64,000 bases of DNA from Adlercreutzia sp. ZJ141 (GTDB lineage: Bacteria; Actinomycetota; Coriobacteriia; Coriobacteriales; Eggerthellaceae), in assembly GCF_011038965.1 (NCBI RefSeq), contig NZ_JAAKEB010000001.1:62001-126000 (forward strand). The letters are read 5' to 3'. The stretch's first letter is position 1. The number at the start of each line of letters is the position of its first letter. Shown piece by piece: positions 1 through 64,000 of this stretch. Made by a program: the position numbers and the translations under genes. Under the pieces are notes generated by a model. It saw only the letters and a program-made list of their open reading frames with translations. It had not been told where the DNA came from and made no database searches.

Positions 1-832
1 TGCGCGGCACCAAACCCGTAGCGGCAAACTCGGCAACTACCGGTAGCCCTGCGATCAGTCCTGCTACAACCAGCAACAGCGACAGCCACCCGAACAGCGC
101 CAGCGGTCGGTAGTCCTTAAACAAACTCAAGATAGTTTTCAGTACCTTCCAGCCGTCTGAGAAGGTGGATAGCTTGCTTACCGAACCCTCGGGGCGGTCG
201 CGGTAGTCGATAGGCACCTCGGCGATGCGCCAGCCCTTGTCAACTGCATGTATTGACAGCTCTGTTTCTATCTCGAAACCGTGACTGGTTACCGGCATAG
301 TCATAGCGAAGGTGCGGTTGTAGGCGCGGTAGCCGGTCATCACGTCGGAGAACTTAAACCCGTAAATCCACTTGATCAGCATACGCACCAGGTCGTTTCC
401 AAACCCGTGGAACGCACGACCGTTTTCGTCGCCGTAGGAGCCGTTGGAAAGACGGTCGCCCACCACCATGTCGGCTTCGTCGGAAAAAAGCGGCTCAAGC
501 AGCGCGCGAGCTGCCTTGGCGGGATAGGTGTCATCGCCGTCGACCATCACGTAATAATTGGCGTCGATGTCGCGCATCATCTGGCGCACCACATTGCCCT
601 TACCCTGGCGTCGCTCGTGCTTGACGATCGCTCCGTGCTCACGTGCGATATCTGCGGTGCCGTCCGTGGAATTGTTGTCGTACACGAATACACGCGCGCC
701 AGGCAGCGTGGCGATAAAGTCATCGACCACCTTGGCGATGGTTACGGCCTCGTTGTAGCACGGAATAATAACAGCCACTTCCTCATAGGTGAGAGCTGTC
801 TTATCTTTGGGCTCGTTGATGGTGCTAGCCAT
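1..832 (-). CDS. Family 2 glycosyltransferase (polyprenyl-phosphate sugar transferase type), C-terminus cut off
   Basis: The minus strand is open from an ATG at 832 to the window edge (277 codons, no stop). The N-terminal GT-A fold is clear: a VIIPCYNEA start, a DNNSTDGT nucleotide-binding segment, a VDGDD metal-binding (DxD) motif near residue 95 and a GYRAYN segment near residue 175. The visible end has a hydrophobic helix (LALFGWLSLLLVV), as in DPM1/GtrB/ArnC-type enzymes anchored in the membrane. Such enzymes transfer a sugar from a nucleotide sugar to a polyprenyl phosphate on the cytoplasmic face. It is divergent from the GtrA-like gene at 1079, its likely flippase partner in cell-envelope glycosylation; this pairing is inferred from family knowledge. 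The sugar is unknown. Confidence 0.9.
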   Translation of the reverse strand, partial: MASTINEPKDKTALTYEEVAVIIPCYNEAVTIAKVVDDFIATLPGARVFVYDNNSTDGTADIAREHGAIVKHERRQGKGNVVRQMMRDIDANYYVMVDGDDTYPAKAARALLEPLFSDEADMVVGDRLSNGSYGDENGRAFHGFGNDLVRMLIKWIYGFKFSDVMTGYRAYNRTFAMTMPVTSHGFEIETELSIHAVDKGWRIAEVPIDYRDRPEGSVSKLSTFSDGWKVLKTILSLFKDYRPLALFGWLSLLLVVAGLIAGLPVVAEFAATGLVPR

Positions 833-1078
833 AATCTGCCTTTCCGATTTGGTTACAATCGCTCGCGGTCAGGTTAAACGAGCAATGCGGTTCGGTTGGC
901 GGCGCTATAAGCCTGCTTGGTTCGATGTTGCTTTCGCATAAAGCGCCCCTTTATCAAACGGCAATTATATGGCAAAATAAAGCACTTAAGGTGAAGGTAG
1001 AAAAAATCAATGCTTTGATGCATGAAGGCAGGAGCCGCCGCAGCTGCGACGACAGCAACCGAAACCAGAGGTTGTGAT

Positions 1079-1501
1079 ATGAGCAAGCTCATTGAGCAGA
1101 TGGTGAAGTTCAGCGCTGTTGGTATGACTGCGTTCTGTCTCGACTACGGCCTGCTGGTTTTCTTTACTGAAGTTTTCAACTTCAATTACCTTGTGTCGGC
1201 AACGTCGTCGTTCGCTATTTCCACGGTGTTCAACTATTGCGCTTCGATGCGCTACGTGTTTTCGCATCGTGATGACATGAGTCGCCGTCGCGAATTCATT
1301 ACGTTCTGCATTCTGTCGGGCATTGGTCTGGCAATGAACAACAACCTGCTGTGGTTCAGTGTGGATGCGCTGGGTATGGATTATCGTCTTGCGAAGATAT
1401 TCGTGGGGCTTATCGTGTCGGTGTGGAACTTCGTGAGCAGGCGCTTGTTCCTTGACGGCAACAGGAACTACGGTGCCAGCATTCGACGCACCATTTCGTA
1501 G
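1079..1501 (+). CDS. GtrA-like membrane protein (putative lipid-linked sugar flippase)
   Basis: A 140-residue protein with about four hydrophobic helices and the GtrA-family layout: an early FSAVGMTAFCLDYGLL helix, a polar NYCASMRYVF segment near residue 55, and a last helix ending in a VWNFVSRRLFLDG motif. GtrA-family proteins are proposed to move undecaprenyl- or decaprenyl-linked sugars across the membrane. The ATG at 1079 is preferred over the upstream ATG at 1022: an AGAGG ribosome site lies 7 bases before it, and the extra upstream residues are an Ala/Thr-rich stretch outside the family. It is divergent from the glycosyltransferase at 1-832, which would supply the lipid-linked sugar. 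Confidence 0.85.
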   Translation: MSKLIEQMVKFSAVGMTAFCLDYGLLVFFTEVFNFNYLVSATSSFAISTVFNYCASMRYVFSHRDDMSRRREFITFCILSGIGLAMNNNLLWFSVDALGMDYRLAKIFVGLIVSVWNFVSRRLFLDGNRNYGASIRRTIS

Positions 1502-1557
1502 GTAAGACGGCTTTAATCAGTGTTTCCTTGCCAGTTGCTTTCAGGCGTTTTTTTGTT

Positions 1558-1595
1558 CCAAAAACCACATGAACCCACCGAACGGCGGGTTCATG
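1558..1595 (-). terminator. Rho-independent terminator of tRNA-Arg
   Basis: Arms at 1568-1580 and 1583-1595 form a 13-base-pair stem (CATGAACCC...) with one mismatch and a 2-base loop. Read on the minus strand it is followed by TGGTTTTTGG. It lies 12 bases beyond the 3' end of the tRNA. Confidence 0.6.
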
Positions 1596-1606
1596 AAACG
1601 ATGCGC

Positions 1607-1682
1607 TGGTGCCCTTGACAGGATTCGAACCTGCGGCTTTCTGCTCCGGAGGCAGACGCTCTATCCCCTGAGCTACAAGGGC
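1607..1682 (-). tRNA. tRNA-Arg (anticodon CCG)
   Basis: The minus strand folds as a 76-base cloverleaf. The acceptor stem is GCCCTTG/CAAGGGC with discriminator A and an encoded CCA at 1609-1607. The D arm is AGCTCAGGGGATAGAGC, the anticodon loop is CTCCGGA (CCG, reading CGG arginine codons) in a TCTGC/GCAGA stem, and the T loop is TTCGAAT. A stem-loop terminator follows. Confidence 0.97.
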
Positions 1683-1805
1683 GCATGCGCTGGATTATAC
1701 GCTATCATAATCCGAATGCATGCAAACAAGATGGAATTTGCACAGGGCGCGTGTGTGTCGTAGTGGACGAGCGCCGTATGCGAGCTGATTTGGGGAACAG
1801 GCGAT

Positions 1806-3257
1806 ATGGGTAACAGTTATACATCTTTGCAGGTAGATGAAGCGTGTGGTATGACAGCGGGGTCGCATGGTGTGTGCGAGGGCGCTGATGGTGCCTCAAC
1901 TGTCGTAGTGAACAACAACGCTGCGGCGGTTGAGAGCGCGCGCACTGAAGTGGTTACGCTTGAGCGCATGGGGTATGGCCCTGAAGCTGTGGGGCGCTTG
2001 GCCGATGGCAAGACGGTGTTTGTCGCAGGTGGTGCTCCCGGCGACGTTGCTGTCGTGGAAGTGACGGAAGAAAAGCGTTCGTACGCACGCGGACGCATGG
2101 TGGAACCCAAGCAAGCCTCGCCCGACCGCGTGAGCGGCTTCTGTGTATACGCCAATGCGTGCGGAGGATGCCCGTGGCAACACCTATCCTACGATACTCA
2201 ACTTGTGTCGAAGCGCTACAACGTGGTGTCAGCTCTGGCGCGTACAGGTGGGTTTGATAAGGCAGAAGCCGAGCGACTGGTGGCACCGTGTTTGCCCAGC
2301 AAGCGGCAGGTTGGCTACCGCAACAAGCTCGAACTTGCCGTGGGAACCGCGAAAAACGGTGCCTTCGCACTCGGTTTCAGCGCGCATGGTACGCATGACG
2401 TGTTCACGCCCGATTCTTGCCCAATAGCGGTGCGTCACATCCAGCGCGCGCCGAAGGCTTTGCAAGGGGCGCTTCGCTTCTTGCAGGGAAACCGTGACCT
2501 AGGCATCTTTCGTGTGGGGGTGCGCGGCAGCGTGCGTACCAACGAGGTTGAGGTGGCGTTGTGGACTCGTCCAGGCGTTTTCCCGCGTGCGCAGGCGGCT
2601 AAGGTGCTGGGCAGCGCGGTGCGTGCGACGAGCGTAGTGCGCGTACTGGCTGATCCAGGCCGTGCTCGCAAGGTGAAGGGTGTCGAGGTGCTTGCAGGTA
2701 AGGGCCACTGGGTTGAGGTGATGAAAGACACGCGCTTCTTCACGAGCGCCCCGTCGTTTTTTCAGGTAAACACTGCGCAAGCCGAGCGGCTGGTCGATTG
2801 TGTACTCGAGGGTTTAGGTGGCGTGAAAGGTCTTTTGGTAGCCGATTTGTACGCGGGCGGGGGCACATTTTCGGTACCGCTGGCGCGCGCTGGGGCTGAC
2901 GTCATAGCTGTGGAATCTGCCGGGTCGTCAGTGCGCGATCTGCGACATAACGCCGAGGTGAACGATGCCGACATCGATGTCATTGGTGGCGATGCAGCCC
3001 GCGAGTTGCCGCAACTCGGCGGACTCGACGCATTGGTGGTCGATCCGCCGCGTGCGGGTTTGGCTGACGGTGTGGTGGAAAGCATCGCTTTGTCGCGTCC
3101 TTCGCGTGTGGCGTACGTGAGCTGCGACGTTGCCACCTGGGCGCGCGATGTAGCGCGCTTCGAGCGAGCGGGCTACCGGCTTGTGAGCGTACAACCCGTC
3201 GACCTGTTCCCGCAAACCTACCATGTGGAAACGGTAAGCATCTTTCATCGGCTGTAA
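1806..3257 (+). CDS. Class I SAM-dependent RNA m5U methyltransferase (TrmA/RumA/RlmD family)
   Basis: A 483-residue protein with the usual three parts. A TRAM domain (about residues 46-100) is followed by an iron-sulfur cysteine set (Cx5CxxC near 112-121 and a later DSCPIAV), then a C-terminal methyltransferase with AGGGTFS (SAM loop), VVDPPRAGL and the catalytic-cysteine motif YVSCDVATWARD, ending in a DLFPQTYHVETV signature. Family members add C5-methyl groups to specific uridines of 23S rRNA or tRNA. Because TrmFO (42339) is also present and makes tRNA m5U54, an rRNA target is more likely; this is inference. The first 40 residues are poorly conserved, so the start is uncertain. Confidence 0.9.
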   Translation: MGNSYTSLQVDEACGMTAGSHGVCEGADGASTVVVNNNAAAVESARTEVVTLERMGYGPEAVGRLADGKTVFVAGGAPGDVAVVEVTEEKRSYARGRMVEPKQASPDRVSGFCVYANACGGCPWQHLSYDTQLVSKRYNVVSALARTGGFDKAEAERLVAPCLPSKRQVGYRNKLELAVGTAKNGAFALGFSAHGTHDVFTPDSCPIAVRHIQRAPKALQGALRFLQGNRDLGIFRVGVRGSVRTNEVEVALWTRPGVFPRAQAAKVLGSAVRATSVVRVLADPGRARKVKGVEVLAGKGHWVEVMKDTRFFTSAPSFFQVNTAQAERLVDCVLEGLGGVKGLLVADLYAGGGTFSVPLARAGADVIAVESAGSSVRDLRHNAEVNDADIDVIGGDAARELPQLGGLDALVVDPPRAGLADGVVESIALSRPSRVAYVSCDVATWARDVARFERAGYRLVSVQPVDLFPQTYHVETVSIFHRL

Positions 3258-3264
3258 AGATAAG

Positions 3265-3286
3265 CGTGTCGGTGTGTGCCGACACG
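3265..3286 (+). terminator. Stem-loop after the RNA methyltransferase gene
   Basis: CGTGTCGG (3265-3272) pairs with CCGACACG (3279-3286) around a 6-base loop, 8 bases after the stop codon. No T-tract follows, so it may be a Rho-independent terminator of poor quality or an mRNA-stabilising hairpin. Confidence 0.35.
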
Positions 3287-3519
3287 TTGACACGCTGATA
3301 CATTGGCGCGTTTGCGAACATTGCACGTTTTTTCAAGCAGTGGCCTTGCAACCTGCTAGAATGCTCGAATGTATGCGATGATTTAAACTTGCGAACTCGG
3401 TTCGAAGCTTGTGTCAAACGGCGGGTTTTGAGCTGCGTGGTGGGGGAGGGTGCCCCATGGGGTTCCCGATCTGGGCACTTCGCATTCGCAAGCGATCTGA
3501 GAAGATAAGGAGCAGGGAA

Positions 3520-4053
3520 ATGGCGCTGTACACTCCCGAATACCAGCCCACAGGCGATGAAGTCGCCGTCATCAAGACGTCGAAGGGCGACATCCGTGTG
3601 CAGCTGGCTGGCAAGGACGCTCCCATCCATGTGGGCAACTTCGTCGAGCTGGCACAGAAGGGCTTCTACGATAACTTGAAGTTTCACCGCTACGTGCCGA
3701 ACTTCGTCATTCAGGGTGGCTGCCCTAACACACGCGATCTAACACCTGAAGAAGTGGTTCGCAATGCAGGCAACCCGTTTGCCGGTTTGGGTACGGGTGG
3801 TCCGGGCTACACCATCAAGCAGGAGTACACCACAAACCCCAACAACAGACACGAGGACGGCGCGCTTGCCATGGCGCGCTCCCAGCAGCCCGACTCTGCA
3901 GGGTCACAGTTCTACCTGTGTTTGGGTACCCAGCATTTCCTCGACCCGAACTATACGGTGTTCGGTCAGACCATCGAAGGTATGGACGTGATCTCCCAGC
4001 TGCGCGTGGGCGACGTCATCGAGGGTATAGAGATCGAGAACGCCGCCTGCTAG
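3520..4053 (+). CDS. Cyclophilin-type peptidyl-prolyl cis-trans isomerase
   Basis: A 177-residue single-domain cyclophilin. It has the family's FHRYVPNFVIQGG core (substrate-binding Arg/Phe/Gln), SAGSQFYLCLG and HFLDPNYTVFGQ. It catalyses proline isomerisation during protein folding. No signal peptide or lipobox is visible, so it is predicted cytoplasmic. An ATG at 3520 is chosen because AAGGAGCAGG lies just upstream; the frame is open back to 3409, but that part is not cyclophilin-like. The next gene (TPR protein) follows 45 bases downstream and may be cotranscribed. Confidence 0.95.
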   Translation: MALYTPEYQPTGDEVAVIKTSKGDIRVQLAGKDAPIHVGNFVELAQKGFYDNLKFHRYVPNFVIQGGCPNTRDLTPEEVVRNAGNPFAGLGTGGPGYTIKQEYTTNPNNRHEDGALAMARSQQPDSAGSQFYLCLGTQHFLDPNYTVFGQTIEGMDVISQLRVGDVIEGIEIENAAC

Positions 4054-4098
4054 TTCGCTTCAGACGCGCTCAACAAAAACACGGAATTAAGGAAGCAG

Positions 4099-5469
4099 AT
4101 GAACAACGAGCTCTTTCAGCAAGCGCGCACGGCGTATTCCCAAGGTGATTTCGAAGGTGCGCTTGCCAGCTTCACCAGATGCCTTCAGGAATCTCCCGCG
4201 GGTTTTGGCCCGGGAGAGTTGGGGCTTTTGTACCATCGTATTGGGAATTGCCTGATCAAGCTGAAAAACCCTAACGAGGCTATCCAGGCCTACACCCAGG
4301 CTTCTGCCGACGCTGCCTACGACGCGTGTGGTGCAGTTAACTACAACATGGGTATGGCGTATGCGTCGCTGCGCGACTACGAAGATGCGGTGAAGCATTT
4401 CGAGATAGCCGTGTCCGACGCGAACTACGAAACACCCTACAAGGCGTATTCGGGCATGGGTAGCGCGCTTTTGAAGCTGGGCAAGTCGGCTGAGGCCGGC
4501 GTGGCCTTCCGAGAAGCTGCGCTGGACGAGGCGAATCCTGATCCTACCAAGGCGCTGTTGAACCTAGGCGTGTGTTTCATGGCGCTCGGTCGACCTGCCG
4601 ATGCGGTCGCGTCGTACGAAAGCGCTATGCAGTTTTCCATGAGTGCCGCTACTCGCAACAAGCTCTATGCAAACCTGGGGCAGGCGTATGCGGCCGATGG
4701 ACAGATGCAAAAGGCCGTTGATGCCTTCGAACAGTCACTGGCAGACAAGACTTACTACTTAAGTGATTCGGCGAGTGTGGACTACCAGCGCGCCATCGCC
4801 TCCGTTGCACAGGGCACCTCCGAGGTCACACGCGTTATCGAACCGGTGGCCGACATGTCTGGACTCGACGTTTCCGCTGATGGCGGAGCGATGTATGTCG
4901 AAGAGGACCCGTATGGCGCCCAAGTGGGCGATCCGTATTACTACGCCGATCCGTATGGTCAGCAGCGTGTACAGTACGACATGTACGGCGCGGCACCTGG
5001 GGCGGAGGACCGCTTCTTCAACGCCAGCGACGAAGAGCTCGAGCAGTGGTCGCGTGGCTTAGCGAAGCAAGAGCGTAAGCGCCGAAATGTGGGCCTGAAA
5101 ATCCTTATTGTGCTTATTGTGCTCGTGTTAGCAGCGTTTGGCGGGGCGGTGTTCCTGTACACGCAGGGTTATGGCTACCCCATGCAAGATGACGTGGCAG
5201 CGCAGCTATTCTCTGCGGAAGGTGCCGATCAGGAGGCGCTGTTCGCAGAGGAACTATCTGACGAAAGTGTTGCTAGTATGCAGGAACTCATTGAGCCCTG
5301 CACGTTTGTAGGTGTTGACGGCATGGACCGCTCCATGAGCGATTCGACGGTGTATGTGACCGCGAAAACCGCCGAGGGCGGTGACATGCAGTACAAGATT
5401 TCGCTCGTGCGTTCGGGTATCGGATGGAAGGTGTCGAACGTCGAGTTGTATTTCGCGAGCCAGAACTAA
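4099..5469 (+). CDS. TPR-repeat protein with a C-terminal membrane anchor
   Basis: 456 residues. Residues 1 to about 225 form five or six tetratricopeptide-like repeats (recurring AxxxxGxxxxAxxxF patterns, for instance NMGMAYASLRDYEDAVKHF). Next comes a Tyr/Pro/Asp-rich linker (about 270-310, with repeated DPYG and PYYYADPYG), a basic stretch (KQERKRR), one membrane helix (about 332-354) and a 100-residue extracytoplasmic tail. The layout suggests a cytoplasmic scaffold tethered to the membrane, with a small outer domain. No specific function can be assigned. AAGGAAG precedes the ATG. It lies between the cyclophilin gene and the hydrogenase operon. Confidence 0.85.
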   Translation: MNNELFQQARTAYSQGDFEGALASFTRCLQESPAGFGPGELGLLYHRIGNCLIKLKNPNEAIQAYTQASADAAYDACGAVNYNMGMAYASLRDYEDAVKHFEIAVSDANYETPYKAYSGMGSALLKLGKSAEAGVAFREAALDEANPDPTKALLNLGVCFMALGRPADAVASYESAMQFSMSAATRNKLYANLGQAYAADGQMQKAVDAFEQSLADKTYYLSDSASVDYQRAIASVAQGTSEVTRVIEPVADMSGLDVSADGGAMYVEEDPYGAQVGDPYYYADPYGQQRVQYDMYGAAPGAEDRFFNASDEELEQWSRGLAKQERKRRNVGLKILIVLIVLVLAAFGGAVFLYTQGYGYPMQDDVAAQLFSAEGADQEALFAEELSDESVASMQELIEPCTFVGVDGMDRSMSDSTVYVTAKTAEGGDMQYKISLVRSGIGWKVSNVELYFASQN

Positions 5470-5529
5470 CAGGTTTGGTGCGCGCTTATGTAGCGCGTGA
5501 GGGAAGCGCTTGAATCGGTGTTTCCCTGA

Positions 5530-5574
5530 AACGGGGTCGTTCCGCTGAACAGGTGGAAAGGCCCCGTTACCTGT
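5530..5574 (+). promoter_or_regulatory. Structured leader upstream of the hydrogenase operon
   Basis: Two pairs of complementary arms interleave: AACGGGG (5530-5536) with CCCCGTT (5562-5568), and ACAGGT (5549-5554) with ACCTGT (5569-5574). They could form a pseudoknot or two mutually exclusive hairpins. The element lies 94 bases before hydB in a 198-base gap. A regulatory role is inference only. Confidence 0.3.
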
Positions 5575-5667
5575 ATTGAAGGGGTTCGCTGTTCCTTCGT
5601 TTGATAGTATGGGAAGCGGTCTAGCGCGTCGCGTTGGACGAAACAACGACGAGAATCGGATGAGAGC

Positions 5668-6705
5668 ATGCTGTACCGTGTTATCGACGCCGATGAGCTC
5701 CCCTCATTGGCCAAAGCCTTCATGGATCGGTACCGGGTTGTTGCGCCGGTGCAGAAAAACGGAGAAAGCGTGTACGAGATTATCGAATCGCCCGACGATA
5801 TCGATCTTTTCGGCCCGCTGTCTATGACCTCGCTGAAGAAGTACTTCCTCCCGCCGCGGGAGACGCTGTTCACGTTCGATGCGGAGACGAATAGCGTTAC
5901 CGATTTCACGCAGGATGTGCAGCCGCTGGTTCTATTCGGTGCACATCCGTGTGATATTAACGCCATCAACCGCTTGGACACCGCTCTTATGGAAGGGCCG
6001 TACGCCGACCCGTACTATACGGCGCTGCGTAAGGCGACGCTTATCGTGGGCGTAAGTTGTATGCCGTCGAAAGATTGTTTCTGCCACGTTGTTGGTGCTG
6101 ACGAAGCTCGTGTGGGATACGACCTGTTCTTGCAGGATATTGGCGGCAAGTTCCTGGTGAGTATCGCAAGTGTCGAGGCGGCCAACATCCTCGAGTCGGC
6201 ATGTGATCCGCGCATCGCCACCGATGAGGAACGTATCGCCTTCCGTGAGGCCACGCGCCGGCGGCAGGAGGCATTCAACAAAGAAATCCCCGACATCCAA
6301 GAGATCGCGATGCTTATGGATGCCTTCCATAAAGATGCATTCTGGGACGAGCTCGGCGGCCGCTGTCTGTCATGTACGGCGTGTTCATCGGTGTGTCCCA
6401 CGTGCTTCTGCTTCGATATCCGCGATGAGCTCGACCCGTCGGGAAAAACCGGTCGGCGCGAGCGCGTGTGGGATGCCTGTACGTCGCCGCAGTTCGCCAT
6501 GGTGGCCGGCGGGCACAACTTCCGTCCCGACGGGCGAAACCGCGTGCGTCATCGTATGTATCATAAGCTTAACGGCTTTTTAGCAAAGCACGACCACATG
6601 CTGTGTGTAGGGTGCGGACGCTGCGTGTCGGCCTGCAAGGCGCAGATTAGCCCGATTGAAGTGTTTAAGTTCTTCGAGGCGAAGGAGGCAACCGATGGCC
6701 GCTAG
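5668..6705 (+). CDS. hydB: [NiFe]-hydrogenase beta subunit, 4Fe-4S electron-transfer protein (HydB/AsrA-like)
   Basis: 345 residues, similar to HydB of archaeal sulfhydrogenases and to anaerobic sulfite reductase subunit A. The C-terminal half carries two cysteine clusters for [4Fe-4S] centres: CLSCTACSSVCPTC (about residues 233-246) and CVGCGRCVSACK (about 312-323). The N-terminal half has the family's GAHPCDINAINRLD segment. It passes electrons between the NAD(P)H-oxidising gamma subunit and the small subunit. It is first of four tightly packed genes in the order beta-gamma-delta-alpha, as in Pyrococcus hydBGDA. Its stop overlaps the start of hydG by 11 bases, which suggests translational coupling. 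Confidence 0.9.
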   Translation: MLYRVIDADELPSLAKAFMDRYRVVAPVQKNGESVYEIIESPDDIDLFGPLSMTSLKKYFLPPRETLFTFDAETNSVTDFTQDVQPLVLFGAHPCDINAINRLDTALMEGPYADPYYTALRKATLIVGVSCMPSKDCFCHVVGADEARVGYDLFLQDIGGKFLVSIASVEAANILESACDPRIATDEERIAFREATRRRQEAFNKEIPDIQEIAMLMDAFHKDAFWDELGGRCLSCTACSSVCPTCFCFDIRDELDPSGKTGRRERVWDACTSPQFAMVAGGHNFRPDGRNRVRHRMYHKLNGFLAKHDHMLCVGCGRCVSACKAQISPIEVFKFFEAKEATDGR

Positions 6706-7606
6706 TATGTCTGCATCCTCCATCGAAGTGCGTACCTATACCGGTGGCCCCGCGCCGCTTGACGGCGCTCAGATGATGGCCGCGAACCCCTATCGGCCGT
6801 GGCCGGCGCGCATCACGAGCATCACTGAACTCACCGCAACGGAGAAGCTCTTCGAGTTCCGCCTGATCGATGACCGCATTCGTGAAGCGTTTCATCATGA
6901 GCCCGGCCAGTTTGTCGAGTTGTCCATCTTCGGGGTGGGCGAAGCACCTATTTCCATTTCCAGCTCACCGTCGAAGGGTGGCTTTATCGAGCTGTGCGTG
7001 CGCCGCGCTGGCACCTTCACCGAAGTGCTGCATAAGATGCAGTGCGGCGACATTGTGGGTATTCGCGGGCCGTTTGGTCGGGGTTTCCCCTTCGAAAAGA
7101 TGAAGGGGCACGACATTTTGCTCGTGGCGGGGGGTCTTGGTATCGCGCCCTTACGCTCACTTATTAACAATATCCACGATGAGCGTAGCGAATTCGGCAA
7201 AGTGACCATCATCTACGGCTCGCGCAATCCGGGCGAAGTTATGTTCCGTAACCAGTTTGAGATGTGGCGTCATCGCAAGGACTTCGATCTGTATCTGACG
7301 GTCGACCATCCGGACGACACGTGGGATGGCGAAGTTGGTCTCGTGACGAAACCCTTCGAGAATTTGGATATTGATGCATCGAACACGTTCGGTGCGGTGT
7401 GCGGTCCTCCGGTCATGTACCGTTTCGTGGTGGAGGAAATGCGCAAGAAGAATATTAGCTACGACCGCATCTACATGAGTTTCGAACGGAACATGAAATG
7501 CGGCATGGGCAAGTGCGGCCATTGCCAGATCGGGCACCAGTACGTCTGCATCGACGGGCCGGTGTTTAATTACTGGGAGGCCAAGAACATTCAGGGGTCG
7601 ATGTAG
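6695..7606 (+). CDS. hydG: [NiFe]-hydrogenase gamma subunit, FAD/NAD(P)H-binding (HydG/AsrB-like)
   Basis: 303 residues of the ferredoxin-NADP reductase type. A flavin-binding barrel (PGQFVELSIFG and PISISSSP motifs) is followed by a nucleotide-binding domain starting LLVAGGLGIAPLRSL. A C-terminal cysteine cluster (CGMGKCGHCQIG ... VC, as in dihydroorotate dehydrogenase electron-transfer subunits) would bind a [2Fe-2S] centre. It exchanges electrons between NAD(P)H and the Fe-S subunits. The ATG at 6695 is chosen because GGAGG lies 6 bases before it; the frame is open further upstream only inside hydB. It is one base away from hydD. Confidence 0.92.
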   Translation: MAASMSASSIEVRTYTGGPAPLDGAQMMAANPYRPWPARITSITELTATEKLFEFRLIDDRIREAFHHEPGQFVELSIFGVGEAPISISSSPSKGGFIELCVRRAGTFTEVLHKMQCGDIVGIRGPFGRGFPFEKMKGHDILLVAGGLGIAPLRSLINNIHDERSEFGKVTIIYGSRNPGEVMFRNQFEMWRHRKDFDLYLTVDHPDDTWDGEVGLVTKPFENLDIDASNTFGAVCGPPVMYRFVVEEMRKKNISYDRIYMSFERNMKCGMGKCGHCQIGHQYVCIDGPVFNYWEAKNIQGSM

Positions 7607-7607
7607 C

Positions 7608-8393
7608 ATGAGCAACAGCGTTTTCAACGGAGGCGGCGAGCGGGTTGCTCCCCGTGTCGTGGTGGTGGGGCTTGCAAGCTGCTTTGGCTGCCAGCTGCAG
7701 GTGACGAACGCCGAACAGTATTTGTTGGACGTACTAGGGCAGATCGATTTACGGTATTGGCAGCTTGCTTCAGATGATCCGATGCCCGAAGAGTTTGATG
7801 TGGCCATCATCGAGGGTGCGGTCACTAATGAGGAAGCCGAACGTACGGTGCGGCTCTTACGTGAGCGAGCCTCGAAGGTGATCGTTATCGGCGCATGCGC
7901 GAACACCGCTGGCATTCCCGGCATGGCTGCCGAGGGCTTCTTCCAGCGTCCATCGCAAGTGTACGATCGCGTTCCGAAAGCTTGTGGCAACATGCTGTCG
8001 CCGCGCCCTGTCGATGCGGTGATTCCTGTCGACTACCGCGTGCGTGCGTGTCCGATCGATCCGTACGACTTTATCGACGTGCTACAACGCGCGTTGTATG
8101 GTTCGAACAAGTCGTATGCGTCGGCAACAATGTGTGGCGAGTGCAAGCGCAATGAGAGTTCGTGCTTCTATGCGTCGGGCACGTTGTGCTTAGGTCTTGT
8201 CACCACCGCTGGCTGCGGGGCGAAGTGTGTGAACTTGGGGCGCCCGTGCAACGGATGCCGCGGCTTGTCGGCTGATGCGAACGTTGCCTCAGCACGCGCC
8301 GCCGCTGTGCGCTTCGGCATTGACCCTACCCGCTTCGATGACGCGCTGCGCCTGTTCAACCAAACGAACCCCGCGCTCGCGGAGGAAGACTAG
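7608..8393 (+). CDS. hydD: [NiFe]-hydrogenase small (delta) subunit, Fe-S protein
   Basis: 261 residues of the NADH:quinone oxidoreductase 20 kDa / hydrogenase small-subunit family. The proximal-cluster ligands are seen in GLASCFGCQ (about residues 22-30), in GACANTAGIPG near 99, and in a later CP(I)DP. The C-terminal region adds cysteine-rich segments (CGECKRNESSC, CGAKC, CNGCRG) for further clusters. It relays electrons from the Ni-Fe site to the beta/gamma diaphorase. No Tat signal is present, consistent with a cytoplasmic group 3 enzyme. The large-subunit gene follows after 36 bases. Confidence 0.92.
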   Translation: MSNSVFNGGGERVAPRVVVVGLASCFGCQLQVTNAEQYLLDVLGQIDLRYWQLASDDPMPEEFDVAIIEGAVTNEEAERTVRLLRERASKVIVIGACANTAGIPGMAAEGFFQRPSQVYDRVPKACGNMLSPRPVDAVIPVDYRVRACPIDPYDFIDVLQRALYGSNKSYASATMCGECKRNESSCFYASGTLCLGLVTTAGCGAKCVNLGRPCNGCRGLSADANVASARAAAVRFGIDPTRFDDALRLFNQTNPALAEED

Positions 8394-8429
8394 CGTTTCG
8401 CGCTGTGCGCGGAGGAAACGAGGAAACCC

Positions 8430-9725
8430 ATGGCGAAGACCGCTTTGCATGTCGATCATGTCGCCCGCGTCGAAGGGCATGGAAATATCCACGTCGTGAT
8501 TGAGGATGGACGGGTTAAAACCTGCGAGATGAACGTGACCGAGCCGGCGCGTTTGTTCGAGAGCATGGTGCGTGGGCGCGTCTTTGATGATGTCCCCTAC
8601 GTCGCCTCGCGTGTGTGTGGTATCTGCTCTTCGAGTCACGTGATCACTAGTCTAAAGGCCATCGAAAGCATTTTCGGGGTGCAGGTGTCCGACCGAACGA
8701 ATGCCTTGCGCGAGCTGCTGGCGTATGGGTCGTACTTGCAGAACCACGCCACACACCTGTTTGTCTTCGCGGCTCCTGATTTCTTGGGAATGGGAAGCGT
8801 ATTCCCGCTTGCCGAAATCGATCGGGGCTTGTACGACAAGGCACTTGCCTTGAAAGCGCTTGGCAATGAGCTGTGCACGGAGGTAGGCGGGCGTTCGGTG
8901 CATCCTATCACCGCAGTGGTGGGCGGGTTCACACATGAGCCACCACGTGAGACTTTCCTCGCTTTAGCTGATAAGCTTGACGAGGCGGTGGCGTTTGCTG
9001 TTTCTGCGGTTGATCTGTTCAAGTCGTTCGAGGTGCCCGATATCCGCATGTCAGGTGACTTTTTAGCCATGCAGGCCGACGGACGCTATCCGGTGTGTGA
9101 TTCCGATGAAGCTCTGTTCGTGCGCAGTGGGAAGCGCTTTGATGCTGCCGACGTGGAAAACGTTATCGAAGAGTATGAGATGTCGCATTCGGGTGCTCTG
9201 TTCGCCCGATGCCGCGACACGCAGGATGCCTACATGACCGGTGCGCTTGCGCGAGTGAATGCTTCGTGGTCGAATCTGTGCCATACGGCGAAGGTTGCGG
9301 CGGCGAAGGTGGGCCTGCGCCCGCCCGAGCGCAACCCCTATATGAACAACGTTGCCCAAGCAGTCGAGCTTGTCGACGTTTTAGAACATTGCGCGAGGCT
9401 TTGTCGCGAGCTGGCGGCGGGTGAGGGCAACCTTTCCGCGAGTTCGGCTCCGGTACCTTATCAGGTACGTGCAGGTGTGGGTGTCGGCTTTACCGAGGCA
9501 CCGCGCGGAGCGCTATTCCACCGCCTGGAACTTGATGAGGAGGGTCGCGTAGTTACCGCTTCAATTCTCACGCCAACAGCGCAGAATCTGGCGAGTATGG
9601 AAGCCGACATGCGCGCTGTGGTGGAAAAGCTCGTGGACGAGGGCTGCTCGGCTGATGCTATTCGCTTGGAAGTTGAAAAGCTCGTGCGTGCCTATGACCC
9701 CTGCTTCAGCTGTAGTGTGCATTAG
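8430..9725 (+). CDS. hydA: [NiFe]-hydrogenase large (alpha) subunit, group 3b-like
   Basis: 431 residues. The four nickel-site cysteines are in RVCGICSSSH (about residues 60-69) and in DPCFSCSVH (423-431). It catalyses reversible H2 oxidation, with electrons going to or from NAD(P)H through the other three subunits. Unusually, the reading frame stops directly after the terminal histidine of the second motif. Pyrococcus relatives carry a few more residues that a protease removes after nickel insertion. No hyp maturation genes lie in this window. GGAGGAAACGAGGAAA precedes the ATG at 8430. Confidence 0.93.
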   Translation: MAKTALHVDHVARVEGHGNIHVVIEDGRVKTCEMNVTEPARLFESMVRGRVFDDVPYVASRVCGICSSSHVITSLKAIESIFGVQVSDRTNALRELLAYGSYLQNHATHLFVFAAPDFLGMGSVFPLAEIDRGLYDKALALKALGNELCTEVGGRSVHPITAVVGGFTHEPPRETFLALADKLDEAVAFAVSAVDLFKSFEVPDIRMSGDFLAMQADGRYPVCDSDEALFVRSGKRFDAADVENVIEEYEMSHSGALFARCRDTQDAYMTGALARVNASWSNLCHTAKVAAAKVGLRPPERNPYMNNVAQAVELVDVLEHCARLCRELAAGEGNLSASSAPVPYQVRAGVGVGFTEAPRGALFHRLELDEEGRVVTASILTPTAQNLASMEADMRAVVEKLVDEGCSADAIRLEVEKLVRAYDPCFSCSVH

Positions 9726-9947
9726 TGCATACGCTAAACGCTTTTGTACCTTGCGCTATCAAGCGTGCCAAAAGAGCGATGAGAGCAACAAAGCTGCGAA
9801 GGTGGGCCATTTGTCATAAATTGCTTCTAAGAGCTGGTTTTACGGAGGCTTTGGCGAGTTGTTCTCCCTGTGGATTATGCCGGAGCGAACAGGCATTGTG
9901 CTAACATTCATCCTTACTTGAACCTGTGATACAAGGGGTTAGCCTGT

Positions 9948-11015
9948 ATGTCGTTTTTGGATTCGCTAACAGACTTCGGGTTTGGCATGGGCGGTCAAAT
10001 GTCGACCGATATGGCCATCGACCTGGGTACTGCAAATACGCTTGTCGCCATTCCGGGCGAGGGCATTGTCGTAAATGAGCCTTCCGTGGTTGCCATCGAG
10101 AAAGCGACGCATCGTGTGCTCGCTGTCGGCCACGAGGCGAAGAGTATGATCAACCATACGCCCGATGCATTTTCGGCAGAGCATCCGCTGCATGATGGCG
10201 TAGTGGCCGACTATGACGTCACTGAGGCGATGATTTCTGCGTTTATCAACAAGGCCGCGCCAAGGAAGTACCCGTGGCAGCCGAAGCCGCGCATCGTGGT
10301 GTGCATTCCGTGTGGCGCGACGTCGGTGGAGAAGCGTGCCGTGTTTGAGGCGTCCATTCAAGCGGGTGCGCGCCAAGCGTACCTGATCGAAGAGCCTATG
10401 GCAGCCGCTATGGGTGCCGATTTGCCGGTGACTGAGCCTACGGGTTCGATGGTGGTCGACATCGGTGGTGGTACGACTGAGGTTGCCGTTATTTCGCTTG
10501 GTGGTATCGTTACTTCGTCGTCGTTGCGTCTGGCGGGCAATCGCATGGATGAGGCTATTGCCATGCACCTGCGCGACTTGCTGGGCATCAAGATCGGTGA
10601 ACGAACGGCTGAAATCATCAAGATCAAAATCGGCTCGATTTTGCCTTTCGAGGATGGCCGCGAGCGCGACATGGTCATTTCCGGTCAGGACGTGATCACC
10701 GAACAACCCAAGGAGGTCACCATCCAGTCAGAAGATGTGCGCGCAGCGCTGCAAGCGCCTATCGACGAGATGGTTACGCACATCAAGGAAACCTTCAAGA
10801 AGACCAACCCCGATCTGGCAAGCGATATCATCCAGAACGGCATCCTGCTCACGGGTGGCGGTGGCTTGCTTGCCGGGCTTGACCGGTATCTTACCGACAA
10901 GTTGGAGATTCCGGTGTGGACAAGTCCAACGGCACTGACGAACGTGGTTATGGGCTGCTTGAAAGTGCTCGAAACACCGCAGGCCTTAAGGCAGACGCTT
11001 ATGCGGACTAAATAG
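9948..11015 (+). CDS. mreB: Rod-shape actin homologue MreB
   Basis: 355 residues with the actin-fold ATPase motifs: MAIDLGTANTLV (phosphate 1), the adenosine-side VDIGGGTTEVAVIS near residue 168, and LTGGGGLLAG near residue 300. MreB forms membrane-bound filaments that guide the elongation machinery. About 19 extra residues precede the usual start of the family. It opens a five-gene elongation operon (mreB, mreC, mreD, mrdA, rodA). The 222 bases upstream of it contain no gene and no clear promoter that I could support. Confidence 0.97.
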   Translation: MSFLDSLTDFGFGMGGQMSTDMAIDLGTANTLVAIPGEGIVVNEPSVVAIEKATHRVLAVGHEAKSMINHTPDAFSAEHPLHDGVVADYDVTEAMISAFINKAAPRKYPWQPKPRIVVCIPCGATSVEKRAVFEASIQAGARQAYLIEEPMAAAMGADLPVTEPTGSMVVDIGGGTTEVAVISLGGIVTSSSLRLAGNRMDEAIAMHLRDLLGIKIGERTAEIIKIKIGSILPFEDGRERDMVISGQDVITEQPKEVTIQSEDVRAALQAPIDEMVTHIKETFKKTNPDLASDIIQNGILLTGGGGLLAGLDRYLTDKLEIPVWTSPTALTNVVMGCLKVLETPQALRQTLMRTK

Positions 11016-11029
11016 GGCAGCGCGCTTTC

Positions 11030-11941
11030 ATGGCTCTCAATTTTCAACAGAAGAACTCGGCGCTCGTTCGTCGAGTTCTTGTCATAGCGCTTCTGGTGAT
11101 TGCACTGGTGCTGATTACGCTGTATGCACGGGAAGGCGAGGACGGCTTTCTCCATTCTGCGCAAAGTAGTGCATCTGACGCAGCCTCTGTTGTTGGAGGT
11201 GCAGGGCAGGGTATCGGTGGCGCGCTCGATGCTCTTGGGAAAGGCGTGGACAATCTAACTGCTGATGACGGTACGCTGTCGAGCTTGCGCACGCAGAACG
11301 AAGAACTGCGTGCCATGGTGGCACAGGCCGAAGAGTATCGCCAAGAGGCGCTGCGTCTCGAAGAGTTGCTTGATCTGAAGAGCAGCTACTCCGCCGACGG
11401 CGTGGGTGCGCGTATTATCGGCAAGTCTACGCAGGCGTGGAGCCAGACTGTCACCATTAACAAGGGATCGGCTGACGGTTTGCGTACCGGCCTTACCGTT
11501 ATGGGAACCACCGGCGTCATCGGACAGACCGTAAGTGTGTCTGAGCATGCCGCCACTGTGCGTCTGATTACCGATCCGCAAAGCGGCGTAGCAGCGCTCT
11601 TGCAGTCAAGCCGTGCGCAGGGTATTGTGCGAGGTTCGCTTGAGGGCATTCTGTATTTGGAGAACGTCGATGCCGACGCGACGATCGAGGTAGGCGATGT
11701 GGTGCTCACATCTGGTTTGGGCGGAAGCTACACGTCGGGTCTGATTGTGGGAACTGTCGTTAAAGTTGATTCCGCGCAGGGTGATTCGTCTCGCCGCGCT
11801 GTGGTGTCGCCAAATGGCGAGATCTCGGCGCTCGAAGAGGTGCTGGTAGTGTTGGGCACCAGCAGCTCAGATGACGGATCGGATGGAAGCGCGTCTGGTG
11901 GATCAGGTACCAACGCGGCTGACAAAGGTGGTGCCGAATGA
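11030..11941 (+). CDS. mreC: Rod-shape-determining protein MreC
   Basis: 303 residues: a short cytoplasmic N-terminus, one membrane helix (about residues 15-35), a coiled coil (SLRTQNEELRAMVAQ and on), and the beta-rich MreC core with GARIIGKSTQAWSQT and NKGSADGLRTGLTV. A low-complexity Ser/Gly/Asp tail closes the protein. MreC scaffolds PBP2 and RodA outside the membrane. Its stop overlaps mreD by 4 bases. Confidence 0.95.
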   Translation: MALNFQQKNSALVRRVLVIALLVIALVLITLYAREGEDGFLHSAQSSASDAASVVGGAGQGIGGALDALGKGVDNLTADDGTLSSLRTQNEELRAMVAQAEEYRQEALRLEELLDLKSSYSADGVGARIIGKSTQAWSQTVTINKGSADGLRTGLTVMGTTGVIGQTVSVSEHAATVRLITDPQSGVAALLQSSRAQGIVRGSLEGILYLENVDADATIEVGDVVLTSGLGGSYTSGLIVGTVVKVDSAQGDSSRRAVVSPNGEISALEEVLVVLGTSSSDDGSDGSASGGSGTNAADKGGAE

Positions 11942-12465
11942 CGCCTGCGAGCGCTGGCGTGATGAAGGCGGTCGGTGCAGTTATCGCCCTCATCTTGCAG
12001 GTGGCGCTTGCTCCCAACATTGCGCTGTTCGGGTCGTTTCCCTGTATTCCGCTGGTCTATGTGATGGCTTTAGGTGTGGCCGATCCGGCAAACGCCAGTA
12101 TCGCGTTGTCGTTCCTTACCGGTCTTGCGTGCGACCTTTTAGGTTCTGGTCCGGTTGGCGCGCTTGCGTTTTTGTTCCTGTTGGCGCACGTTGCTACGGC
12201 ACGCGTGTTTCTTGTGCTCGACAACGATGCGCTCTTCATGCCGTTTGCCATCATGTTCGCGGGTATGTTTGCGGTTGAAACTCTCTACGGCTTTCTGCTG
12301 GTGGCGCTGGGGTTGCCCGTGTCGCTCCTTGACGCCTTCCTCAATCGTGCGGCTCCGTGCGCGCTGTACGACTGTGTGGTTGCTGTTATTGTGTATCCGC
12401 TGCTTGTCGTGCTGTTTTCGCGCACTGCGAAGGAGCTTAAGATCAGAACGCCGAAGCTGAGGTAG
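11938..12465 (+). CDS. mreD: Rod-shape-determining membrane protein MreD
   Basis: 175 residues, almost entirely hydrophobic with five or six membrane helices, as expected for MreD. It has the family's TGLACDLLGSGPVGALAFLFL segment in split form near residue 60. It connects MreC with the PBP2-RodA synthase. It overlaps mreC by 4 bases and directly abuts mrdA. Confidence 0.9.
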   Translation: MTPASAGVMKAVGAVIALILQVALAPNIALFGSFPCIPLVYVMALGVADPANASIALSFLTGLACDLLGSGPVGALAFLFLLAHVATARVFLVLDNDALFMPFAIMFAGMFAVETLYGFLLVALGLPVSLLDAFLNRAAPCALYDCVVAVIVYPLLVVLFSRTAKELKIRTPKLR

Positions 12466-12473
12466 TGGTCGCC

Positions 12474-14621
12474 ATGTTGATTGCCATTATCGCTGCCCTT
12501 GTGGCCCTCGTGCTCACCGCTGCCGCTGTCGTTATCGTGTTGAACATGGTTCGCAAAAACCGTTCCGAAAGCGTGGGCGTGAAGAAAAGCGCAGCCACCA
12601 TCGATTCGGTGGGTGTGAAGTCAACACTTTCTGACTATATGCCTAAGCACGCGAACCATGGAACAGCTGCGTCGTCGTCGAGTCAGCCGGTGACGGTTCC
12701 TGCCGATGTGTTGCGTCCACGCTTTTTGGCTATGGGGGCGCTTGTGGCTGGCGTGTTTGCGACGCTTCTGGCGAAGCTGTGGAGCATGCAGATCTTGGCG
12801 GGCAGTAAGTATGCCAGTGAATCGGAGGAAAACCGCTATTCGGTGGTTTCCACACCAGCCCCACGCGGCTATGTGTACGATGCTGATGGCTTGGCGCTCG
12901 TGAAGAACCGTTCGTCGCTGACAGTGCTCGCCGATCCCGACGTTGCTGACAATCGTGACGTGTTGTTGCGGCTGTCCACGGTACTTGGCGTGCCGTACAA
13001 CGTGGTGCGCCAGCGGGTGAAAGATGCGTCATCAGGTGCTCAGAGCCAGCGTGTGGTAGCAAGCGACGCACGCATGCGCGACGTGGCGTTTATTTCCGAG
13101 CATGCCGACGCGTTTCCCGGTGTGACTGTGGAAACACGGGCGGTGCGCGACTACCCCTATGGTGCTTTGGCTGCGCATGCGCTCGGCTACACCGGCAGCG
13201 TGTCGGAGGACGAGCTTGGTAATATGGCCGCCGGACGAGATATTGAGCTTGGCGATGACGTGGGGAAATCGGGCGTGGAATCCACCTACGACAACCTAAT
13301 CGCGGGCGATCATGGCCAGCGCAAGGTGATGGCCGACTCGAAGGGTAACGTCGTTGAGGTGGTAAGCGAAACGCAACCAACGCGCGGTTCCGATGTGTAT
13401 TTGTGTATCAAGGGTCCTGTTCAATACGCTGCCGATAAGGCGCTGGCCGAACTGATTGCCCCCGATGATGGGGTTATTGGGTCGGGTGCGGGAACGGCTG
13501 GTGCCGTGGTGGTACTCGATATTGCTGATGGCGGCATTGTAGCTATGAGTAGTTATCCAACGTTTGCTCCATCCACCTTCACCGGCGGCATTCCCCAAGA
13601 GGTGTGGGACTTGTACAACACTGAAGAATCACATTATCCGCTCATGAACCGGGCTATATCGGGGTCGTATCCGGCTGCTTCCACCTACAAGGCGTTCACC
13701 AGCATGGCAGCGCTTGAGTACGGGTTTGCCACCGATACGAGCACGTGGACGTGCACCGGCTCGTGGGACGGCTGGAACACCGGCCAGCCGCAAATGTGCT
13801 GGGAACACTCCGGTCACGGTACGCTCGATCTCTATGGCGGCATTGTGAACTCTTGCGACGTCGTGTTCTACGAAATCGCAAAGGCGTTTTGGGATAATCA
13901 GGAAACAGTCGGTGAAACCGCGCTGCAGGACTACCTCCGCAAGTTTCGTTTCGGGGAATACACGGGCATCGATCTTTCCGGTGAGGCACAAGGACGCATT
14001 CCCACACCGGAATGGAAAGCCGAGCATTTCGCCGATTACCCCGAAGAGGCCGTGTGGAAGGGCGGCGACATGACAAACATGATCATCGGCCAGGGCTATG
14101 TGCTCACCACGCCGCTGCAGATTGCCTGCGCGTATGCGGCTATTGCCACGGGCACGATGATGAAGCCGCATCTGCTGAAGGAGGTGCGTAACGCTTCGGG
14201 GGAAGTGGTGCTCTCTTTCGAGCCTGAGGTGTTAACTGAGATTGATGTGAACACCGACGATCTTGCACTGGTGCGCCGGTCACTGCGTGGCGTAGCTACG
14301 GACAATAGTTACATCGCCAAAGTGCTCAACGACTATGGTATTCAGGCGGCGTGCAAGACAGGCACGGCAGAAGTGGCTGGCAAGGAAGATTACGCATGGT
14401 TTGCCATGTATGCGCCCTACGATGATCCGAAGTACGTGGTAGCGTGCATTGTCGAAGAGGGCGGCGGTGGTTCTGATACAGCGATGCCTCTTGGAGCTGC
14501 TGTCATGAACGCCGTACTTGCGTACGACCGTGGCGAACTTGACGAGATGGGGCGTATTGCCGGTTCGACTGGCAAGTCGGTTGAGCCGGCGGCGCACGTT
14601 TCGTCGGGGCGCACCGACTAG
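12474..14621 (+). CDS. mrdA: Penicillin-binding protein 2 (elongation peptidoglycan transpeptidase)
   Basis: About 715 residues: one N-terminal membrane helix plus a second hydrophobic segment near residue 85, a PBP dimerisation domain, and a class B transpeptidase domain. The active-site serine is in STYK (SxxK) within PAASTYKAF. The second motif is SCD in place of SxN, as in PBP2-type enzymes, and the third is KTGTAEV. It cross-links new peptidoglycan during cell elongation. A GTG at 12465 overlapping the mreD stop is an alternative start, but a GAGG site fits the ATG at 12474 better. Ser/Thr-rich segments near residues 45-75 look unstructured. Confidence 0.95.
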   Translation: MLIAIIAALVALVLTAAAVVIVLNMVRKNRSESVGVKKSAATIDSVGVKSTLSDYMPKHANHGTAASSSSQPVTVPADVLRPRFLAMGALVAGVFATLLAKLWSMQILAGSKYASESEENRYSVVSTPAPRGYVYDADGLALVKNRSSLTVLADPDVADNRDVLLRLSTVLGVPYNVVRQRVKDASSGAQSQRVVASDARMRDVAFISEHADAFPGVTVETRAVRDYPYGALAAHALGYTGSVSEDELGNMAAGRDIELGDDVGKSGVESTYDNLIAGDHGQRKVMADSKGNVVEVVSETQPTRGSDVYLCIKGPVQYAADKALAELIAPDDGVIGSGAGTAGAVVVLDIADGGIVAMSSYPTFAPSTFTGGIPQEVWDLYNTEESHYPLMNRAISGSYPAASTYKAFTSMAALEYGFATDTSTWTCTGSWDGWNTGQPQMCWEHSGHGTLDLYGGIVNSCDVVFYEIAKAFWDNQETVGETALQDYLRKFRFGEYTGIDLSGEAQGRIPTPEWKAEHFADYPEEAVWKGGDMTNMIIGQGYVLTTPLQIACAYAAIATGTMMKPHLLKEVRNASGEVVLSFEPEVLTEIDVNTDDLALVRRSLRGVATDNSYIAKVLNDYGIQAACKTGTAEVAGKEDYAWFAMYAPYDDPKYVVACIVEEGGGGSDTAMPLGAAVMNAVLAYDRGELDEMGRIAGSTGKSVEPAAHVSSGRTD

Positions 14622-14779
14622 CGTGTAGGTGAGACTCGCTTTGTGGCCGTGCTACGGGTAGTGCCGCGGTGCGAGACGGGCGAGCAGGCGTGCGGCTGGT
14701 GCTGCATTGCCAATGTCGTGCGACTGGTGTATTGCCAGATGAGAGACTGTAGGAGAAACGGCGGAAGGAGGCGAGACAT

Positions 14780-15979
14780 ATGGCTGCTTTGCCGCAGATA
14801 GATACGATCAAGACGCCTGACGCCGCTGTTGTACAGGCGGCAAGGAATGCCCGGCGGGCACGCTTTAACGTGCCATTTGTTGTGGTTGTGGCGCTGTTGG
14901 TGTCCTATGGTTTGCTGATTGTGTATTCGGCGGTGCGCGTCGATGCTGATTACAGCTTCACTCGGCAGCTTGCTGGCGTGGCTATAGGGCTTGTCGCCAT
15001 GTTACTCGTATGGCGTTTCGACTACCGCAAGCTGTCCGATTTCGTTACGCTGTTCCTTATTATCAACGTCGTACTCATTCTGTCTCCGCACCTGCCGGTT
15101 ATTGGTGTTGAGGCAAAGGGCGCGCAGTCGTGGATCAAAATAGGCATGCAAATTCAGCCGGGCGAATTCGCGAAGGTGACTGTGGTGTTGCTCGATGCGG
15201 CGGTGATGGCTCGTTATGGTGGCCGCCTCGATGACCCGCGCGAGTATTGCCGGGCACTCGGTATTATGCTCGTTCCGTTCGCATGTATTATGACGCAGCC
15301 TGATTTGGGTACGGGTCTGGTGTATTTGTTTATTGCGGCGGTGGCACTTGTGATGGGTGGTGCGCGGCCGAAGTACCTGCTCATCACACTTGCTGCTTTC
15401 GTTGCTGCAGTGGCGCTCGTTTTTGCCGTTGACGAGGTAATCAAAGCGCAGACAGGCGAGTATAAACTACTGCAGCAGTATCAGCGTAATCGCCTGCTGG
15501 TGTTCATCAACGACGATTACGACCCAACCGGCGAGGGTTACAACCTGAATCAGGCGAAGATTGCTATCGGGTCAGGCGGTTTGTTTGGACAAGGGCTTTT
15601 CAAGGGAACTCAGCATGCACTTGGAATCCTACCTGAGGCACCTACCGACTTCATCTTCTGCGTGCTTGCCGAGGAATTGGGGTTTGTGGGCGTAGTGGTG
15701 TTGCTGGCGTTGTACGCTGCACTCATACTCATTTGTTTTAACATCGCGCGATCGTCAAACGACTTGTTCGGCATGCTTATCGTTATGTGCGTGGTGGGGA
15801 TGTGGCTGTTTCAGATACTTGAAAATATCGGCATGGACTGCGGGTTGATGCCCATTACCGGTATTCCGCTGCCGTTTATGAGCTACGGCTCGTCGTTTAT
15901 GGTGGTCAACTTCATTATGCTTGGCATGATTGGGTCGGTATGGAGCCATAACAACGCTTCGTTGGGAAAGAGAGGCTAG
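14780..15979 (+). CDS. rodA: RodA peptidoglycan polymerase (SEDS family)
   Basis: 399 residues and about ten membrane helices. SEDS signatures are present: VKGAQSWIKIG-like region near 113, QPGEFAK, TQPDLGTGLVY, a QYQRNRL segment, and the C-terminal GIPLPFMSYGSS. It polymerises lipid II with PBP2 (mrdA) as its partner. AAGGAGG lies 8 bases before the ATG. The next gene starts one base after its stop. Confidence 0.96.
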   Translation: MAALPQIDTIKTPDAAVVQAARNARRARFNVPFVVVVALLVSYGLLIVYSAVRVDADYSFTRQLAGVAIGLVAMLLVWRFDYRKLSDFVTLFLIINVVLILSPHLPVIGVEAKGAQSWIKIGMQIQPGEFAKVTVVLLDAAVMARYGGRLDDPREYCRALGIMLVPFACIMTQPDLGTGLVYLFIAAVALVMGGARPKYLLITLAAFVAAVALVFAVDEVIKAQTGEYKLLQQYQRNRLLVFINDDYDPTGEGYNLNQAKIAIGSGGLFGQGLFKGTQHALGILPEAPTDFIFCVLAEELGFVGVVVLLALYAALILICFNIARSSNDLFGMLIVMCVVGMWLFQILENIGMDCGLMPITGIPLPFMSYGSSFMVVNFIMLGMIGSVWSHNNASLGKRG

Positions 15980-15980
15980 C

Positions 15981-17273
15981 ATGGAAATGCCCGTTGACGT
16001 GAAGAAGGTTCTTGACGAGGTATCGGCCGTCGATGAAGCTCGTACGATGCCGCTGTCGGTGAGCGTGTACTTCGATGAAACCGCTCCAGGTGATGTGCAG
16101 GCATTCGTTCGCCAGTCGTTTGCCAGTGCGTCACATCATGCGCGCGTGTCTCTCATGTACTTGGACGGCCGTCCGTTTGTTCCGTTTGAGGGAGACGACA
16201 TGTCGGTTATTGTGGCTGGCGTGTCAGATGCTGTTGGGTCGTGTGCTGAGCAGCTGCGCGAAGCTGGGGTGCCCGTGATGGTGGTGACCACGTTGCCTCA
16301 TCTCGTGTCCGATCTGGCTCATGCTTGCGGGCATGATATCCCCGCAGCTGATCTGTTGTCTCCTGCCGAGCAGCCTACCGTGTCGAAAGCGGCTGTGGTC
16401 GCCAAGGCGGCGCGTAATGTAGCTGGTGCCGCTGCCGATGCGCAGGAGAGAGGCGGCAAGATGCAGACGATCGCCGGCATGGCATCGGGTGCGGCTTCTA
16501 CTGCTGCCGACTACATTGAAGCATTTGCGGAAGAACCCGCGAAGGTGCATGAGGAGTACGCTCGTGCAAGTGCTGAGGAAGCGGCCGCCGAACCACTAGA
16601 GCTCAATGATCGCTTGCGAGCGTCGTTGGCGGGGCGTATGGGTCGTTGGGTTGTTGAAACATGTCGAGCGAAGAAGCTCGCGTTTGCGTTGGCGTTCCCC
16701 TTTGTTCGTAAGCCGCTTGCGCTCGATGCCGTGTCGGTTACGGCGATGCAGAACGCTGGTGTGGGTGCGCTCGTTATTATTCCCGGCGCTGACATGCCCA
16801 TTATGACACTGAACCAATCGAAGATGCTGTTGCAGATTGCGGCTTCCTACGGCGAGGATCTCGGTCCTGCACGCCTCAAAGAGCTTGCCGCTGTAGTGTG
16901 TGGCGGCTTCGCGTTGCGTTCGGTGGCCCGTCAAATTGTGTCGGTTGTGCCCGTTGGTGGCTGGGCTGTGAAGGCAGGCATCGGATATTCGGGTACTGTG
17001 GCTATGGGGCGGGCTGCCATCGAGTATTTCGAGGGTGGGGCTTCTTTGAGTAGGTTTACCGATGCGTTTGGTGGCGCGCGTGACAAGGTGATGCGTGTTG
17101 CTGCGGGCAAGGTTGCAACGCGTGCAAAAAGCCATGGGGCGCGCACGGTGGAGCGCGTTCGCGATGCGGCTGTTCGCGCCGCTGGGTCGGCGGTGAGTCG
17201 TGCACCGCGCGAAAAGGCAGGCGCGGCAGCCGGTGTCTCAGCGGCTGGCGTGGGCGTGGAATGGTCGGAGTAG
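15981..17273 (+). CDS. DUF697-like membrane-associated protein
   Basis: About 430 residues. An N-terminal globular region (residues 1-120) is followed by an Ala-rich helical stretch, then a C-terminal domain with Gly/Ala-rich helices (FPFVRKPLA, VIIPGADMPIMTLNQ, and KMLLQIAASYGEDL) resembling DUF697/YcjF-type proteins. DUF697 domains often accompany GTPases, but no GTPase motif is seen here. The final 60 residues are Arg/Ala-rich. It starts one base after rodA and is presumably cotranscribed with it. The function is unknown; a link to envelope growth is inferred only from its position. Confidence 0.7.
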   Translation: MEMPVDVKKVLDEVSAVDEARTMPLSVSVYFDETAPGDVQAFVRQSFASASHHARVSLMYLDGRPFVPFEGDDMSVIVAGVSDAVGSCAEQLREAGVPVMVVTTLPHLVSDLAHACGHDIPAADLLSPAEQPTVSKAAVVAKAARNVAGAAADAQERGGKMQTIAGMASGAASTAADYIEAFAEEPAKVHEEYARASAEEAAAEPLELNDRLRASLAGRMGRWVVETCRAKKLAFALAFPFVRKPLALDAVSVTAMQNAGVGALVIIPGADMPIMTLNQSKMLLQIAASYGEDLGPARLKELAAVVCGGFALRSVARQIVSVVPVGGWAVKAGIGYSGTVAMGRAAIEYFEGGASLSRFTDAFGGARDKVMRVAAGKVATRAKSHGARTVERVRDAAVRAAGSAVSRAPREKAGAAAGVSAAGVGVEWSE

Positions 17274-17280
17274 TATCGGT

Positions 17281-19338
17281 ATGGAGCTTACCAACCTCTG
17301 GCCGCGCTTGGAGCCGTTGCTGGCCGACGCTGAGCGTCCGGCGCGCTACCTAAACCACGAATTTGGATGTGTGTTGAAAAGCGACGCCGACTTCAACTTC
17401 TGCATGGTGTATCCCGACACCTACGAGCTAGGACAGGCGAATCAAGCGCTGCGCATCCTGGTAAACTGCGTGAATGCACAACCGGGTATGGCAGCCCAGC
17501 GCGCATTTCTGCCTGCGCCGCACATGTGCGATGTGCTGCGAGATGAGGGCATTCCGCTGTTTTCAATCGAAGGTTGTGCGCCGCTTGCCGAGTTCGATGC
17601 GGTGGGCATCACGCTGCCGCATGAGTTGGCGGCAACCAATGTGCTCGAGGTGCTGGATTTATCGGGCATTCCTCTGCACGCAAGTGAGCGAACCGATACT
17701 GATCCGTTCGTTATCGCGGGCGGCCCGTGCGCGTACAACCCCGAGCCGTACGCTCCCTTCTTCGATGCGTTTAACATTGGCGAAGGGGAACGTGCTATGC
17801 CCGAAGGCCTTGACGTGATGCGTCGCATGAAGGCGCAGGGGGCTTCGCGTGCCGATATTTTGCTGGCTCTTGCGCAGCTGGAAGGCTGGTACGTGCCATC
17901 GCTGTATCGCTGGCTTGATGAGGCTGAGGCGCAGGAGCGAGGGAGTTGGATTGAGCCTGTTCGCGATGGGTTGCCCACGGTAATCACCAAGCGTCTGTTC
18001 GAGGAATTCGCTGAAAGCCCTGGATGGGAGCCGTGCATTGTTCCCTTTACCGAGGTCGTGCATGACCGTCTAAACGTTGAGGTGTTGCGCGGGTGCGCGC
18101 GTGGGTGCCGTTTTTGTCAGGCGGGCATGATGTATCGTCCGGTGCGCGAACGCAGCGCCGACAACGTGGTCGATTCGGTGCTTGAGGGCTTGCGATGCAC
18201 AGGATATGACGAAGTAAGCTTGACTTCGCTGTCCTCAACTGATCATTCCCAGATTGCTGACATTCTCATGCGTCTGAACGAGGCGTGCGACGGTAAAGGC
18301 GTGCGCATATCGGTACCCTCGCAGCGGCTCGATTCGTTCGGTGTTGACATGGCCGAGCTTGTTGCGGGGCAGAAGAAGGGTGGGCTTACGTTCGCGCCCG
18401 AGGCGGGCACGCAACGTCTGCGCGACGTTATCAACAAGAACGTCACCGAAGACGACCTGTTTAGCGCCATTGATGCGGCGTTCGCAGCGGGATGGCGCCG
18501 GTGCAAGTTGTACTTCATGATCGGGCTTCCCACGGAAACCGACGACGACATCAAGGGTATTGCGAGTTTGGCGCAGCGTGCCTACGACCGTGCCAAGGCG
18601 GCGGTGCCTCCTGAACAGCGGGGCAGCGTGCGCATGAGTGTGTCGTGTGCGCTGTTTGTGCCGAAGGCGCAAACGCCGTTTCAGTGGGATGGTCAGATAG
18701 CGCCCGAGGAATCGCTGCGGCGCGTGGCGCTTTTGCGCCACAGTGTGAAGTACCGGGCGGTCGATGTACATTGGCACGACCCCGACACCAGTTTCATTGA
18801 GGCCGCTATGAGCCGTGCGGGTCGCGATGCGGCTGCATGGGTGGAAGCCGCTTGGCGTGCAGGTGCCCGCTTCGACGCGTGGAGTGAGTGTTTCAGCCGG
18901 CAAGCGTGGGAAGAAGCGTGCGAACAGACGGGGTTTGACCCTGCTGTGGTTGCCCAGACCACGTACCCAACCGATTACGTGATGCCGTGGTCGCACATAT
19001 CCTGCGGGGTGTCGGTGCGATGGCTCGCGCATGAGCGTAAGCTTGCCGGGCTTGAACGCACAACTCCTGACTGCACCTTCGAGCGCTGCTCGGCATGTGG
19101 GGCATGCCCTAGCTTAGGCACCGACAATCAACTTGCTGCTCCACGCACCAACGCGAAGTCTACAGCGATTAAGCCAGATAGAAACGACTCCGGTGCTACC
19201 TTCAATGCCGGCAGCGCTTCGTTTGAAGAGAGTGGTACTGTTCAGCCTGACACTGTCCCAACATGCGGCGGCGATATGGCTGAAAAGGCAGGTTCATGCA
19301 TGCGTGCTGATTACGGGGAAGGGGAGCGCTATGACTGA
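17281..19338 (+). CDS. TIGR03960-family B12-binding-fold radical SAM protein
   Basis: 685 residues. The N-terminal part resembles the B12-binding region of this family (MVYPDTYELGQAN near residue 45, VGITLPHELAATN, AGGPCAYNPEPYAPFFD). The radical SAM centre is RGCARGCRFCQAG (CxxxCxxC, near residue 270). The C-terminus has another cysteine cluster (CSACGACPSLG) and a low-complexity tail of about 60 residues. Its partner is the next gene, which it overlaps by 8 bases (ATGACTGA). In other genomes the pair lies near RNase G and ribosomal genes, but not here. The substrate of the family is not established. ATG 17281 fits the family start. Confidence 0.9.
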   Translation: MELTNLWPRLEPLLADAERPARYLNHEFGCVLKSDADFNFCMVYPDTYELGQANQALRILVNCVNAQPGMAAQRAFLPAPHMCDVLRDEGIPLFSIEGCAPLAEFDAVGITLPHELAATNVLEVLDLSGIPLHASERTDTDPFVIAGGPCAYNPEPYAPFFDAFNIGEGERAMPEGLDVMRRMKAQGASRADILLALAQLEGWYVPSLYRWLDEAEAQERGSWIEPVRDGLPTVITKRLFEEFAESPGWEPCIVPFTEVVHDRLNVEVLRGCARGCRFCQAGMMYRPVRERSADNVVDSVLEGLRCTGYDEVSLTSLSSTDHSQIADILMRLNEACDGKGVRISVPSQRLDSFGVDMAELVAGQKKGGLTFAPEAGTQRLRDVINKNVTEDDLFSAIDAAFAAGWRRCKLYFMIGLPTETDDDIKGIASLAQRAYDRAKAAVPPEQRGSVRMSVSCALFVPKAQTPFQWDGQIAPEESLRRVALLRHSVKYRAVDVHWHDPDTSFIEAAMSRAGRDAAAWVEAAWRAGARFDAWSECFSRQAWEEACEQTGFDPAVVAQTTYPTDYVMPWSHISCGVSVRWLAHERKLAGLERTTPDCTFERCSACGACPSLGTDNQLAAPRTNAKSTAIKPDRNDSGATFNAGSASFEESGTVQPDTVPTCGGDMAEKAGSCMRADYGEGERYD

Positions 19339-20029
19339 TTCGAGCCTGTTTCGCTTGCGTGTTGAGTTCGGCAAACAGGGAAGGCTTGCGCTGCTGTCGC
19401 ATTTGGAAGTAGCTCGTGCTCTTGAACGCGCGGTTCGGCGGGCTAACCTTCCCTTTGCGGTGAGCAAAGGTTTTTCGCCTCATATGCGCATCGCGTTTGG
19501 TGCGGCGCTGCCCGTTGGTGTTGGTGGTACCTCCGAGATCTTCGACATTTTGCTTTTGCGCTACGTACGACCAAGCGATGCCTTGCAGGCGTTGCAGCAT
19601 GCGAGCGTACCCGATCTCATGTGCACCTCGTGTGCCTACATCGAACCGACGGCGAAGGCGGCCTCAGTTGCCTATCCGTTCAGCACGTACGTCGCACGTT
19701 TCACAGAGGCGCCTGTACGGCTGGAAGTACCCGCCGAAATAACGGTGGTGCGCAAGAAGAAGGAGAAGGTGCTACGCTCCGAAGAGTTCTTGGTGGGGCC
19801 GATGCTGCTTGATGGTGATACGGTGCGCTTCACATTGCAAGCGAAGGACACGGGCAGCTTGCGCCCCGATGTGCTGCTGCGCGCCTGCTGTGAACACACG
19901 ATGGCTAACGGCGCGTCGTCCGCGGAACCGGATGTGGACTCAAGTATTACAACAACACCCAGTCCGCTGCGTGTCGCATCCATCACAAGGGTGCGCCAGT
20001 CAGCCACCGCCGAAGAAGCGCTGCGGTAG
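19331..20029 (+). CDS. TIGR03936-family radical-SAM-linked protein (DUF2344)
   Basis: 232 residues. It begins with the DUF2344 signature (FRLRVEFGKQGRLALLSHLE, then ERAVRRANLPFAVSKGFSPHMRI and a FGAALPVGVGG segment). It overlaps the radical SAM gene by 8 bases, as the pair usually does, so the two are translationally coupled. The last 50 residues are unrelated low-complexity sequence. The ATG at 19331 is chosen over the longer open frame from 19133 because only it starts the conserved domain. The biochemical role is unknown. Confidence 0.88.
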   Translation: MTDSSLFRLRVEFGKQGRLALLSHLEVARALERAVRRANLPFAVSKGFSPHMRIAFGAALPVGVGGTSEIFDILLLRYVRPSDALQALQHASVPDLMCTSCAYIEPTAKAASVAYPFSTYVARFTEAPVRLEVPAEITVVRKKKEKVLRSEEFLVGPMLLDGDTVRFTLQAKDTGSLRPDVLLRACCEHTMANGASSAEPDVDSSITTTPSPLRVASITRVRQSATAEEALR

Positions 20030-20189
20030 AGAAACGCCACGTGCAATTCTGCGTGCAATTCAAAACCGCAGAACGGACAACGGAGATAAGCCTGTGACAA
20101 AGACATCTCATGGCACATATCGCCTCTTTAGCACCGCAATTGCGTGTCAACGTAACGACGTGTGTGCTTGTCACAAGCTCCGCACGGTT

Positions 20190-20408
20190 TTACCAGGCAG
20201 GCCTTCCTGTGGCGATAAGGCTGTCCAGATCGGTAAAGGCGTTGTCTAGCGATTCGGTGTGGTACATTTCGTACATGTCATAGACAAAGCCGATCCTACC
20301 CTGTTTATCGAGCGCATCGAAGACTTCCGCTGCTTTCAGATTACGGCTTTGAGCATAGCTTTCAATAAGGAAGGCAAAGAACGAGAATTCCTTAGGCAAT
20401 TTCATCAC
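20190..20408 (-). CDS. DUF3791-like small protein (putative antitoxin component)
   Basis: 72 residues with the DUF3791 pattern: an N-terminal helix (FAFLIESYAQSRNLKAAEVFDALDK, shown here as family resemblance), then GRIGFVYDMYEMYHTESL and a short end. DUF3791 genes regularly accompany DUF3990 genes in predicted toxin-antitoxin loci. It is last in a three-gene minus-strand module and overlaps the middle gene by 17 bases. Antitoxin function is inference. Confidence 0.7.
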   Translation of the reverse strand: MMKLPKEFSFFAFLIESYAQSRNLKAAEVFDALDKQGRIGFVYDMYEMYHTESLDNAFTDLDSLIATGRPAW

Positions 20409-20649
20409 CTCTCAGGTAGAGCGAGTTGCGTGGGTCGCCAGTTGCCTGTTCGTTCTCCCAAAGGTCAAAGAGGACAGTGGGGCTGAAGTGCCACATTTTC
20501 AAGTCATCGTTGAGAAGCATCTCGTGAGTTTCCGAGTTGAGAAATAACCTTAGTGCGTCCATAAGCTCGATATTGCGCGAGGAAGCGATAAGGGTAGACA
20601 CTTGTGAGTCAAATCCTTGCATAATGGAAGGAGAAGTACTATTAGTCAA
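20392..20649 (-). CDS. Small protein between DUF3990 and DUF3791 genes
   Basis: 85 residues, acidic and soluble, not recognised as a family. It has a helical middle (LIASSRNIELMDALRLFL) and a Trp-containing LKMWHFSPTVLFDLWENEQ segment. It overlaps the upstream DUF3990 gene by 8 bases and the downstream DUF3791 gene by 17 bases, so the three are one translationally coupled unit. It might be an antitoxin or adaptor of the system. Confidence 0.6.
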   Translation of the reverse strand: MTNSTSPSIMQGFDSQVSTLIASSRNIELMDALRLFLNSETHEMLLNDDLKMWHFSPTVLFDLWENEQATGDPRNSLYLRGDEIA

Positions 20650-21124
20650 GGCAGTTCACCTCCCGATACGTAAGATGGCTCAGCGCATCTGCGGTTCGAA
20701 AACAGTATTGATCGGTTAATCGCTGTGGTTCCAAAAGTACCAGTGCAGTGTTCTTGTCGATTTCGCCATTCATATAATCATTGATGACACGCATTGTGCG
20801 ATCGTTCGCAACAGGACCGATCACGAGATCATAAAGGGGTCCCGAGTAAATTCCCTTACGATTCGCAACCACAAAATCGAGCCAATCACCATCCGCCTCG
20901 TTGAACCGAAGAACAGCAAGATCAGTCAAAGCGCTATCCTCAAGATCGTAAGTTGAGACTGTGGGATTTCCTGAGACTCGACGTTGAGCTTGAAGCGTAG
21001 CCCAACGACGTGCTTGCTCAAAACAGGACGTTGTGTAGAATCCAGCACCGAAATCTAAAGATCGGTTGGTCGTCAAAATGCGTGGATGTTCCACGGCTAC
21101 GTTGCTTCCATGGTGAAGAAGCAT
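20642..21124 (-). CDS. DUF3990 domain protein, ADP-ribosyltransferase-like putative toxin
   Basis: 160 residues with the DUF3990 layout: an N-terminal LLHHGS strand, then DFGAGFYTTSCFEQARRWA, which matches the HxT/FGxGFYxT pattern of small ADP-ribosyltransferase-fold proteins, and YDLEDSALTDLAVLRF, FVVANRKG and YDLVIGPVANDRT segments. DUF3990 belongs to the ADP-ribosyl clan and is predicted to be a toxin. It is the first gene of the three-gene module. The base composition is slightly lower in GC than that of the neighbouring radical-SAM genes, consistent with acquisition. Enzymatic activity is untested. Confidence 0.75.
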   Translation of the reverse strand: MLLHHGSNVAVEHPRILTTNRSLDFGAGFYTTSCFEQARRWATLQAQRRVSGNPTVSTYDLEDSALTDLAVLRFNEADGDWLDFVVANRKGIYSGPLYDLVIGPVANDRTMRVINDYMNGEIDKNTALVLLEPQRLTDQYCFRTADALSHLTYREVNCLD

Positions 21125-21262
21125 ATCAATGAAACCCCCATCCGATTTGTCTTAGCTTGCAAGAAGCTAGAGTATACCGTACTTCTCTCACCCTAATGGG
21201 CCTGGTCATTTGATACTCCTACCTTTTGTTACTGTTGGTCCATAATAGTTTGACCTACGATG

Positions 21263-21311
21263 GATGGAATGATATCTTACGCCCACATAGAGTGTAAGAT
21301 ATCATTCCATC
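21263..21311. repeat. Perfect 18-base inverted repeat upstream of the SHOCT gene
   Basis: Left arm 21263-21280 (GATGGAATGATATCTTAC) and right arm 21294-21311 are exact reverse complements with a 13-base spacer. There is no T-tract, so this is not a standard terminator. It lies 36 bases before the SHOCT start codon and 139 bases beyond the start of the divergent DUF3990 gene. It could be a large operator, an element end, or an mRNA hairpin. Confidence 0.85.
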
Positions 21312-21346
21312 TGTAAACAATGCGTCTCCTGAGAAGGTTGAACAAT

Positions 21347-21589
21347 ATGAAGTTTCTAGGCATGGGTGTTCCCGAACTTCTCATCATATTCATTTCTCTC
21401 CTAATCCCTCTTTTAGTAATAATCATCGTTGCTATCATCTGCTTAAGCATTGCGAAGAAAAGACGCAAAAAAGCTGCTTTGTGGCAAAATGCGCCGAAGC
21501 AACTTGAGGATTATAAGAGACTAATGGATACCGGTGTCATTACTCCTGATGAGTTTGAGAAGAAGAAACGGGAGATCCTAGATGTTTAA
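21347..21589 (+). CDS. Small membrane protein with SHOCT domain
   Basis: 80 residues: a single long hydrophobic helix (about residues 8-36), a basic patch (KKRRKK), and a C-terminal SHOCT motif (LEDYKRLMDTGVITPDEFEKKK). SHOCT is a short oligomerisation/protease-associated domain of unclear role. AGAAGG lies 9 bases before this ATG; an in-frame ATG at 21320 is less well supported. The gene stands alone between the inverted repeat and tRNA-Asp. Confidence 0.8.
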   Translation: MKFLGMGVPELLIIFISLLIPLLVIIIVAIICLSIAKKRRKKAALWQNAPKQLEDYKRLMDTGVITPDEFEKKKREILDV

Positions 21590-21689
21590 AATGGTCATCA
21601 TAGTCTCGACAGTGGCACGCAACATGCCTTAGAACTGATCAGTTGTGAATGGGATGAATTAAGAATAGCCTTCATCTGAGTAACCCATA

Positions 21690-21719
21690 GAAAAAACCAG
21701 GAGCCATCATAGGCTCCTG
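21690..21719 (-). terminator. Rho-independent terminator of tRNA-Asp
   Basis: CAGGAGCC (21698-21705) pairs with GGCTCCTG (21712-21719) around a 6-base loop. On the minus strand it is followed by a six-T run at 21696-21691. It lies 14 bases after the tRNA 3' end. Confidence 0.85.
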
Positions 21720-21732
21720 AACTGGTATCAGA

Positions 21733-21809
<77 letters not shown>

Positions 21810-21965
21810 GCATGTAACCGCCGCTTCAAGGAAGCAGCTTCGCTATGATAACGAGAAACCGCATCTTTGGCAAGAGGATTCTTGGGCGTTTTTGACCAAC
21901 TACCCAACGTTACTGACCCCAACACCAGATTCAGAAGAAAAGCGACGAATGGCATGTCTTCTTAA

Positions 21966-21995
21966 TTGCACATTTGACAAGGGCGTTGCTATGAT
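21966..21995 (+). promoter_or_regulatory. Candidate sigma-70-type promoter of the BTAD regulator
   Basis: TTGCAC (21966-21971) and TATGAT (21990-21995) are separated by 18 bases and lie 49 bases upstream of the predicted ATG at 22044. A consensus TTGACA at 21974 is only 10 bases from the same -10 box, too close to be its partner. Confidence 0.45.
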
Positions 21996-22043
21996 CGTGT
22001 CGCTTGGGTGTTGGGTTTCCTTTTGAGGAAGGCGAGTAACACA

Positions 22044-24680
22044 ATGCCTGATTTCCTGTCGTTAAGCGCATGCAAGGGTTTCTCCCCGCGGTATCTGAGT
22101 ACAGAGCGACACGTCGCGCGGCCCGCGCTCATCGCCAGGCTGCTTCGAGAGCGTCACGTTCCTCGTTACATCGTTGCGCCACCAAGCTATGGGAAGACGA
22201 TACTTGCGCTTCAGTACGCCAGTACAGTGTTCTCGTTTAAGAACGTGTTCTGGCTCGATTGCGCAAGTCCGTGCTTCTTTCGCGACCTTGATGCACATAT
22301 CATTGCTGAACGGCTAAAGCCTGCAGAAGGTCAGACGGCGTTGGTTATTTTCGATGGGATGCCGTTTCTCGACCCTCACCGGGCTGACTTTCTCATGGAT
22401 GAGATTGATGCCATCTTAGATGGTGGGGGAGAAGTTCTTGTCACCTGCACGCCGTCGCGTGATGTTTTCTCGGCGCATCGTGATCGCATGCGGATTGGAT
22501 CGCGCGATTTGTTGCTCAGTGATGACGAACTCGATGATGTTAGAACCGAGTCGGAGCGCAAGGCGTTCCCCTCGTCATTTATTTCCGATTCAGGCCGTGT
22601 TCCTGGTATTGCTTGGGCCGATGCTGCTTCGTCGACCGCTGCGTTTGTGGCGGCAACCTTTGGAGAAGAGCTTCCTGCCGACATGTTGGCATCTATATTT
22701 GTCATGATGGTGCTCGGGGATGGCAAGTTGGCCCATGCTATGCAGTTCGTTAGTTCGGTTACCGCCAGTTTGCGTATGATTGAGTGCGAGTACCCACATT
22801 TTGGTGTTGATGTTGAGCAGGGAACCTTCGAGGCACCGGCTGTTCCTATGGCCGATATAGAAGGCCCAGCACTCGCCGTGCTTCCTACCATTGTTGACGG
22901 ATCGGCGTTTGCGGGAAGGGAATCGCTGTGCTCGGCATTGGGCAGCTGGCTCGTGCAGCATGGCAGAGCGAGCCGCGCCTGTGAACTGATGCATCGCTTG
23001 CCAGGCGCCGTGGCACGCGCCTTGTGGCTAGCTGAACATGGCGAAGACTTACTTGATGCGTGCTGTGTTTTGCCGGCGTCGACAGTGTTTGGACTCTTCT
23101 CAGAAACAGATCAGGTGGTTTCCTCGCGTCTGCAGGCCGACGAAGCGCTGCGTCTGTTGTTGCTTGATGATGTCGATAGTGCGCTGCGTGTTGCTGGTGT
23201 GGCTGTTAGCAGGCCGGATGCTTCCGCTGGCGACCGTATGCAAGGCATGTTGGTGACCTATCTTGCATCAGATGCTGCGGAAAGCACTCGTGTTGCCGCT
23301 GCTGCAGCGCATCTGTTCGCTGAGGTAGGCGAATCCCAGCAAAACCAGCTTGACCCCGATGCAGCACACCAAGGGGAACAAGGCGGACAAGACGTCGATG
23401 TGCGTGTTGTTGATGTGCTGCGATTTATCGGCGTGTTGGAAGCGCTGTCCTCGTCGACCGAAGAGGCGCTTCGCCTGCAATGCGAGTGGCTAAAGACACA
23501 TCCGTCTTTGGTGTGCTTACTCGCCGCTGCGGTTGTGTTTAATCGTATTGGTTGCATGGGATCAGAGGATAAGGTCCGCTTCTCTGTGGGTGTCGAGACG
23601 CAAGCTCGACGTATCGCTTTACAACTCGAACAGCTTCCCCAGATAAGCGATCCTGCGAGTCTGACACTTCCGGCGGCATTGGCCGCAATTGAACTTTCGC
23701 GCATGCTCGACGTCGTTGCGCTGCCCGTCAGTTCGGTTGGTACCCACTTACTCGATGCTGCCCAGGCTATGGAAATGTCGCTGTATAAGCAGCGCAGGGA
23801 GTACCGCAAAGACGTTGCCGCCCGTGTCTCCCTTACTGCATCGACGAGGCGGAACCGGTCGCTTTTGAACACACCGCTCAAGCCGCAGGTGAAGACAGGT
23901 GTACCGACGTGTCCGCCGCTGCACGTGAGTCTGTTTGGTGGTCTTGAGGTGAGTATTGGGGAGCACCGGGTCGACCCGATGCTGTTCAGTCGGCGCAAGG
24001 TGCGTACGCTGCTCGCGCTTTTGGTACTCAACGGTGGCAAGGAGTATTCGCGCGATCGCTTGGCTACCTTGCTATGGCCCGACAGTAGTCCTACGTCGGC
24101 GCGCAACAACCTATATAGCATCTGGAGCACGCTGCGTAAGGCGCTCAGTGTTCCTGGTGGCGGTTGTCCCTACCTTATCCGTCAGCAGCAAGGTTTGCGT
24201 ATTGATGCCACGCTTCTTACGAGCGATGTTACTGAGTTTGATGAGCTGTGTCGAACGTTGCTGTTCGAAAGCCCTGGTTACGGTGGATGGTCGCACATCC
24301 ATGCGCAGCTGAAGGCCAATTTCTCAGAAGACCTGCTGCCGAGCGAAGACGAAAACGAGTTCATTGCTGGCATGCGAAATAGTTATCGCGGGCGTTTGGT
24401 TGATGCACTGGTGTCGGCATCGAAGCGTTTGGTGGGTGCAGACGAAGTGCGCGAAGGGTTATGGTTCGCACGAGCGGCTGTCATGCGCGACCGCACGCGC
24501 GAAGATGCCTACGATGCGCTTATGGAGGCGCAGCTTGCGGCGGGGCAGCGCACGGCGGCGCTTGACACTTACTTCGAGTGCCGGCGAGTGCTAATTAACG
24601 AAATGGGCATCGATCCCTCGCCTGAAACCGTGCGCATGTACCGGTTGATTATCGAAGCCGAAGACGACTTGAGCTTCTAG
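22044..24680 (+). CDS. Large transcriptional regulator with NTPase core and BTAD/SARP-type C-terminus
   Basis: About 878 residues. An N-terminal STAND-like ATPase starts with a RHVARPALIARL segment and a P-loop (APPSYGKT, near residue 50), then a VIFDGMPFL Walker B-like strand. The middle is helical repeats. The C-terminus has an OmpR/SARP-type winged helix (LSLFGGLEVSIG, SRRKVRTLLALLVLNGG, SRDRLATLLWPDS, SARNNLYSIWSTLRKAL) and a bacterial transcriptional activation domain (WFARAAVMRDRTREDAYDAL ... MGIDPSPET). This is a MalT-like/AfsR-like signal-responsive activator. The inducer and targets are unknown; it has no neighbour with an obvious functional link. A GAGGAAGG site supports the ATG at 22044 over the open frame from 22008. 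Confidence 0.85.
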   Translation: MPDFLSLSACKGFSPRYLSTERHVARPALIARLLRERHVPRYIVAPPSYGKTILALQYASTVFSFKNVFWLDCASPCFFRDLDAHIIAERLKPAEGQTALVIFDGMPFLDPHRADFLMDEIDAILDGGGEVLVTCTPSRDVFSAHRDRMRIGSRDLLLSDDELDDVRTESERKAFPSSFISDSGRVPGIAWADAASSTAAFVAATFGEELPADMLASIFVMMVLGDGKLAHAMQFVSSVTASLRMIECEYPHFGVDVEQGTFEAPAVPMADIEGPALAVLPTIVDGSAFAGRESLCSALGSWLVQHGRASRACELMHRLPGAVARALWLAEHGEDLLDACCVLPASTVFGLFSETDQVVSSRLQADEALRLLLLDDVDSALRVAGVAVSRPDASAGDRMQGMLVTYLASDAAESTRVAAAAAHLFAEVGESQQNQLDPDAAHQGEQGGQDVDVRVVDVLRFIGVLEALSSSTEEALRLQCEWLKTHPSLVCLLAAAVVFNRIGCMGSEDKVRFSVGVETQARRIALQLEQLPQISDPASLTLPAALAAIELSRMLDVVALPVSSVGTHLLDAAQAMEMSLYKQRREYRKDVAARVSLTASTRRNRSLLNTPLKPQVKTGVPTCPPLHVSLFGGLEVSIGEHRVDPMLFSRRKVRTLLALLVLNGGKEYSRDRLATLLWPDSSPTSARNNLYSIWSTLRKALSVPGGGCPYLIRQQQGLRIDATLLTSDVTEFDELCRTLLFESPGYGGWSHIHAQLKANFSEDLLPSEDENEFIAGMRNSYRGRLVDALVSASKRLVGADEVREGLWFARAAVMRDRTREDAYDALMEAQLAAGQRTAALDTYFECRRVLINEMGIDPSPETVRMYRLIIEAEDDLSF

Positions 24681-24993
24681 CGCCTTAAGCGGCAAGGCGG
24701 GGTAGCTTGTACTGGTAGCCCAAAATGGTAGTCTAAAACCCGCCTTCGTCAATGAGTTGCCGCTTGGCGTTGTGCTCACAGGGGTTCGTCTTACGGGTGA
24801 GCCCCTGTGTCATGTTGACATCTTCGCGTACATGAACAGGGTTTACGCCCGATGGCATGCCTGTGGATTTCGAGAATCAGCAATTGTCTCTATGCTAGAA
24901 TCGGGAATTTGCAAGACATACTCGCACACAATGCGGCAGCATCGCGCCGATCTTGGCGCTACCTTGCCGCTCTACGAAGGGAAGGCGCACATT
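24681..24993. other. Gene-free interval before secA
   Basis: 313 bases without a supported gene. It holds an 8-base-pair stem-loop (CACAGGGG 24777-24784 with CCCCTGTG 24802-24809) and a -10-like TAGAAT at 24896-24901 with no convincing -35. The secA frame is open through this region, but the protein homology starts only at 24994. Confidence 0.5.
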
Positions 24994-27816
24994 ATGGCAG
25001 GTTTTCTCTCGAAGCTGCTGTCCGCTGGTGAGGGCAAGCAGGTGAAACGCTATCAGGCTTTGGCTCGCAAGGTGAACGATCTTGAACCTCGCATGATTGA
25101 ACTCGACGACGATCAGTTGCGGGAGTTAACGGCCGATTTCCGTCGACGCCTTGATGCGGGCTGTAAGTTGGATGATCTGTTGCCCGAGGCGTTTGCCGCT
25201 GTGCGTGAGGCAAGCAAGCGCACCACGGGGCTTCGGCATTTCGACGTGCAGCTTATCGGTGGCATGGCCTTACACGATGGACAGATCGCCGAGATGCGTA
25301 CCGGTGAAGGTAAGACACTTGTGTCAACGCTGGCGGGCTATTTAAACGCACTGCCAGGCAACAACGTGCACGTTGTTACGGTAAACGACTACCTGGCTCG
25401 CCGCGACAGCGAGTGGATGGGGCAAGTGTATCGCTTCATGGGGCTGTCGGTTGGCCTTATCCAAAACGGTATGCGTCCCGCCGACAAGAAGGAATCCTAT
25501 CGCGCTGATATTACGTACGGCACCAATTCCGAGTTCGGTTTTGACTACCTGCGTGACAACATGGTTACCAACGCAGGTGCGCGCGTGCAGCGCGGGCATC
25601 ACTTTGCCATTGTCGACGAGGTTGACTCTATTCTCATTGACGAGGCCCGCACGCCGCTTATCATATCGGGTGCTGGGTCGGCGGCTGCGGAAACCTATGT
25701 GAAGTTCGCGCGCGTTATGCCGGCGCTGCGTCTTGACGAAGACTTCAACATGGACGAGGCAAAACGCACCATCAACGCAACAGAAAGCGGCCTTGAAAGA
25801 ATCGAGGCCATGTTAGGTATCGATGACATCTACGCCGATCCGTCTGGCAGGTTGGCAAACCACTTACAGCAGGCATTAAAGGCGCAATTTTTGTTCCACC
25901 GTGATGTTGACTACGTGGTCGTGAACGGTGAAGTGAAAATCGTTGACGAGTTCACGGGGCGTATCATGGAGGGGCGGCGCTACTCGGAGGGCCTGCATCA
26001 GGCGCTTGAGGCGAAGGAGCGCGTGCGGGTGCGCGAGGAAAACCAGACCCTTGCTACTATTACGTTGCAGAACTACTTCCGCCTATACAATAAGCTCTCG
26101 GGCATGACAGGCACCGCGATGACCGAGGATTCCGAATTCCGTCAAATCTATAACCTGCCTGTCGTGGCTATTCCGCCGAACAAACCTGTTATTCGTGCCG
26201 ACGAGAATGATCTTATCTATCGCACCATCGACGCGAAATTTAAGGCTGTTGCCGACGATGTAGCTGCTCGTCATGCTGCTGGTCAGCCGTGCCTAATCGG
26301 CACGGTGTCCATTGAAAGCTCCGAGCGGCTTTCTCACCTGCTTGACAAGCGTGGTATTCCGCACGAGACTCTCAACGCGAAAAATCACGAGCGTGAGGCG
26401 CACATTGTGGCACAGGCGGGGCGCACCGGTGCGGTTACTATCGCTACAAACATGGCTGGGCGCGGTACCGACATCTTGCTGGGAGGCAACCCCGACATCC
26501 TCGTTGATGAGCGCCTGCGGGAGTTGGGCTACGACCCCGATGTCGAGGTGGGCGCCGAGGTTGAAGATGGGAAGATGCCGCCCGCGCCGCCCGAGGTACG
26601 CGCTGAAGCCTTGGCTCACTGCAAGGCTATTTGCAAGCAAGAAAACGAGCAGGTGCTAGCGGCGGGTGGCCTGTGTGTTATCGGCACCGAGCGCCACGAG
26701 AGCCGCCGTATTGACAATCAGCTGCGTGGTCGAAGTGGCCGCCAGGGTGACCCGGGCACCACGCAGTTCTATCTGTCGCTCGAAGACGACCTCATGCGCT
26801 TGTTCGGTGGTGATCGCATGGATTCCATCGGGCGGCTTATGGAAAAGACGAGCATGGAAGACGACATGCCCATTCAGGCGACCATGGTGTCCAAGGCGAT
26901 CGAAAACGCTCAGCGTCAGGTTGAGACGATGCATTTCGCCGCACGAAAGAACGTGCTCGAGTACGACGATGTTATGAACAAGCAGCGCGTCGCTATCTAC
27001 CAGGAGCGAAATGCGATTCTAGATGGCAAGGATATGTCAGAACGCATTCCTGTCATCATAACTGATGCGGTGGAGGAAGTGGTGAGCGAGAACTGCCCGC
27101 CTAAGTCCGCAAGTGACGACTGGGACGCACGCGCTGTCGACGCCTGGGCGGCCGAGATGACCGGGGCGAGCGACTTCCGTGTAAACGACGTTTCTCATGA
27201 CGATAGCCCATCTGAGGTGGCCTGCGCACTTGAAGACTACCTGTCTGGTGTCTACGAGGCTAAGCGCGCCGAGCTTGGGGATGCTGTGATGAGCACGCTG
27301 GAAAGCCAGGTGATGCTGCGCATCATCGACACGCGCTGGATGGCACATCTCTCCGACATGGACTACCTGAAAACCGGCATTGGTCTGCGCGCATTCGGTC
27401 AGCGAGATCCGCTGGTCGAGTACAAGAACGAGGCGTTTTCTGCTTTCAAGAATCTGACCGAGGGCATGTACGAGGACTACCTGCGCACGTTGCTGCGCCT
27501 GCAGGTGGCGGTAAAGCAGAATGCCCCTGATCTGCAGGAACACGAAAGCCCACTTGCCGGCAAGCTGACCTACTCCAATCCGGAACACGCGCTTGATTCC
27601 ACAGGTGTGGGAAGCGCTGTTGCCCGAAACGCCCGCACAGGAAGTTCCTCGTCGCCGAGCGCTCCTGCAGCAGCGGGGCAGACACCGAATAAGCCTGCGC
27701 CGCAAAAGGTACAAACCTACGTGAAGGACAAAGACGATCCCTTCGCGAATGTCGGCCGCAACGACCCGTGCCCTTGCGGCAGCGGTAAGAAGTTCAAGAA
27801 ATGCCACGGTGCGTGA
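24994..27816 (+). CDS. secA: Preprotein translocase ATPase SecA
   Basis: 940 residues, full length. Motifs in order: MRTGEGKTL (Walker A, near residue 100), VDEVDSILIDEARTPLIISG (Walker B and preprotein-binding start), the helicase-type TNMAGRGTDI, and RRIDNQLRGRSGRQGDPG. The C-terminus carries a zinc-binding SEC-C tail (CPCGSGKKFKKCH). SecA drives export of unfolded proteins through SecYEG. The frame continues upstream to 24757, but the SecA start MAGFLSKLL with GAAGGGAAGG before it fixes the ATG at 24994. A stem-loop (27833-27841 with 27868-27876) separates it from prfB. Confidence 0.97.
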   Translation: MAGFLSKLLSAGEGKQVKRYQALARKVNDLEPRMIELDDDQLRELTADFRRRLDAGCKLDDLLPEAFAAVREASKRTTGLRHFDVQLIGGMALHDGQIAEMRTGEGKTLVSTLAGYLNALPGNNVHVVTVNDYLARRDSEWMGQVYRFMGLSVGLIQNGMRPADKKESYRADITYGTNSEFGFDYLRDNMVTNAGARVQRGHHFAIVDEVDSILIDEARTPLIISGAGSAAAETYVKFARVMPALRLDEDFNMDEAKRTINATESGLERIEAMLGIDDIYADPSGRLANHLQQALKAQFLFHRDVDYVVVNGEVKIVDEFTGRIMEGRRYSEGLHQALEAKERVRVREENQTLATITLQNYFRLYNKLSGMTGTAMTEDSEFRQIYNLPVVAIPPNKPVIRADENDLIYRTIDAKFKAVADDVAARHAAGQPCLIGTVSIESSERLSHLLDKRGIPHETLNAKNHEREAHIVAQAGRTGAVTIATNMAGRGTDILLGGNPDILVDERLRELGYDPDVEVGAEVEDGKMPPAPPEVRAEALAHCKAICKQENEQVLAAGGLCVIGTERHESRRIDNQLRGRSGRQGDPGTTQFYLSLEDDLMRLFGGDRMDSIGRLMEKTSMEDDMPIQATMVSKAIENAQRQVETMHFAARKNVLEYDDVMNKQRVAIYQERNAILDGKDMSERIPVIITDAVEEVVSENCPPKSASDDWDARAVDAWAAEMTGASDFRVNDVSHDDSPSEVACALEDYLSGVYEAKRAELGDAVMSTLESQVMLRIIDTRWMAHLSDMDYLKTGIGLRAFGQRDPLVEYKNEAFSAFKNLTEGMYEDYLRTLLRLQVAVKQNAPDLQEHESPLAGKLTYSNPEHALDSTGVGSAVARNARTGSSSSPSAPAAAGQTPNKPAPQKVQTYVKDKDDPFANVGRNDPCPCGSGKKFKKCHGA

Positions 27817-27930
27817 CACGTCTGACATGTGCAGCGTTTTTACGGCGAAATAATTATTGAGCGCTGCAAAAACGCTTGCTGACGTTACGAACGACCTGTT
27901 ACCGGTGGTTTTCGATACTGGAAAGACGAT

Positions 27931-29025
27931 ATGGCTGACAAAGAGAACAAGGAACTCGAAGAACTCGCCCGCCGCGTTGCCGATGCGCGAGCTTATCTGC
28001 ACGTTGATGAGAGAATCACTGAGCTTGAGCGCCTTGATGACGAGCTTGCAAGTCCTGGCTTTTGGGAGGATGCCGACCGCGCGCAAGCCGTGTCTAAGCA
28101 GGCGAGCGACATTCGCGACACCCTTGCCGAATACGACAATGCATGTTCGCTACTCGAAGATGCTTCCGCGGCGCTTGAGCTGGCGGGTGAGGACGAGTCA
28201 TTTTTGCAGGAATGGCGTACAGCATGCATACGGCTTGTTCGACTGCTTGATACCATGGAGGTAAACTCGTGGTTCTCTGGCCGGTTTGATGCGGGGGATG
28301 CCATCGTGTCGGTAAACCCTGGTCAGGGTGGCCTTGAGGCGCAGGACTGGACGGAAATGCTCTATCGCATGTTTGCGCGCTACGCCGAGAGCAAGGGCTG
28401 GAAGGTGTCGGTGCTCGATGCGGTTCCCGGCGAAATTATCGGCATGGACCGCGTGACCATTCAAGTTGAGGGGCGCAACGCCTATGGCATGCTGCGAAGC
28501 GAAGTGGGCGTTCACCGGCTCGTGCGCATATCGCCGACCGACATCAAGAAGCGCCGACAGACAACGTTTGCGGCTGTGGAAGTGATGCCTGTGCTTTCCG
28601 ATGACATTGAGGTTGATCTGAATCCCGCCGACGTACGTGTTGACGTATATCGCGCAAGTGGCCCGGGCGGGCAGTGCGTGAACACTACCGACTCAGCCGT
28701 ACGTCTGACGCATATCCCTACGGGCACGGTGGTAACGTGTCAGAATCAGAAGTCACAGCTGCAGAATAAAGAAGTTGCCTTTAAGGTGCTGCGAGCCAAG
28801 CTTTACGAGCTGGAAGAGCAGCGGCGTGCCCGCGAGATCGACGAGTTGCGTGGCGAGCATTTGGACAACTCGTTTGGCAGCCAGATACGCAACTATGTGC
28901 TGTATCCCTACCAGCTGGTGAAGGACTTACGAAGCGGCGTGGAGACAGGCAATGTCGACGCCGTGCTTGGTGGCGATCTCGACGAGTTCGTCATTGGCTA
29001 TCACAAATGGAAGGCGTCGAATTAG
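27931..29025 (+). CDS. prfB: Peptide chain release factor 2
   Basis: 364 residues. It has the peptidyl-tRNA hydrolysis motif GGQ in SGPGGQCVNTTDSAVR (near residue 246) and the RF2-type ending (GVETGNVDAVLGGDLDEFV). It terminates translation at UGA and UAA. Two features are unusual. The whole gene is one frame with CTG CAC where many bacteria have the CTT TGA C programmed frameshift, so autoregulation by frameshifting is absent. The codon-reading tripeptide, SPF in typical RF2, reads SPT here (RLVRISPTDIKKRRQ). It follows secA, as in many bacteria. Confidence 0.95.
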   Translation: MADKENKELEELARRVADARAYLHVDERITELERLDDELASPGFWEDADRAQAVSKQASDIRDTLAEYDNACSLLEDASAALELAGEDESFLQEWRTACIRLVRLLDTMEVNSWFSGRFDAGDAIVSVNPGQGGLEAQDWTEMLYRMFARYAESKGWKVSVLDAVPGEIIGMDRVTIQVEGRNAYGMLRSEVGVHRLVRISPTDIKKRRQTTFAAVEVMPVLSDDIEVDLNPADVRVDVYRASGPGGQCVNTTDSAVRLTHIPTGTVVTCQNQKSQLQNKEVAFKVLRAKLYELEEQRRAREIDELRGEHLDNSFGSQIRNYVLYPYQLVKDLRSGVETGNVDAVLGGDLDEFVIGYHKWKASN

Positions 29026-29217
29026 GGCACTGAGTGGGGGACATCGGATTCTGAGGCGTTCTTTGCGAAGCGTTATCGAGAGGCACTCTTCAAGAAGTGT
29101 TCTTTCTATCGGATTGCTTGTCGGCCGCATCCGCGCTCGTCTTGTGTACCTCGCGTATCGTACAACGGTGTGTTCCTGTGTAGAAACTCCTTTGAATGTG
29201 CACCCCGTTTGCGCGGG

Positions 29218-29228
29218 TGTGCTATACA
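29218..29228 (+). promoter_or_regulatory. Possible extended -10 promoter of the transketolase genes
   Basis: TGCTATACA (29220-29228) is an extended -10 pattern 45 bases before the ATG at 29273. No -35 at normal spacing is seen, as expected for extended -10 promoters. The rest of the 247-base gap after prfB shows nothing else. Confidence 0.35.
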
Positions 29229-29272
29229 CTGTTACCTCGTGATAGAGCGTTTCACTCGTGAAAGGTTGACTG

Positions 29273-30112
29273 ATGGACAACGTCCAACTGCAACAGAAGG
29301 CTCGGCAGATGCGCATCGACATCGTGCGCATGATATCCGAGGCAGGAAGCGGGCATCCGGGAGGGTCGCTGTCGTGTACCGACATCCTGGTTGCCCTGTA
29401 TTTCGGCGGCGTGCTGAAGCACGATCCCGCAAACCCCCAATGGAACGAGCGCGATCGCTTCGTTCTGGCGAAGGGACACGCTGCGCCAGCCCAGTATGCG
29501 GCGCTCGCTGAGGCGGGCTATTTCCCGCGCGAAGAGCTTATGACGCTTCGCAAACTGGGAACGCGCCTGCAAGGGCATCCTGATTCGAATCTACTGCCCG
29601 GTATAGAGGTGTCTACTGGGTCACTCGGGCAGGGGCTGTCCATTGCCTGCGGCATGGCCTGTGGGCTTAAACTCGACGGCACTGGCCAGACGGTGTTTAC
29701 CGTGCTCGGTGATGGCGAATGCCAAGAAGGACAGGTGTGGGAGGCGGCTATGTTTGCTGCTCACCGCAAGCTCGACAATCTCGTTGCCATCGTCGATCGC
29801 AACTGCCTGCAGATCGACGGCAATACCGCAGATGTGTGTGATCCTGGTAACGTGGCACAGAAGTTTGCTGCCTTTGGTTGGGACGTGAGTGAGGTTGACG
29901 GCCACGATATCGCGGCACTCATTGAGGTGTTACAGCAAGCGAAGGAGTCACACGGTGGCGCGCCCCATGCCATCATAGCGAAGACCGTGAAAGGTAAAGG
30001 TGTGTCCTTCATGGAGGACCAGGCGGGTTGGCACGGCAAGGCACCCAATGCCGAGCAGACTCAACTCGCTCTCGCCGAACTCGATGATCGCAAGGAGGCA
30101 AGCTGTGGTTAA
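29273..30112 (+). CDS. Transketolase, N-terminal (thiamine-diphosphate-binding) subunit
   Basis: 279 residues covering the first half of transketolase. Motifs are SGHPGGSLSCTDILVALYF, LAKGHAAPAQYAAL, STGSLGQGLSIACG, and the thiamine-diphosphate/magnesium motif GDGECQEGQVWEA with the downstream DRNCLQIDG. It pairs with the next gene to make the whole enzyme, which interconverts sugar phosphates in the non-oxidative pentose phosphate pathway. The split form is common in anaerobes. It overlaps the C-terminal gene by 8 bases. Confidence 0.95.
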   Translation: MDNVQLQQKARQMRIDIVRMISEAGSGHPGGSLSCTDILVALYFGGVLKHDPANPQWNERDRFVLAKGHAAPAQYAALAEAGYFPREELMTLRKLGTRLQGHPDSNLLPGIEVSTGSLGQGLSIACGMACGLKLDGTGQTVFTVLGDGECQEGQVWEAAMFAAHRKLDNLVAIVDRNCLQIDGNTADVCDPGNVAQKFAAFGWDVSEVDGHDIAALIEVLQQAKESHGGAPHAIIAKTVKGKGVSFMEDQAGWHGKAPNAEQTQLALAELDDRKEASCG

Positions 30113-31088
30113 GCGTGCAGATGAAGAGCAGTCCCAGGTAAAGCGCGCAACGCGCGCGGCATACGGCGTCACGTTGGCTCATCTTGCCGATGAGGGGCTG
30201 CCGGTGGTCGCGGTTGACGCCGACCTAACCGGATCGACAACGACGAAAAAGTTTGCGCAGGCAAGCCCCGACTATGCTGACCGCTTGTTCAATTGCGGTA
30301 TTGCCGAGCAGAACATGGTGGACGTGGCGGCTGGCTTGGCTGCCACCGGCCACATCGCGTTTACCGGCTCATTTGCGGTGTTCGGTACGGGTCGCGCGTA
30401 CGATCAGATTCGCAATACGGTGTGCTACAGCAATCTGAACGTGAAGATTGCTCCCACCCATGCTGGTATATCCGTAGGCCCCGACGGCGGAAGCCATCAG
30501 ATGCTCGAGGATATCTCACTCATGCGTGGCCTTCCCGGCATGAAAGTGCTGGTGCCTGCCGACTATGCGGCAGCGGAAGCGGCTCTGAAGCTTGCCGCAT
30601 ACACACCCGGTCCGGTGTACGTGCGCATGGGAAGGGCATCGGTACCCGCTGTGTACGCCGATGGTGTCGAGTTGGAAATGGGTCGCGCCTACGTGCTGCG
30701 CGAGGGATCTGATTGCACTATTGTTGCGTGCGGTGTTATGGTTGAGCAGGCGCTTTCTGCTGCGGCAACCCTTGCTGAACAGGGGATTTCCGCTGAGGTT
30801 ATCGACGCATTTTGCGTGAAGCCTCTTGATGTGGATACCATCGCCGCCAGTGTTGCAAAGACCGGTTGCGCGGTGACGGTCGAAGAACACAGTGTGCTTG
30901 GAGGCTTAGGTTCCGCAGTGGCTGAAACACTTGCTGCTACACATCCAGCACCGGTTGAGTTCGTTGGTATGCGCGATCGCTTCGGTAAGTCGGGCGAGTT
31001 CGCCGAGCTGCTCGAGTACTTCGACATGGGTGTACCGGCGATTGTCGAAGCTGTGAAGAGGGTAAAAGCCCGCGTAGCTATCTGCTAA
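30105..31088 (+). CDS. Transketolase, C-terminal (pyrimidine-binding) subunit
   Basis: 327 residues. The pyrimidine-binding domain shows VDADLTGSTTT, FNCGIAEQNMVDVAAGLA and the C-terminal transketolase domain starts near residue 190 with VELEMGRAYVLREG and ends with EEHSVLGGLGSAVAE. The start is a GTG at 30105 with AGGAGG 6 bases before it; the frame is open upstream only inside the partner gene. Together the two subunits form the active site. Confidence 0.95.
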   Translation: MVKRADEEQSQVKRATRAAYGVTLAHLADEGLPVVAVDADLTGSTTTKKFAQASPDYADRLFNCGIAEQNMVDVAAGLAATGHIAFTGSFAVFGTGRAYDQIRNTVCYSNLNVKIAPTHAGISVGPDGGSHQMLEDISLMRGLPGMKVLVPADYAAAEAALKLAAYTPGPVYVRMGRASVPAVYADGVELEMGRAYVLREGSDCTIVACGVMVEQALSAAATLAEQGISAEVIDAFCVKPLDVDTIAASVAKTGCAVTVEEHSVLGGLGSAVAETLAATHPAPVEFVGMRDRFGKSGEFAELLEYFDMGVPAIVEAVKRVKARVAIC

Positions 31089-31133
31089 ACTGGTATACGT
31101 CTCAGTACATCTACAACCTGAACGGAGCATTCT

Positions 31134-31979
31134 GTGACAAACGATCTCAGCCAAGGGGTTCCTGCGCGCCATGCGCGGCGCAGCGGGGGTGCTCATGCTG
31201 CGTCGGCTCGGCAGGTGACCTCTCAGCTTTCGGCATCGCTTCCGGTGCTCGAGGTCGATGACGTGCCGCAACAGATGGGCAAACCGGTCATCACCTTCGA
31301 TCATGTGACGAAAATCTATCCTGCCCAGCCGAACAATCCGGCGCTTGACGATATCTCCCTCCAAATATATGCGGGCGAGTTTGTCTTTTTGGTCGGCCAT
31401 TCTGGTTCGGGTAAATCGACATTTATTCGTATGCTCACGCGCGAGATTAAGCCGACACAAGGTCATATCTACGTCGCCGACGAGGATTTGGGTTCCATGC
31501 GTAACTGGCGCGTGCCCTACCTGCGCCGCAATATTGGCTGCGTGTTCCAAGACTTCAAACTGCTGCCGAACAAGACGGTGTTTGAGAATGTGGCGTTTGC
31601 GCTTGAGGTAATTGGCAAGAATCGCCACGTCATCAAGACGCAGGTACCCGAGGTGCTACGCCTGGTAGGCTTGCAGGATAAGCTGGGGAAACTACCCGAT
31701 CAGCTTTCCGGCGGCGAGCAGCAGCGTGTGTCTATTGCACGTGCCATCGTGAATCGCCCCCCGATGCTCATCTGTGACGAGCCGACGGGTAACCTCGATC
31801 CGCAAACGTCTCGCGGTATTATGGACCTGCTCGAGCGAATCAACCGCACGGGTACAACGGTATTGGTGGCAACGCATGACCGCGAAATGGTGGACAACAT
31901 GCGTCGCCGCGTTATCGCCCTCGACCGCGGTCATCTGACGCGCGACCAAGACAGGGGGGTGTACGGTTTCGATGCGTAG
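31134..31979 (+). CDS. ftsE: Cell division ATP-binding protein FtsE
   Basis: 281 residues. The ABC ATPase core has GHSGSGKST (Walker A), [15 protein letters not shown] (signature) and [12 protein letters not shown] (Walker B). FtsE with FtsX forms a membrane complex that switches on peptidoglycan hydrolases at the septum. The GTG at 31134 with a GGAG site gives a Ser/Ala-rich N-terminal extension of about 45 residues ahead of the usual start (near [10 protein letters not shown]). An ATG at 31275 lacks a ribosome site. It overlaps ftsX by 8 bases. Confidence 0.94.
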
Positions 31980-32886
31980 TCTTATCTATTTCCTGCGTGA
32001 GTCGGTTAAGGGGTTCTCTCGCAACCTTTCCACGGCGCTCGGTTCGATCGTTACTATTTTCCTTTCGCTGCTCATCATTGGCATCTTTTTGATGGGTGGT
32101 ATTGTCATTGAGAACATCGTGAGCTCGGTGGAAAGTGAGGTGTCCATCACTGCCTACATCGCCGACGAGGCATCGGAGGCCGACATCTCGAAGACCAAGA
32201 GCTTCATCGAAGGGCTTGAGGGCGTGGCGTCGGTTGGCTTTACCACCAAGGATCAGGCGCTGGAGAACTTCCGTAACTCGATGACTTCAAACCCCGAGAT
32301 CATCGATCAGCTTGATGGTGAAAACCCGCTTCCCGCCTCCATTGATGTGGAATTGTCCGACCCGCAGTTGGTCGAGCAAGTGGCGGCTTCCATTGAGAGT
32401 AATTCCACCTTTGCTTCGATCTGTGACAACCCAAGCGATCCATCTGAATCGCTGAAGTACGGTCAGAAAACCGTTGAGAAGCTGTTCTCGTTGACGAGCT
32501 ACATTCGCTACATCGGCATTGCGCTCGTGGCGCTACTCATCTTCATTGCCATGGTGTTCATTAACAACACCATCAGACTCGCCATCTTGGCGCGTCGCAA
32601 GGAGATTGCCATCATGCGATTGGTGGGTGCTTCGAATGGCTTCATTCGCGGGCCCTTCCTGATGGAAGGTGCGTTGCATGCGCTTATTGGATCGCTGCTT
32701 TCAGTTGGCGCACTCGAGCTTTTGCGCCGCTTCGCGCTTCCGCAGCTGCAAAATGCGCTTACCTGGTTGCCTATCGACATTGGTGGCAGCATCATGGCGA
32801 TGATCTATGTGGCTCTTATCGTTGCTGGCTTGGTCATTGGTTTGATCGGCTCTGCGTTTGCCATGGGCCGCTACCTGAAGGTCTAG
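31972..32886 (+). CDS. ftsX: Cell division membrane protein FtsX
   Basis: 304 residues with four membrane helices. One helix lies near residues 22-45. An extracytoplasmic domain follows to about residue 175. Three C-terminal helices contain the FtsX/LolE-type [18 protein letters not shown] segment. It transmits FtsE ATPase action to a periplasmic/extracellular hydrolase partner. The usual M23-type hydrolase or EnvC partner gene is not adjacent; an S41 homologue is. Confidence 0.95.
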
Positions 32887-32902
32887 CTTACGTTTCGCGA
32901 GT

Positions 32903-34183
32903 ATGGGCGAGGTAAAGAACAGTAAACATGCGGCGGCGTCCGAGCGTCATGCTCGGACCCGCCTTGTTCGTTTGGTGAAGGTGATGCTCTTCGCCTTACT
33001 TTTGTGCACGGTGTTCGTGATGGGGTTTGTCGTGCGCGGTCAGAGTAACCTGCTCGAATCGCTCGGTTTCCCTCGTTACGCTGCCGATGTGGATCGCAAT
33101 CCGGGTGCCACCGTGTCGGGCGATACGTACGATTCCATTGGTGCGCGCATGGAAGAAGTTGAGGGCATAACGAAGAACTATAGCCTCAATACGTACGATT
33201 TGGATGTTGCTACGCATAAGGTTTTAGACGCGTTTTCTGAAGCGACGGCCGACCCATACTTTGACTACTTCGACGCCGATCGCTACGCGGTACTTTTGCA
33301 GGAAGCATCTGGTATCACTTCGGGTATTGGCGTTCTGTTCTCCGAAAAGGATGGGCGCGCTTATGCAGCCGATGTGTTCGAAGAGTCGGCAGCGCAAGCT
33401 GCCGGCGTGCAGCAGGGCGACACCGTGATTGCTATCGATGGTGAGCGTGATCATGATTGGACGATGACAGAGGTTACCTCGCGCTTGCTTCAAGCGGAAG
33501 GTGATCCGGTGATTATCACCTGGCGGCGCGCCTCGGCTGCTGAAGGCGATGACGATATATCCTACACCACAACACTTGACTGTTCGAGCTATTCGATTAA
33601 GAATGTCGAAACGCGCCTGGAGGGCACAACGGGCGTTATTACGCTGCGCCAGTTAAGCCAAAACTCGACCGAGTTGGTGGCAAACGCGGTGGCTGATTTA
33701 AGAATACAGGGGGCAACTTCGTTCGTTCTCGATTTGCGCGACAATCCTGGCGGTTTTCTCACGCAGGCGGTAAACATCGCGAGCCTGTTTGTGGAAAGCG
33801 GCACAATCGTGAACATATCCACGCGTGAGTCCGATGAGACCGCGCGTACAGCAACAGGCGACGCTATTACCGATGCGCCGCTGGTGGTGCTGGTGAATGG
33901 ACACACGGGAGCTGCGGCTGAAGTGCTCGCGGCGGCGTTGCAAGACAACGAGCGTGCCATACTGGTGGGTGAAAAGACCCTGGGAAAAGGATCAGTGCAG
34001 GTGATGCGCGCCTTGAGCTTCGGCGGTGCTTTGCGCTACACCGCGGCGTATTATCAGACCCCGCTTGGGCATGACATCGATGGGGTGGGAATCGCCCCCA
34101 CTATTACTGTCTCACCGTCGGGAGAAGATGACAACCAGATGCAGTTGGCGCTGGAAACGGCGCTGTCAGTTTCGGCGGATTAG
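32903..34183 (+). CDS. S41-family (C-terminal processing) protease homologue lacking the catalytic serine
   Basis: 426 residues: an N-terminal membrane helix (about 25-48), a PDZ domain (about 130-220, with AAQAAGVQQGDTVIAIDG), and a tail-specific protease domain (LDLRDNPGGFLTQAVN, then GHTGAAAEVLAAALQDN and VGEKTLGKGSVQ). In the family the serine lies exactly 25 residues before the catalytic lysine, in the pattern SAxE. Here that position is Ala337 (GCT at 33911-33913) while Lys362 is kept. So it is predicted to be a proteolytically dead, membrane-anchored PDZ protein, perhaps a scaffold for FtsEX. It lies 16 bases after ftsX. No other reading of the frame restores a serine. Confidence 0.85.
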   Translation: MGEVKNSKHAAASERHARTRLVRLVKVMLFALLLCTVFVMGFVVRGQSNLLESLGFPRYAADVDRNPGATVSGDTYDSIGARMEEVEGITKNYSLNTYDLDVATHKVLDAFSEATADPYFDYFDADRYAVLLQEASGITSGIGVLFSEKDGRAYAADVFEESAAQAAGVQQGDTVIAIDGERDHDWTMTEVTSRLLQAEGDPVIITWRRASAAEGDDDISYTTTLDCSSYSIKNVETRLEGTTGVITLRQLSQNSTELVANAVADLRIQGATSFVLDLRDNPGGFLTQAVNIASLFVESGTIVNISTRESDETARTATGDAITDAPLVVLVNGHTGAAAEVLAAALQDNERAILVGEKTLGKGSVQVMRALSFGGALRYTAAYYQTPLGHDIDGVGIAPTITVSPSGEDDNQMQLALETALSVSAD

Positions 34184-34185
34184 CT

Positions 34186-36171
34186 ATGCCGCGTCGGCGC
34201 TCGCATGCTCGTCGTACGCCCCGAAGCAATCCACGGGGTATCCTTGCCGTGCGCAAGGATGGTTATGGTTTCGTTAAAACCCCTGAGGGTGACTATTTCG
34301 TTGCGAACTCAAAGATGAACGGCGCAGCTGACGGCGATTACGTTGAGGTTGCAGCACTGCCGCGCACGCGCTGCGCACGCGAAGAGGAGCGGAGTGCACC
34401 CCGAGATGCGCAAGGTTGTCCGGCCGCGCGCGTAGTTCGTGTTATCGATCGGGCGCATGATGTAGTGGTCGGACGCTACGAAGTGGCTGATCCTTTCGGC
34501 GTGGTTGTGCCTGCTGATCGGCGCATTCCCTACGACATCTTCACTATGCGACGCGATCACCCTGACATCCAAGACGGCGCGATCGTCAAAGTGCGCATCA
34601 CTGAGTTTCCCACGCGCCGCAGCGCAGCTGTAGGCATTGTTGAGGAAGTACTGAGCAATGCCAATGACAATTCCGTTCCTGTCGAGCTTATTGTGGCAGC
34701 TCACAAGCTTGAAACGACGTTTTCATCCGCATCGCTTGAGCAGGCTAGAAAATCATGTGTAGATGCTGACGGCGCACTCGCGGCTGGATACCGTGATCTG
34801 CGTGATCGCTTCGTGGTCACCATCGACCCAGCCGATGCACGCGATTATGATGACGCGCTGTCGCTTGAGCGTCTCGAGTCGGGCGCATGGCGTGTGGGGG
34901 TTCACATTGCCGATGTGTCACACTACGTACCATGGGGTTCGCACGTCGATTTGGATGCTCGCCGTCGTGCGACGAGTGTGTATTTGGTCGATCGTGTGAT
35001 CCCTATGCTGCCTGAAGCACTCTCGAACGGAACGTGCTCGCTTTCCCCTGGTGAAGACCGCCGTGCTATGACGGTTGACGTGGTGCTCGACGCAGAGGCG
35101 CGCGTACTGTCGTTTGAGGCGTACCCGTCACTTATTCGTTCGCGTCGACGTCTGACATATGACGAGGTGCTCGACATTCTGAACGGCGTGTATGTGCCGG
35201 ATGACGACTCATGTATGCTTGAGCTGTTACGCGGTTTGTCGCGCGTGGCGAAGCTGCGTGCACGCGCTCGCATGCGCGCCGGGGGTGTGGATTTCGATAC
35301 GGTTGAGGCAAAGGTGCGTCTCGATGGTGAAGGCTCGCCCAATGAAATCGTGCTTCGTCAGCGAAATGACGCTACCGAATTGGTTGAAGAGGCGATGATT
35401 CTCGCGAACGAAACGGTGGCGCGCTATTTGCGGGATGCGGGCTTTCCCTGTATGTACCGTGTACATGAAAAGCCCTCACCCGATAGTCTCAAGGCGCTCT
35501 TGCCAGTACTTACTGAGTTTCCTTGGTTTGAGAAGATCAACCGCCGTTTGTTTGTTGCGGGCAATCCCTTCGAGGTGCAGCGCGTGCTCGCACTTGCTGA
35601 AGGGTGGCTTGAGGGTCGGTTGACCTCGTCGCTCGTGCTTAGGGCGATGAAGCGTGCTGACTATCGCATTGTGTGCGAGGGGCACTACGGGTTGGCGAGT
35701 GAAGCTTACGCTCATTTCACTTCGCCGATACGCCGCTATCCTGATTTGGTGGTGCATCGGATGTTGAAGGCCCGGTTACTTGGACGTCTCGAGTGCTTCG
35801 ACCAGGAGGTGTCGGCTATGCCCTGGCTGGCGGAGTATTCCTCGAAGATGGAGCGCGAGGCCGATGCGGCTGCGCGTGAGTCGCAAGAAGTGAAGATGAT
35901 CGAGTATCTAACCCGCTTTATCGGCCAAGAGTTTTCTGGTGTGGTGTCGGGTGTTGCAACGTATGGGGTGTTCGTGCGACTCGACAACACGGCTGAGGGG
36001 TTACTGCCCGTATCCGAGCTAGGAAACGAGTGTTTTGCGCTCGATGCGACACGTTACCGGCTGGTGGGGCAGGAAAGCGGTGTGGTCTACAGACTTGGTC
36101 AGTGCGTGCGTGTTGTGCTGACGGCAGCAGACGCCGCTGCGCGTCAGCTCGACTTCCGTCTGACGCGATGA
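34186..36171 (+). CDS. rnr: Ribonuclease R / VacB-type 3'-5' exoribonuclease
   Basis: 661 residues: an N-terminal cold-shock domain (GILAVRKDGYGFVKTPEGDYFV), an RNB catalytic domain (TIDPADARDYDDALSLE, four acidic residues for magnesium; HIADVSHYV; HFTSPIRRYPDLVVHR near residue 515), and a C-terminal S1 domain (SGVATYGVFVRLDN). It degrades structured RNA processively. It starts 3 bases after the S41 homologue, so it may be part of the same transcript. Its usual companion smpB is not beside it. Confidence 0.95.
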   Translation: MPRRRSHARRTPRSNPRGILAVRKDGYGFVKTPEGDYFVANSKMNGAADGDYVEVAALPRTRCAREEERSAPRDAQGCPAARVVRVIDRAHDVVVGRYEVADPFGVVVPADRRIPYDIFTMRRDHPDIQDGAIVKVRITEFPTRRSAAVGIVEEVLSNANDNSVPVELIVAAHKLETTFSSASLEQARKSCVDADGALAAGYRDLRDRFVVTIDPADARDYDDALSLERLESGAWRVGVHIADVSHYVPWGSHVDLDARRRATSVYLVDRVIPMLPEALSNGTCSLSPGEDRRAMTVDVVLDAEARVLSFEAYPSLIRSRRRLTYDEVLDILNGVYVPDDDSCMLELLRGLSRVAKLRARARMRAGGVDFDTVEAKVRLDGEGSPNEIVLRQRNDATELVEEAMILANETVARYLRDAGFPCMYRVHEKPSPDSLKALLPVLTEFPWFEKINRRLFVAGNPFEVQRVLALAEGWLEGRLTSSLVLRAMKRADYRIVCEGHYGLASEAYAHFTSPIRRYPDLVVHRMLKARLLGRLECFDQEVSAMPWLAEYSSKMEREADAAARESQEVKMIEYLTRFIGQEFSGVVSGVATYGVFVRLDNTAEGLLPVSELGNECFALDATRYRLVGQESGVVYRLGQCVRVVLTAADAAARQLDFRLTR

Positions 36172-36207
36172 AGGCTGTCTTGTAGGTTGAGTAAGTTGAA
36201 GAGCTCC

Positions 36208-36783
36208 ATGACAACTCCTAAGGTACGCAAAACTCAATCGCCTACACTCGTATTCGTTGACGAGATGGAGATTTGGCTTACGCGCAAGTCTATCAAGAAC
36301 ATGCACCTTCGGGTAAAACCGCCCGACGGACGTATCGAGGTGTCGGCACCGTTGTGCTTGCCGCTTGCGACCATCAAGCAATTTGTGCGTGAGAAGCGCG
36401 ATTGGATTGTCGTTCAGCAGCGGACGATCGCCTCATCGCCCCGTGTCGATGCCGCTGCTGCAAGCCCTGATGAGATTAAGCAATGGAAGGCTGTTGTGGC
36501 AGCGTGTGTGCCGGTGCTTATCGAGGCATGGGAACCTTTGATGGGCGTGAAGGCCGGTAAGGTTGTTTATCGCAACATGACGAGTCGCTGGGGTAGTTGC
36601 CAGCCCGCCACCGGCCGAATTTGTATCAACGTGCGACTGGCTCTCTATCCGCCAGAGTGTCTCGAATACGTGGTGGTCCACGAGCTGTGCCACCTGATTG
36701 AACGTGGTCACGGTCCGCATTTTCACGCGCTCATGGACCATTTCATGCCTGACTGGAAAACACGCCGCGCGAAGCTGCGGTAG
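36208..36783 (+). CDS. YgjP-like metallopeptidase domain protein (DUF45)
   Basis: About 190 residues. The metal-binding motif HELCHLIERGHGPHFH (HExxH with a third histidine) is near residue 150, and YRNMTSRWGSCQPATGRICINVRL precedes it, as in the YgjP/DUF45 family. The family resembles SprT/WLM zinc peptidases; substrates are unknown. An upstream TTG at 36187 is an alternative start. The ATG at 36208 has a weak GAAGAG before it. Confidence 0.85.
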   Translation: MTTPKVRKTQSPTLVFVDEMEIWLTRKSIKNMHLRVKPPDGRIEVSAPLCLPLATIKQFVREKRDWIVVQQRTIASSPRVDAAAASPDEIKQWKAVVAACVPVLIEAWEPLMGVKAGKVVYRNMTSRWGSCQPATGRICINVRLALYPPECLEYVVVHELCHLIERGHGPHFHALMDHFMPDWKTRRAKLR

Positions 36784-36793
36784 AAGGTGTTCG

Positions 36794-37246
36794 CTACTCA
36801 GGGCAACTGATAATGTCATAGACAAGACCGTACTCTTCCTGAATGAAGTTGAAGAAATCAACTGGGCTGATAACCTGTGTATGGGCGTTTGAAAAGCCGC
36901 TTTCGTCACGTGTGAGCAGGAAATCAGCTTTTATCTTCTCGGCACAGATATCAATGAGACAGTCTCCAAAATCGTCCCATTTGCGACTACTCGCCAGATG
37001 GATGTCTGAGGCATCAATGGTGCAGATTTCAAGCCACGGGTAGCTTTCATTAAAAGCGTTCTGGATGAGTTCGCTGTTGTAGGTCTTTCGGAGAACATAA
37101 AACACATCGGTAAACGACTTGGCTGAAACCCAGAGTTCCGCATCGCCGAATTCCCTCATAACGAGAAGCTTTTGGGCGATATCATCATCAGGTGGTCGCT
37201 GTGTGTATAGATCGATGAGGACGTTGGTATCAAGCAAAACGCGCAT
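36794..37246 (-). CDS. PIN-domain toxin (putative RNase)
   Basis: 150 residues of the PIN fold. LLDTNVLIDLY holds the first acidic residue; DFGDCLIDICAEKIKADFLLTRD holds later acidic ones. PIN toxins are magnesium-dependent RNases that cut tRNA, rRNA or mRNA. The start is overlapped by the end of the antitoxin gene by 17 bases. AAGGG lies 7-9 bases before the ATG at 37246 but touches the alternative ATG at 37255. It ends near the YgjP-like gene, which runs the opposite way. Confidence 0.85.
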   Translation of the reverse strand: MRVLLDTNVLIDLYTQRPPDDDIAQKLLVMREFGDAELWVSAKSFTDVFYVLRKTYNSELIQNAFNESYPWLEICTIDASDIHLASSRKWDDFGDCLIDICAEKIKADFLLTRDESGFSNAHTQVISPVDFFNFIQEEYGLVYDIISCPE

Positions 37247-37544
37247 AACGCTCATCCCTTGCTTTGTTAAGCTGTTCGTTGAATGGTTGATTACTGACGG
37301 TGGGACCAACGTACATGGCCTCGAGTGATGCGCGTATTTTCTTGACTTGCTGGGGTGTGAGCGCTCGTTTTTGAGCCCCGGCGGCGCGGAGCGGCTCACG
37401 CGCTTTTGGGAGTTGTCGCTCTGCGAGGACAAACTCATAGGCGGCATTGATAAGCTGCGAAGGCGTAGATCCCAGCTCTTTTAAGGTGGCGTTCCCTCGT
37501 TCTTTCACGGCGACAGGAACACGTGCTGAAACGATAGCATCCAT
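37230..37544 (-). CDS. RelB/DinJ-like antitoxin
   Basis: 104 residues. The N-terminus (IVSARVPVAVKERGNATLKELG, then TPSQLINAAYEFVLAERQLP) matches the ribbon-helix-helix pattern of RelB/DinJ antitoxins. The C-terminal half (about residues 50-104) is longer than usual and would wrap around the toxin. It is upstream of the PIN toxin and overlaps it, which is the normal toxin-antitoxin order. A RelB/DinJ-type antitoxin with a PIN toxin is less common than with RelE/YafQ toxins. Confidence 0.75.
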   Translation of the reverse strand: MDAIVSARVPVAVKERGNATLKELGSTPSQLINAAYEFVLAERQLPKAREPLRAAGAQKRALTPQQVKKIRASLEAMYVGPTVSNQPFNEQLNKARDERYARFA

Positions 37545-37641
37545 TCGTACTCCTTTCGGTTGCTCCTAGTATATTGTAATACCGTCTAACAAACAAGGTA
37601 TTCTTGATAGAGAAGTTTTTTCGTGCGGGCGAATTTGCTGC

Positions 37642-37670
37642 TTGCGCAGAGGATGTGCGGGTGTTATACT
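37642..37670 (+). promoter_or_regulatory. Candidate promoter of rplS
   Basis: TTGCGC (37642-37647) and TATACT (37665-37670) with a 17-base spacer lie 67 bases before the rplS start. Transcription from it would leave a leader of about 60 bases. Confidence 0.6.
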
Positions 37671-37736
37671 AACTAATCGCGTCTGTAGACATATTACGTG
37701 CACTGCAAGCTTTAGGTATATAGAAGGACAAGGAAC

Positions 37737-38084
37737 ATGGATATCATTCGCGCTATCGAACAACAGCAAATGAAGCAGGACATTCCTGATTTTCACGTGG
37801 GTGACAATGTGAAGGTTCACTATCGCATTACCGAGGGTAACCGCGAGCGTATCCAGGTGTTCCAGGGTGATGTCATCCGTCGTCAGGGCGGTTCTGTTCG
37901 CGAGACGTTTACCGTCCGCAAGATCAGCTTCTCCATCGGCGTTGAGCGTACCTTCCCGGTACATTCTCCCAAGATTGAGAAGATCGAGATCGTTCGTCGT
38001 GGTGCCGTGCGCCGCGCTAAGCTGTACTACCTGCGCAACAAGGTTGGTAAGGCTGCGAAAATCAAGGAGAAGGCTTTCCGCTAA
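37737..38084 (+). CDS. rplS: 50S ribosomal protein L19
   Basis: 115 residues, normal length. Signature segments are [29 protein letters not shown] and [30 protein letters not shown]19 sits at the subunit interface near the 30S decoding region. AAGGACAAGGAA precedes the ATG. It is followed by a strong terminator, with rnhB beyond it. Confidence 0.98.
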
Positions 38085-38110
38085 GCCGTCAGGTAGCAAC
38101 GTTTTCTCGA

Positions 38111-38138
38111 ATCCCGCTCATATGAGCGGGATTTTTTT
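38111..38138 (+). terminator. Rho-independent terminator after rplS
   Basis: ATCCCGCTCAT (38111-38121) and its perfect complement (38122-38132), followed by TTTTTT. RnhB starts 15 bases later, so expression of rnhB would need read-through or its own promoter. Confidence 0.9.
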
Positions 38139-38152
38139 CAGGAGCATACAAT

Positions 38153-38938
38153 ATGTCGCAAACTGTGAAAGACATAGCCTGTGCCCTCAGGCGTGCCGAT
38201 CGATCTGAGCTTGAGGTGTTTGAGCGCAGTCTTGCCGCCGATACGCGAAAAGGGGTGCGTACTGCACTTGAGCGGGCACGGGTGCGCATTGAAATGGAGG
38301 AAGCTGAGCAGCGGCGTGTGGCGGCGCTGTACGCGTTTGAGGCCGGGCTCGCGCAGAGTCGGGACGCGCGCGTTGTTGTGGGGCTTGACGAGGTTGGTCG
38401 CGGCCCGCTTGCCGGACCACTTGCTGTCGGAGCTGTGGTACTTGGGCCTGAAATGATCGAGGGTCTGAACGACTCGAAGCAGCTGAAGCCCGATCAGCGT
38501 GAGTGTGTCGCCGAGCACATAAAGGCGACGGCACGTGCATGGACGGTGCAATATGTCGACCCTGCGTTCATTGATGCGCACGGCATGACGGCGTCGCTTG
38601 TTGAGGCATTTCAGCGGGCCATTCGCGAAATCGAACGTTGTGGAATCAGCCCCGATCTCGTGTTGCTTGACGGCAATGCGCTCAACATGGATGCGCGGGA
38701 GGTTAATGTCGTTAAGGGCGACGCGAAATGCGCGTCCATAGCCGCAGCGTCGGTTGTGGCAAAGGTTGAGCGCGACCGCCTCATGCAGCGCTATGCGCAG
38801 GAATATCCCGCATACCACTTCGATGAGTGCAAAGGGTATGCGAGTCCAGCACACATCGAAGCTATCCGGCGCTTTGGCCTGACTCCCATTCATCGGGCAT
38901 CGTTTTGTACCGCGTTCACGCAAGAATCGCTTTTTTAG
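38153..38938 (+). CDS. rnhB: Ribonuclease HII
   Basis: 261 residues. The catalytic start is VVVGLDEVGRGPLAGPLAVGAV (Asp/Glu pair near residue 80), followed by DSKQLKPDQRE and DGNALN, and then VKGDAKCASIAAASVVAKVERDRLM. It nicks RNA-DNA hybrids, including single ribonucleotides. The first 75 residues are an extension beyond the minimal enzyme. CAGGAG lies 8 bases before the ATG. rplS-rnhB-yraN-comM-dprA is a common gene order. Confidence 0.95.
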   Translation: MSQTVKDIACALRRADRSELEVFERSLAADTRKGVRTALERARVRIEMEEAEQRRVAALYAFEAGLAQSRDARVVVGLDEVGRGPLAGPLAVGAVVLGPEMIEGLNDSKQLKPDQRECVAEHIKATARAWTVQYVDPAFIDAHGMTASLVEAFQRAIREIERCGISPDLVLLDGNALNMDAREVNVVKGDAKCASIAAASVVAKVERDRLMQRYAQEYPAYHFDECKGYASPAHIEAIRRFGLTPIHRASFCTAFTQESLF

Positions 38939-39438
38939 AGCACGCCAGCTTATCTTGATTTGCTTCTTGCCGTAAGGAACACTGATTACTTCCGTCAGCC
39001 CCGCGCAGACGGGACGGCGCCTGACGGCCTCAGACCTCGTTTGCGCACGTCAGTGCGCGCTCTCGATCTTCGACCGTCGCCCATCCGCCCCGCCCGCGCA
39101 GGACAAGACAGCTTTAATGAGTGTTTTCTTACGTGGTGTTTGAGAGAGCATGCTGTGCGTAAGGTGATTTTAACAGTGCTTGGCAGTGTTATCTACACTA
39201 CCATCCATGAATGTAACCACTGCATTTTCCCAGCTCACAGCCTCGTGTTAGATTTCTGTTAGATTTTCGGCAGAAGCACGATTGAGATTCGTTGAAAATC
39301 GCGCAGATTCGGCAAGAAACGGTTGGAAGTACCGATTGATCGGCGATAGAACCGTCATGCTTTTCTGTGGAAAATCCGCGACTGGCGGCATGTTGCTGCG
39401 CCGTATGATCATCCTCGCAACGAAGAAGGGAGTTTGCG
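38939..39438. other. 500-base interval with no supported gene
   Basis: I see no convincing gene. An open frame at 38960-39262 has no ribosome site, and its translation has no protein-like pattern. The interval holds a tandem 10-mer (TGTTAGATTT at about 39245 and 39256), a GC-rich stretch at 39010-39105 and AT-rich sequence from 39240. An unrecognised small RNA is possible. Confidence 0.4.
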
Positions 39439-39861
39439 GTGAAGGATCAGACAGGATCGGACCAAACGGGATCGAAGGCGACGCAGACGCGCCGTGGGAA
39501 GCAGAACAAAGAACTCGGTCGCAGAGGGGAACAGGCTGCCGTTCGCTTTCTTGTGCGGCATGGTTACGACATTCTCGCACAGAACTGGGAGTGCGCGGCT
39601 GGCGAAGCCGACATCATTGCGCGTGATGGCGATGCAGTGGTTTTCGTTGAGGTGAAAACCAGATCAAGTGTGGAAAAGGGATTACCCGAAGAAGCGGTGA
39701 CCACAGCGAAGCGCAAGCGCTACGAGAAGATAGCTGGTTTCTTCCTGCGAGATTATCCTGAAGTGGATGTTCCGGTACGCTTCGACGTGGTGTCGATTCT
39801 TGTTATTCATGAGAGCAAGGCATTCGTGCGTCATCACATCAACGCCTTTGGGGTGGATTGA
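39439..39861 (+). CDS. YraN/UPF0102 endonuclease-like protein
   Basis: 140 residues. The C-terminal 115 match UPF0102: ELGRRGEQAAVRFLVRHGYDIL, then AGEADIIARDGDAVVFVEVKTRS, which holds the Glu-Asp-Glu-x-Lys pattern of the restriction-endonuclease-like fold. The cellular role of the family is not firmly established. The start is a GTG with AAGGGAG 8 bases upstream. It overlaps comM by 4 bases (ATGA). Confidence 0.92.
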   Translation: MKDQTGSDQTGSKATQTRRGKQNKELGRRGEQAAVRFLVRHGYDILAQNWECAAGEADIIARDGDAVVFVEVKTRSSVEKGLPEEAVTTAKRKRYEKIAGFFLRDYPEVDVPVRFDVVSILVIHESKAFVRHHINAFGVD

Positions 39862-41357
39862 TGGAGTCGCAATGCAGCGTGGTGGGAGCAACGTTGCGCG
39901 GAGTTAACGCGCTGCCTGTTGAAGTTGAGGTGTCCATATCGAACGGCATGCCCGGTTTCGCGATTGTTGGGATGGGAGACGCATCGGTTCAAGAGTCGCG
40001 CGAGCGCGTGCGGGCGGCGTTGCGGTCAAACGGGTTTGCGATGCCGGCATCGAAGATTGTAGTGAACTTGGCTCCCAGTGCGTTACGGAAAACCGGATCG
40101 GGGTTTGACTTGCCCATAGCGGTGGGTATTCTTGCAGCAACGGGGCAGATCGATCCTGCTATGGCGCGGTTAGGGCTGTTTGTAGGTGAGCTTTCGCTGG
40201 AAGGCTTTGTTAGGCCGGTTCCCGGACTGCTTGCCTATGCCTTGTGCGCTCGGGATGCTCGGCTGCCGCTTGTTTGTGCCCCCTCGGCTGAAGGGGGTAT
40301 TGCGATTGAAGGTTTGCGGCGTCTGTTTGTCGAATCGTTGGCAACCATGCGAACTGGGTCATTCGAAACATCAGTTCCCGATGTGCGGCCTCCGTGCGTT
40401 GCGCCACTCGATTACAAGGATATCGCAGGGCACGATATGGCGAAGCGTGCCTTACAGATTGCCGCAGCAGGCGAACATGGACTGCTCATGATGGGGCCTC
40501 CCGGATCGGGAAAGACCATGCTCGCGTCGAGGTTGCCCTCCATTCTGCCGGCGTTGTCGCAGGCAGAGGCGCTTGAGACCGCCGTCATATATTCGGTTGC
40601 GGGAGAAGATGAGTCATTTGCGCTTGCGGGCGTACGTCCATTTCGTAAGCCCCATCACTCGTCAACGTTGGCAGGGTTGGTCGGCGGCGGATCACCCATC
40701 CGACCTGGTGAGGTGTCGCTTGCCCATAACGGCGTGCTTATGCTCGATGAGCTTGCCGAGTTCAAGACATCAGCATTGCAGGGAATGCGCCAGCCGATGG
40801 AAGCCGGGCATGTCGTTCTTACGCGCGCCGACGGCAGCGTTGAGTTTCCGGCCCGCTTCATGTTTATTGCCGCATCGAACCCTTGTCCGTGCGGCTACTT
40901 TGGCGATGATGAGCGGCCATGTACGTGTACGGCGCGTCAGGTGCGAAGCTATCAGGCTCGCATCGGTGGGCCGCTCATCGATCGCATCGATATGCGGCTC
41001 GACATTCGGCGATTGCCTCCCAGTCGTGTGTTGGCGACAGGAGGGGGAGCTGATTCGGCATCGCTTCGGGAAGGGGTGCTTGCTGCTCGAGAGTACTCAT
41101 CATGGCGTCGAGCGAAAGCTGGTCTTATTGGTCGGGAGGAACCGCGTCAGCTGGTTGAGCAATGTGCTCTTTCCGGAGATGATGAACGGTTTCTCGAGCG
41201 GATGTCGGAGTCGCAGCAGCTCAGCGGCCGGTCGCTGATATGTGTGTTGCGTTTGGCTCGCACCATCGCCGATATGGCGCAAGCACCGCGCGTGACAAAG
41301 GATCATGTATGCGAGGCATTTGGGTTTCGTGCATGGGAGGGAGTGACTACTTCATGA
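39858..41357 (+). CDS. comM: YifB/ComM-type Mg-chelatase-like ATPase
   Basis: 499 residues. The N-terminal ChlI-like domain has a PGFAIVGMGDASVQESRERVRAAL segment. An AAA+ core follows with GPPGSGKTMLASRLPSILP (Walker A, near residue 213), LMLDELAEF (Walker B) and a C-terminal Mg-chelatase extension (RARIGGPLIDRIDM-like). ComM promotes branch migration during DNA integration in natural transformation. A zinc-like CPCGYFGDDERPCTCT segment is present, as is usual. It overlaps dprA by 4 bases. Confidence 0.95.
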   Translation: MMESQCSVVGATLRGVNALPVEVEVSISNGMPGFAIVGMGDASVQESRERVRAALRSNGFAMPASKIVVNLAPSALRKTGSGFDLPIAVGILAATGQIDPAMARLGLFVGELSLEGFVRPVPGLLAYALCARDARLPLVCAPSAEGGIAIEGLRRLFVESLATMRTGSFETSVPDVRPPCVAPLDYKDIAGHDMAKRALQIAAAGEHGLLMMGPPGSGKTMLASRLPSILPALSQAEALETAVIYSVAGEDESFALAGVRPFRKPHHSSTLAGLVGGGSPIRPGEVSLAHNGVLMLDELAEFKTSALQGMRQPMEAGHVVLTRADGSVEFPARFMFIAASNPCPCGYFGDDERPCTCTARQVRSYQARIGGPLIDRIDMRLDIRRLPPSRVLATGGGADSASLREGVLAAREYSSWRRAKAGLIGREEPRQLVEQCALSGDDERFLERMSESQQLSGRSLICVLRLARTIADMAQAPRVTKDHVCEAFGFRAWEGVTTS

Positions 41358-42265
41358 GCGATGGATTGGTATTACGGGGCCCGCGCGTTGTTATGGCACC
41401 AGATGATGCGCTGTTTCCTGCAGCGCTTTCACGGCTGCGGGATGCTCCGAAGGCATTGTATGTGGTGGGGAACCCTGCAGCGCTCAGTGAGGGTATTGCG
41501 GTGGTGGGAGCGCGCAAGGCTACCCCATATGGCGTGCGATGTGCGAAGAGGTTTTCTTCCCTTGCAGCTGAGCGTGGCGTGGTGGTGGTGTCGGGTGGTG
41601 CGCGTGGGTGTGATGCTGCGGCGCATGAAGCAGCGATTGCTGCGGGTGGGACGACGATTGCGTTTCTCGGTGGCGGGTGTGACCGGCTGTATCCGGCGGA
41701 GCATCAAGGGCTTTTTCAGCGCATTGTCGATTCTGGCGGTGCGGTAGTGTCAGAACAGCCATGGGAGGCACCTCCCATGCCATGGATGTTTCGTATGCGC
41801 AACAGACTTATTGCCGGCTTGGCGCGGGCTACACTCATCGTTGAGGCGGGGTTGCCGTCAGGCACGTTTTCTACGGCCGACGAGGCGCTTGCCGCTGGTC
41901 GCGAGGTGTTGGTGGTCCCAGGTTCCATAGCATCGGAGACATCGCATGGGGCAAACCGGCTCATCTGTCAGGGAGCGACGCCCATCATTGACGACGAGAC
42001 GTTTCTCGATGCGCTGTTTTTGCTGTTTGGTTGCTTGAGAGAAGATTCTTCTTCAAATGTTATTGCGTCATCAGCTTGTCAAGACAATGAGGTGGTTAAC
42101 GCGCTTCGAGCTGCTCCCATGGGTATCGAGGAATTGTACGAGTTTGCGCGGGAGAGATGCGGGGTACAACAGGCGAAAGACTGGCTCATGCCGCGCTTGG
42201 CGGAAGGGTTGGATTCGGGCCAGATCGCACGCTACCCCGACGGCAGGTGGGGGCCGACTGTGTGA
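41354..42265 (+). CDS. dprA: DNA-processing protein DprA
   Basis: 303 residues. The Rossmann-like DprA core is clear: GIAVVGARKATPYG, VVSGGARGCDAAAHEAA, GGGCDRLYPAEH, and MPWMFRMRNRLIAGLA. The C-terminal winged-helix part starts near residue 240. DprA loads RecA onto incoming single-stranded DNA. The frame continues upstream, but the 4-base overlap with comM (ATGA) fixes the ATG at 41354. In other genomes topA often follows dprA; here trmFO follows directly. Confidence 0.95.
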   Translation: MSDGLVLRGPRVVMAPDDALFPAALSRLRDAPKALYVVGNPAALSEGIAVVGARKATPYGVRCAKRFSSLAAERGVVVVSGGARGCDAAAHEAAIAAGGTTIAFLGGGCDRLYPAEHQGLFQRIVDSGGAVVSEQPWEAPPMPWMFRMRNRLIAGLARATLIVEAGLPSGTFSTADEALAAGREVLVVPGSIASETSHGANRLICQGATPIIDDETFLDALFLLFGCLREDSSSNVIASSACQDNEVVNALRAAPMGIEELYEFARERCGVQQAKDWLMPRLAEGLDSGQIARYPDGRWGPTV

Positions 42266-42338
42266 TCGGTTGATTCGGTTGCCGATATTGGTGGCGATTG
42301 CCGAGTGCGCGCACGGCGGGGTTTGGTATGCTGGGCGC

Positions 42339-43754
42339 ATGGAAAAGAACATCGTCATAATCGGAGCCGGGCTCGCTGGTAGCGAAGCTGCGCTGCAGCT
42401 AGCGGCGCGCGGTCATCGCGTTCGCTTGATCGAGATGCGTCCGGTTCGTCAAACTGCCGTTCATCGGAGCGCACACTGCGCCGAGCTCGTGTGTTCAAAC
42501 TCGCTCAAGAGCACCAAGTCCGACAGTGCTGCCGGTATGTTGAAGCGCGAGCTGCGCGTATTGGGTTCTTGTCTGTATGGTATTGCGCTTGAGAACGCCG
42601 TTGCTGCCGGGGGTGCGCTTGCTGTCGACCGCGATCGGTTCGCTGCGGCAGTCACGCGTGCTGTCGTATCGAATGAACTCGTCGACTTTCAGCGCAGAGA
42701 AGTTGTCAATCTTCGTGCGGAATGTGCGGACGCACAAGCGGTTATTGTGGCAACAGGTCCGCTTACCTCTGATGCGTTGGCGGCGTCGATCGCGCGTGCT
42801 ACGGGGTCGCAGCATTTGGCCTTCTACGATGCAGCAGCGCCTATTGTGATGGCCGATTCCCTCGATGAAGGGAAATTGTTCAGACAGAACCGCTACGAAG
42901 GCGCGCCCGAGGGCGCTGCAGAGTCGGGCGATTACTTAAACGCTGCATTTAATAAGGAACAATACGATCGCTTCATCGACGAGCTGGTGGCTGCCGAGCG
43001 CGTGGTTGCGAAAGATTTCGAAACGCGCGATCTGTTTCAGGCGTGTCAGCCCATCGAAGAAATCGCTCGCAAGGGGCACGATGCTCCTCGTTTCGGAACA
43101 TTAAAACCAGTTGGTCTCACCGATCCGAGTACGGGCCGTCGCCCGTGGGCGGCGTTGCAGCTGCGTGCCGAGAACGTTCATGGATCGGCGTACAACCTGG
43201 TGGGATTCCAGACGAACCTCACGTTCCCCGAACAGCGCCGGGTGTTTCGCATGATACCAGGCTTGGAGAACGCGGAGTTCGCCCGATATGGCGTTATGCA
43301 CCGCAACACCTTCATCGATGCACCCCAGTTGCTTGATAGCGCGTTGCGCTTGAAGGGTACCGCTGCCGCGGCTTTTCCCGTTCCGTTGTTTGTGGCCGGA
43401 CAGCTAGCCGGGACCGAGGGTTATTGTGAGGCAATACGTTCGGGGTTACACGCGGCGATTTCCGCATCAGCGCTTGTGCAGGGCATACCTGCACCGAAGC
43501 TTCCTTTAGCATGTGCATTTGGCGCGCTGCTCGATTACGCCACCAATCCTGCAACGTCAGACTACCAACCCATGCACGTGAATTTCGGCATCATGACACC
43601 GCTCGACCACGCGCCTCGCAACAAGCGCGAGCGCTACGCAGCATATGCCGAGCGGGGGGCGCGTGCACTTGACGCCTATCGGGGCAGCTTGGTGGCGTGC
43701 GGGCTGCTGCCGTCCGTGTTGCTGGGTGATCTGTCGGGTAAGGGAGACGTCTAG
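42339..43754 (+). CDS. trmFO: TrmFO, folate- and FAD-dependent tRNA (uracil-54-C5-)-methyltransferase
   Basis: 471 residues. The FAD-binding start is IVIIGAGLAGSEAALQLA, followed by the family signature region CAELVCSNSLKSTK (with catalytic-type cysteine) and PFVCA-like C-terminal GPLFVAGQLAGTEGYCEA. It makes m5U54 in the T loop of tRNA from methylene-tetrahydrofolate. Actinobacteria outside the Coriobacteriia mostly lack it, so it is a useful lineage hint. xerC follows after one base, as in Firmicutes. Confidence 0.96.
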   Translation: MEKNIVIIGAGLAGSEAALQLAARGHRVRLIEMRPVRQTAVHRSAHCAELVCSNSLKSTKSDSAAGMLKRELRVLGSCLYGIALENAVAAGGALAVDRDRFAAAVTRAVVSNELVDFQRREVVNLRAECADAQAVIVATGPLTSDALAASIARATGSQHLAFYDAAAPIVMADSLDEGKLFRQNRYEGAPEGAAESGDYLNAAFNKEQYDRFIDELVAAERVVAKDFETRDLFQACQPIEEIARKGHDAPRFGTLKPVGLTDPSTGRRPWAALQLRAENVHGSAYNLVGFQTNLTFPEQRRVFRMIPGLENAEFARYGVMHRNTFIDAPQLLDSALRLKGTAAAAFPVPLFVAGQLAGTEGYCEAIRSGLHAAISASALVQGIPAPKLPLACAFGALLDYATNPATSDYQPMHVNFGIMTPLDHAPRNKRERYAAYAERGARALDAYRGSLVACGLLPSVLLGDLSGKGDV

Positions 43755-43755
43755 C

Positions 43756-44754
43756 ATGGGACGTGGTAGCGACGCCGAACGTGGCGGGCCAGTTAGTGCA
43801 GACGACGACTGCGGTGCAGGATGCGCGGGCGAAGGGGATCGCGCACAGCAGCTGCTGGACGATTACTGTCGGTCGCTGGCGGTTGAGCGCAACCTGTCGG
43901 CCCATACACTGCGCGCGTATCGCATCGACGTGGAGGATTACCTTGCGTGGTCGCAGCGTCGCGGTATTGATCCTCTTTGCTGCACCCATCAGCAGCTGCG
44001 GGCCTATCTTGCTGAACTTGACCGCGCCCGCTACGAGCGATCGACCGTCAACCGACGCCTTTCGTCGCTGAAAGGGTGGTTTCGGTGGATGAACCTACGG
44101 GGAGATGTTGAGGAAGATCCTGCACACGTGTTACAGGGTCCGAAGAAGCGTGCACACCTGCCGGGTGTTATCCGTCCTGCTGATATGGCTCGTTTACTGT
44201 CGGTGCACGCGAAGCGCGATGTGAAAGGAAACTCGCGCGAACAATCGGACGCCGATATGCGCGATCAGGCACTGCTGGAGTTTCTGTACGCTTGCGGTGC
44301 GCGTGTTTCCGAGGCGTCGGGGTTACTGATGAGTAACGTTGATTTCGTCCAGAAGCAGGCGAAAGTGCTCGGTAAGGGGTCAAAGGAGCGCATTATCCCT
44401 TTGCACGATATGGCGATTTCATCCTTGCGCACCTATGTGATGGTTGCCCGTCCACACTTGCTCGATGGGAAGCAGTGTGATTACGTATTCGTGTCGACGC
44501 GCGGCAACCAGATGGGCACTGATGCGATGCGTAAGATGTTTAAAGCAACGGTGCTCGCCGCAGGTCTCGACCCGTCGCTCTCGCCACATGACATGCGTCA
44601 CACGTTTGCCACTGATCTTCTGGCTGGCGGTGCCGATTTGCGTAGCGTGCAAGAGATGCTCGGTCACGCGAGCCTGTCGACCACGCAAATCTACACGCAC
44701 CTGTCGCCTGAGCGTCTAAAACGAGCACACGCCCAAGCCCACCCCCGTGCATAG
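43756..44754 (+). CDS. xerC: XerC/D-type tyrosine recombinase
   Basis: 332 residues. An N-terminal SAM-like core-binding domain (about 35-120) is followed by a catalytic domain with the conserved residues in ARVSEASGL (Arg), HDMRHTFAT (His-x-x-Arg) and LGHASLSTTQIYTHLS (His and Tyr). XerC resolves chromosome dimers at dif. The gene is next to trmFO, not next to transposable elements, so it is the housekeeping copy. The first 30 residues are a poorly conserved acidic leader; the ATG at 43756 follows the trmFO stop by one base. Confidence 0.94.
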   Translation: MGRGSDAERGGPVSADDDCGAGCAGEGDRAQQLLDDYCRSLAVERNLSAHTLRAYRIDVEDYLAWSQRRGIDPLCCTHQQLRAYLAELDRARYERSTVNRRLSSLKGWFRWMNLRGDVEEDPAHVLQGPKKRAHLPGVIRPADMARLLSVHAKRDVKGNSREQSDADMRDQALLEFLYACGARVSEASGLLMSNVDFVQKQAKVLGKGSKERIIPLHDMAISSLRTYVMVARPHLLDGKQCDYVFVSTRGNQMGTDAMRKMFKATVLAAGLDPSLSPHDMRHTFATDLLAGGADLRSVQEMLGHASLSTTQIYTHLSPERLKRAHAQAHPRA

Positions 44755-44825
44755 GGAATTTGGTTTCGGTATCGGCTTTGCGGGTGGCGCGGGGGTTGTG
44801 TGCAATTGTTGAACAAACCGTTAAG

Positions 44826-44844
44826 CGAACAAATGTTTTATAAT
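44826..44844 (+). promoter_or_regulatory. LexA-type SOS box overlapping the uvrA -10 region
   Basis: CGAACAAATGTTTT (44826-44839) matches the Gram-positive/actinobacterial LexA operator pattern CGAACrnryGTTyG at 13 of 14 positions. The following TATAAT (44839-44844) is a perfect -10 hexamer. LexA binding would cover the promoter. A TTGAAC at 44809 is 24 bases from this -10, too far to be a normal -35. Confidence 0.7.
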
Positions 44845-45032
44845 TGCTACGTACAATAGGGAAGGCTTTGCCACAGGCTTGCGGGGCAACGCTGCATGAG
44901 CGAGAAGAAGAGCCCTGCGCAGATCGCATTGGTGCGAAGGACGGTGTTGTGCGCGCCGTTTTTTGTCTATGTCGTTTCCGTCTGTGGTAGGTGAGAAGAA
45001 TCAGCGTTTTGAAATGGAGGAAGGGCGCTGCT

Positions 45033-47921
45033 ATGGGCCAGGATTCCATCGTAATAAAAGGTGCGCGCGAGCACAATTTGAAGAACATCGACGTCACCAT
45101 TCCGCGTGATGCACTGGTGGTTATAACAGGACTTTCCGGCAGCGGCAAGTCGAGCCTGGCGTTCGACACTATGTACGCCGAGGGACAGCGCCGCTACGTC
45201 GAAAGCCTTTCCAGCTATGCTCGTATGTTTCTTGGACAGATGAGCAAGCCCGACCTCGATAGCATCGACGGGTTGTCGCCCGCTGTATCCATCGATCAGA
45301 AAACAACAAGCCGAAACCCGCGGTCAACGGTGGGAACAACCACGGAGATCTACGACTACCTACGCTTGCTGTTCGCCCGAGTGGGAACGCCGCACTGCCC
45401 TGAATGCGGGCGTCCTATCCAAAAGCAAACAACCGATCAGATAACCGACGAGATTTTAGCGCTTGCTACACCGGGCGATGCTACGCGAGCTATTATCATG
45501 GCTCCTGTAGTTGCTGGTCGCAAGGGCGAGTTTACCAAGCTGCTCGCTGACGTGCAGAAAGAGGGCTTCAGCCGCGTTCGTATCGACGGCGAAATCGTAA
45601 AGCTTGATGGTGAGCCGCCCGTACTGAATAAGAAACGCAAGCATTTCATTGACGTGGTGGTCGATCGTGTTCAGCTTAAAGAGAGCGCGCTGCGCCGCAT
45701 TGCTGAGGCGGTGGAGCTTGCCACATCGCTTGCCGAAGGTCGCGTGCTCGTGCAGGTTCTGGGTGCCGACGGGAAACCTCAAGGCGTTGCTGGCGGGCGT
45801 TCGTCAGGTGCAACGGGTGGCTTAGGTGACGGCGAACACATCTTCTCGCTTGCGCTTGCGTGCCCTGAGCATGGCCATTCGATGGATGAATTGCAGCCGC
45901 GCGACTTCTCATTCAACGCGCCGTATGGCGCATGCCCCGATTGTTTGGGCATCGGCAGTAGGGACGAGGTCGACCCGGCGCTCATGGTCCCCGACCCGTC
46001 GCTTTCCCTTGCTGAGGGGGCAATCGCACCGTTTCGTACCGGCAACTACTATCCGCAGGTGCTGCGCGCGGTGGCAGAGCACGTGGGGGTTAACGCCGAC
46101 ATGCCGTGGGAAGACATGCCAAAGGCAGTTCATGACGCGCTTTTGTGGGGTATTCCGGGAGAGAAGGTGCGCGTCGATTACCTAACGGTTGATGGACGTG
46201 AAACCTACTGGTTTATCGACTGGGAAGGCGCTGTTGCGGCAGTGACGCATCGCTTTCAAGAGGCCCAATCCGATTCACAACGCGAGAAACTAGGCGCGTA
46301 TTTTTCCACGGTGCCGTGCAATACCTGCAAAGGCAAGCGTTTAAAGCCCGAGATTCTGGCAGTCACCGTAGGCGGGCGTTCTATCGATGAGGTGTGTGGC
46401 TTAAGTGCACTCGATTCGCTCGCGTTTTTCGAGGGGCTGTCGTTTACGGGGCAGGATTCCCAGATCGCAGGGCCTATCGTGAAGGAGATTGTTGCACGTT
46501 TGCGCTTTTTGGTTGACGTTGGACTCGACTATCTCACGCTCGATCGCGCCACGGCAACGTTGTCGGGCGGCGAGGCGCAGCGCATTCGTTTGGCAACACA
46601 GATTGGCGCGGGTCTTATGGGCGTGCTCTACATTCTCGATGAGCCGTCGATTGGTCTTCATCAGCGAGACAATGAGCGGCTCATCGCCACGCTCGAGCAC
46701 CTACGTGATCTGGGCAACACCGTAATCGTCGTTGAACACGACGAAGATACCATCCGTCGTGCCGACTTCGTTGTGGACATGGGGCCGGGCGCGGGTGAGC
46801 ATGGTGGCGAAGTGGTTGCCATTGGGACGCCTGCGCAGGTGGCGACAACGCAGGGGTCGCTTACGGCGGACTACCTGAGCGGCCGCAGGAAGATCGAGGT
46901 TCCCAAACATCGCCGCAAGCCGCAGCGGGGAAGCCTGACGCTTGTTGGTGCCACCGAGAATAATCTGAAGAACGTAACGGTTAGTGTACCTTTCGGAACG
47001 CTCACCGTTGTGACGGGCGTTTCGGGGTCGGGTAAAAGCTCGCTGGTTACCGACACGTTGGCTCCAGCGCTTGCGAATAGGGTTAACCGCGCGCGTCGCC
47101 GGACGGGGACGTATCGCAAGATGACCGGCGTCGAGAATATCGACAAGGTGATCAACATCGATCAGAGTCCCATCGGGCGCACGCCTCGCTCAAACCCAGC
47201 AACCTACATTGGGCTATGGGACGACATTCGTCGCTTGTTTGCGAGCACGCAAGAGAGCAAAGCTCGCGGATACGGGCCGGGGCGGTTCAGCTTTAACGTG
47301 AACGGCGGGCGCTGTGAGGCGTGCAAGGGTGATGGTCAGATTAAGATTGAAATGCACTTTCTCCCTGATATTTACGTTCCATGTGAGGTGTGCGGCGGCG
47401 CTCGGTATAACCGCGAAACGCTGCAGGTGACGTATCGTGGCAAGAGTATTGCTCAGGTGCTTGATATGACCGTTGATGACGCATGTGCGTTCTTCGAGAA
47501 CATTCCAGGCATCAAACGTAAGCTGCAAACGCTTCACGACGTGGGGTTAGGTTACATTCGACTCGGGCAGCCTGCCACTACGCTGTCGGGCGGCGAAGCG
47601 CAGCGAGTGAAGCTTGCAAGCGAGTTGCAACGCAAGCAAACGGGCAAGACGTTCTACATTCTAGATGAGCCCACCACTGGTTTGCATTTCGAAGATGTAC
47701 GCCAGCTGCTCAGTGTGCTGCAGCGCTTGGTTGATGCGGGTAACACGGTGCTTGTGATCGAACACAACCTGGACGTTATTAAGTGTGCTGATCATATTAT
47801 CGACCTTGGTCCGGAAGGTGGCGACCGCGGCGGCTCCATTGTGGCGCAGGGAACGCCCGAAGATATCGCGAAGGTTTCGACAAGCCACACGGGTGCGTTC
47901 GTGGCGAAGATGCTCAGATAG
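45033..47921 (+). CDS. uvrA: Excinuclease ABC subunit A
   Basis: 962 residues. Two ABC modules with Walker A motifs ([14 protein letters not shown] near residue 32 and [14 protein letters not shown] near residue 665), both followed by [11 protein letters not shown] signatures and LDEPSIGLH / LDEPTTGLH Walker B parts. Zinc cysteines lie in CPECGRP (near residue 120) and [19 protein letters not shown] ... CEVCGG. UvrA recognises bulky DNA damage. GGAGGAAGG lies upstream of the ATG. An SOS box is present at 44826. Confidence 0.97.
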
Positions 47922-47948
47922 CGTTCGGCAGCGCTGCTCGCTAAAATG

Positions 47949-47986
47949 AATCGCGGACACCGGGAAACCCTCCAGTGTCCGCGATT
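47949..47986. terminator. Bidirectional terminator-like hairpin between uvrA and gltX
   Basis: AATCGCGGACAC (47949-47960) and its exact complement (47975-47986) with a 14-base loop lie between the converging genes. The plus side has no T-run; on the minus side TTCATTTTAG follows. Confidence 0.65.
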
Positions 47987-48031
47987 ATCAAGCATCCGTT
48001 TGCGCGAAAGCGCTCCCGTGCATTCTTTCCT

Positions 48032-49630
48032 TTACGCTTTGAACACCGCTTCAAGCGTGGCGTCGATGCGAGCGAGCACGTCAGCGCGCTCCATAAGTTC
48101 GATACTCTCAAACAGCGGCGGCGACACCATGTTGCCGCACACGGCCACGCGCAATGGTTGCAGCAGATTCTTAAGCTTCATGTCAAGCGGCTCGGCAAGG
48201 GCACGGCATGCCGCTTCCAAGCTTATCGCTTCCCAAGCGCGTGACGTATCGGCAAGCACGTCGCGGCATGCTCGCAGCGCTTCGTCAGCACGGGCGCCGT
48301 CTTTGGTAAGCACCTTACGTACGCTCTTCTCGTCAAGTGAGACGTTTGGTCCCCAGAACAAAAACGCCAGTTTCTGCGGCGTTTCAGAAAGCCGCTGTAG
48401 ACGCTCGGCCACCAGAGGGAACAGCTGCTCGAGTGCTTCGGCATGTTCGGCAACGTACGCATCTGCTGCCTCGCACACCGCTTCACGTATCTGTACGGGT
48501 TCTGGTTGCGGTGCATTTGGGTCACTCGGGTTCGGTGTGGGAACCACGTTTGCACCTGTCGCCACGCTGCGACCAAGGGCAACTGTTTCTGTGAGCCAGG
48601 GGCGGGAAAGCTCCACCCAGCGCTCGGCAGACAGCTCACGAATGTATACGCCGTTCATCCAATCGAGCTTCGTTTCGTCAAAGATAGCGTCTTTCTTAGT
48701 GATGCGGTCAAGGCTGAAGTGGCCGCATAAGGTTTCACGGTCGATGATGGTGGTTTCTCCGTCAAGTGACCAGCCCAAAAGCGCCAAGAAGTTCACGATA
48801 GCGTCGGGCAGGTAGCCCCGATCGCGGTACTCTTCAACGCTCGTGGCGCCGTGGCGTTTGGAAAGCTTCTTTTTATCAGAGCCGAGGATCATGGACAAAT
48901 GAGCGAAGGTAGGAACGTCAAACCCCAGCGCCTCGTAAATGAGAATCTGGCGTGGAGTGTTCGACAGATGATCGTCGCCACGGATGACGTGCGTGATGCC
49001 CATGTTTGCGTCATCACATACTACGGCGAAGTTATAGGTAGGGCTGCCGTCGGAGCGCACGAGAATCATGTCGTCCATGACGTCGATAGGAAAACTCATG
49101 TGACCATACACGGCATCATCGAATTCCACCGGACCATGATCGTCGGGTACGCGCAGGCGCCAAACATGCGGTTCACCCGCGTCGATACGTGCCTGAGCGT
49201 CAGCTGTAGGAATGTTACGGCATGTGCGATCGTATCCCGCATAGCCGCCTTCTTGCGTCTCGGCATGTGCACGTTTTTCGTCAAGCTGCTCTTTCGTGCA
49301 GAAGCAGGGGTAGGCCGCGCCTCGCTCACGTAGCGTTTCGAGTGCACGGGCGTAGGTGTCCATGCGCTGCATCTGGAAGTAAGGACCCGCTTTACCTCCC
49401 ACTTCGGGACCCTCGTCCCAGGAAAGCCCCATCCATTTCATGGCGTTGATGATAACGTCAACGTTTTCCTGGGTTGACCGCTCGGGGTCGGTGTCCTCGA
49501 TACGTAAGATGAAATCGCCGCCCATGGCGCGGGCAAACGCCCAATTGTAGATTGCGGTACGGGCACCGCCGATGTGCAGGCGGCCAGTGGGAGACGGTGC
49601 GAAGCGCACGCGTACTCGATTATCGGGCAT
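48032..49630 (-). CDS. gltX: Glutamyl-tRNA synthetase
   Basis: 532 residues of the class I type. The HIGH motif appears as APSPTGRLHIGG (residues 11-22), and the KMSKS motif as KKLSKRHG near residue 260. It charges tRNA-Glu, and in organisms with GatCAB also tRNA-Gln. It is the last gene of a minus-strand group: the ATP-grasp and TIGR01906 genes lie upstream, overlapping in series (11 bases here). A shared hairpin ends the transcript. Confidence 0.97.
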   Translation of the reverse strand: MPDNRVRVRFAPSPTGRLHIGGARTAIYNWAFARAMGGDFILRIEDTDPERSTQENVDVIINAMKWMGLSWDEGPEVGGKAGPYFQMQRMDTYARALETLRERGAAYPCFCTKEQLDEKRAHAETQEGGYAGYDRTCRNIPTADAQARIDAGEPHVWRLRVPDDHGPVEFDDAVYGHMSFPIDVMDDMILVRSDGSPTYNFAVVCDDANMGITHVIRGDDHLSNTPRQILIYEALGFDVPTFAHLSMILGSDKKKLSKRHGATSVEEYRDRGYLPDAIVNFLALLGWSLDGETTIIDRETLCGHFSLDRITKKDAIFDETKLDWMNGVYIRELSAERWVELSRPWLTETVALGRSVATGANVVPTPNPSDPNAPQPEPVQIREAVCEAADAYVAEHAEALEQLFPLVAERLQRLSETPQKLAFLFWGPNVSLDEKSVRKVLTKDGARADEALRACRDVLADTSRAWEAISLEAACRALAEPLDMKLKNLLQPLRVAVCGNMVSPPLFESIELMERADVLARIDATLEAVFKA

Positions 49631-50543
49631 GATGATCCTTCTTCCGAATTACTCTTCCAACAAGCAGGCATATGATACAGGCGGTAACTGTGGTTGCGGC
49701 CCAGATGGCGGCCATGCCCACCCAAAAATCAATCGGGTACATGCAAATGAGCAGGCTTTCATAGGAAAACATCCAGTTTCCTTGCGGAAAGAACACGCCA
49801 TGGAATGCGGCGAACAGGCCGTTGAAGTCAAACACCGCCCATGCTCCGAGCGCGGCAAAGCACGCGACAATAACAACCGGCGCTGCAATGCACGCCTTCC
49901 AGGCAACGCTTGCACACCACGGGTGGCGGGTGTTTGCCAGATGTAGGGCCGCTAAGGCGGCAAGGGATGCGATTGCGCACGCCCAGAGCCATGGCATCAC
50001 GCCACGTATAAGCGTGTTGCAGTCGTTCAAATGCGACACGGCATTGGTGTCAAGTGCGTAGGCATCGCTTACCGATGCGAGTCTTTCCATGGTCACATCG
50101 GGCGCGGGGTCATCATCTGCTGTTGCTAGTACGGTACGTGCGTTTGCGTTCCAGCGATCATGTGTGGGTGACCCGTCGGCTGCAGATGCTTTGGCCGCAT
50201 TAACTACCTGCGTGGCAAGTGCGGTTTGTGCTCCTGTATTACCTGCGGCGTCGCGTCCGAAATCATTGACGGTGAAGTCGCGCGTGACACAAGCGAGTTC
50301 TGTCAGTGAATCGGGCACATAAGGTGACAGTTCAAACGCGCTTGTGTTCTCCGATAGAAGGCGTGTTGTACTCGGCAACAAACATGCACCCAATCCCGCT
50401 GCAACCAGAGCTACGGCAAGCGCACACGCCAACGCCGCACACACAAGCGCACGCAAGGCGCGCTGTAGCGGCGTTGAGCTGTTCGTTGTCGTTTCTGCCG
50501 TCGCTCGTGCCTGCAGGGCGCTATTCTGCTTCATCGTCATCAA
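49620..50543 (-). CDS. TIGR01906/DUF1461-family integral membrane protein
   Basis: 307 residues. An N-terminal membrane helix (about 30-50) is followed by an extracytoplasmic domain of about 130 residues ending in HLNDCNTLIRG, and three or four more helices. The layout matches TIGR01906. Its function is not known. It overlaps gltX by 11 bases and the ATP-grasp gene by 23 bases, so the three are cotranscribed. Confidence 0.75.
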   Translation of the reverse strand: MMTMKQNSALQARATAETTTNSSTPLQRALRALVCAALACALAVALVAAGLGACLLPSTTRLLSENTSAFELSPYVPDSLTELACVTRDFTVNDFGRDAAGNTGAQTALATQVVNAAKASAADGSPTHDRWNANARTVLATADDDPAPDVTMERLASVSDAYALDTNAVSHLNDCNTLIRGVMPWLWACAIASLAALAALHLANTRHPWCASVAWKACIAAPVVIVACFAALGAWAVFDFNGLFAAFHGVFFPQGNWMFSYESLLICMYPIDFWVGMAAIWAATTVTACIICLLVGRVIRKKDHHAR

Positions 50544-51912
50544 CCCAGATGGTGGCCGCAGTTACACCGCGAGTCTTCTTGCAGATGACAGGTTCGGGTC
50601 CTAGGCGACTGAACACACCGGTGAAGCGGCCGTTGTACACATAAAGCCCCAGCAGGTTGTTGTAGGCAAGCGCGCTTTCGCGTGTAATATCAGCTTCGTC
50701 ACCGTAGAGCGGCAGCGTGAGCGTGCGGTGCGGTGTGCAGTAGCGTTGTACGATGAAAGGCGCCCCGGCGGCACCGTTTGCGTGTGCGTCGATGATGTGC
50801 GCCCACTCGTCATCGTCGCAGTCGCGCCCGGCGTACACATCCTTGCTGCCGTAGGCGTCGGTTGGCTTGATGATCCAGCGCTCGCGGGTTGCCTTCACTT
50901 CATCAAGGTTAACCTCTGATTCGTTCAAAAACGCAGTGAACGGGACGGTTTCCTGTACAAAGGCGTTTTCTTCCGGCGTGAGCAAAGCTTGCGTTTCGGG
51001 CTTGAACAACACCTGGAAAATCTGCTTGTCGTGTACCAGATGCCCGGCGAAGCTGCCAATGAGCGCCACTTTTTGTGCGCGCACGGCCTCGATGAGGGGC
51101 TGCGAGGTATCCCAGTGTTCCATAATGTCGTTGGTAACGCTGCGCCGCCATGCAGCGTCGATAATGGCGTTATCGCGCCCGTAGAACGCTTTCACACCAA
51201 TGAGATGTTCGCCGTCGAATCGTAGGTCGCGCACGTCGTACACCGAGCATTCGACGCCGCGTTCGGCGAACAGCTTCGCGAAGATCTTGAATTCCTCGGT
51301 TATGGCGCTCTCCAAGAAGTCGACGATGGCCACGTGCGGGTGGCTGACACGGTGTTCGTAGGTGTCGTAGATGTGCAAGAATTCGCTTACCCAACCATCG
51401 AACAGTTCTTCGTTGCAGGTAGACACGACATGTTTTGCGGAAAACGCCCGAAACGCTTCGGTGTTGGCGATGCTGGCAGTAATCTCGCGGTTTTCGTTCA
51501 TGCCGCTTGAGCCATCGGCGTTGAACTCGCAGAAAGCCGCATCCATGGTGTCTTCGTTTAAAAACACATCAACGCGTGAAAAAGGCAGTAGCGCGTCATA
51601 ACCGCGTGGCAGTAAGATGAGGTCAACCAAGCGCGGGTCGAGCTCATACACGCTGCGGTAGGCGGGGTTGCTCAGGTATTCACGCATCACCTTTTCCAAG
51701 ATGCGGTGTGTGGTTTCCGCGATATCTTTCAGACGGCGATACGTTTGTTTGTCGTAGAGACGCGGTACGTAACATGAATCCACCACGCGGCCATGGTAGA
51801 TAGCCGTCGAGTGTTCCATGTGGGTGCGTGCGGCGCGGCGCCCGGCAGTATCGCCGTCAAGGTGCGCTATCTCGTCGAGGTACTCCTGCGTGTATGATGC
51901 ATTTCGGCTCAC
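50521..51912 (-). CDS. ATP-grasp protein, glutathionylspermidine-synthase-like
   Basis: About 463 residues. The C-terminal ATP-grasp region has RERWIIKPTDAYGSKDVYAG, a PFIVQRYCTPHRT strand and a short C-terminal GVTAATIWVDD. The middle resembles glutathionylspermidine synthase-type folds (FCEFNADGSSGMNENREI). Such enzymes join an amine to a carboxylate using ATP, but the substrates here are unknown. A GTG at 51912 with AAAGGCGAAG before it is preferred to an ATG at 51984. Confidence 0.75.
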   Translation of the reverse strand: MSRNASYTQEYLDEIAHLDGDTAGRRAARTHMEHSTAIYHGRVVDSCYVPRLYDKQTYRRLKDIAETTHRILEKVMREYLSNPAYRSVYELDPRLVDLILLPRGYDALLPFSRVDVFLNEDTMDAAFCEFNADGSSGMNENREITASIANTEAFRAFSAKHVVSTCNEELFDGWVSEFLHIYDTYEHRVSHPHVAIVDFLESAITEEFKIFAKLFAERGVECSVYDVRDLRFDGEHLIGVKAFYGRDNAIIDAAWRRSVTNDIMEHWDTSQPLIEAVRAQKVALIGSFAGHLVHDKQIFQVLFKPETQALLTPEENAFVQETVPFTAFLNESEVNLDEVKATRERWIIKPTDAYGSKDVYAGRDCDDDEWAHIIDAHANGAAGAPFIVQRYCTPHRTLTLPLYGDEADITRESALAYNNLLGLYVYNGRFTGVFSRLGPEPVICKKTRGVTAATIWVDDDEAE

Positions 51913-52065
51913 AGCTTCGCCTTTCTTCTTCGGTGTTTTCTTACTGCTTATGCGGTGTGTTCGTATGGCGCAATCAGTTGGCAACGAATTCTACCTCTTT
52001 GGACGCTCGTGGGCAAAGCCCTCCCTGGTGGTGAGATGCGAGATGAAGGAAAGGGCGGCGAGATT

Positions 52066-52125
52066 CGGAACAGCGCGGAACAGCGCGGAACAGGGAGGAA
52101 CGGCTCGGCACGTGACGGCACGTGA
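52066..52125. repeat. Two neighbouring 10-base tandem repeats
   Basis: CGGAACAGCG is repeated about three and a half times (52066-52100), then CGGCACGTGA twice (52106-52125). Both units have a 10-base period. The tract is in the gene-free interval 51913-52368, which otherwise holds the riboswitch. Its function is unknown. Confidence 0.8.
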
Positions 52126-52252
52126 CAGTAGATAACGGCTCGGCAACGAAAATGCGGAAATGACGCCGCGGGCGAATTCCTTCTTGCGTGCTCTGTGCGG
52201 GAGACATACAATCTACGGACTGTGCGTGTGGATCCGTGTGGTCTGCGCGCGC

Positions 52253-52350
52253 GTCCATTTATCAAGAGTCGGGGGAGAGGGTTGGCTCCGCGATCCCGAC
52301 ACCAACCTGAAGCGTGTTTGCGCGCTTCGTGGTGGTACTGCCGACATCGA
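52253..52350 (+). promoter_or_regulatory. SAM riboswitch (SAM-I clan, possibly SAM-I/IV type) of metK
   Basis: The element starts TTATCAAGAG (52259-52268), the most conserved SAM-I segment. GTCGGG...CCCGAC forms P2, GGTTGG and CCAACC can pair as the family's core/pseudoknot element, and GAAGCGTG/CGCGCTTC forms P3. A GGTGGTACTGCC segment follows, near the normal GGTGC-TAATTCC position. The last part reaches GAAGGAGG, the metK ribosome site, so control is likely translational. It lies directly upstream of metK, whose product makes S-adenosylmethionine, giving feedback repression. Confidence 0.75.
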
Positions 52351-52368
52351 TGAAGGAGGATTCATCTC

Positions 52369-53634
52369 ATGGCCAACGACGCTCTGGAAACCTTTCTGTT
52401 CACGTCCGAATCGGTAACCGAAGGACATCCCGACAAGATGTGCGATCAGATATCCGATGCCATCCTTGACGCTATTCTCGCTAAAGAGATCGAGCTTGCG
52501 AAAGCGGGCTACGTGTCGCCGAGCGGGCAACCTGCCGACGTGTCGCAGGTGCGCTGCGCGTGCGAGACGCTTGCCACGACTGGCATGGTGGTGGTGGCTG
52601 GTGAAATCCGCACGCAAGCCTACGTTGACGTGCCTGCAATCGTGCGTGATGTGGTGTGCGAGATCGGCTACGATCGCGCGAAGTACGGATTCGACGGCAC
52701 GACCTGTGGCGTACTGAATGCTATCCACGAGCAGTCGCCCGATATTGCTATGGGTGTTGATGAATCGTACGAGGCTCAGCACGGCCAAGCTGGCGACGAT
52801 GGGTACGACCGCATTGGTGCGGGTGACCAGGGCATGATGTTCGGTTATGCTTGCAACGAGACAAAAACGCTCATGCCCATGCCAATCTATCTGGCGCAAC
52901 GCATGGCCGAACGCCTGACTGCCGTTCGGAAATCGGGCGAACTTGGCTACCTGCGTCCCGATGGTAAGACGCAGGTGAGCGTGCGTTACGTGGGTGGGGT
53001 GCCGGTGAATGTTGAGAAAGTGGTAGTGTCTACGCAGCACTCTGAAACGATCGAGGGTGAACGCTTGCGCGCCGATGTCATCGATCATGTGGTTCGCCCG
53101 GTGCTTGCCGAAGAAGGTGTGGAACTTGCCCCTGCCGCCGACATCCACGTAAATCCCACGGGGCGTTTCGTCATCGGTGGTCCTATGGGCGATTGCGGTT
53201 TGACCGGGCGCAAGGTTATCGTTGACACGTACGGCGGCATGGGTCGTCACGGCGGCGGAGCGTTTTCAGGGAAGGACTGCACGAAGGTCGATCGTTCGGC
53301 TGCCTACGCGGCGCGCTGGGTAGCGAAGAACGTGGTGGCGGCAGGACTTGCCGATCGCTGCGAAGTGCAGGTTGCCTATGCTATCGGCGTGGCACGTCCG
53401 GTGAGTGTGATGGTGGACACGTTCGGTACGGCACATGTGCCTGAGGTTGACATCGAGCGTGCTGTTGATGAAGTGTTCGATCTGCGCCCTGGTGCTATCA
53501 TCGACGCACTCGACTTGCGCAGGCCCATCTACCAGAAGACGGCGGCATACGGCCATTTCGGACGTGAGCTTCCCGAGTTCACCTGGGAGCGTACCGATCG
53601 CACTGAGGAATTACGCCGCGCCGTTGGATTGTAA
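52369..53634 (+). CDS. metK: S-adenosylmethionine synthetase
   Basis: 421 residues. Motifs are [23 protein letters not shown] at the N-terminus, [16 protein letters not shown] (near residue 145), and [23 protein letters not shown], with the phosphate-binding loop. It makes SAM from methionine and ATP. It is some 20 residues longer than the common enzyme, mainly near residues 45-60. AAGGAGG lies 9 bases before the ATG. It is under the riboswitch at 52253. Confidence 0.97.
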
Positions 53635-53681
53635 CAAATGCGCAGACTGGCTGCGCGAACTTGCCATGACAAGGAGATGCC

Positions 53682-54941
53682 ATGACGAATAAAACGGTAC
53701 GTGACGTGCAATGCGATACGCAATGTGAACCCGACCAAACTGACCCTTCCGCTGCTCACGCTGCAGCGCCTGACGAAGCTGTTGATCCCGCATCGAAGCG
53801 CTTCCCGTGGCCGTTCAAGTTGTTCGGTGTCTTGTGTTTGATTCTCGGTGCGAGCACCTTCGTCTTCTTGGGCGTGATCGTGACGGCATTGGTTCTGTTC
53901 TTGCTCGACGGATCCATTGATGGCACTGTCGATGCTACCGCTGTTACCATCATGTGTTTGCAGGTGGCTGTTGAGCTATTACTGTCGCTCATGCAGATTC
54001 GCATTGGGTATCGCCTGTTGCGCAACCACCGCCGCGATGTGGCACGCACGGCCTACGTCATCAGTGGCCTTTTGGCGGTATCGCTGGTGTTAAGTGTGAT
54101 GACAAACGGGCCGTCAGAGGCGCTTATTCTGCCCACTATCAACCTTGGGGTATTCGTGCTGCTTTCTTCGTATGCCGATCCGGCCTTGCGCGAGGAACGG
54201 CAGCTGCGGCGTAAGCTGCGCTCGATGGAGGATCGGGCCGATGCCGAAGAGGGCGTGCTCGGACGCGACAAAACGGGCGAGGGCTATATTGCACTTGACT
54301 TCTTTAACCTGTTCTGGATTTTTGTGGTGTGCTGCTTCTTGGGGTTGGTGATCGAGCTCGTATACCACATGACCGTTGTCGATTTTGGGCACTATCAGGA
54401 TCGCGCGGGATTACTGTATGGCCCGTTCAGTCCGATCTACGGCGTGGGTGCTACGCTGCTCACCATTGCACTCAACCGCTTCTACGATCGCAACGTGTTT
54501 ATGATCTTTGTGGTAAGCGCTATCGTGGGTGGTGCGTTCGAGTTCTTCGTCAGCTGGTTCATGCAGTACGCATTCGGTATTCAGGCGTGGGACTATTCGG
54601 GCACGTTTTTGAATATCGACGGGCGCACGAACTTCAAGTTCATGTGCATGTGGGGCGTGCTCGGCGTGATATGGATCAAGTTGTGCCTGCCGCGCTTGCT
54701 GAAGCTGGTGAACTTGATTCCTTGGAATCTTCGCTACGTGGTTACTGCCGTGTGCGCGGCGCTTATGATTGTCGACTGCACGCTGACGCTGGTGGCATTC
54801 GATCGGTGGTACGGGCGCATTGCTGACAGGCCGGCGGAAACGGCGATCGAGTATTTCGTTGACGAACACTACGACAACGACTACATGGCCGAACGCTTCC
54901 AGACGATGACGATCAATCCCGACGAAGCGATTCGCGGCTAA
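53682..54941 (+). CDS. PF06541-family (putative ABC-transporter type IV) membrane protein
   Basis: 419 residues. About eight helices: four in the N-terminal half, and four in the C-terminal PF06541 region (residues 205-375), which has LYGPFSPIYGVGATLLT, YDRNVFMIFVVSAIVGGAFEFFVSWFMQ and the DYSGTFLNIDGRTNFKF segment. The real transport function of the family is not shown. The C-terminal tail (EYFVDEHYDNDYMAERFQ) is acidic. It follows metK by 47 bases. Its 3' end overlaps the converging MBL gene by 29 bases. Confidence 0.8.
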   Translation: MTNKTVRDVQCDTQCEPDQTDPSAAHAAAPDEAVDPASKRFPWPFKLFGVLCLILGASTFVFLGVIVTALVLFLLDGSIDGTVDATAVTIMCLQVAVELLLSLMQIRIGYRLLRNHRRDVARTAYVISGLLAVSLVLSVMTNGPSEALILPTINLGVFVLLSSYADPALREERQLRRKLRSMEDRADAEEGVLGRDKTGEGYIALDFFNLFWIFVVCCFLGLVIELVYHMTVVDFGHYQDRAGLLYGPFSPIYGVGATLLTIALNRFYDRNVFMIFVVSAIVGGAFEFFVSWFMQYAFGIQAWDYSGTFLNIDGRTNFKFMCMWGVLGVIWIKLCLPRLLKLVNLIPWNLRYVVTAVCAALMIVDCTLTLVAFDRWYGRIADRPAETAIEYFVDEHYDNDYMAERFQTMTINPDEAIRG

Positions 54942-55599
54942 GAGCGAAGCGCATGCGCTCAAGTGCCTGAATGTGAGGGTGCGCGCGTTTTACTTCATAA
55001 ACGAAGCGCGCACCATCCTCGCGATGTCCCACGGCGGTGCCGTAGTGCGTGGGAATGGCTGCTTGCGTGCGTATCTTACCAACGAAATCGGCGGCTTCCT
55101 TGGTGTCAAACGTGTAGGTGCCACCAACGGGCACCAGCGCAACGTCGCAGCTGACGAATAGGTTTTCCGGGTGTGCATCGGTGTCGCCGGCTATGTAGTA
55201 GCGTGTGGCGTTTGTGGTCAGCACATAGCCAACCCAGTCGTATTCTCGCAGGTGATAGTTCTTACCCACGTTGTAGGCGCGCACGGTTTCTATTGTGGTG
55301 TCACCGATTTGCAGCGTTTCCCCGGGCGCCATGAAGTGGACGTTGTGCACAAGATGTCGCCGATGCATGTCGGTAAGCTCGCGATTCTCTTCCATGCTCT
55401 TCGGCACAACGAGCACCGTGTCATCGTGCAGTACGCGCCGCAGATCGTCGGGCGAGAAGTGGTCGTAGTGGTCGTGCGTAACGCACACGATGTCGGCGTC
55501 GTGGGGTGCATCCGGCATTTCGAATGGGTCGAAATATACCGTTACATCTCCCTGAATGCGGATACAACTATGGGATATGACGTCGATTTCTTCGTACAT
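54913..55599 (-). CDS. MBL-fold metal-dependent hydrolase
   Basis: About 228 residues of the metallo-beta-lactamase fold (UPF0173-like). The metal site is THDHYDHFSPDD (HxHxDH); further ligands are in YYIAGDTDAHPE and IPTHYG. The substrate is unknown; relatives hydrolyse lactones or phosphodiesters. An ATG at 55599 with AGGAAGCGGC upstream is preferred to that at 55626. It converges on the PF06541 gene. Confidence 0.88.
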   Translation of the reverse strand: MYEEIDVISHSCIRIQGDVTVYFDPFEMPDAPHDADIVCVTHDHYDHFSPDDLRRVLHDDTVLVVPKSMEENRELTDMHRRHLVHNVHFMAPGETLQIGDTTIETVRAYNVGKNYHLREYDWVGYVLTTNATRYYIAGDTDAHPENLFVSCDVALVPVGGTYTFDTKEAADFVGKIRTQAAIPTHYGTAVGHREDGARFVYEVKRAHPHIQALERMRFALSRESLRRD

Positions 55600-55623
55600 G
55601 CCGCTTCCTTTCTGTGGTTGGCG

Positions 55624-55650
55624 CACGATATGCGTAACACGATATGCGTA
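55624..55650. repeat. Direct 13-mer repeat in the MBL upstream region
   Basis: CACGATATGCGTA occurs at 55624-55636 and 55638-55650, separated by one base. It lies 25-51 bases upstream of the MBL start, where a promoter would be. An operator for two adjacent protein sites is possible. Confidence 0.75.
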
Positions 55651-55725
55651 GAAGATTCGCTCTTTGGGCTGGGGAAGATTATAGCTGTTAGCTCGCCTGC
55701 GCGGTGGGCAGCGAGGTGCTGACTC

Positions 55726-56334
55726 TTACAGCGATAACTCCATAATTCGTTTGACAAGTTCTTGGACCGTAAGAAAAGGCCGCTTCGTGGTGTGGTTGCG
55801 TATCTCTGAGTTAATGATAGCCGTCTTTACGATCTTAGGCTTCTGGTCAATCGCATCGTTCATCCAAGCGAGATCAGCTTTGGTGTCATCGTCGTAATCG
55901 CCCTCGGATCCATGCTTTCTGCGATGAGCGCTGAGCTTCTGAAAGACAACGTTCTTGTCGGTATCGCCAGACTGCTCGAAATGCTGAAGAAGGTACATTT
56001 CGAACTGAGGGGCGGAGAACGCCAGGTGTACATCGTGGTCATCTGCGTACTTCAGTAATTCGGTATAGGTGTAAGGCATCTTGTCCTCATCGCATACCGC
56101 CCAGCATTCGATTTCGTGTTCGGTGTAGCCCATCTCATTGCAAAGCTCGTTGCGTTTGACAATTGTGTTATTAATGAGCGCGACGTGTTGGCCCTTCTGT
56201 CCATACACCTCGACCTCAACAAACGCAGGTGGACGGTAAAAGTCGAAGAGGATGTTGAAGTAAGCTTCCTCAGTCTTGCCCTCGCAATAGACCAGAAGAA
56301 CGCGCGGTATCTTGAGCTGCCTCCTTGCTGTCAT
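55726..56334 (-). CDS. RloB-like protein (TOPRIM-type nuclease)
   Basis: 202 residues. The N-terminus VLLVYCEGKTEEAYFNIL has the EGxTE motif of TOPRIM (OLD-type) nucleases. AVCDEDK holds the DxD pattern, and FSAPQFEMYLLQHF is typical of RloB. RloB is linked to RloA-type ATPases in restriction-modification and phage-defence loci. It is 1 base downstream of the ATPase gene, on the same strand. Its similarity to AriB of PARIS systems is only general. Confidence 0.85.
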   Translation of the reverse strand: MTARRQLKIPRVLLVYCEGKTEEAYFNILFDFYRPPAFVEVEVYGQKGQHVALINNTIVKRNELCNEMGYTEHEIECWAVCDEDKMPYTYTELLKYADDHDVHLAFSAPQFEMYLLQHFEQSGDTDKNVVFQKLSAHRRKHGSEGDYDDDTKADLAWMNDAIDQKPKIVKTAIINSEIRNHTTKRPFLTVQELVKRIMELSL

Positions 56335-56335
56335 G

Positions 56336-57544
56336 CTATCTATTCCTTACGCGCGGGACGGCACCATAGAGGCCGCGCAGGTAGCGGCTCTCCAGCGGTT
56401 CGGTCGTGCGTGCGCCCCGGTCTTTGAGCGGGATAACGTGAGATTCCTCTGCCATATCCTTCTCGATAAACACAATGTCATCACGCTCAGCGACATCGCC
56501 CATCAGAGGGGTTCCTTGAGTGTTGAGGATCAGTCGCGCGCCGGTCTTGTTCTCTTTACTTCTGAAGAGTGATACAAGAGCCTTTGCGAGATTGGGGTGT
56601 AGGTACGTGCCATACTCATCGAGATACAGCGTATGTCCGTTATCCAACGCGCTCACGATGGGTACTGCCATTTCGAAGAACTTCCTCGTTCCATTAGACT
56701 CTTGCGTCCAAAAGTCCATCGCCCCCATGCCGATGATGCTGAGCTCGTCGTCACGCACCGCGTGGAGCGTGCTGAATGTGGTCCCGCCGTTTGCGGCAAG
56801 GGCCTGCTTCACCTCCATAGGGATAGGGAATGCGTTGAGAATCTCTTCGGAGAATTTTGTCTCTCCGATGGCGATGTCTCTGATAGAAAAGTCACAGTTC
56901 CTGAGTAGCTTCAGGATTTTGACTCGCAAGTCTTCATTCCGCTTGAGTATCTCGATGAATTGCGGTGTGAAGTTTGCGCCTTGGTCGAGCATGATTGGTG
57001 TCGACTCGATGAGATTGAACACCGCCGCCGAGAACGGATTGTTGTCCTCGCGAGCTTTTGTTATGAGGAGCGTTTCGGGTCTCGTCTTGTCCTCGAGTGT
57101 CTTGTTGAAGCCATTCTTACTGGCGGCTTTGGAATCCACACCATTCTCCCCGCGATGGAATATCAAGTTCATGCGCCCGGTCTTGGGCGACTCAGCCTTG
57201 AGTGTCTCTTCGGTTACTCTGTCTGCAACGTAGCTGAACGAGTAGCTGAACCGTCTCTCGCTATAGGAGAAAACCGCCTCGAAGGTCGTGGGTTTGCCCC
57301 TGGCCCCTTCCCTGAGCAGGAAGGGCATGTAGGGTGGCTGCCAGTTGGCGTTTGACGAGTTTATGATGCTTGCTCTAAAGTCCTGTAGAGCACAAGCACT
57401 GTTCGACTTGCCGCTTGAGTTTGGTCCATAGATAACCGTCAACGTCCTTGGTAGCCCATCATTGTCCGTGAAGTCAAAGGTCTGCGGGGTGTAGAAGGAC
57501 CTATAGTTGGCAACAGTAAATGACAGGAGCTTGGCGACCTTCAC
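56336..57544 (-). CDS. AAA15/RloA-like ATPase
   Basis: About 402 residues of the ABC-like AAA15 family. Walker A is YGPNSSGKSN (near residue 40), and the C-terminal Walker B region is TLYLDEYGTYLHPNLAKALVSLF, with a GTPLMGD segment after it. FFEMAVPIVSALDNG precedes that. Such ATPases sense infection and trigger a paired effector, here the TOPRIM protein. The start is a GTG at 57544 with GGAAAGGAG upstream; the frame is open back to 57637, without support. Defence function is inferred from the family. Confidence 0.88.
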   Translation of the reverse strand: MKVAKLLSFTVANYRSFYTPQTFDFTDNDGLPRTLTVIYGPNSSGKSNSACALQDFRASIINSSNANWQPPYMPFLLREGARGKPTTFEAVFSYSERRFSYSFSYVADRVTEETLKAESPKTGRMNLIFHRGENGVDSKAASKNGFNKTLEDKTRPETLLITKAREDNNPFSAAVFNLIESTPIMLDQGANFTPQFIEILKRNEDLRVKILKLLRNCDFSIRDIAIGETKFSEEILNAFPIPMEVKQALAANGGTTFSTLHAVRDDELSIIGMGAMDFWTQESNGTRKFFEMAVPIVSALDNGHTLYLDEYGTYLHPNLAKALVSLFRSKENKTGARLILNTQGTPLMGDVAERDDIVFIEKDMAEESHVIPLKDRGARTTEPLESRYLRGLYGAVPRVRNR

Positions 57545-57802
57545 ACTGGCTCCTTTCCATGTAAAGTGACGTGATTGACATGAATTGTGGCATAAAGAAC
57601 GCCCTATTTCAAGCGAATCTGTCGAAATGCGACACATAACGTCAATATGAGGCCTATTAAACTACCAATTCATCCACTGAAGTTCTCTCGGTGTTTGTAA
57701 GGCAGACCTGTATTATGTACTGGTCTCTCGAATGATGTAATAATGCCGCCCTGTTGTCGTTAGTCGCTATGCGTTATTATGTGATCCTTTGGTGCTCAAC
57801 TT

Positions 57803-57886
57803 GGTTTTTTGGCCAGATAGAGTCCTGTTAACGCCGTCAACACGTGTTTTTTGGCCACTTTGGTTGTGAGGTGGCCAAAAAACATG
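57803..57886. repeat. Three copies of a TTTTTTGGCCA motif, two as an inverted pair
   Basis: GGTTTTTTGGCCAG lies near 57803-57816, GTTTTTTGGCCAC at 57846-57858 and its exact complement at 57871-57883. The last two form a 13-base-pair hairpin, with further pairing outside. It sits downstream of the RNase P RNA on the minus strand and upstream of the RloA gene. The interval 57545-57963 shows no gene. It may end rnpB transcription, but the T-runs are within the stem, not after it. Confidence 0.7.
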
Positions 57887-57963
57887 CGGTGACGGTGTGC
57901 TACCAGTCGGGCCGGTGAGAAACGAGGTGAAAGGCGCTGGGAAAGGCGGCGGTTGGAAAGCAT

Positions 57964-58324
57964 GCGAGTGGGCCGATAAGCCGGGTTCTGTCGAAGGACG
58001 ATCATTTATCTCGAACGCATGTCGCCATGCGCCTCAAGCGCGCAACCCGAACGCTGGCAAGGGCGGCTTTAGTCGCGTTCCTATTTGCGTTTGCTCCAGA
58101 TGGGGTTTGCCAAGCCACGCCGTTGCCGACGCGCTGGTGCGCTCTTACCGCACCGTTTCAGCTTTTCTCCTGGTTTGGCGGCACGCAGGCCGTTTCAGCA
58201 GGGGAGTCTTCTTTTCTGTGGCACTTTCCGTCGGGTCACCCCGCCCAGCTGTTAGCTGGCATCTTGCCCTTTGGAGCCCGGACTTTCCTCACGCCGAAGC
58301 GCGCGATCGCCTGGCCCACTCGCG
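57964..58324 (-). ncRNA. rnpB: RNase P RNA (class A)
   Basis: Read on the minus strand, the sequence has the conserved 5' block GAGGAAAGTCCGGGCTCC (58290-58273) and the 3' block ACAGAACCCGGCTTAT (57991-57976). P1 is formed by CGAGTGGGCC near 57965-57974 and the complement near 58313-58322. The length is about 361 bases, as expected. It is the catalytic part of the tRNA 5'-end maturation enzyme. Open frames on either strand within it are not genes. A good promoter lies just upstream. Confidence 0.96.
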
Positions 58325-58330
58325 CGTGCT

Positions 58331-58359
58331 ATTCTAACGTTCCCGCTCATCGTACGCAA
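58331..58359 (-). promoter_or_regulatory. Promoter of rnpB
   Basis: On the minus strand TTGCGT (58359-58354) and TAGAAT (58336-58331) have a 17-base spacer. The -10 box ends 7 bases before the predicted RNA 5' end at 58324. Confidence 0.75.
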
Positions 58360-58469
58360 CGAGCACCGCAAGAAAAGGTGAGGTGTTCAATGCGGCTGGC
58401 ACGGCGATGTGGTCTGGCGGGTGAGACTAACGTACAATGGAATAGTGAGTTGGTAAGGAGTTGCCAAAT

Positions 58470-59621
58470 ATGAATAGAGTTTTAAATTACGGCGATGCTG
58501 TCTCCGTCATCAAACGTGCAATCCTTGAGGCGCAGGGTATTGCTGCCAGAAACGTCAACGAGGTTCAGCTCAAGCTTTACTATCTAATCGGTGGCTTCAT
58601 TTCCAGGAATACTCGTGATGGCAAATGGGGTACAGGAGCTATTGAGGCAATCAGCGCTCAACTAAAAAAAGAGCTTCCTGGACTAAGAGGCTATTCGCCA
58701 ACAAACTTAAAAAACATGAGGTTATTCTATGAGGCATGGAGTTATGTCTTTAACGATAGTCAGAGCTTGGTTGATATTTCGTCAGTTGCAACTGACGAAA
58801 TAAAACTTGAATCTTTTCCGAATGATCCTTTGTCAATTCGTCAGTCGCAACTGACGAATTGTACAGAAGAATTTGGCATCGGATTTTTCTCTGTAAGTTT
58901 CACCGGCCACATGACGATTATAAATCAAACGAAAGACAAAGACGCCCGCATCTTCTACATCCAGGAAGCCGCACGAAACCACTTCTCTGTCGAAACGCTG
59001 AAACGGGCAATTCGAGAGGACGACTACCACCATCAAGGGGCATTACCCAATAACTTCCTGCAAGCCTTAACCTCGGAAGAACAAGCCTTCAGGGCGGTCA
59101 ACGCATTCAAGGACGAGTACCTGCTTGACTTCATCAATATCGAGGAGCTTGGAGCCAGGGACAAAGATGTAGACGAGCGTCTGCTGGAGCAGCGCATCGT
59201 TCACAACATCCGCGACTTCATATTGAAATTCGGGCGTGATTTTGCCTTCTTGGGGAATCAATACCGCATAGAGGCGTTCGGGGAAGAGCAGTTCATCGAC
59301 CTTCTTTTCTTCAATCGCGAGCTCAACTGTCTGGTTGCCATCGAGCTGAAGACCGGCCCCTTCAAAACCTCCTACCTTGGCCAACTGAACGGGTATTTGA
59401 GCCTTCTCGACGAATTCGTTCGCAAGCCCAACGAGAACCAGTCCGTGGGTATCGTGCTTTGCAAAGATGCGAACAAGGCGTTCGTCGATTTCGTCATCCG
59501 CGACTACGATAAGCCATTGGGAGTGGCAACCTACAAGACCTCCAAGGACATGCCCCGTGACATTCTGCAAGAGCTTCCGCCCATTGACGAACTGAGGAAG
59601 CTATTGGAAAGAAGTGAGTAA
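58470..59621 (+). CDS. DUF1016/YhcG-family PDDEXK nuclease
   Basis: 383 residues. The N-terminal DUF1016 helical domain has IKRAILEAQGIAARNVN, LYYLIGGFIS and YSPTNLKNMRLFYEAW. A variable linker (about 95-135) follows. The C-terminal nuclease has FIDLLFFNRELNCLVAIELKTG (Asp ... Glu-x-Lys) and NGYLSLLDEFVRKPNENQSVGIVLCKDAN. The family is associated with mobile elements and phage-defence loci; targets are unknown. The linker is coded by two palindromes (58775-58802 and 58834-58861). TAAGGAG lies 9 bases before the ATG at 58470. The upstream part of the gene is lower in GC than the downstream part. Confidence 0.88.
   Translation: MNRVLNYGDAVSVIKRAILEAQGIAARNVNEVQLKLYYLIGGFISRNTRDGKWGTGAIEAISAQLKKELPGLRGYSPTNLKNMRLFYEAWSYVFNDSQSLVDISSVATDEIKLESFPNDPLSIRQSQLTNCTEEFGIGFFSVSFTGHMTIINQTKDKDARIFYIQEAARNHFSVETLKRAIREDDYHHQGALPNNFLQALTSEEQAFRAVNAFKDEYLLDFINIEELGARDKDVDERLLEQRIVHNIRDFILKFGRDFAFLGNQYRIEAFGEEQFIDLLFFNRELNCLVAIELKTGPFKTSYLGQLNGYLSLLDEFVRKPNENQSVGIVLCKDANKAFVDFVIRDYDKPLGVATYKTSKDMPRDILQELPPIDELRKLLERSE
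58775..58861. repeat. Two related palindromes inside the DUF1016 gene
   Basis: A perfect 28-base palindrome at 58775-58802 (half-site TATTTCGTCAGTTG) and a near-perfect one at 58834-58861 (half-site CAATTCGTCAGT, 4-base centre) share the core TTCGTCAGT-GCAACTGACGAA. They code for SVATDE and IRQSQLTN in the linker between the two protein domains. Confidence 0.9.
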
Positions 59622-59710
59622 TGTTTAGATCACGGTATTCAGAGGAAGCCGCCGTTCAGATTCCAGCTGGCGAACTATTGCGGAGCGAGCTGGGGTGGGA
59701 AGAATCGAGT

Positions 59711-59739
59711 GTTTGTTTTCGTAGTATGCGAAAGCAAAC
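59711..59739 (+). repeat. Stem-loop between the DUF1016 and thiamine pyrophosphokinase genes
   Basis: GTTTGTTTTCG (59711-59721) pairs with CGAAAGCAAAC (59729-59739) with one G-T pair and a 7-base loop. No T-tract follows. It may end or protect the upstream mRNA. Confidence 0.5.
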
Positions 59740-59788
59740 GCGAAAAGCATGTGCGAACGGGTGCTTAGACGGGGAAAGAGGTTGACGT

Positions 59789-60433
59789 ATGGCATCGTGT
59801 GCGTTGGTGGGGGCAAGTGATTTCAATGAGGCGCACTTTCGTGCGTGCATTGCTGCGAACGGCTTCGATGCGGTGTTTGCAGTTGATGGGGGGCTTGCAC
59901 ACCTTACACGTGCGGGCTTTGATGCTGACGTTGCCGTTGGTGATTTCGACTCGCTGAACTACGTTCCCGAAGGGCTGCCGGTAGAGCGCCATCCTATGTT
60001 GAAAGATGCAAGCGATATGGAGCTTGCATTCGAGAGTGCACTTGCGGCTGGCTTCGATGATATTTCGGTATACGGGGGGCTCGGGCGCAGGCTCGATCAC
60101 ACGCTTGCGAACTTGCAGGTGTTCGCGCGCGCTGCCGAACGGGGTGCGCGCGTGCGCGCTATTGGTGATGACGTTGCTGTACAGCTGCTTGCCGGCCCCG
60201 GCGAGATTTCGCTTGCCGGTGAACCAGTGGGGGGTGTGGTGTCAGTGTTTTCGATGAGCGATGCGGCGCGTGGCGTGGTGGAGCAAGGGCTTAAGTGGGA
60301 ACTTGACGGCATAACACTTTCGAACCGCACGTCACTTGGGTTATCGAACGAGTTTTTGGGACGTCCAGCTTCGGTATCGGTAGAAGTAGGCACAATCGTG
60401 ATCATCACGCCTCTTTCCGCTTTACGGATGTAG
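59789..60433 (+). CDS. Thiamine pyrophosphokinase
   Basis: 214 residues. Family motifs are AVDGGLAHL (near residue 32), VGDFDSL (near 50), KDASDMELAFESAL (near 74) and YGGLGRRLDHTLANL (near 94). It converts thiamine and ATP to thiamine diphosphate, the cofactor of the transketolase encoded at 29273. It stands alone between accessory genes. Confidence 0.93.
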   Translation: MASCALVGASDFNEAHFRACIAANGFDAVFAVDGGLAHLTRAGFDADVAVGDFDSLNYVPEGLPVERHPMLKDASDMELAFESALAAGFDDISVYGGLGRRLDHTLANLQVFARAAERGARVRAIGDDVAVQLLAGPGEISLAGEPVGGVVSVFSMSDAARGVVEQGLKWELDGITLSNRTSLGLSNEFLGRPASVSVEVGTIVIITPLSALRM

Positions 60434-60506
60434 CTGTATTAAAACGTGCCAAGGGATATGCTATGCACAAGCGACAAAGAGAACACCCGTCAACATATCC
60501 CCCCTC

Positions 60507-60534
60507 TTACAAAAGCATGAACATCCTGTATAAA
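60507..60534 (+). promoter_or_regulatory. Candidate promoter of the Ala/Lys-rich protein gene
   Basis: TTACAA (60507-60512) and TATAAA (60529-60534) with a 16-base spacer lie 68 bases upstream of the start codon at 60602. Confidence 0.5.
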
Positions 60535-60601
60535 ATGACAAGTTCCGAGAAAAGCCGTCGCAATATACCACTCGCATCGCACAACGGGAAAGGGGACTAA
60601 T

Positions 60602-61342
60602 ATGGCAGGAAACGATTATGCACAGGCTGTTGATGCGGCGTTCGTTGTAGTTGAAGCCGTTGTGGATAAGCTTCCCGGCAGCAAAGCGCACGCGGTCGCT
60701 CACGCGATCAAGGCAGCGAAACCGGTTGCGAAGAAAGCAGCGAAGGCCGCACCGGCTGTTGCGGTTGTTGCGAAGCCCGCGTTCGACAAGGCAAAGCAGG
60801 CCGCCCCCGATGCCGCCCATAAAGCCGGACAAATCGCCGGACAGGCGGGACACGCCGCTGCGAATGCTGCTGGTATGGCAAAGAGAAACGTCGTTCGCGT
60901 GGCTTCATCCGCAAAAGGGAAAGCATATGAAGTCGTCAAGCGAGCAGCAGACAAACGCAAGAAAAAGCTCTCGCAGGCCGAGGCACTACAGCAGCTTCTT
61001 GAGCGTGCGCCCGTCAAGGTGTCAGCCACTGATCTTTCTCAATCAAACGACACCGATCTCGACATTGCCTTACAAAGGTTTCTGCACTATCCCGGATGTT
61101 ATGCAGCCATCACGTATGGGGCGGCAAACAAGGAAAAAGGCTTGACCAACTACAACGAGGCTCATGTGCTCTATGCGGAGGATATGGGCAAAGCCATGGT
61201 CGCCGATATCGAGGGTCGAGGAAGCTACGATATCTATGCGGATGTTAAGCACGATCAGAACGTGATGTTCTTTCTCTACCCCTGCAACGCAGAAGACGCA
61301 GACGATCTTATGAACTCACTCACAAAGGTACTTATCGAATGA
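60602..61342 (+). CDS. Protein with Ala/Lys-rich, histone H1-like N-terminus and unrecognised C-terminal domain
   Basis: 246 residues. After a short start, residues 35-115 are rich in Ala, Lys and Pro (AKPVAKKAAKAAPAV, AGQIAGQAGHAAANAAGMAKR), like H1/H-NS-type basic tails. The C-terminal 125 residues form an apparently globular domain with PGCYAAITYGA, NYNEAHVLYAEDMGKAMV and GSYDIYADVKHDQNVMFFLYPC. The G-C-Y and DIYADVK pattern faintly recalls GIY-YIG folds, but I cannot support that. A GGGAAAGGGG site precedes the ATG. A terminator follows. Possible DNA binding is inference. Confidence 0.7.
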   Translation: MAGNDYAQAVDAAFVVVEAVVDKLPGSKAHAVAHAIKAAKPVAKKAAKAAPAVAVVAKPAFDKAKQAAPDAAHKAGQIAGQAGHAAANAAGMAKRNVVRVASSAKGKAYEVVKRAADKRKKKLSQAEALQQLLERAPVKVSATDLSQSNDTDLDIALQRFLHYPGCYAAITYGAANKEKGLTNYNEAHVLYAEDMGKAMVADIEGRGSYDIYADVKHDQNVMFFLYPCNAEDADDLMNSLTKVLIE

Positions 61343-61427
61343 ATATTACGCGCCAATCGGTGCATGATTCCACGGCGCATCGGTGCGCCGTTCCATAATC
61401 CATCGGTGCACACCGATGTACTTTCCT

Positions 61428-61452
61428 AGCCCGGTATCTCCGGGCTTTTTTC
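61428..61452 (+). terminator. Rho-independent terminator after the Ala/Lys-rich protein gene
   Basis: AGCCCGG (61428-61434) and CCGGGCT (61440-61446) with a 5-base loop, followed by TTTTTT. The remaining gap to 61747 contains no supported gene. Confidence 0.88.
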
Positions 61453-61747
61453 CTAGAATCGATCACAGAGACGCAAGGAGCGTCTCTTAGGTCATCGAGA
61501 GAAAGGCCGAGGCCGTTGAAGAGATAGCCCTCAGCGACGTGCTGGTTACCGTAGTGTCCATCAGAAAATGTCTCAGTCAACGACTCTCAGAAATCGCTCC
61601 GCAATTTCACTCCATCAAGCAGCCTTCTCTCGAAACTGCGTAAAAAACGAAAGTGGGGTTTCCAAAAACACCCGTGCCCTTTGAGACTATGTAGTCACAG
61701 CAAAGACGGCTCTGGAAGATGGGGCCGCAGAAGAGAAGGGATTAATC

Positions 61748-61960
61748 ATGGGTTACGGAAAAGGTTCTTTCGGTGGTCGCTCTTCATACGGGCGCTCCTC
61801 TGGGCGCTCTGGATACTCCGGCGGCGGGTTCATCAACAGCCGCACGGGCAGTTATGTATCACCGGTCCGGGCTCACCAGCACGTTGGTCAGAGCTTCGGC
61901 GGCTACACCAAGTCTCAGAGCTCCTCAACGGGCAACTTCTACATGCACAAGAGCAGGTAA
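61748..61960 (+). CDS. Small Gly/Ser/Tyr-rich protein
   Basis: 70 residues: GYGKGSFGGRSSYGRSSGRS at the start, then SGGGFINSRTGSYVSPVRAHQHVGQ and a NFYMHKSR end. It is rich in Gly, Ser, Arg and Tyr, like RNA-binding or phase-separating tails; no domain is recognised. AAGAGAAGGG lies 8 bases before the ATG. It precedes the kinase gene by 124 bases, which include a stem-loop (62022-62044). Confidence 0.55.
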   Translation: MGYGKGSFGGRSSYGRSSGRSGYSGGGFINSRTGSYVSPVRAHQHVGQSFGGYTKSQSSSTGNFYMHKSR

Positions 61961-62084
61961 AGGACGTTGCGGGATGCTTGAGAATACGGACACTTCGCGC
62001 CAGATTGCAAGGAACACAATCCTCGCTCATACATCTAGCGAGGGCTTCCTAACTGGAATACTATATAGAGAGGTGGAATCGACA

Positions 62085-64000
62085 ATGGGAAGTCGCATGT
62101 ATCAGTATGAAAAGATTCCGAGAGTTCCCCTGGAGGGGTCGGCCTCGGCTGAAGGTTGCGTAACCTTGGCGTTTGAGGATTTCTCCTGCACGAACGTCAA
62201 GGTCTTGAGCGAAGACGGTGCAAGTGGAATCGTTTACGAAGCAGTATCAAAAGACTTCTACCATTCCGAGGGCATGCCATCGGCTAGGCTGATAGTGAAA
62301 GAATGCTATCCCGTTAAGATTGCCGATAGACTGAGACGGGAGAAGGGCGTTCTGTCTTTGTCGCCCGAAGCAGATGAGGACGACGTGCTCTACTTTAATA
62401 GGTTTCTCAAGCAGTACAAAGACGCTTTTTCGAGTCACGCCGCACTATATCAAAGCTCCGCGCGTGAGCAGATAGTCGTTCCCGACAAGTCATATTCGCT
62501 GAATGGGACGCAATACTTGGTTAGCGACGCGTCCAACGGCGATACGATGACATTTGCGTTTGAGCGCATGAGTCTGAAAGACAAAATCAAGACGCTCGTT
62601 CGTGTGTGTGAGGCAATCACCGCGATTCACGAGGCTGGCTACGTTTACCTCGACCTGAAACCTGACAACATCCTCTGCGTGAAGAACTCCGATGCGAGTT
62701 CGAACAGGTTGTACACGGGTGAAATCAAATTGTTTGACTTCGATACGGCAACCAAGATCTCGGATTTATCTAAAGCCGATACGCTGATATTTGGATCAGG
62801 CGGCTGGTCGGCACACGAGCAGACCCACGAAGGGTATCGCGACAAGATAGGTCCTCGGAGCGACATCTACTCCATTGGAGCGTTGTTGTTCTGGATAGCG
62901 GTCGGCCGTCCTCCGAAATCTAATGAAGTCATACATGCTGATGGTAAATGGCCGATTAGCGGTAGGGATTGTTCGAACGCTGAACTTATCAGGGCAGATG
63001 AACGCGCTCTCCAATGTGTTCGACATATCCTTAACAGCACGTTAACGGTCGATCCAGCCCTCCGTTATTCGACAACCAAACCATTAATAGACGATCTTTC
63101 AATTCTGGGTGATCTTATTTTGCCAGTAGGACCCACCCACGCAACAGATCATATGGCAATGAGAGCAGAACTCGAAAACCTGGCTACCAGCATTTCGGAA
63201 GTAAAAGCGCTGTTGGAATCATCGAGAGGGGCGGTTGACTCTACGCCAAACACAAGCGAATCCGAGGCGGAATCTGTCGGCACTGGGTTCGGCGATGCTG
63301 CGGACATGATCGCTCCGGCTGACGTTGATATAATAGAATCGGACTTGAGTGACGGAAACCCAGCTGTGGTGGGATATGCGGTATATCAGATCCTTACGTC
63401 CCTTACTGACAATTTCGAATATGACATCCAAGACGATATTCGCGCTGTCTTATCAAGTACCGCAGCGAAAATCAAAGACGTGCTGTCAGCTCGGAGTGCG
63501 GACGAATCTGAAGACCTTTTTGAAGTGGCAACCGAAATGGCAAACTCTGTTTTGCATCTGCTTGTCTGCAATATGGCCCTCGATATGCCTGAATACTACC
63601 ATGTTCCGGCTAAAGTCACCCGTATCTGTAAAAGCGTGCTTTCCTCTCTTTCGCATGCGACTGCAGAAAAGGATGTAGATGAGATGCTCCGTTACTGCGC
63701 CGATGCGGTGCGCTGCACCTATGCCACTCAGCTCCTTGCCGTAGCAGGATCAATAAGAGGGAACCTCAGCAAGTATCTCTCTGACATCTATCTAGCCGCA
63801 TTCGACGATGCAACAAACAACGTAGTCTCCGCGCTTGAGGGTGCTGACGCCGAAAAGATAGACGCTGCGGTTGAAGGACTAGAGCGCTGCACCCATGCCA
63901 CTCAACTCCTTGCTGCAGCGGAGTCAACAAGGGAGAGCCTCGGCGAGTACTTCTCCGACAGTTATCTAGTCGCAATCGACGATGCGGTAGACAACGTGGT
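62085..64000 (+). CDS. Protein kinase-like protein with C-terminal tandem repeats, cut off at the window edge
   Basis: The frame is open from an ATG at 62085 to the window end (638 residues seen, no stop). The kinase domain shows SARLIVKECYP (ATP-binding Lys, near residue 73), HEAGYVYLDLKPDNILC (catalytic loop Asp and Asn; YLDLK for the usual HRDLK, near 190), KLFDFDTATK (DFD for DFG) and a WSAHEQTHEGY/SDIYSIGALLFW activation-segment region. After residue 350 comes a helical, acidic region, then a 58-residue repeat (63711 and 63885). GAGAGGTGG lies 8 bases before the ATG. The DFD change leaves activity uncertain. Partners may be the two preceding genes. Confidence 0.8.
   Translation, partial: MGSRMYQYEKIPRVPLEGSASAEGCVTLAFEDFSCTNVKVLSEDGASGIVYEAVSKDFYHSEGMPSARLIVKECYPVKIADRLRREKGVLSLSPEADEDDVLYFNRFLKQYKDAFSSHAALYQSSAREQIVVPDKSYSLNGTQYLVSDASNGDTMTFAFERMSLKDKIKTLVRVCEAITAIHEAGYVYLDLKPDNILCVKNSDASSNRLYTGEIKLFDFDTATKISDLSKADTLIFGSGGWSAHEQTHEGYRDKIGPRSDIYSIGALLFWIAVGRPPKSNEVIHADGKWPISGRDCSNAELIRADERALQCVRHILNSTLTVDPALRYSTTKPLIDDLSILGDLILPVGPTHATDHMAMRAELENLATSISEVKALLESSRGAVDSTPNTSESEAESVGTGFGDAADMIAPADVDIIESDLSDGNPAVVGYAVYQILTSLTDNFEYDIQDDIRAVLSSTAAKIKDVLSARSADESEDLFEVATEMANSVLHLLVCNMALDMPEYYHVPAKVTRICKSVLSSLSHATAEKDVDEMLRYCADAVRCTYATQLLAVAGSIRGNLSKYLSDIYLAAFDDATNNVVSALEGADAEKIDAAVEGLERCTHATQLLAAAESTRESLGEYFSDSYLVAIDDAVDNV
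63711..64000 (+). repeat. Tandem repeat of 174 bases inside the kinase gene
   Basis: CGCTGCACC-TATGCCACTCA (63711) recurs, with substitutions, at 63885, exactly 174 bases (58 codons) later. The units code for RCTYATQLLAVAGS... and RCTHATQLLAAAES.... The second unit reaches the window end. Confidence 0.9.

Follow-up and report, generated by a model that had tools for sequence, protein, structure and literature searches.

A family-wide, probably non-proteolytic S41 protease homologue encoded beside ftsEX in the Eggerthellaceae

What role could remain for a carboxyl-terminal protease (CTP) that has lost its catalytic serine but is still encoded next to the cell division complex FtsEX? The question is raised by a locus of Adlercreutzia sp. 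ZJ141, analysed here within a stretch of 64,000 nucleotides (the window). A first-pass annotation had described the S41 protease homologue encoded there as linked to FtsEX, and this is borne out by the ftsE and ftsX genes that lie directly upstream, overlapping each other by 8 bases, with the ftsE profile match above its cut-off (Table 1). The family to which this bacterium belongs is the Eggerthellaceae. Wherever a family locus includes sufficient flanking sequence the order is ftsE-ftsX-S41, and rnr comes next in nearly all of them. A canonical protease directly follows ftsX in other orders of the class too, so the pairing of ftsX with an S41 gene is ancestral. Elsewhere in the window, on the minus strand at 36794-37544, a RelB/DinJ-type antitoxin-like small ORF followed by a PIN-domain-like toxin ORF was recognized by eye only.

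Table 1. Positions in the window of the S41 gene, its neighbours and the protein features discussed in the text
Feature	Position	Strand	Basis or remark
ftsE, ATPase of the FtsEX complex	31134..31979	+	TIGR02673, 287.9 bits against a cut-off of 264.85; exact start codon uncertain
ftsX, permease-like subunit with extracellular domain	31972..32886	+	PF18075 (FtsX_ECD), PF02687, NF038347 (258.3 bits)
Probable S41/CtpA-like pseudoprotease, 426 aa	32903..34183	+	Profile matches, CtpA alignment, AlphaFold2 model, fold match
Membrane anchor, residues about 26-46	32978..33040	+	Judged from sequence and helix in model
Phe42 and Arg45 (within residues 42-45)	33026..33037	+	Near-invariant in family, variable in canonical orthologues
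Arg82	33146..33148	+	Near-invariant in family, variable in canonical orthologues
PDZ domain, residues 141-209	33323..33529	+	PF13180 and PF17820 above cut-off; Gly141/Gly143 loop conserved
Gln250	33650..33652	+	Near-invariant in family, variable in canonical orthologues
Gly283-Gly284, S41 NPGG motif	33749..33754	+	Unchanged in 112 family members and 30 canonical orthologues
Thr335, two residues before the missing nucleophile	33905..33907	+	Thr in 110/112, Ser in 2/112
Ala337 (GCT), catalytic serine position	33911..33913	+	Codon read, CtpA alignment, orthologues
Glu340, glutamate of the S-A-x-E motif	33920..33922	+	Invariant in family alignment
Leu360, position of CtpA Phe325	33980..33982	+	Family alignment
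Lys362 (AAA), catalytic lysine position, retained	33986..33988	+	Codon read and alignment
Gln366, third active-site residue, retained	33998..34000	+	Family alignment
rnr, RNase R, conserved downstream neighbour	34186..36171	+	Profile match and synteny

The protein has a single N-terminal hydrophobic segment, which is followed by the PDZ domain and the S41 domain. The latter matches PF03572 strongly (E=1.3e-45; 155.4 bits against a cut-off of 24), whilst membership of the C-terminal processing peptidase subfamily (TIGR00225, prc) scores barely above the threshold, at 219.7 bits against 218.6. These are the sole domains detected with Pfam profiles, which gave no hydrolase or hydrolase-activator domain. 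Structure modelling, as the first-pass annotation had proposed, gave a confident S41 fold: the AlphaFold2 monomer model has a pLDDT of 89.7 and aligns (VIA-align) well with H. pylori CtpA (9ku0; Z 34.4, rmsd 3.3, 339 aligned) and with resting-state CtpB (4c2e; Z 33.3, rmsd 3.0). The match to active-state CtpB is poorer (4c2c; Z 27.2, rmsd 5.1), a monomer model being a weak guide to resting versus active state. A scan with the Pfam model found no second S41 protein in the Adlercreutzia sp. ZJ141 genome. The Eggerthellaceae genomes scanned in this way have one S41 gene each, and there is thus no active paralogue in them.

The central claim of the first-pass annotation was that alanine replaces the catalytic serine whilst the lysine 25 residues further on is kept, and alignment with characterized proteases and with orthologues upholds it. 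Ala337 aligns without a gap (HMMER) to Ser302 of P. aeruginosa CtpA, which is serine in wild-type 7RPQ and alanine in the S302A mutant chains 7RQH and 8SXE, and no gap intervenes before Lys362, leaving the register unshifted. The change made in laboratories to kill CtpA is here a natural one. In P. aeruginosa CtpA, S302A and K327A abolish activity and the effect of Q331A is minor (PMC11021448). Among the features of an active CTP, the protein has the lysine with a nearby glutamine and a PDZ domain with a conserved carboxylate-binding loop, and lacks the serine. CtpA H84, a proposed third catalytic residue, was also considered as an additional sign of inactivation and proved uninformative, since the canonical orthologues have Tyr there in 21 of 30 cases.

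How widely the serine has been lost was determined by genome search, a related-locus search with the single protein having returned distant S41 genes only. Orthologue matches were obtained in 129 of 138 family genomes and 45 of 48 genera, a few of the 129 being fragments or weak PDZ-only hits. Loci L053-L056, with no S41 match to the query, were left out, and two sequences from genus g9 were kept apart from the 112 orthologues, representing 44 genera, in which individual sites were compared. Residue 337 is Ala in 77 of these, Gly in 24 and Ser in 11. The site is thus not fixed as alanine in the family but drifts between Ala, Gly and Ser; the serine-bearing members come from seven genera, four of which include Ala members too. 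A sequencing error or chance event at codon 337 is rejected by the same counts of Ala and Gly. Outside the Eggerthellaceae the position is serine in 38 of 40 orthologues, comprising 30 that belong to other orders within the class and all eight from the sister families f3, f5, f7, f8 and f9. The two exceptions (L051 and L052) belong to f2, in the same order; their nucleophile position is occupied by Gly and that of the catalytic lysine by Asp or Ser, and they are a more degenerate pseudoprotease lineage, possibly a separate one. The two g9 sequences (L042 and L089), whose branch in the family is a long one, carry Ala at the nucleophile position together with a change of Gln366 to Ala.

A second residue has been lost in the family too. 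Phe325 of CtpA lies on the substrate path just beyond the active site, and F325A reduces degradation almost as severely as S302A does (PMC11021448). The equivalent residue 360, Leu in the Adlercreutzia protein, is aromatic in none of the 112 family members (Leu 55, Met 46, others 11) and is Phe or Tyr in all 38 serine-bearing orthologues of other families; the very small Fisher p for this switch overstates how much of the evidence is independent, as members within groups are related, but the switch itself is complete. To judge from these sequences, loss of the aromatic is a second, independent sign of lost proteolysis, and the S41 protein is very probably a pseudoprotease throughout the family.

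The ancestral protein would have been an FtsEX-linked, CtpA-type carboxyl-terminal protease, and its descendant a membrane-anchored pseudoprotease. Sequence comparison shows that the serine nucleophile and the exit-side aromatic ceased to be required by an early stage of the family's radiation, if not earlier, with the PDZ loop, NPGG glycines, lysine, glutamine, fold, anchor and operon position staying under purifying selection. Such a protein would still hold C-terminal peptides without cutting them, in the manner of the Ser-to-Ala mutants of CtpB and CtpA. Although it has no Ser hydroxyl, CtpB(S309A) can bind a C-terminal peptide and switch to the active conformation (PMC3808539), and in the CtpA S302A structure a copurified peptide is held in the tunnel (PMC11021448). 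In the preferred model the pseudoprotease would act at FtsEX as an adaptor or brake, binding either FtsX itself or a peptidoglycan hydrolase of the RipC-like NlpC/P60 or EnvC-like M23 type, for which it could serve as a docking subunit and which its ancestor would have degraded. In P. aeruginosa, degradation by CtpA keeps several peptidoglycan hydrolases under control (PMC6050968), and M. tuberculosis FtsEX activates RipC directly (PMC10694151). In the Adlercreutzia sp. ZJ141 genome there are two RipC-like NlpC/P60 proteins and one EnvC-like M23 protein, all three with coiled coils and none scoring above the curated threshold for precisely these names; these would be the obvious candidate clients. 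The RipC-like pair is adjacent on contig C57 (L194:1806-2972 and 3343-4497, minus strand), and the EnvC-like protein, which has a twin-arginine signal, is on contig C24 (L195:1788-3074, minus strand). The link to FtsEX, and with it the scaffold or regulator role suggested by the first-pass annotation, rests on synteny, and operon neighbours need not interact. The combined proposal of a pseudoprotease with a docking or brake role at FtsEX is, on balance, slightly favoured, whilst a specific adaptor role is a tentative suggestion, put at a little under even chances.

Binding could instead have been turned to a different ligand, such as a lipid, a muropeptide or some other molecule, in a function unrelated to FtsEX, the operon order being simply inherited. 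Dead S41 folds are already known: RBP3 (IRBP), which lacks the catalytic residues, is a carrier that transports retinoids and fatty acids (PMC11750400), and RBP3 chains are among the fold matches of the model, with Z about 16-20. However, the elements that bind peptides, namely the PDZ loop, NPGG, the lysine and the glutamine, are conserved, so that a change to another class of ligand is not indicated and seems unlikely.

It also seems unlikely, to a similar degree, that the protein is a relict with little function, on its way to deletion after proteolysis became dispensable, as in sister families. Deletion has occurred in some relatives. In the family member G011 (L197), ftsX (1654-2568) and rnr (2609-4669) are separated by a gap of about 40 bases with no S41 gene between them, and in five genomes of f4 and f10 ftsE, ftsX and rnr are close together with the S41 gene absent. 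A sixth f4/f10 genome, G193, has other genes between ftsX and rnr, and S41 matches in the listed genomes of f4 and f10 are confined to one genome with two distant matches. Another species in the genus of G011 (G157, L078) retains the S41 gene; in G014, a family member without it, rnr was not found in the stretch examined. The f2 and g9 lineages, as described above, are more degenerate. From these comparisons this part of the class appears to have become able to do without proteolysis by the S41 protein, and there appear to have been three outcomes: the dead protein was kept, degenerated further or was deleted. In the Eggerthellaceae, however, matches in 129 of 138 genomes are hardly those of a disappearing gene, and pairwise dN/dS, for pairs more than 84% identical, is mostly 0.05-0.2, with a maximum of 0.34. 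Family members have also preserved the reading frame, the anchor in the membrane, the glycines of the PDZ domain and the NPGG motif. Since Thr335, Glu340, Lys362, Gln366 and the PDZ loop are near-invariant and dN/dS is low, the gene is not decaying. Moreover, constraint on Phe42, Arg45, Arg82, Phe146 and Gln250 is stronger in the family than among canonical orthologues. The first two lie where the membrane segment ends on its outer side and, with Arg82 and Gln250, may form a partner interface. The first-pass annotation had seen intact PDZ, anchor and fold motifs and suggested a maintained pseudoprotease with no decay; family-wide loss of the serine and of the Phe325 equivalent, low dN/dS, the operon position and the S41 model all agree with this.

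A maintained pseudoprotease would not be the common state if proteolysis persisted in the lineages with Ser337 and the Ala and Gly residues were separate lineage losses, with no shared non-proteolytic function. The Ser337 members, in their seven genera, have the lysine and glutamine intact, and these 11 of 112 proteins could in principle be active. Yet all 11 also lack the aromatic at 360, and in a tree from which the motif columns were excluded they are nested among Ala and Gly members. The probability of Ser at the family root is 0.05-0.12 under an equal-rates model, which is rough given the long branches (a six-rate model was left out because its likelihood was worse than that with one rate), so some Ser members at least have probably regained serine. 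Parsimony assigns 17 changes within the family to site 337 against a median of 14 over 165 core sites, so that it behaves like an average small-residue site; the corresponding numbers are 1 for Lys362 and 0 for Gly283, Gly284, Glu340 and Gln366. Most other active-site residues are thus frozen whilst the nucleophile position varies at an average rate. Continued proteolysis in the serine-bearing lineages is accordingly regarded as very unlikely.

In the main rival reading, the protease might still be active if Thr335 served as a relocated nucleophile with Lys362 and Gln366, the nucleophile having migrated two residues, from the start of the helix, to give a Thr-Lys-Gln protease across a bacterial family. 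A hydroxyl is present at 335 in all 112 members, Lys362 is kept in 111 and Gln366 in 112, and residue 335, with its change from Ser to Thr, is among the six that switch cleanly from the canonical orthologues to the family. But Ser stands at this -2 position in 30 of 30 canonical orthologues, which have a normal nucleophile, so S41 proteins in general have a hydroxyl there. The register is not shifted by any indel, and the modelled helix begins at residue 337, where the usual register would put it. Every member has lost the aromatic needed for CtpA proteolysis, and the two f2 relatives have Thr335 even though their lysine is missing. Both the retained activity and the migration that it implies are therefore very unlikely.

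For the preferred reading, a pseudoprotease that binds without cutting, the hardest observation to explain is how strictly Lys362 has been retained. The near-perfect retention of Lys362 and Gln366 exceeds any obvious need of a pure scaffold and so argues against one. The lysine may be kept for contact with the bound peptide in a trap, or for packing with Gln366.

In this class a single operon joins FtsEX, which controls hydrolases by activation, with a gene for a CTP, a type of protein that in P. aeruginosa controls them by degradation. The Eggerthellaceae appear to have dropped the cutting and kept the rest, providing a natural experiment that separates binding from proteolysis, with matched controls in the canonical orthologues of other orders and in the families where the gene has been deleted from the same operon. 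This offers a testable route to asking whether the S41 protein is a structural partner of FtsEX in a family that includes human gut bacteria. For most members of the family the annotation 'S41 peptidase' probably misstates the mechanism.

No family-wide, FtsEX-linked bacterial S41 pseudoprotease is described in the literature searched, in which subscription papers were thinly covered, and the closest systems each share some of its features. The S41A proteases CtpB of B. subtilis and CtpA of P. aeruginosa have their domains in the same arrangement (N-terminal helices, PDZ, cap and core), the same fold (Z about 27-34), the same lysine and glutamine positions and the NPGG motif, and their laboratory mutants S309A and S302A carry the same residue change as Ala337. 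The S41 protein differs from both in lacking the catalytic serine and the aromatic at the Phe325 position, in being encoded directly after ftsX and in its predicted transmembrane anchor. The canonical S41 proteins of other Coriobacteriia orders share the place downstream of ftsX and are 32-40% identical; they have SAS*AS, Phe or Tyr at 360, the lysine and the glutamine in 30 of 30 cases, and it is the first two of these that the Eggerthellaceae have lost. In vertebrate RBP3, too, an S41 fold has been retained for binding after proteolysis was lost, as would be the case here. However, RBP3 has lost the protease catalytic residues, whereas the S41 protein has lost only the nucleophile and the exit aromatic and keeps its PDZ domain and its FtsEX neighbourhood. 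Finally, its proposed role as an extracytoplasmic partner of FtsEX would place it with PcsB, CwlO, RipC and the activator EnvC. The candidates of this type in the genome are encoded at other loci, and the S41 protein, unlike proteins of this type, has neither a hydrolase or LytM domain nor a long coiled coil.
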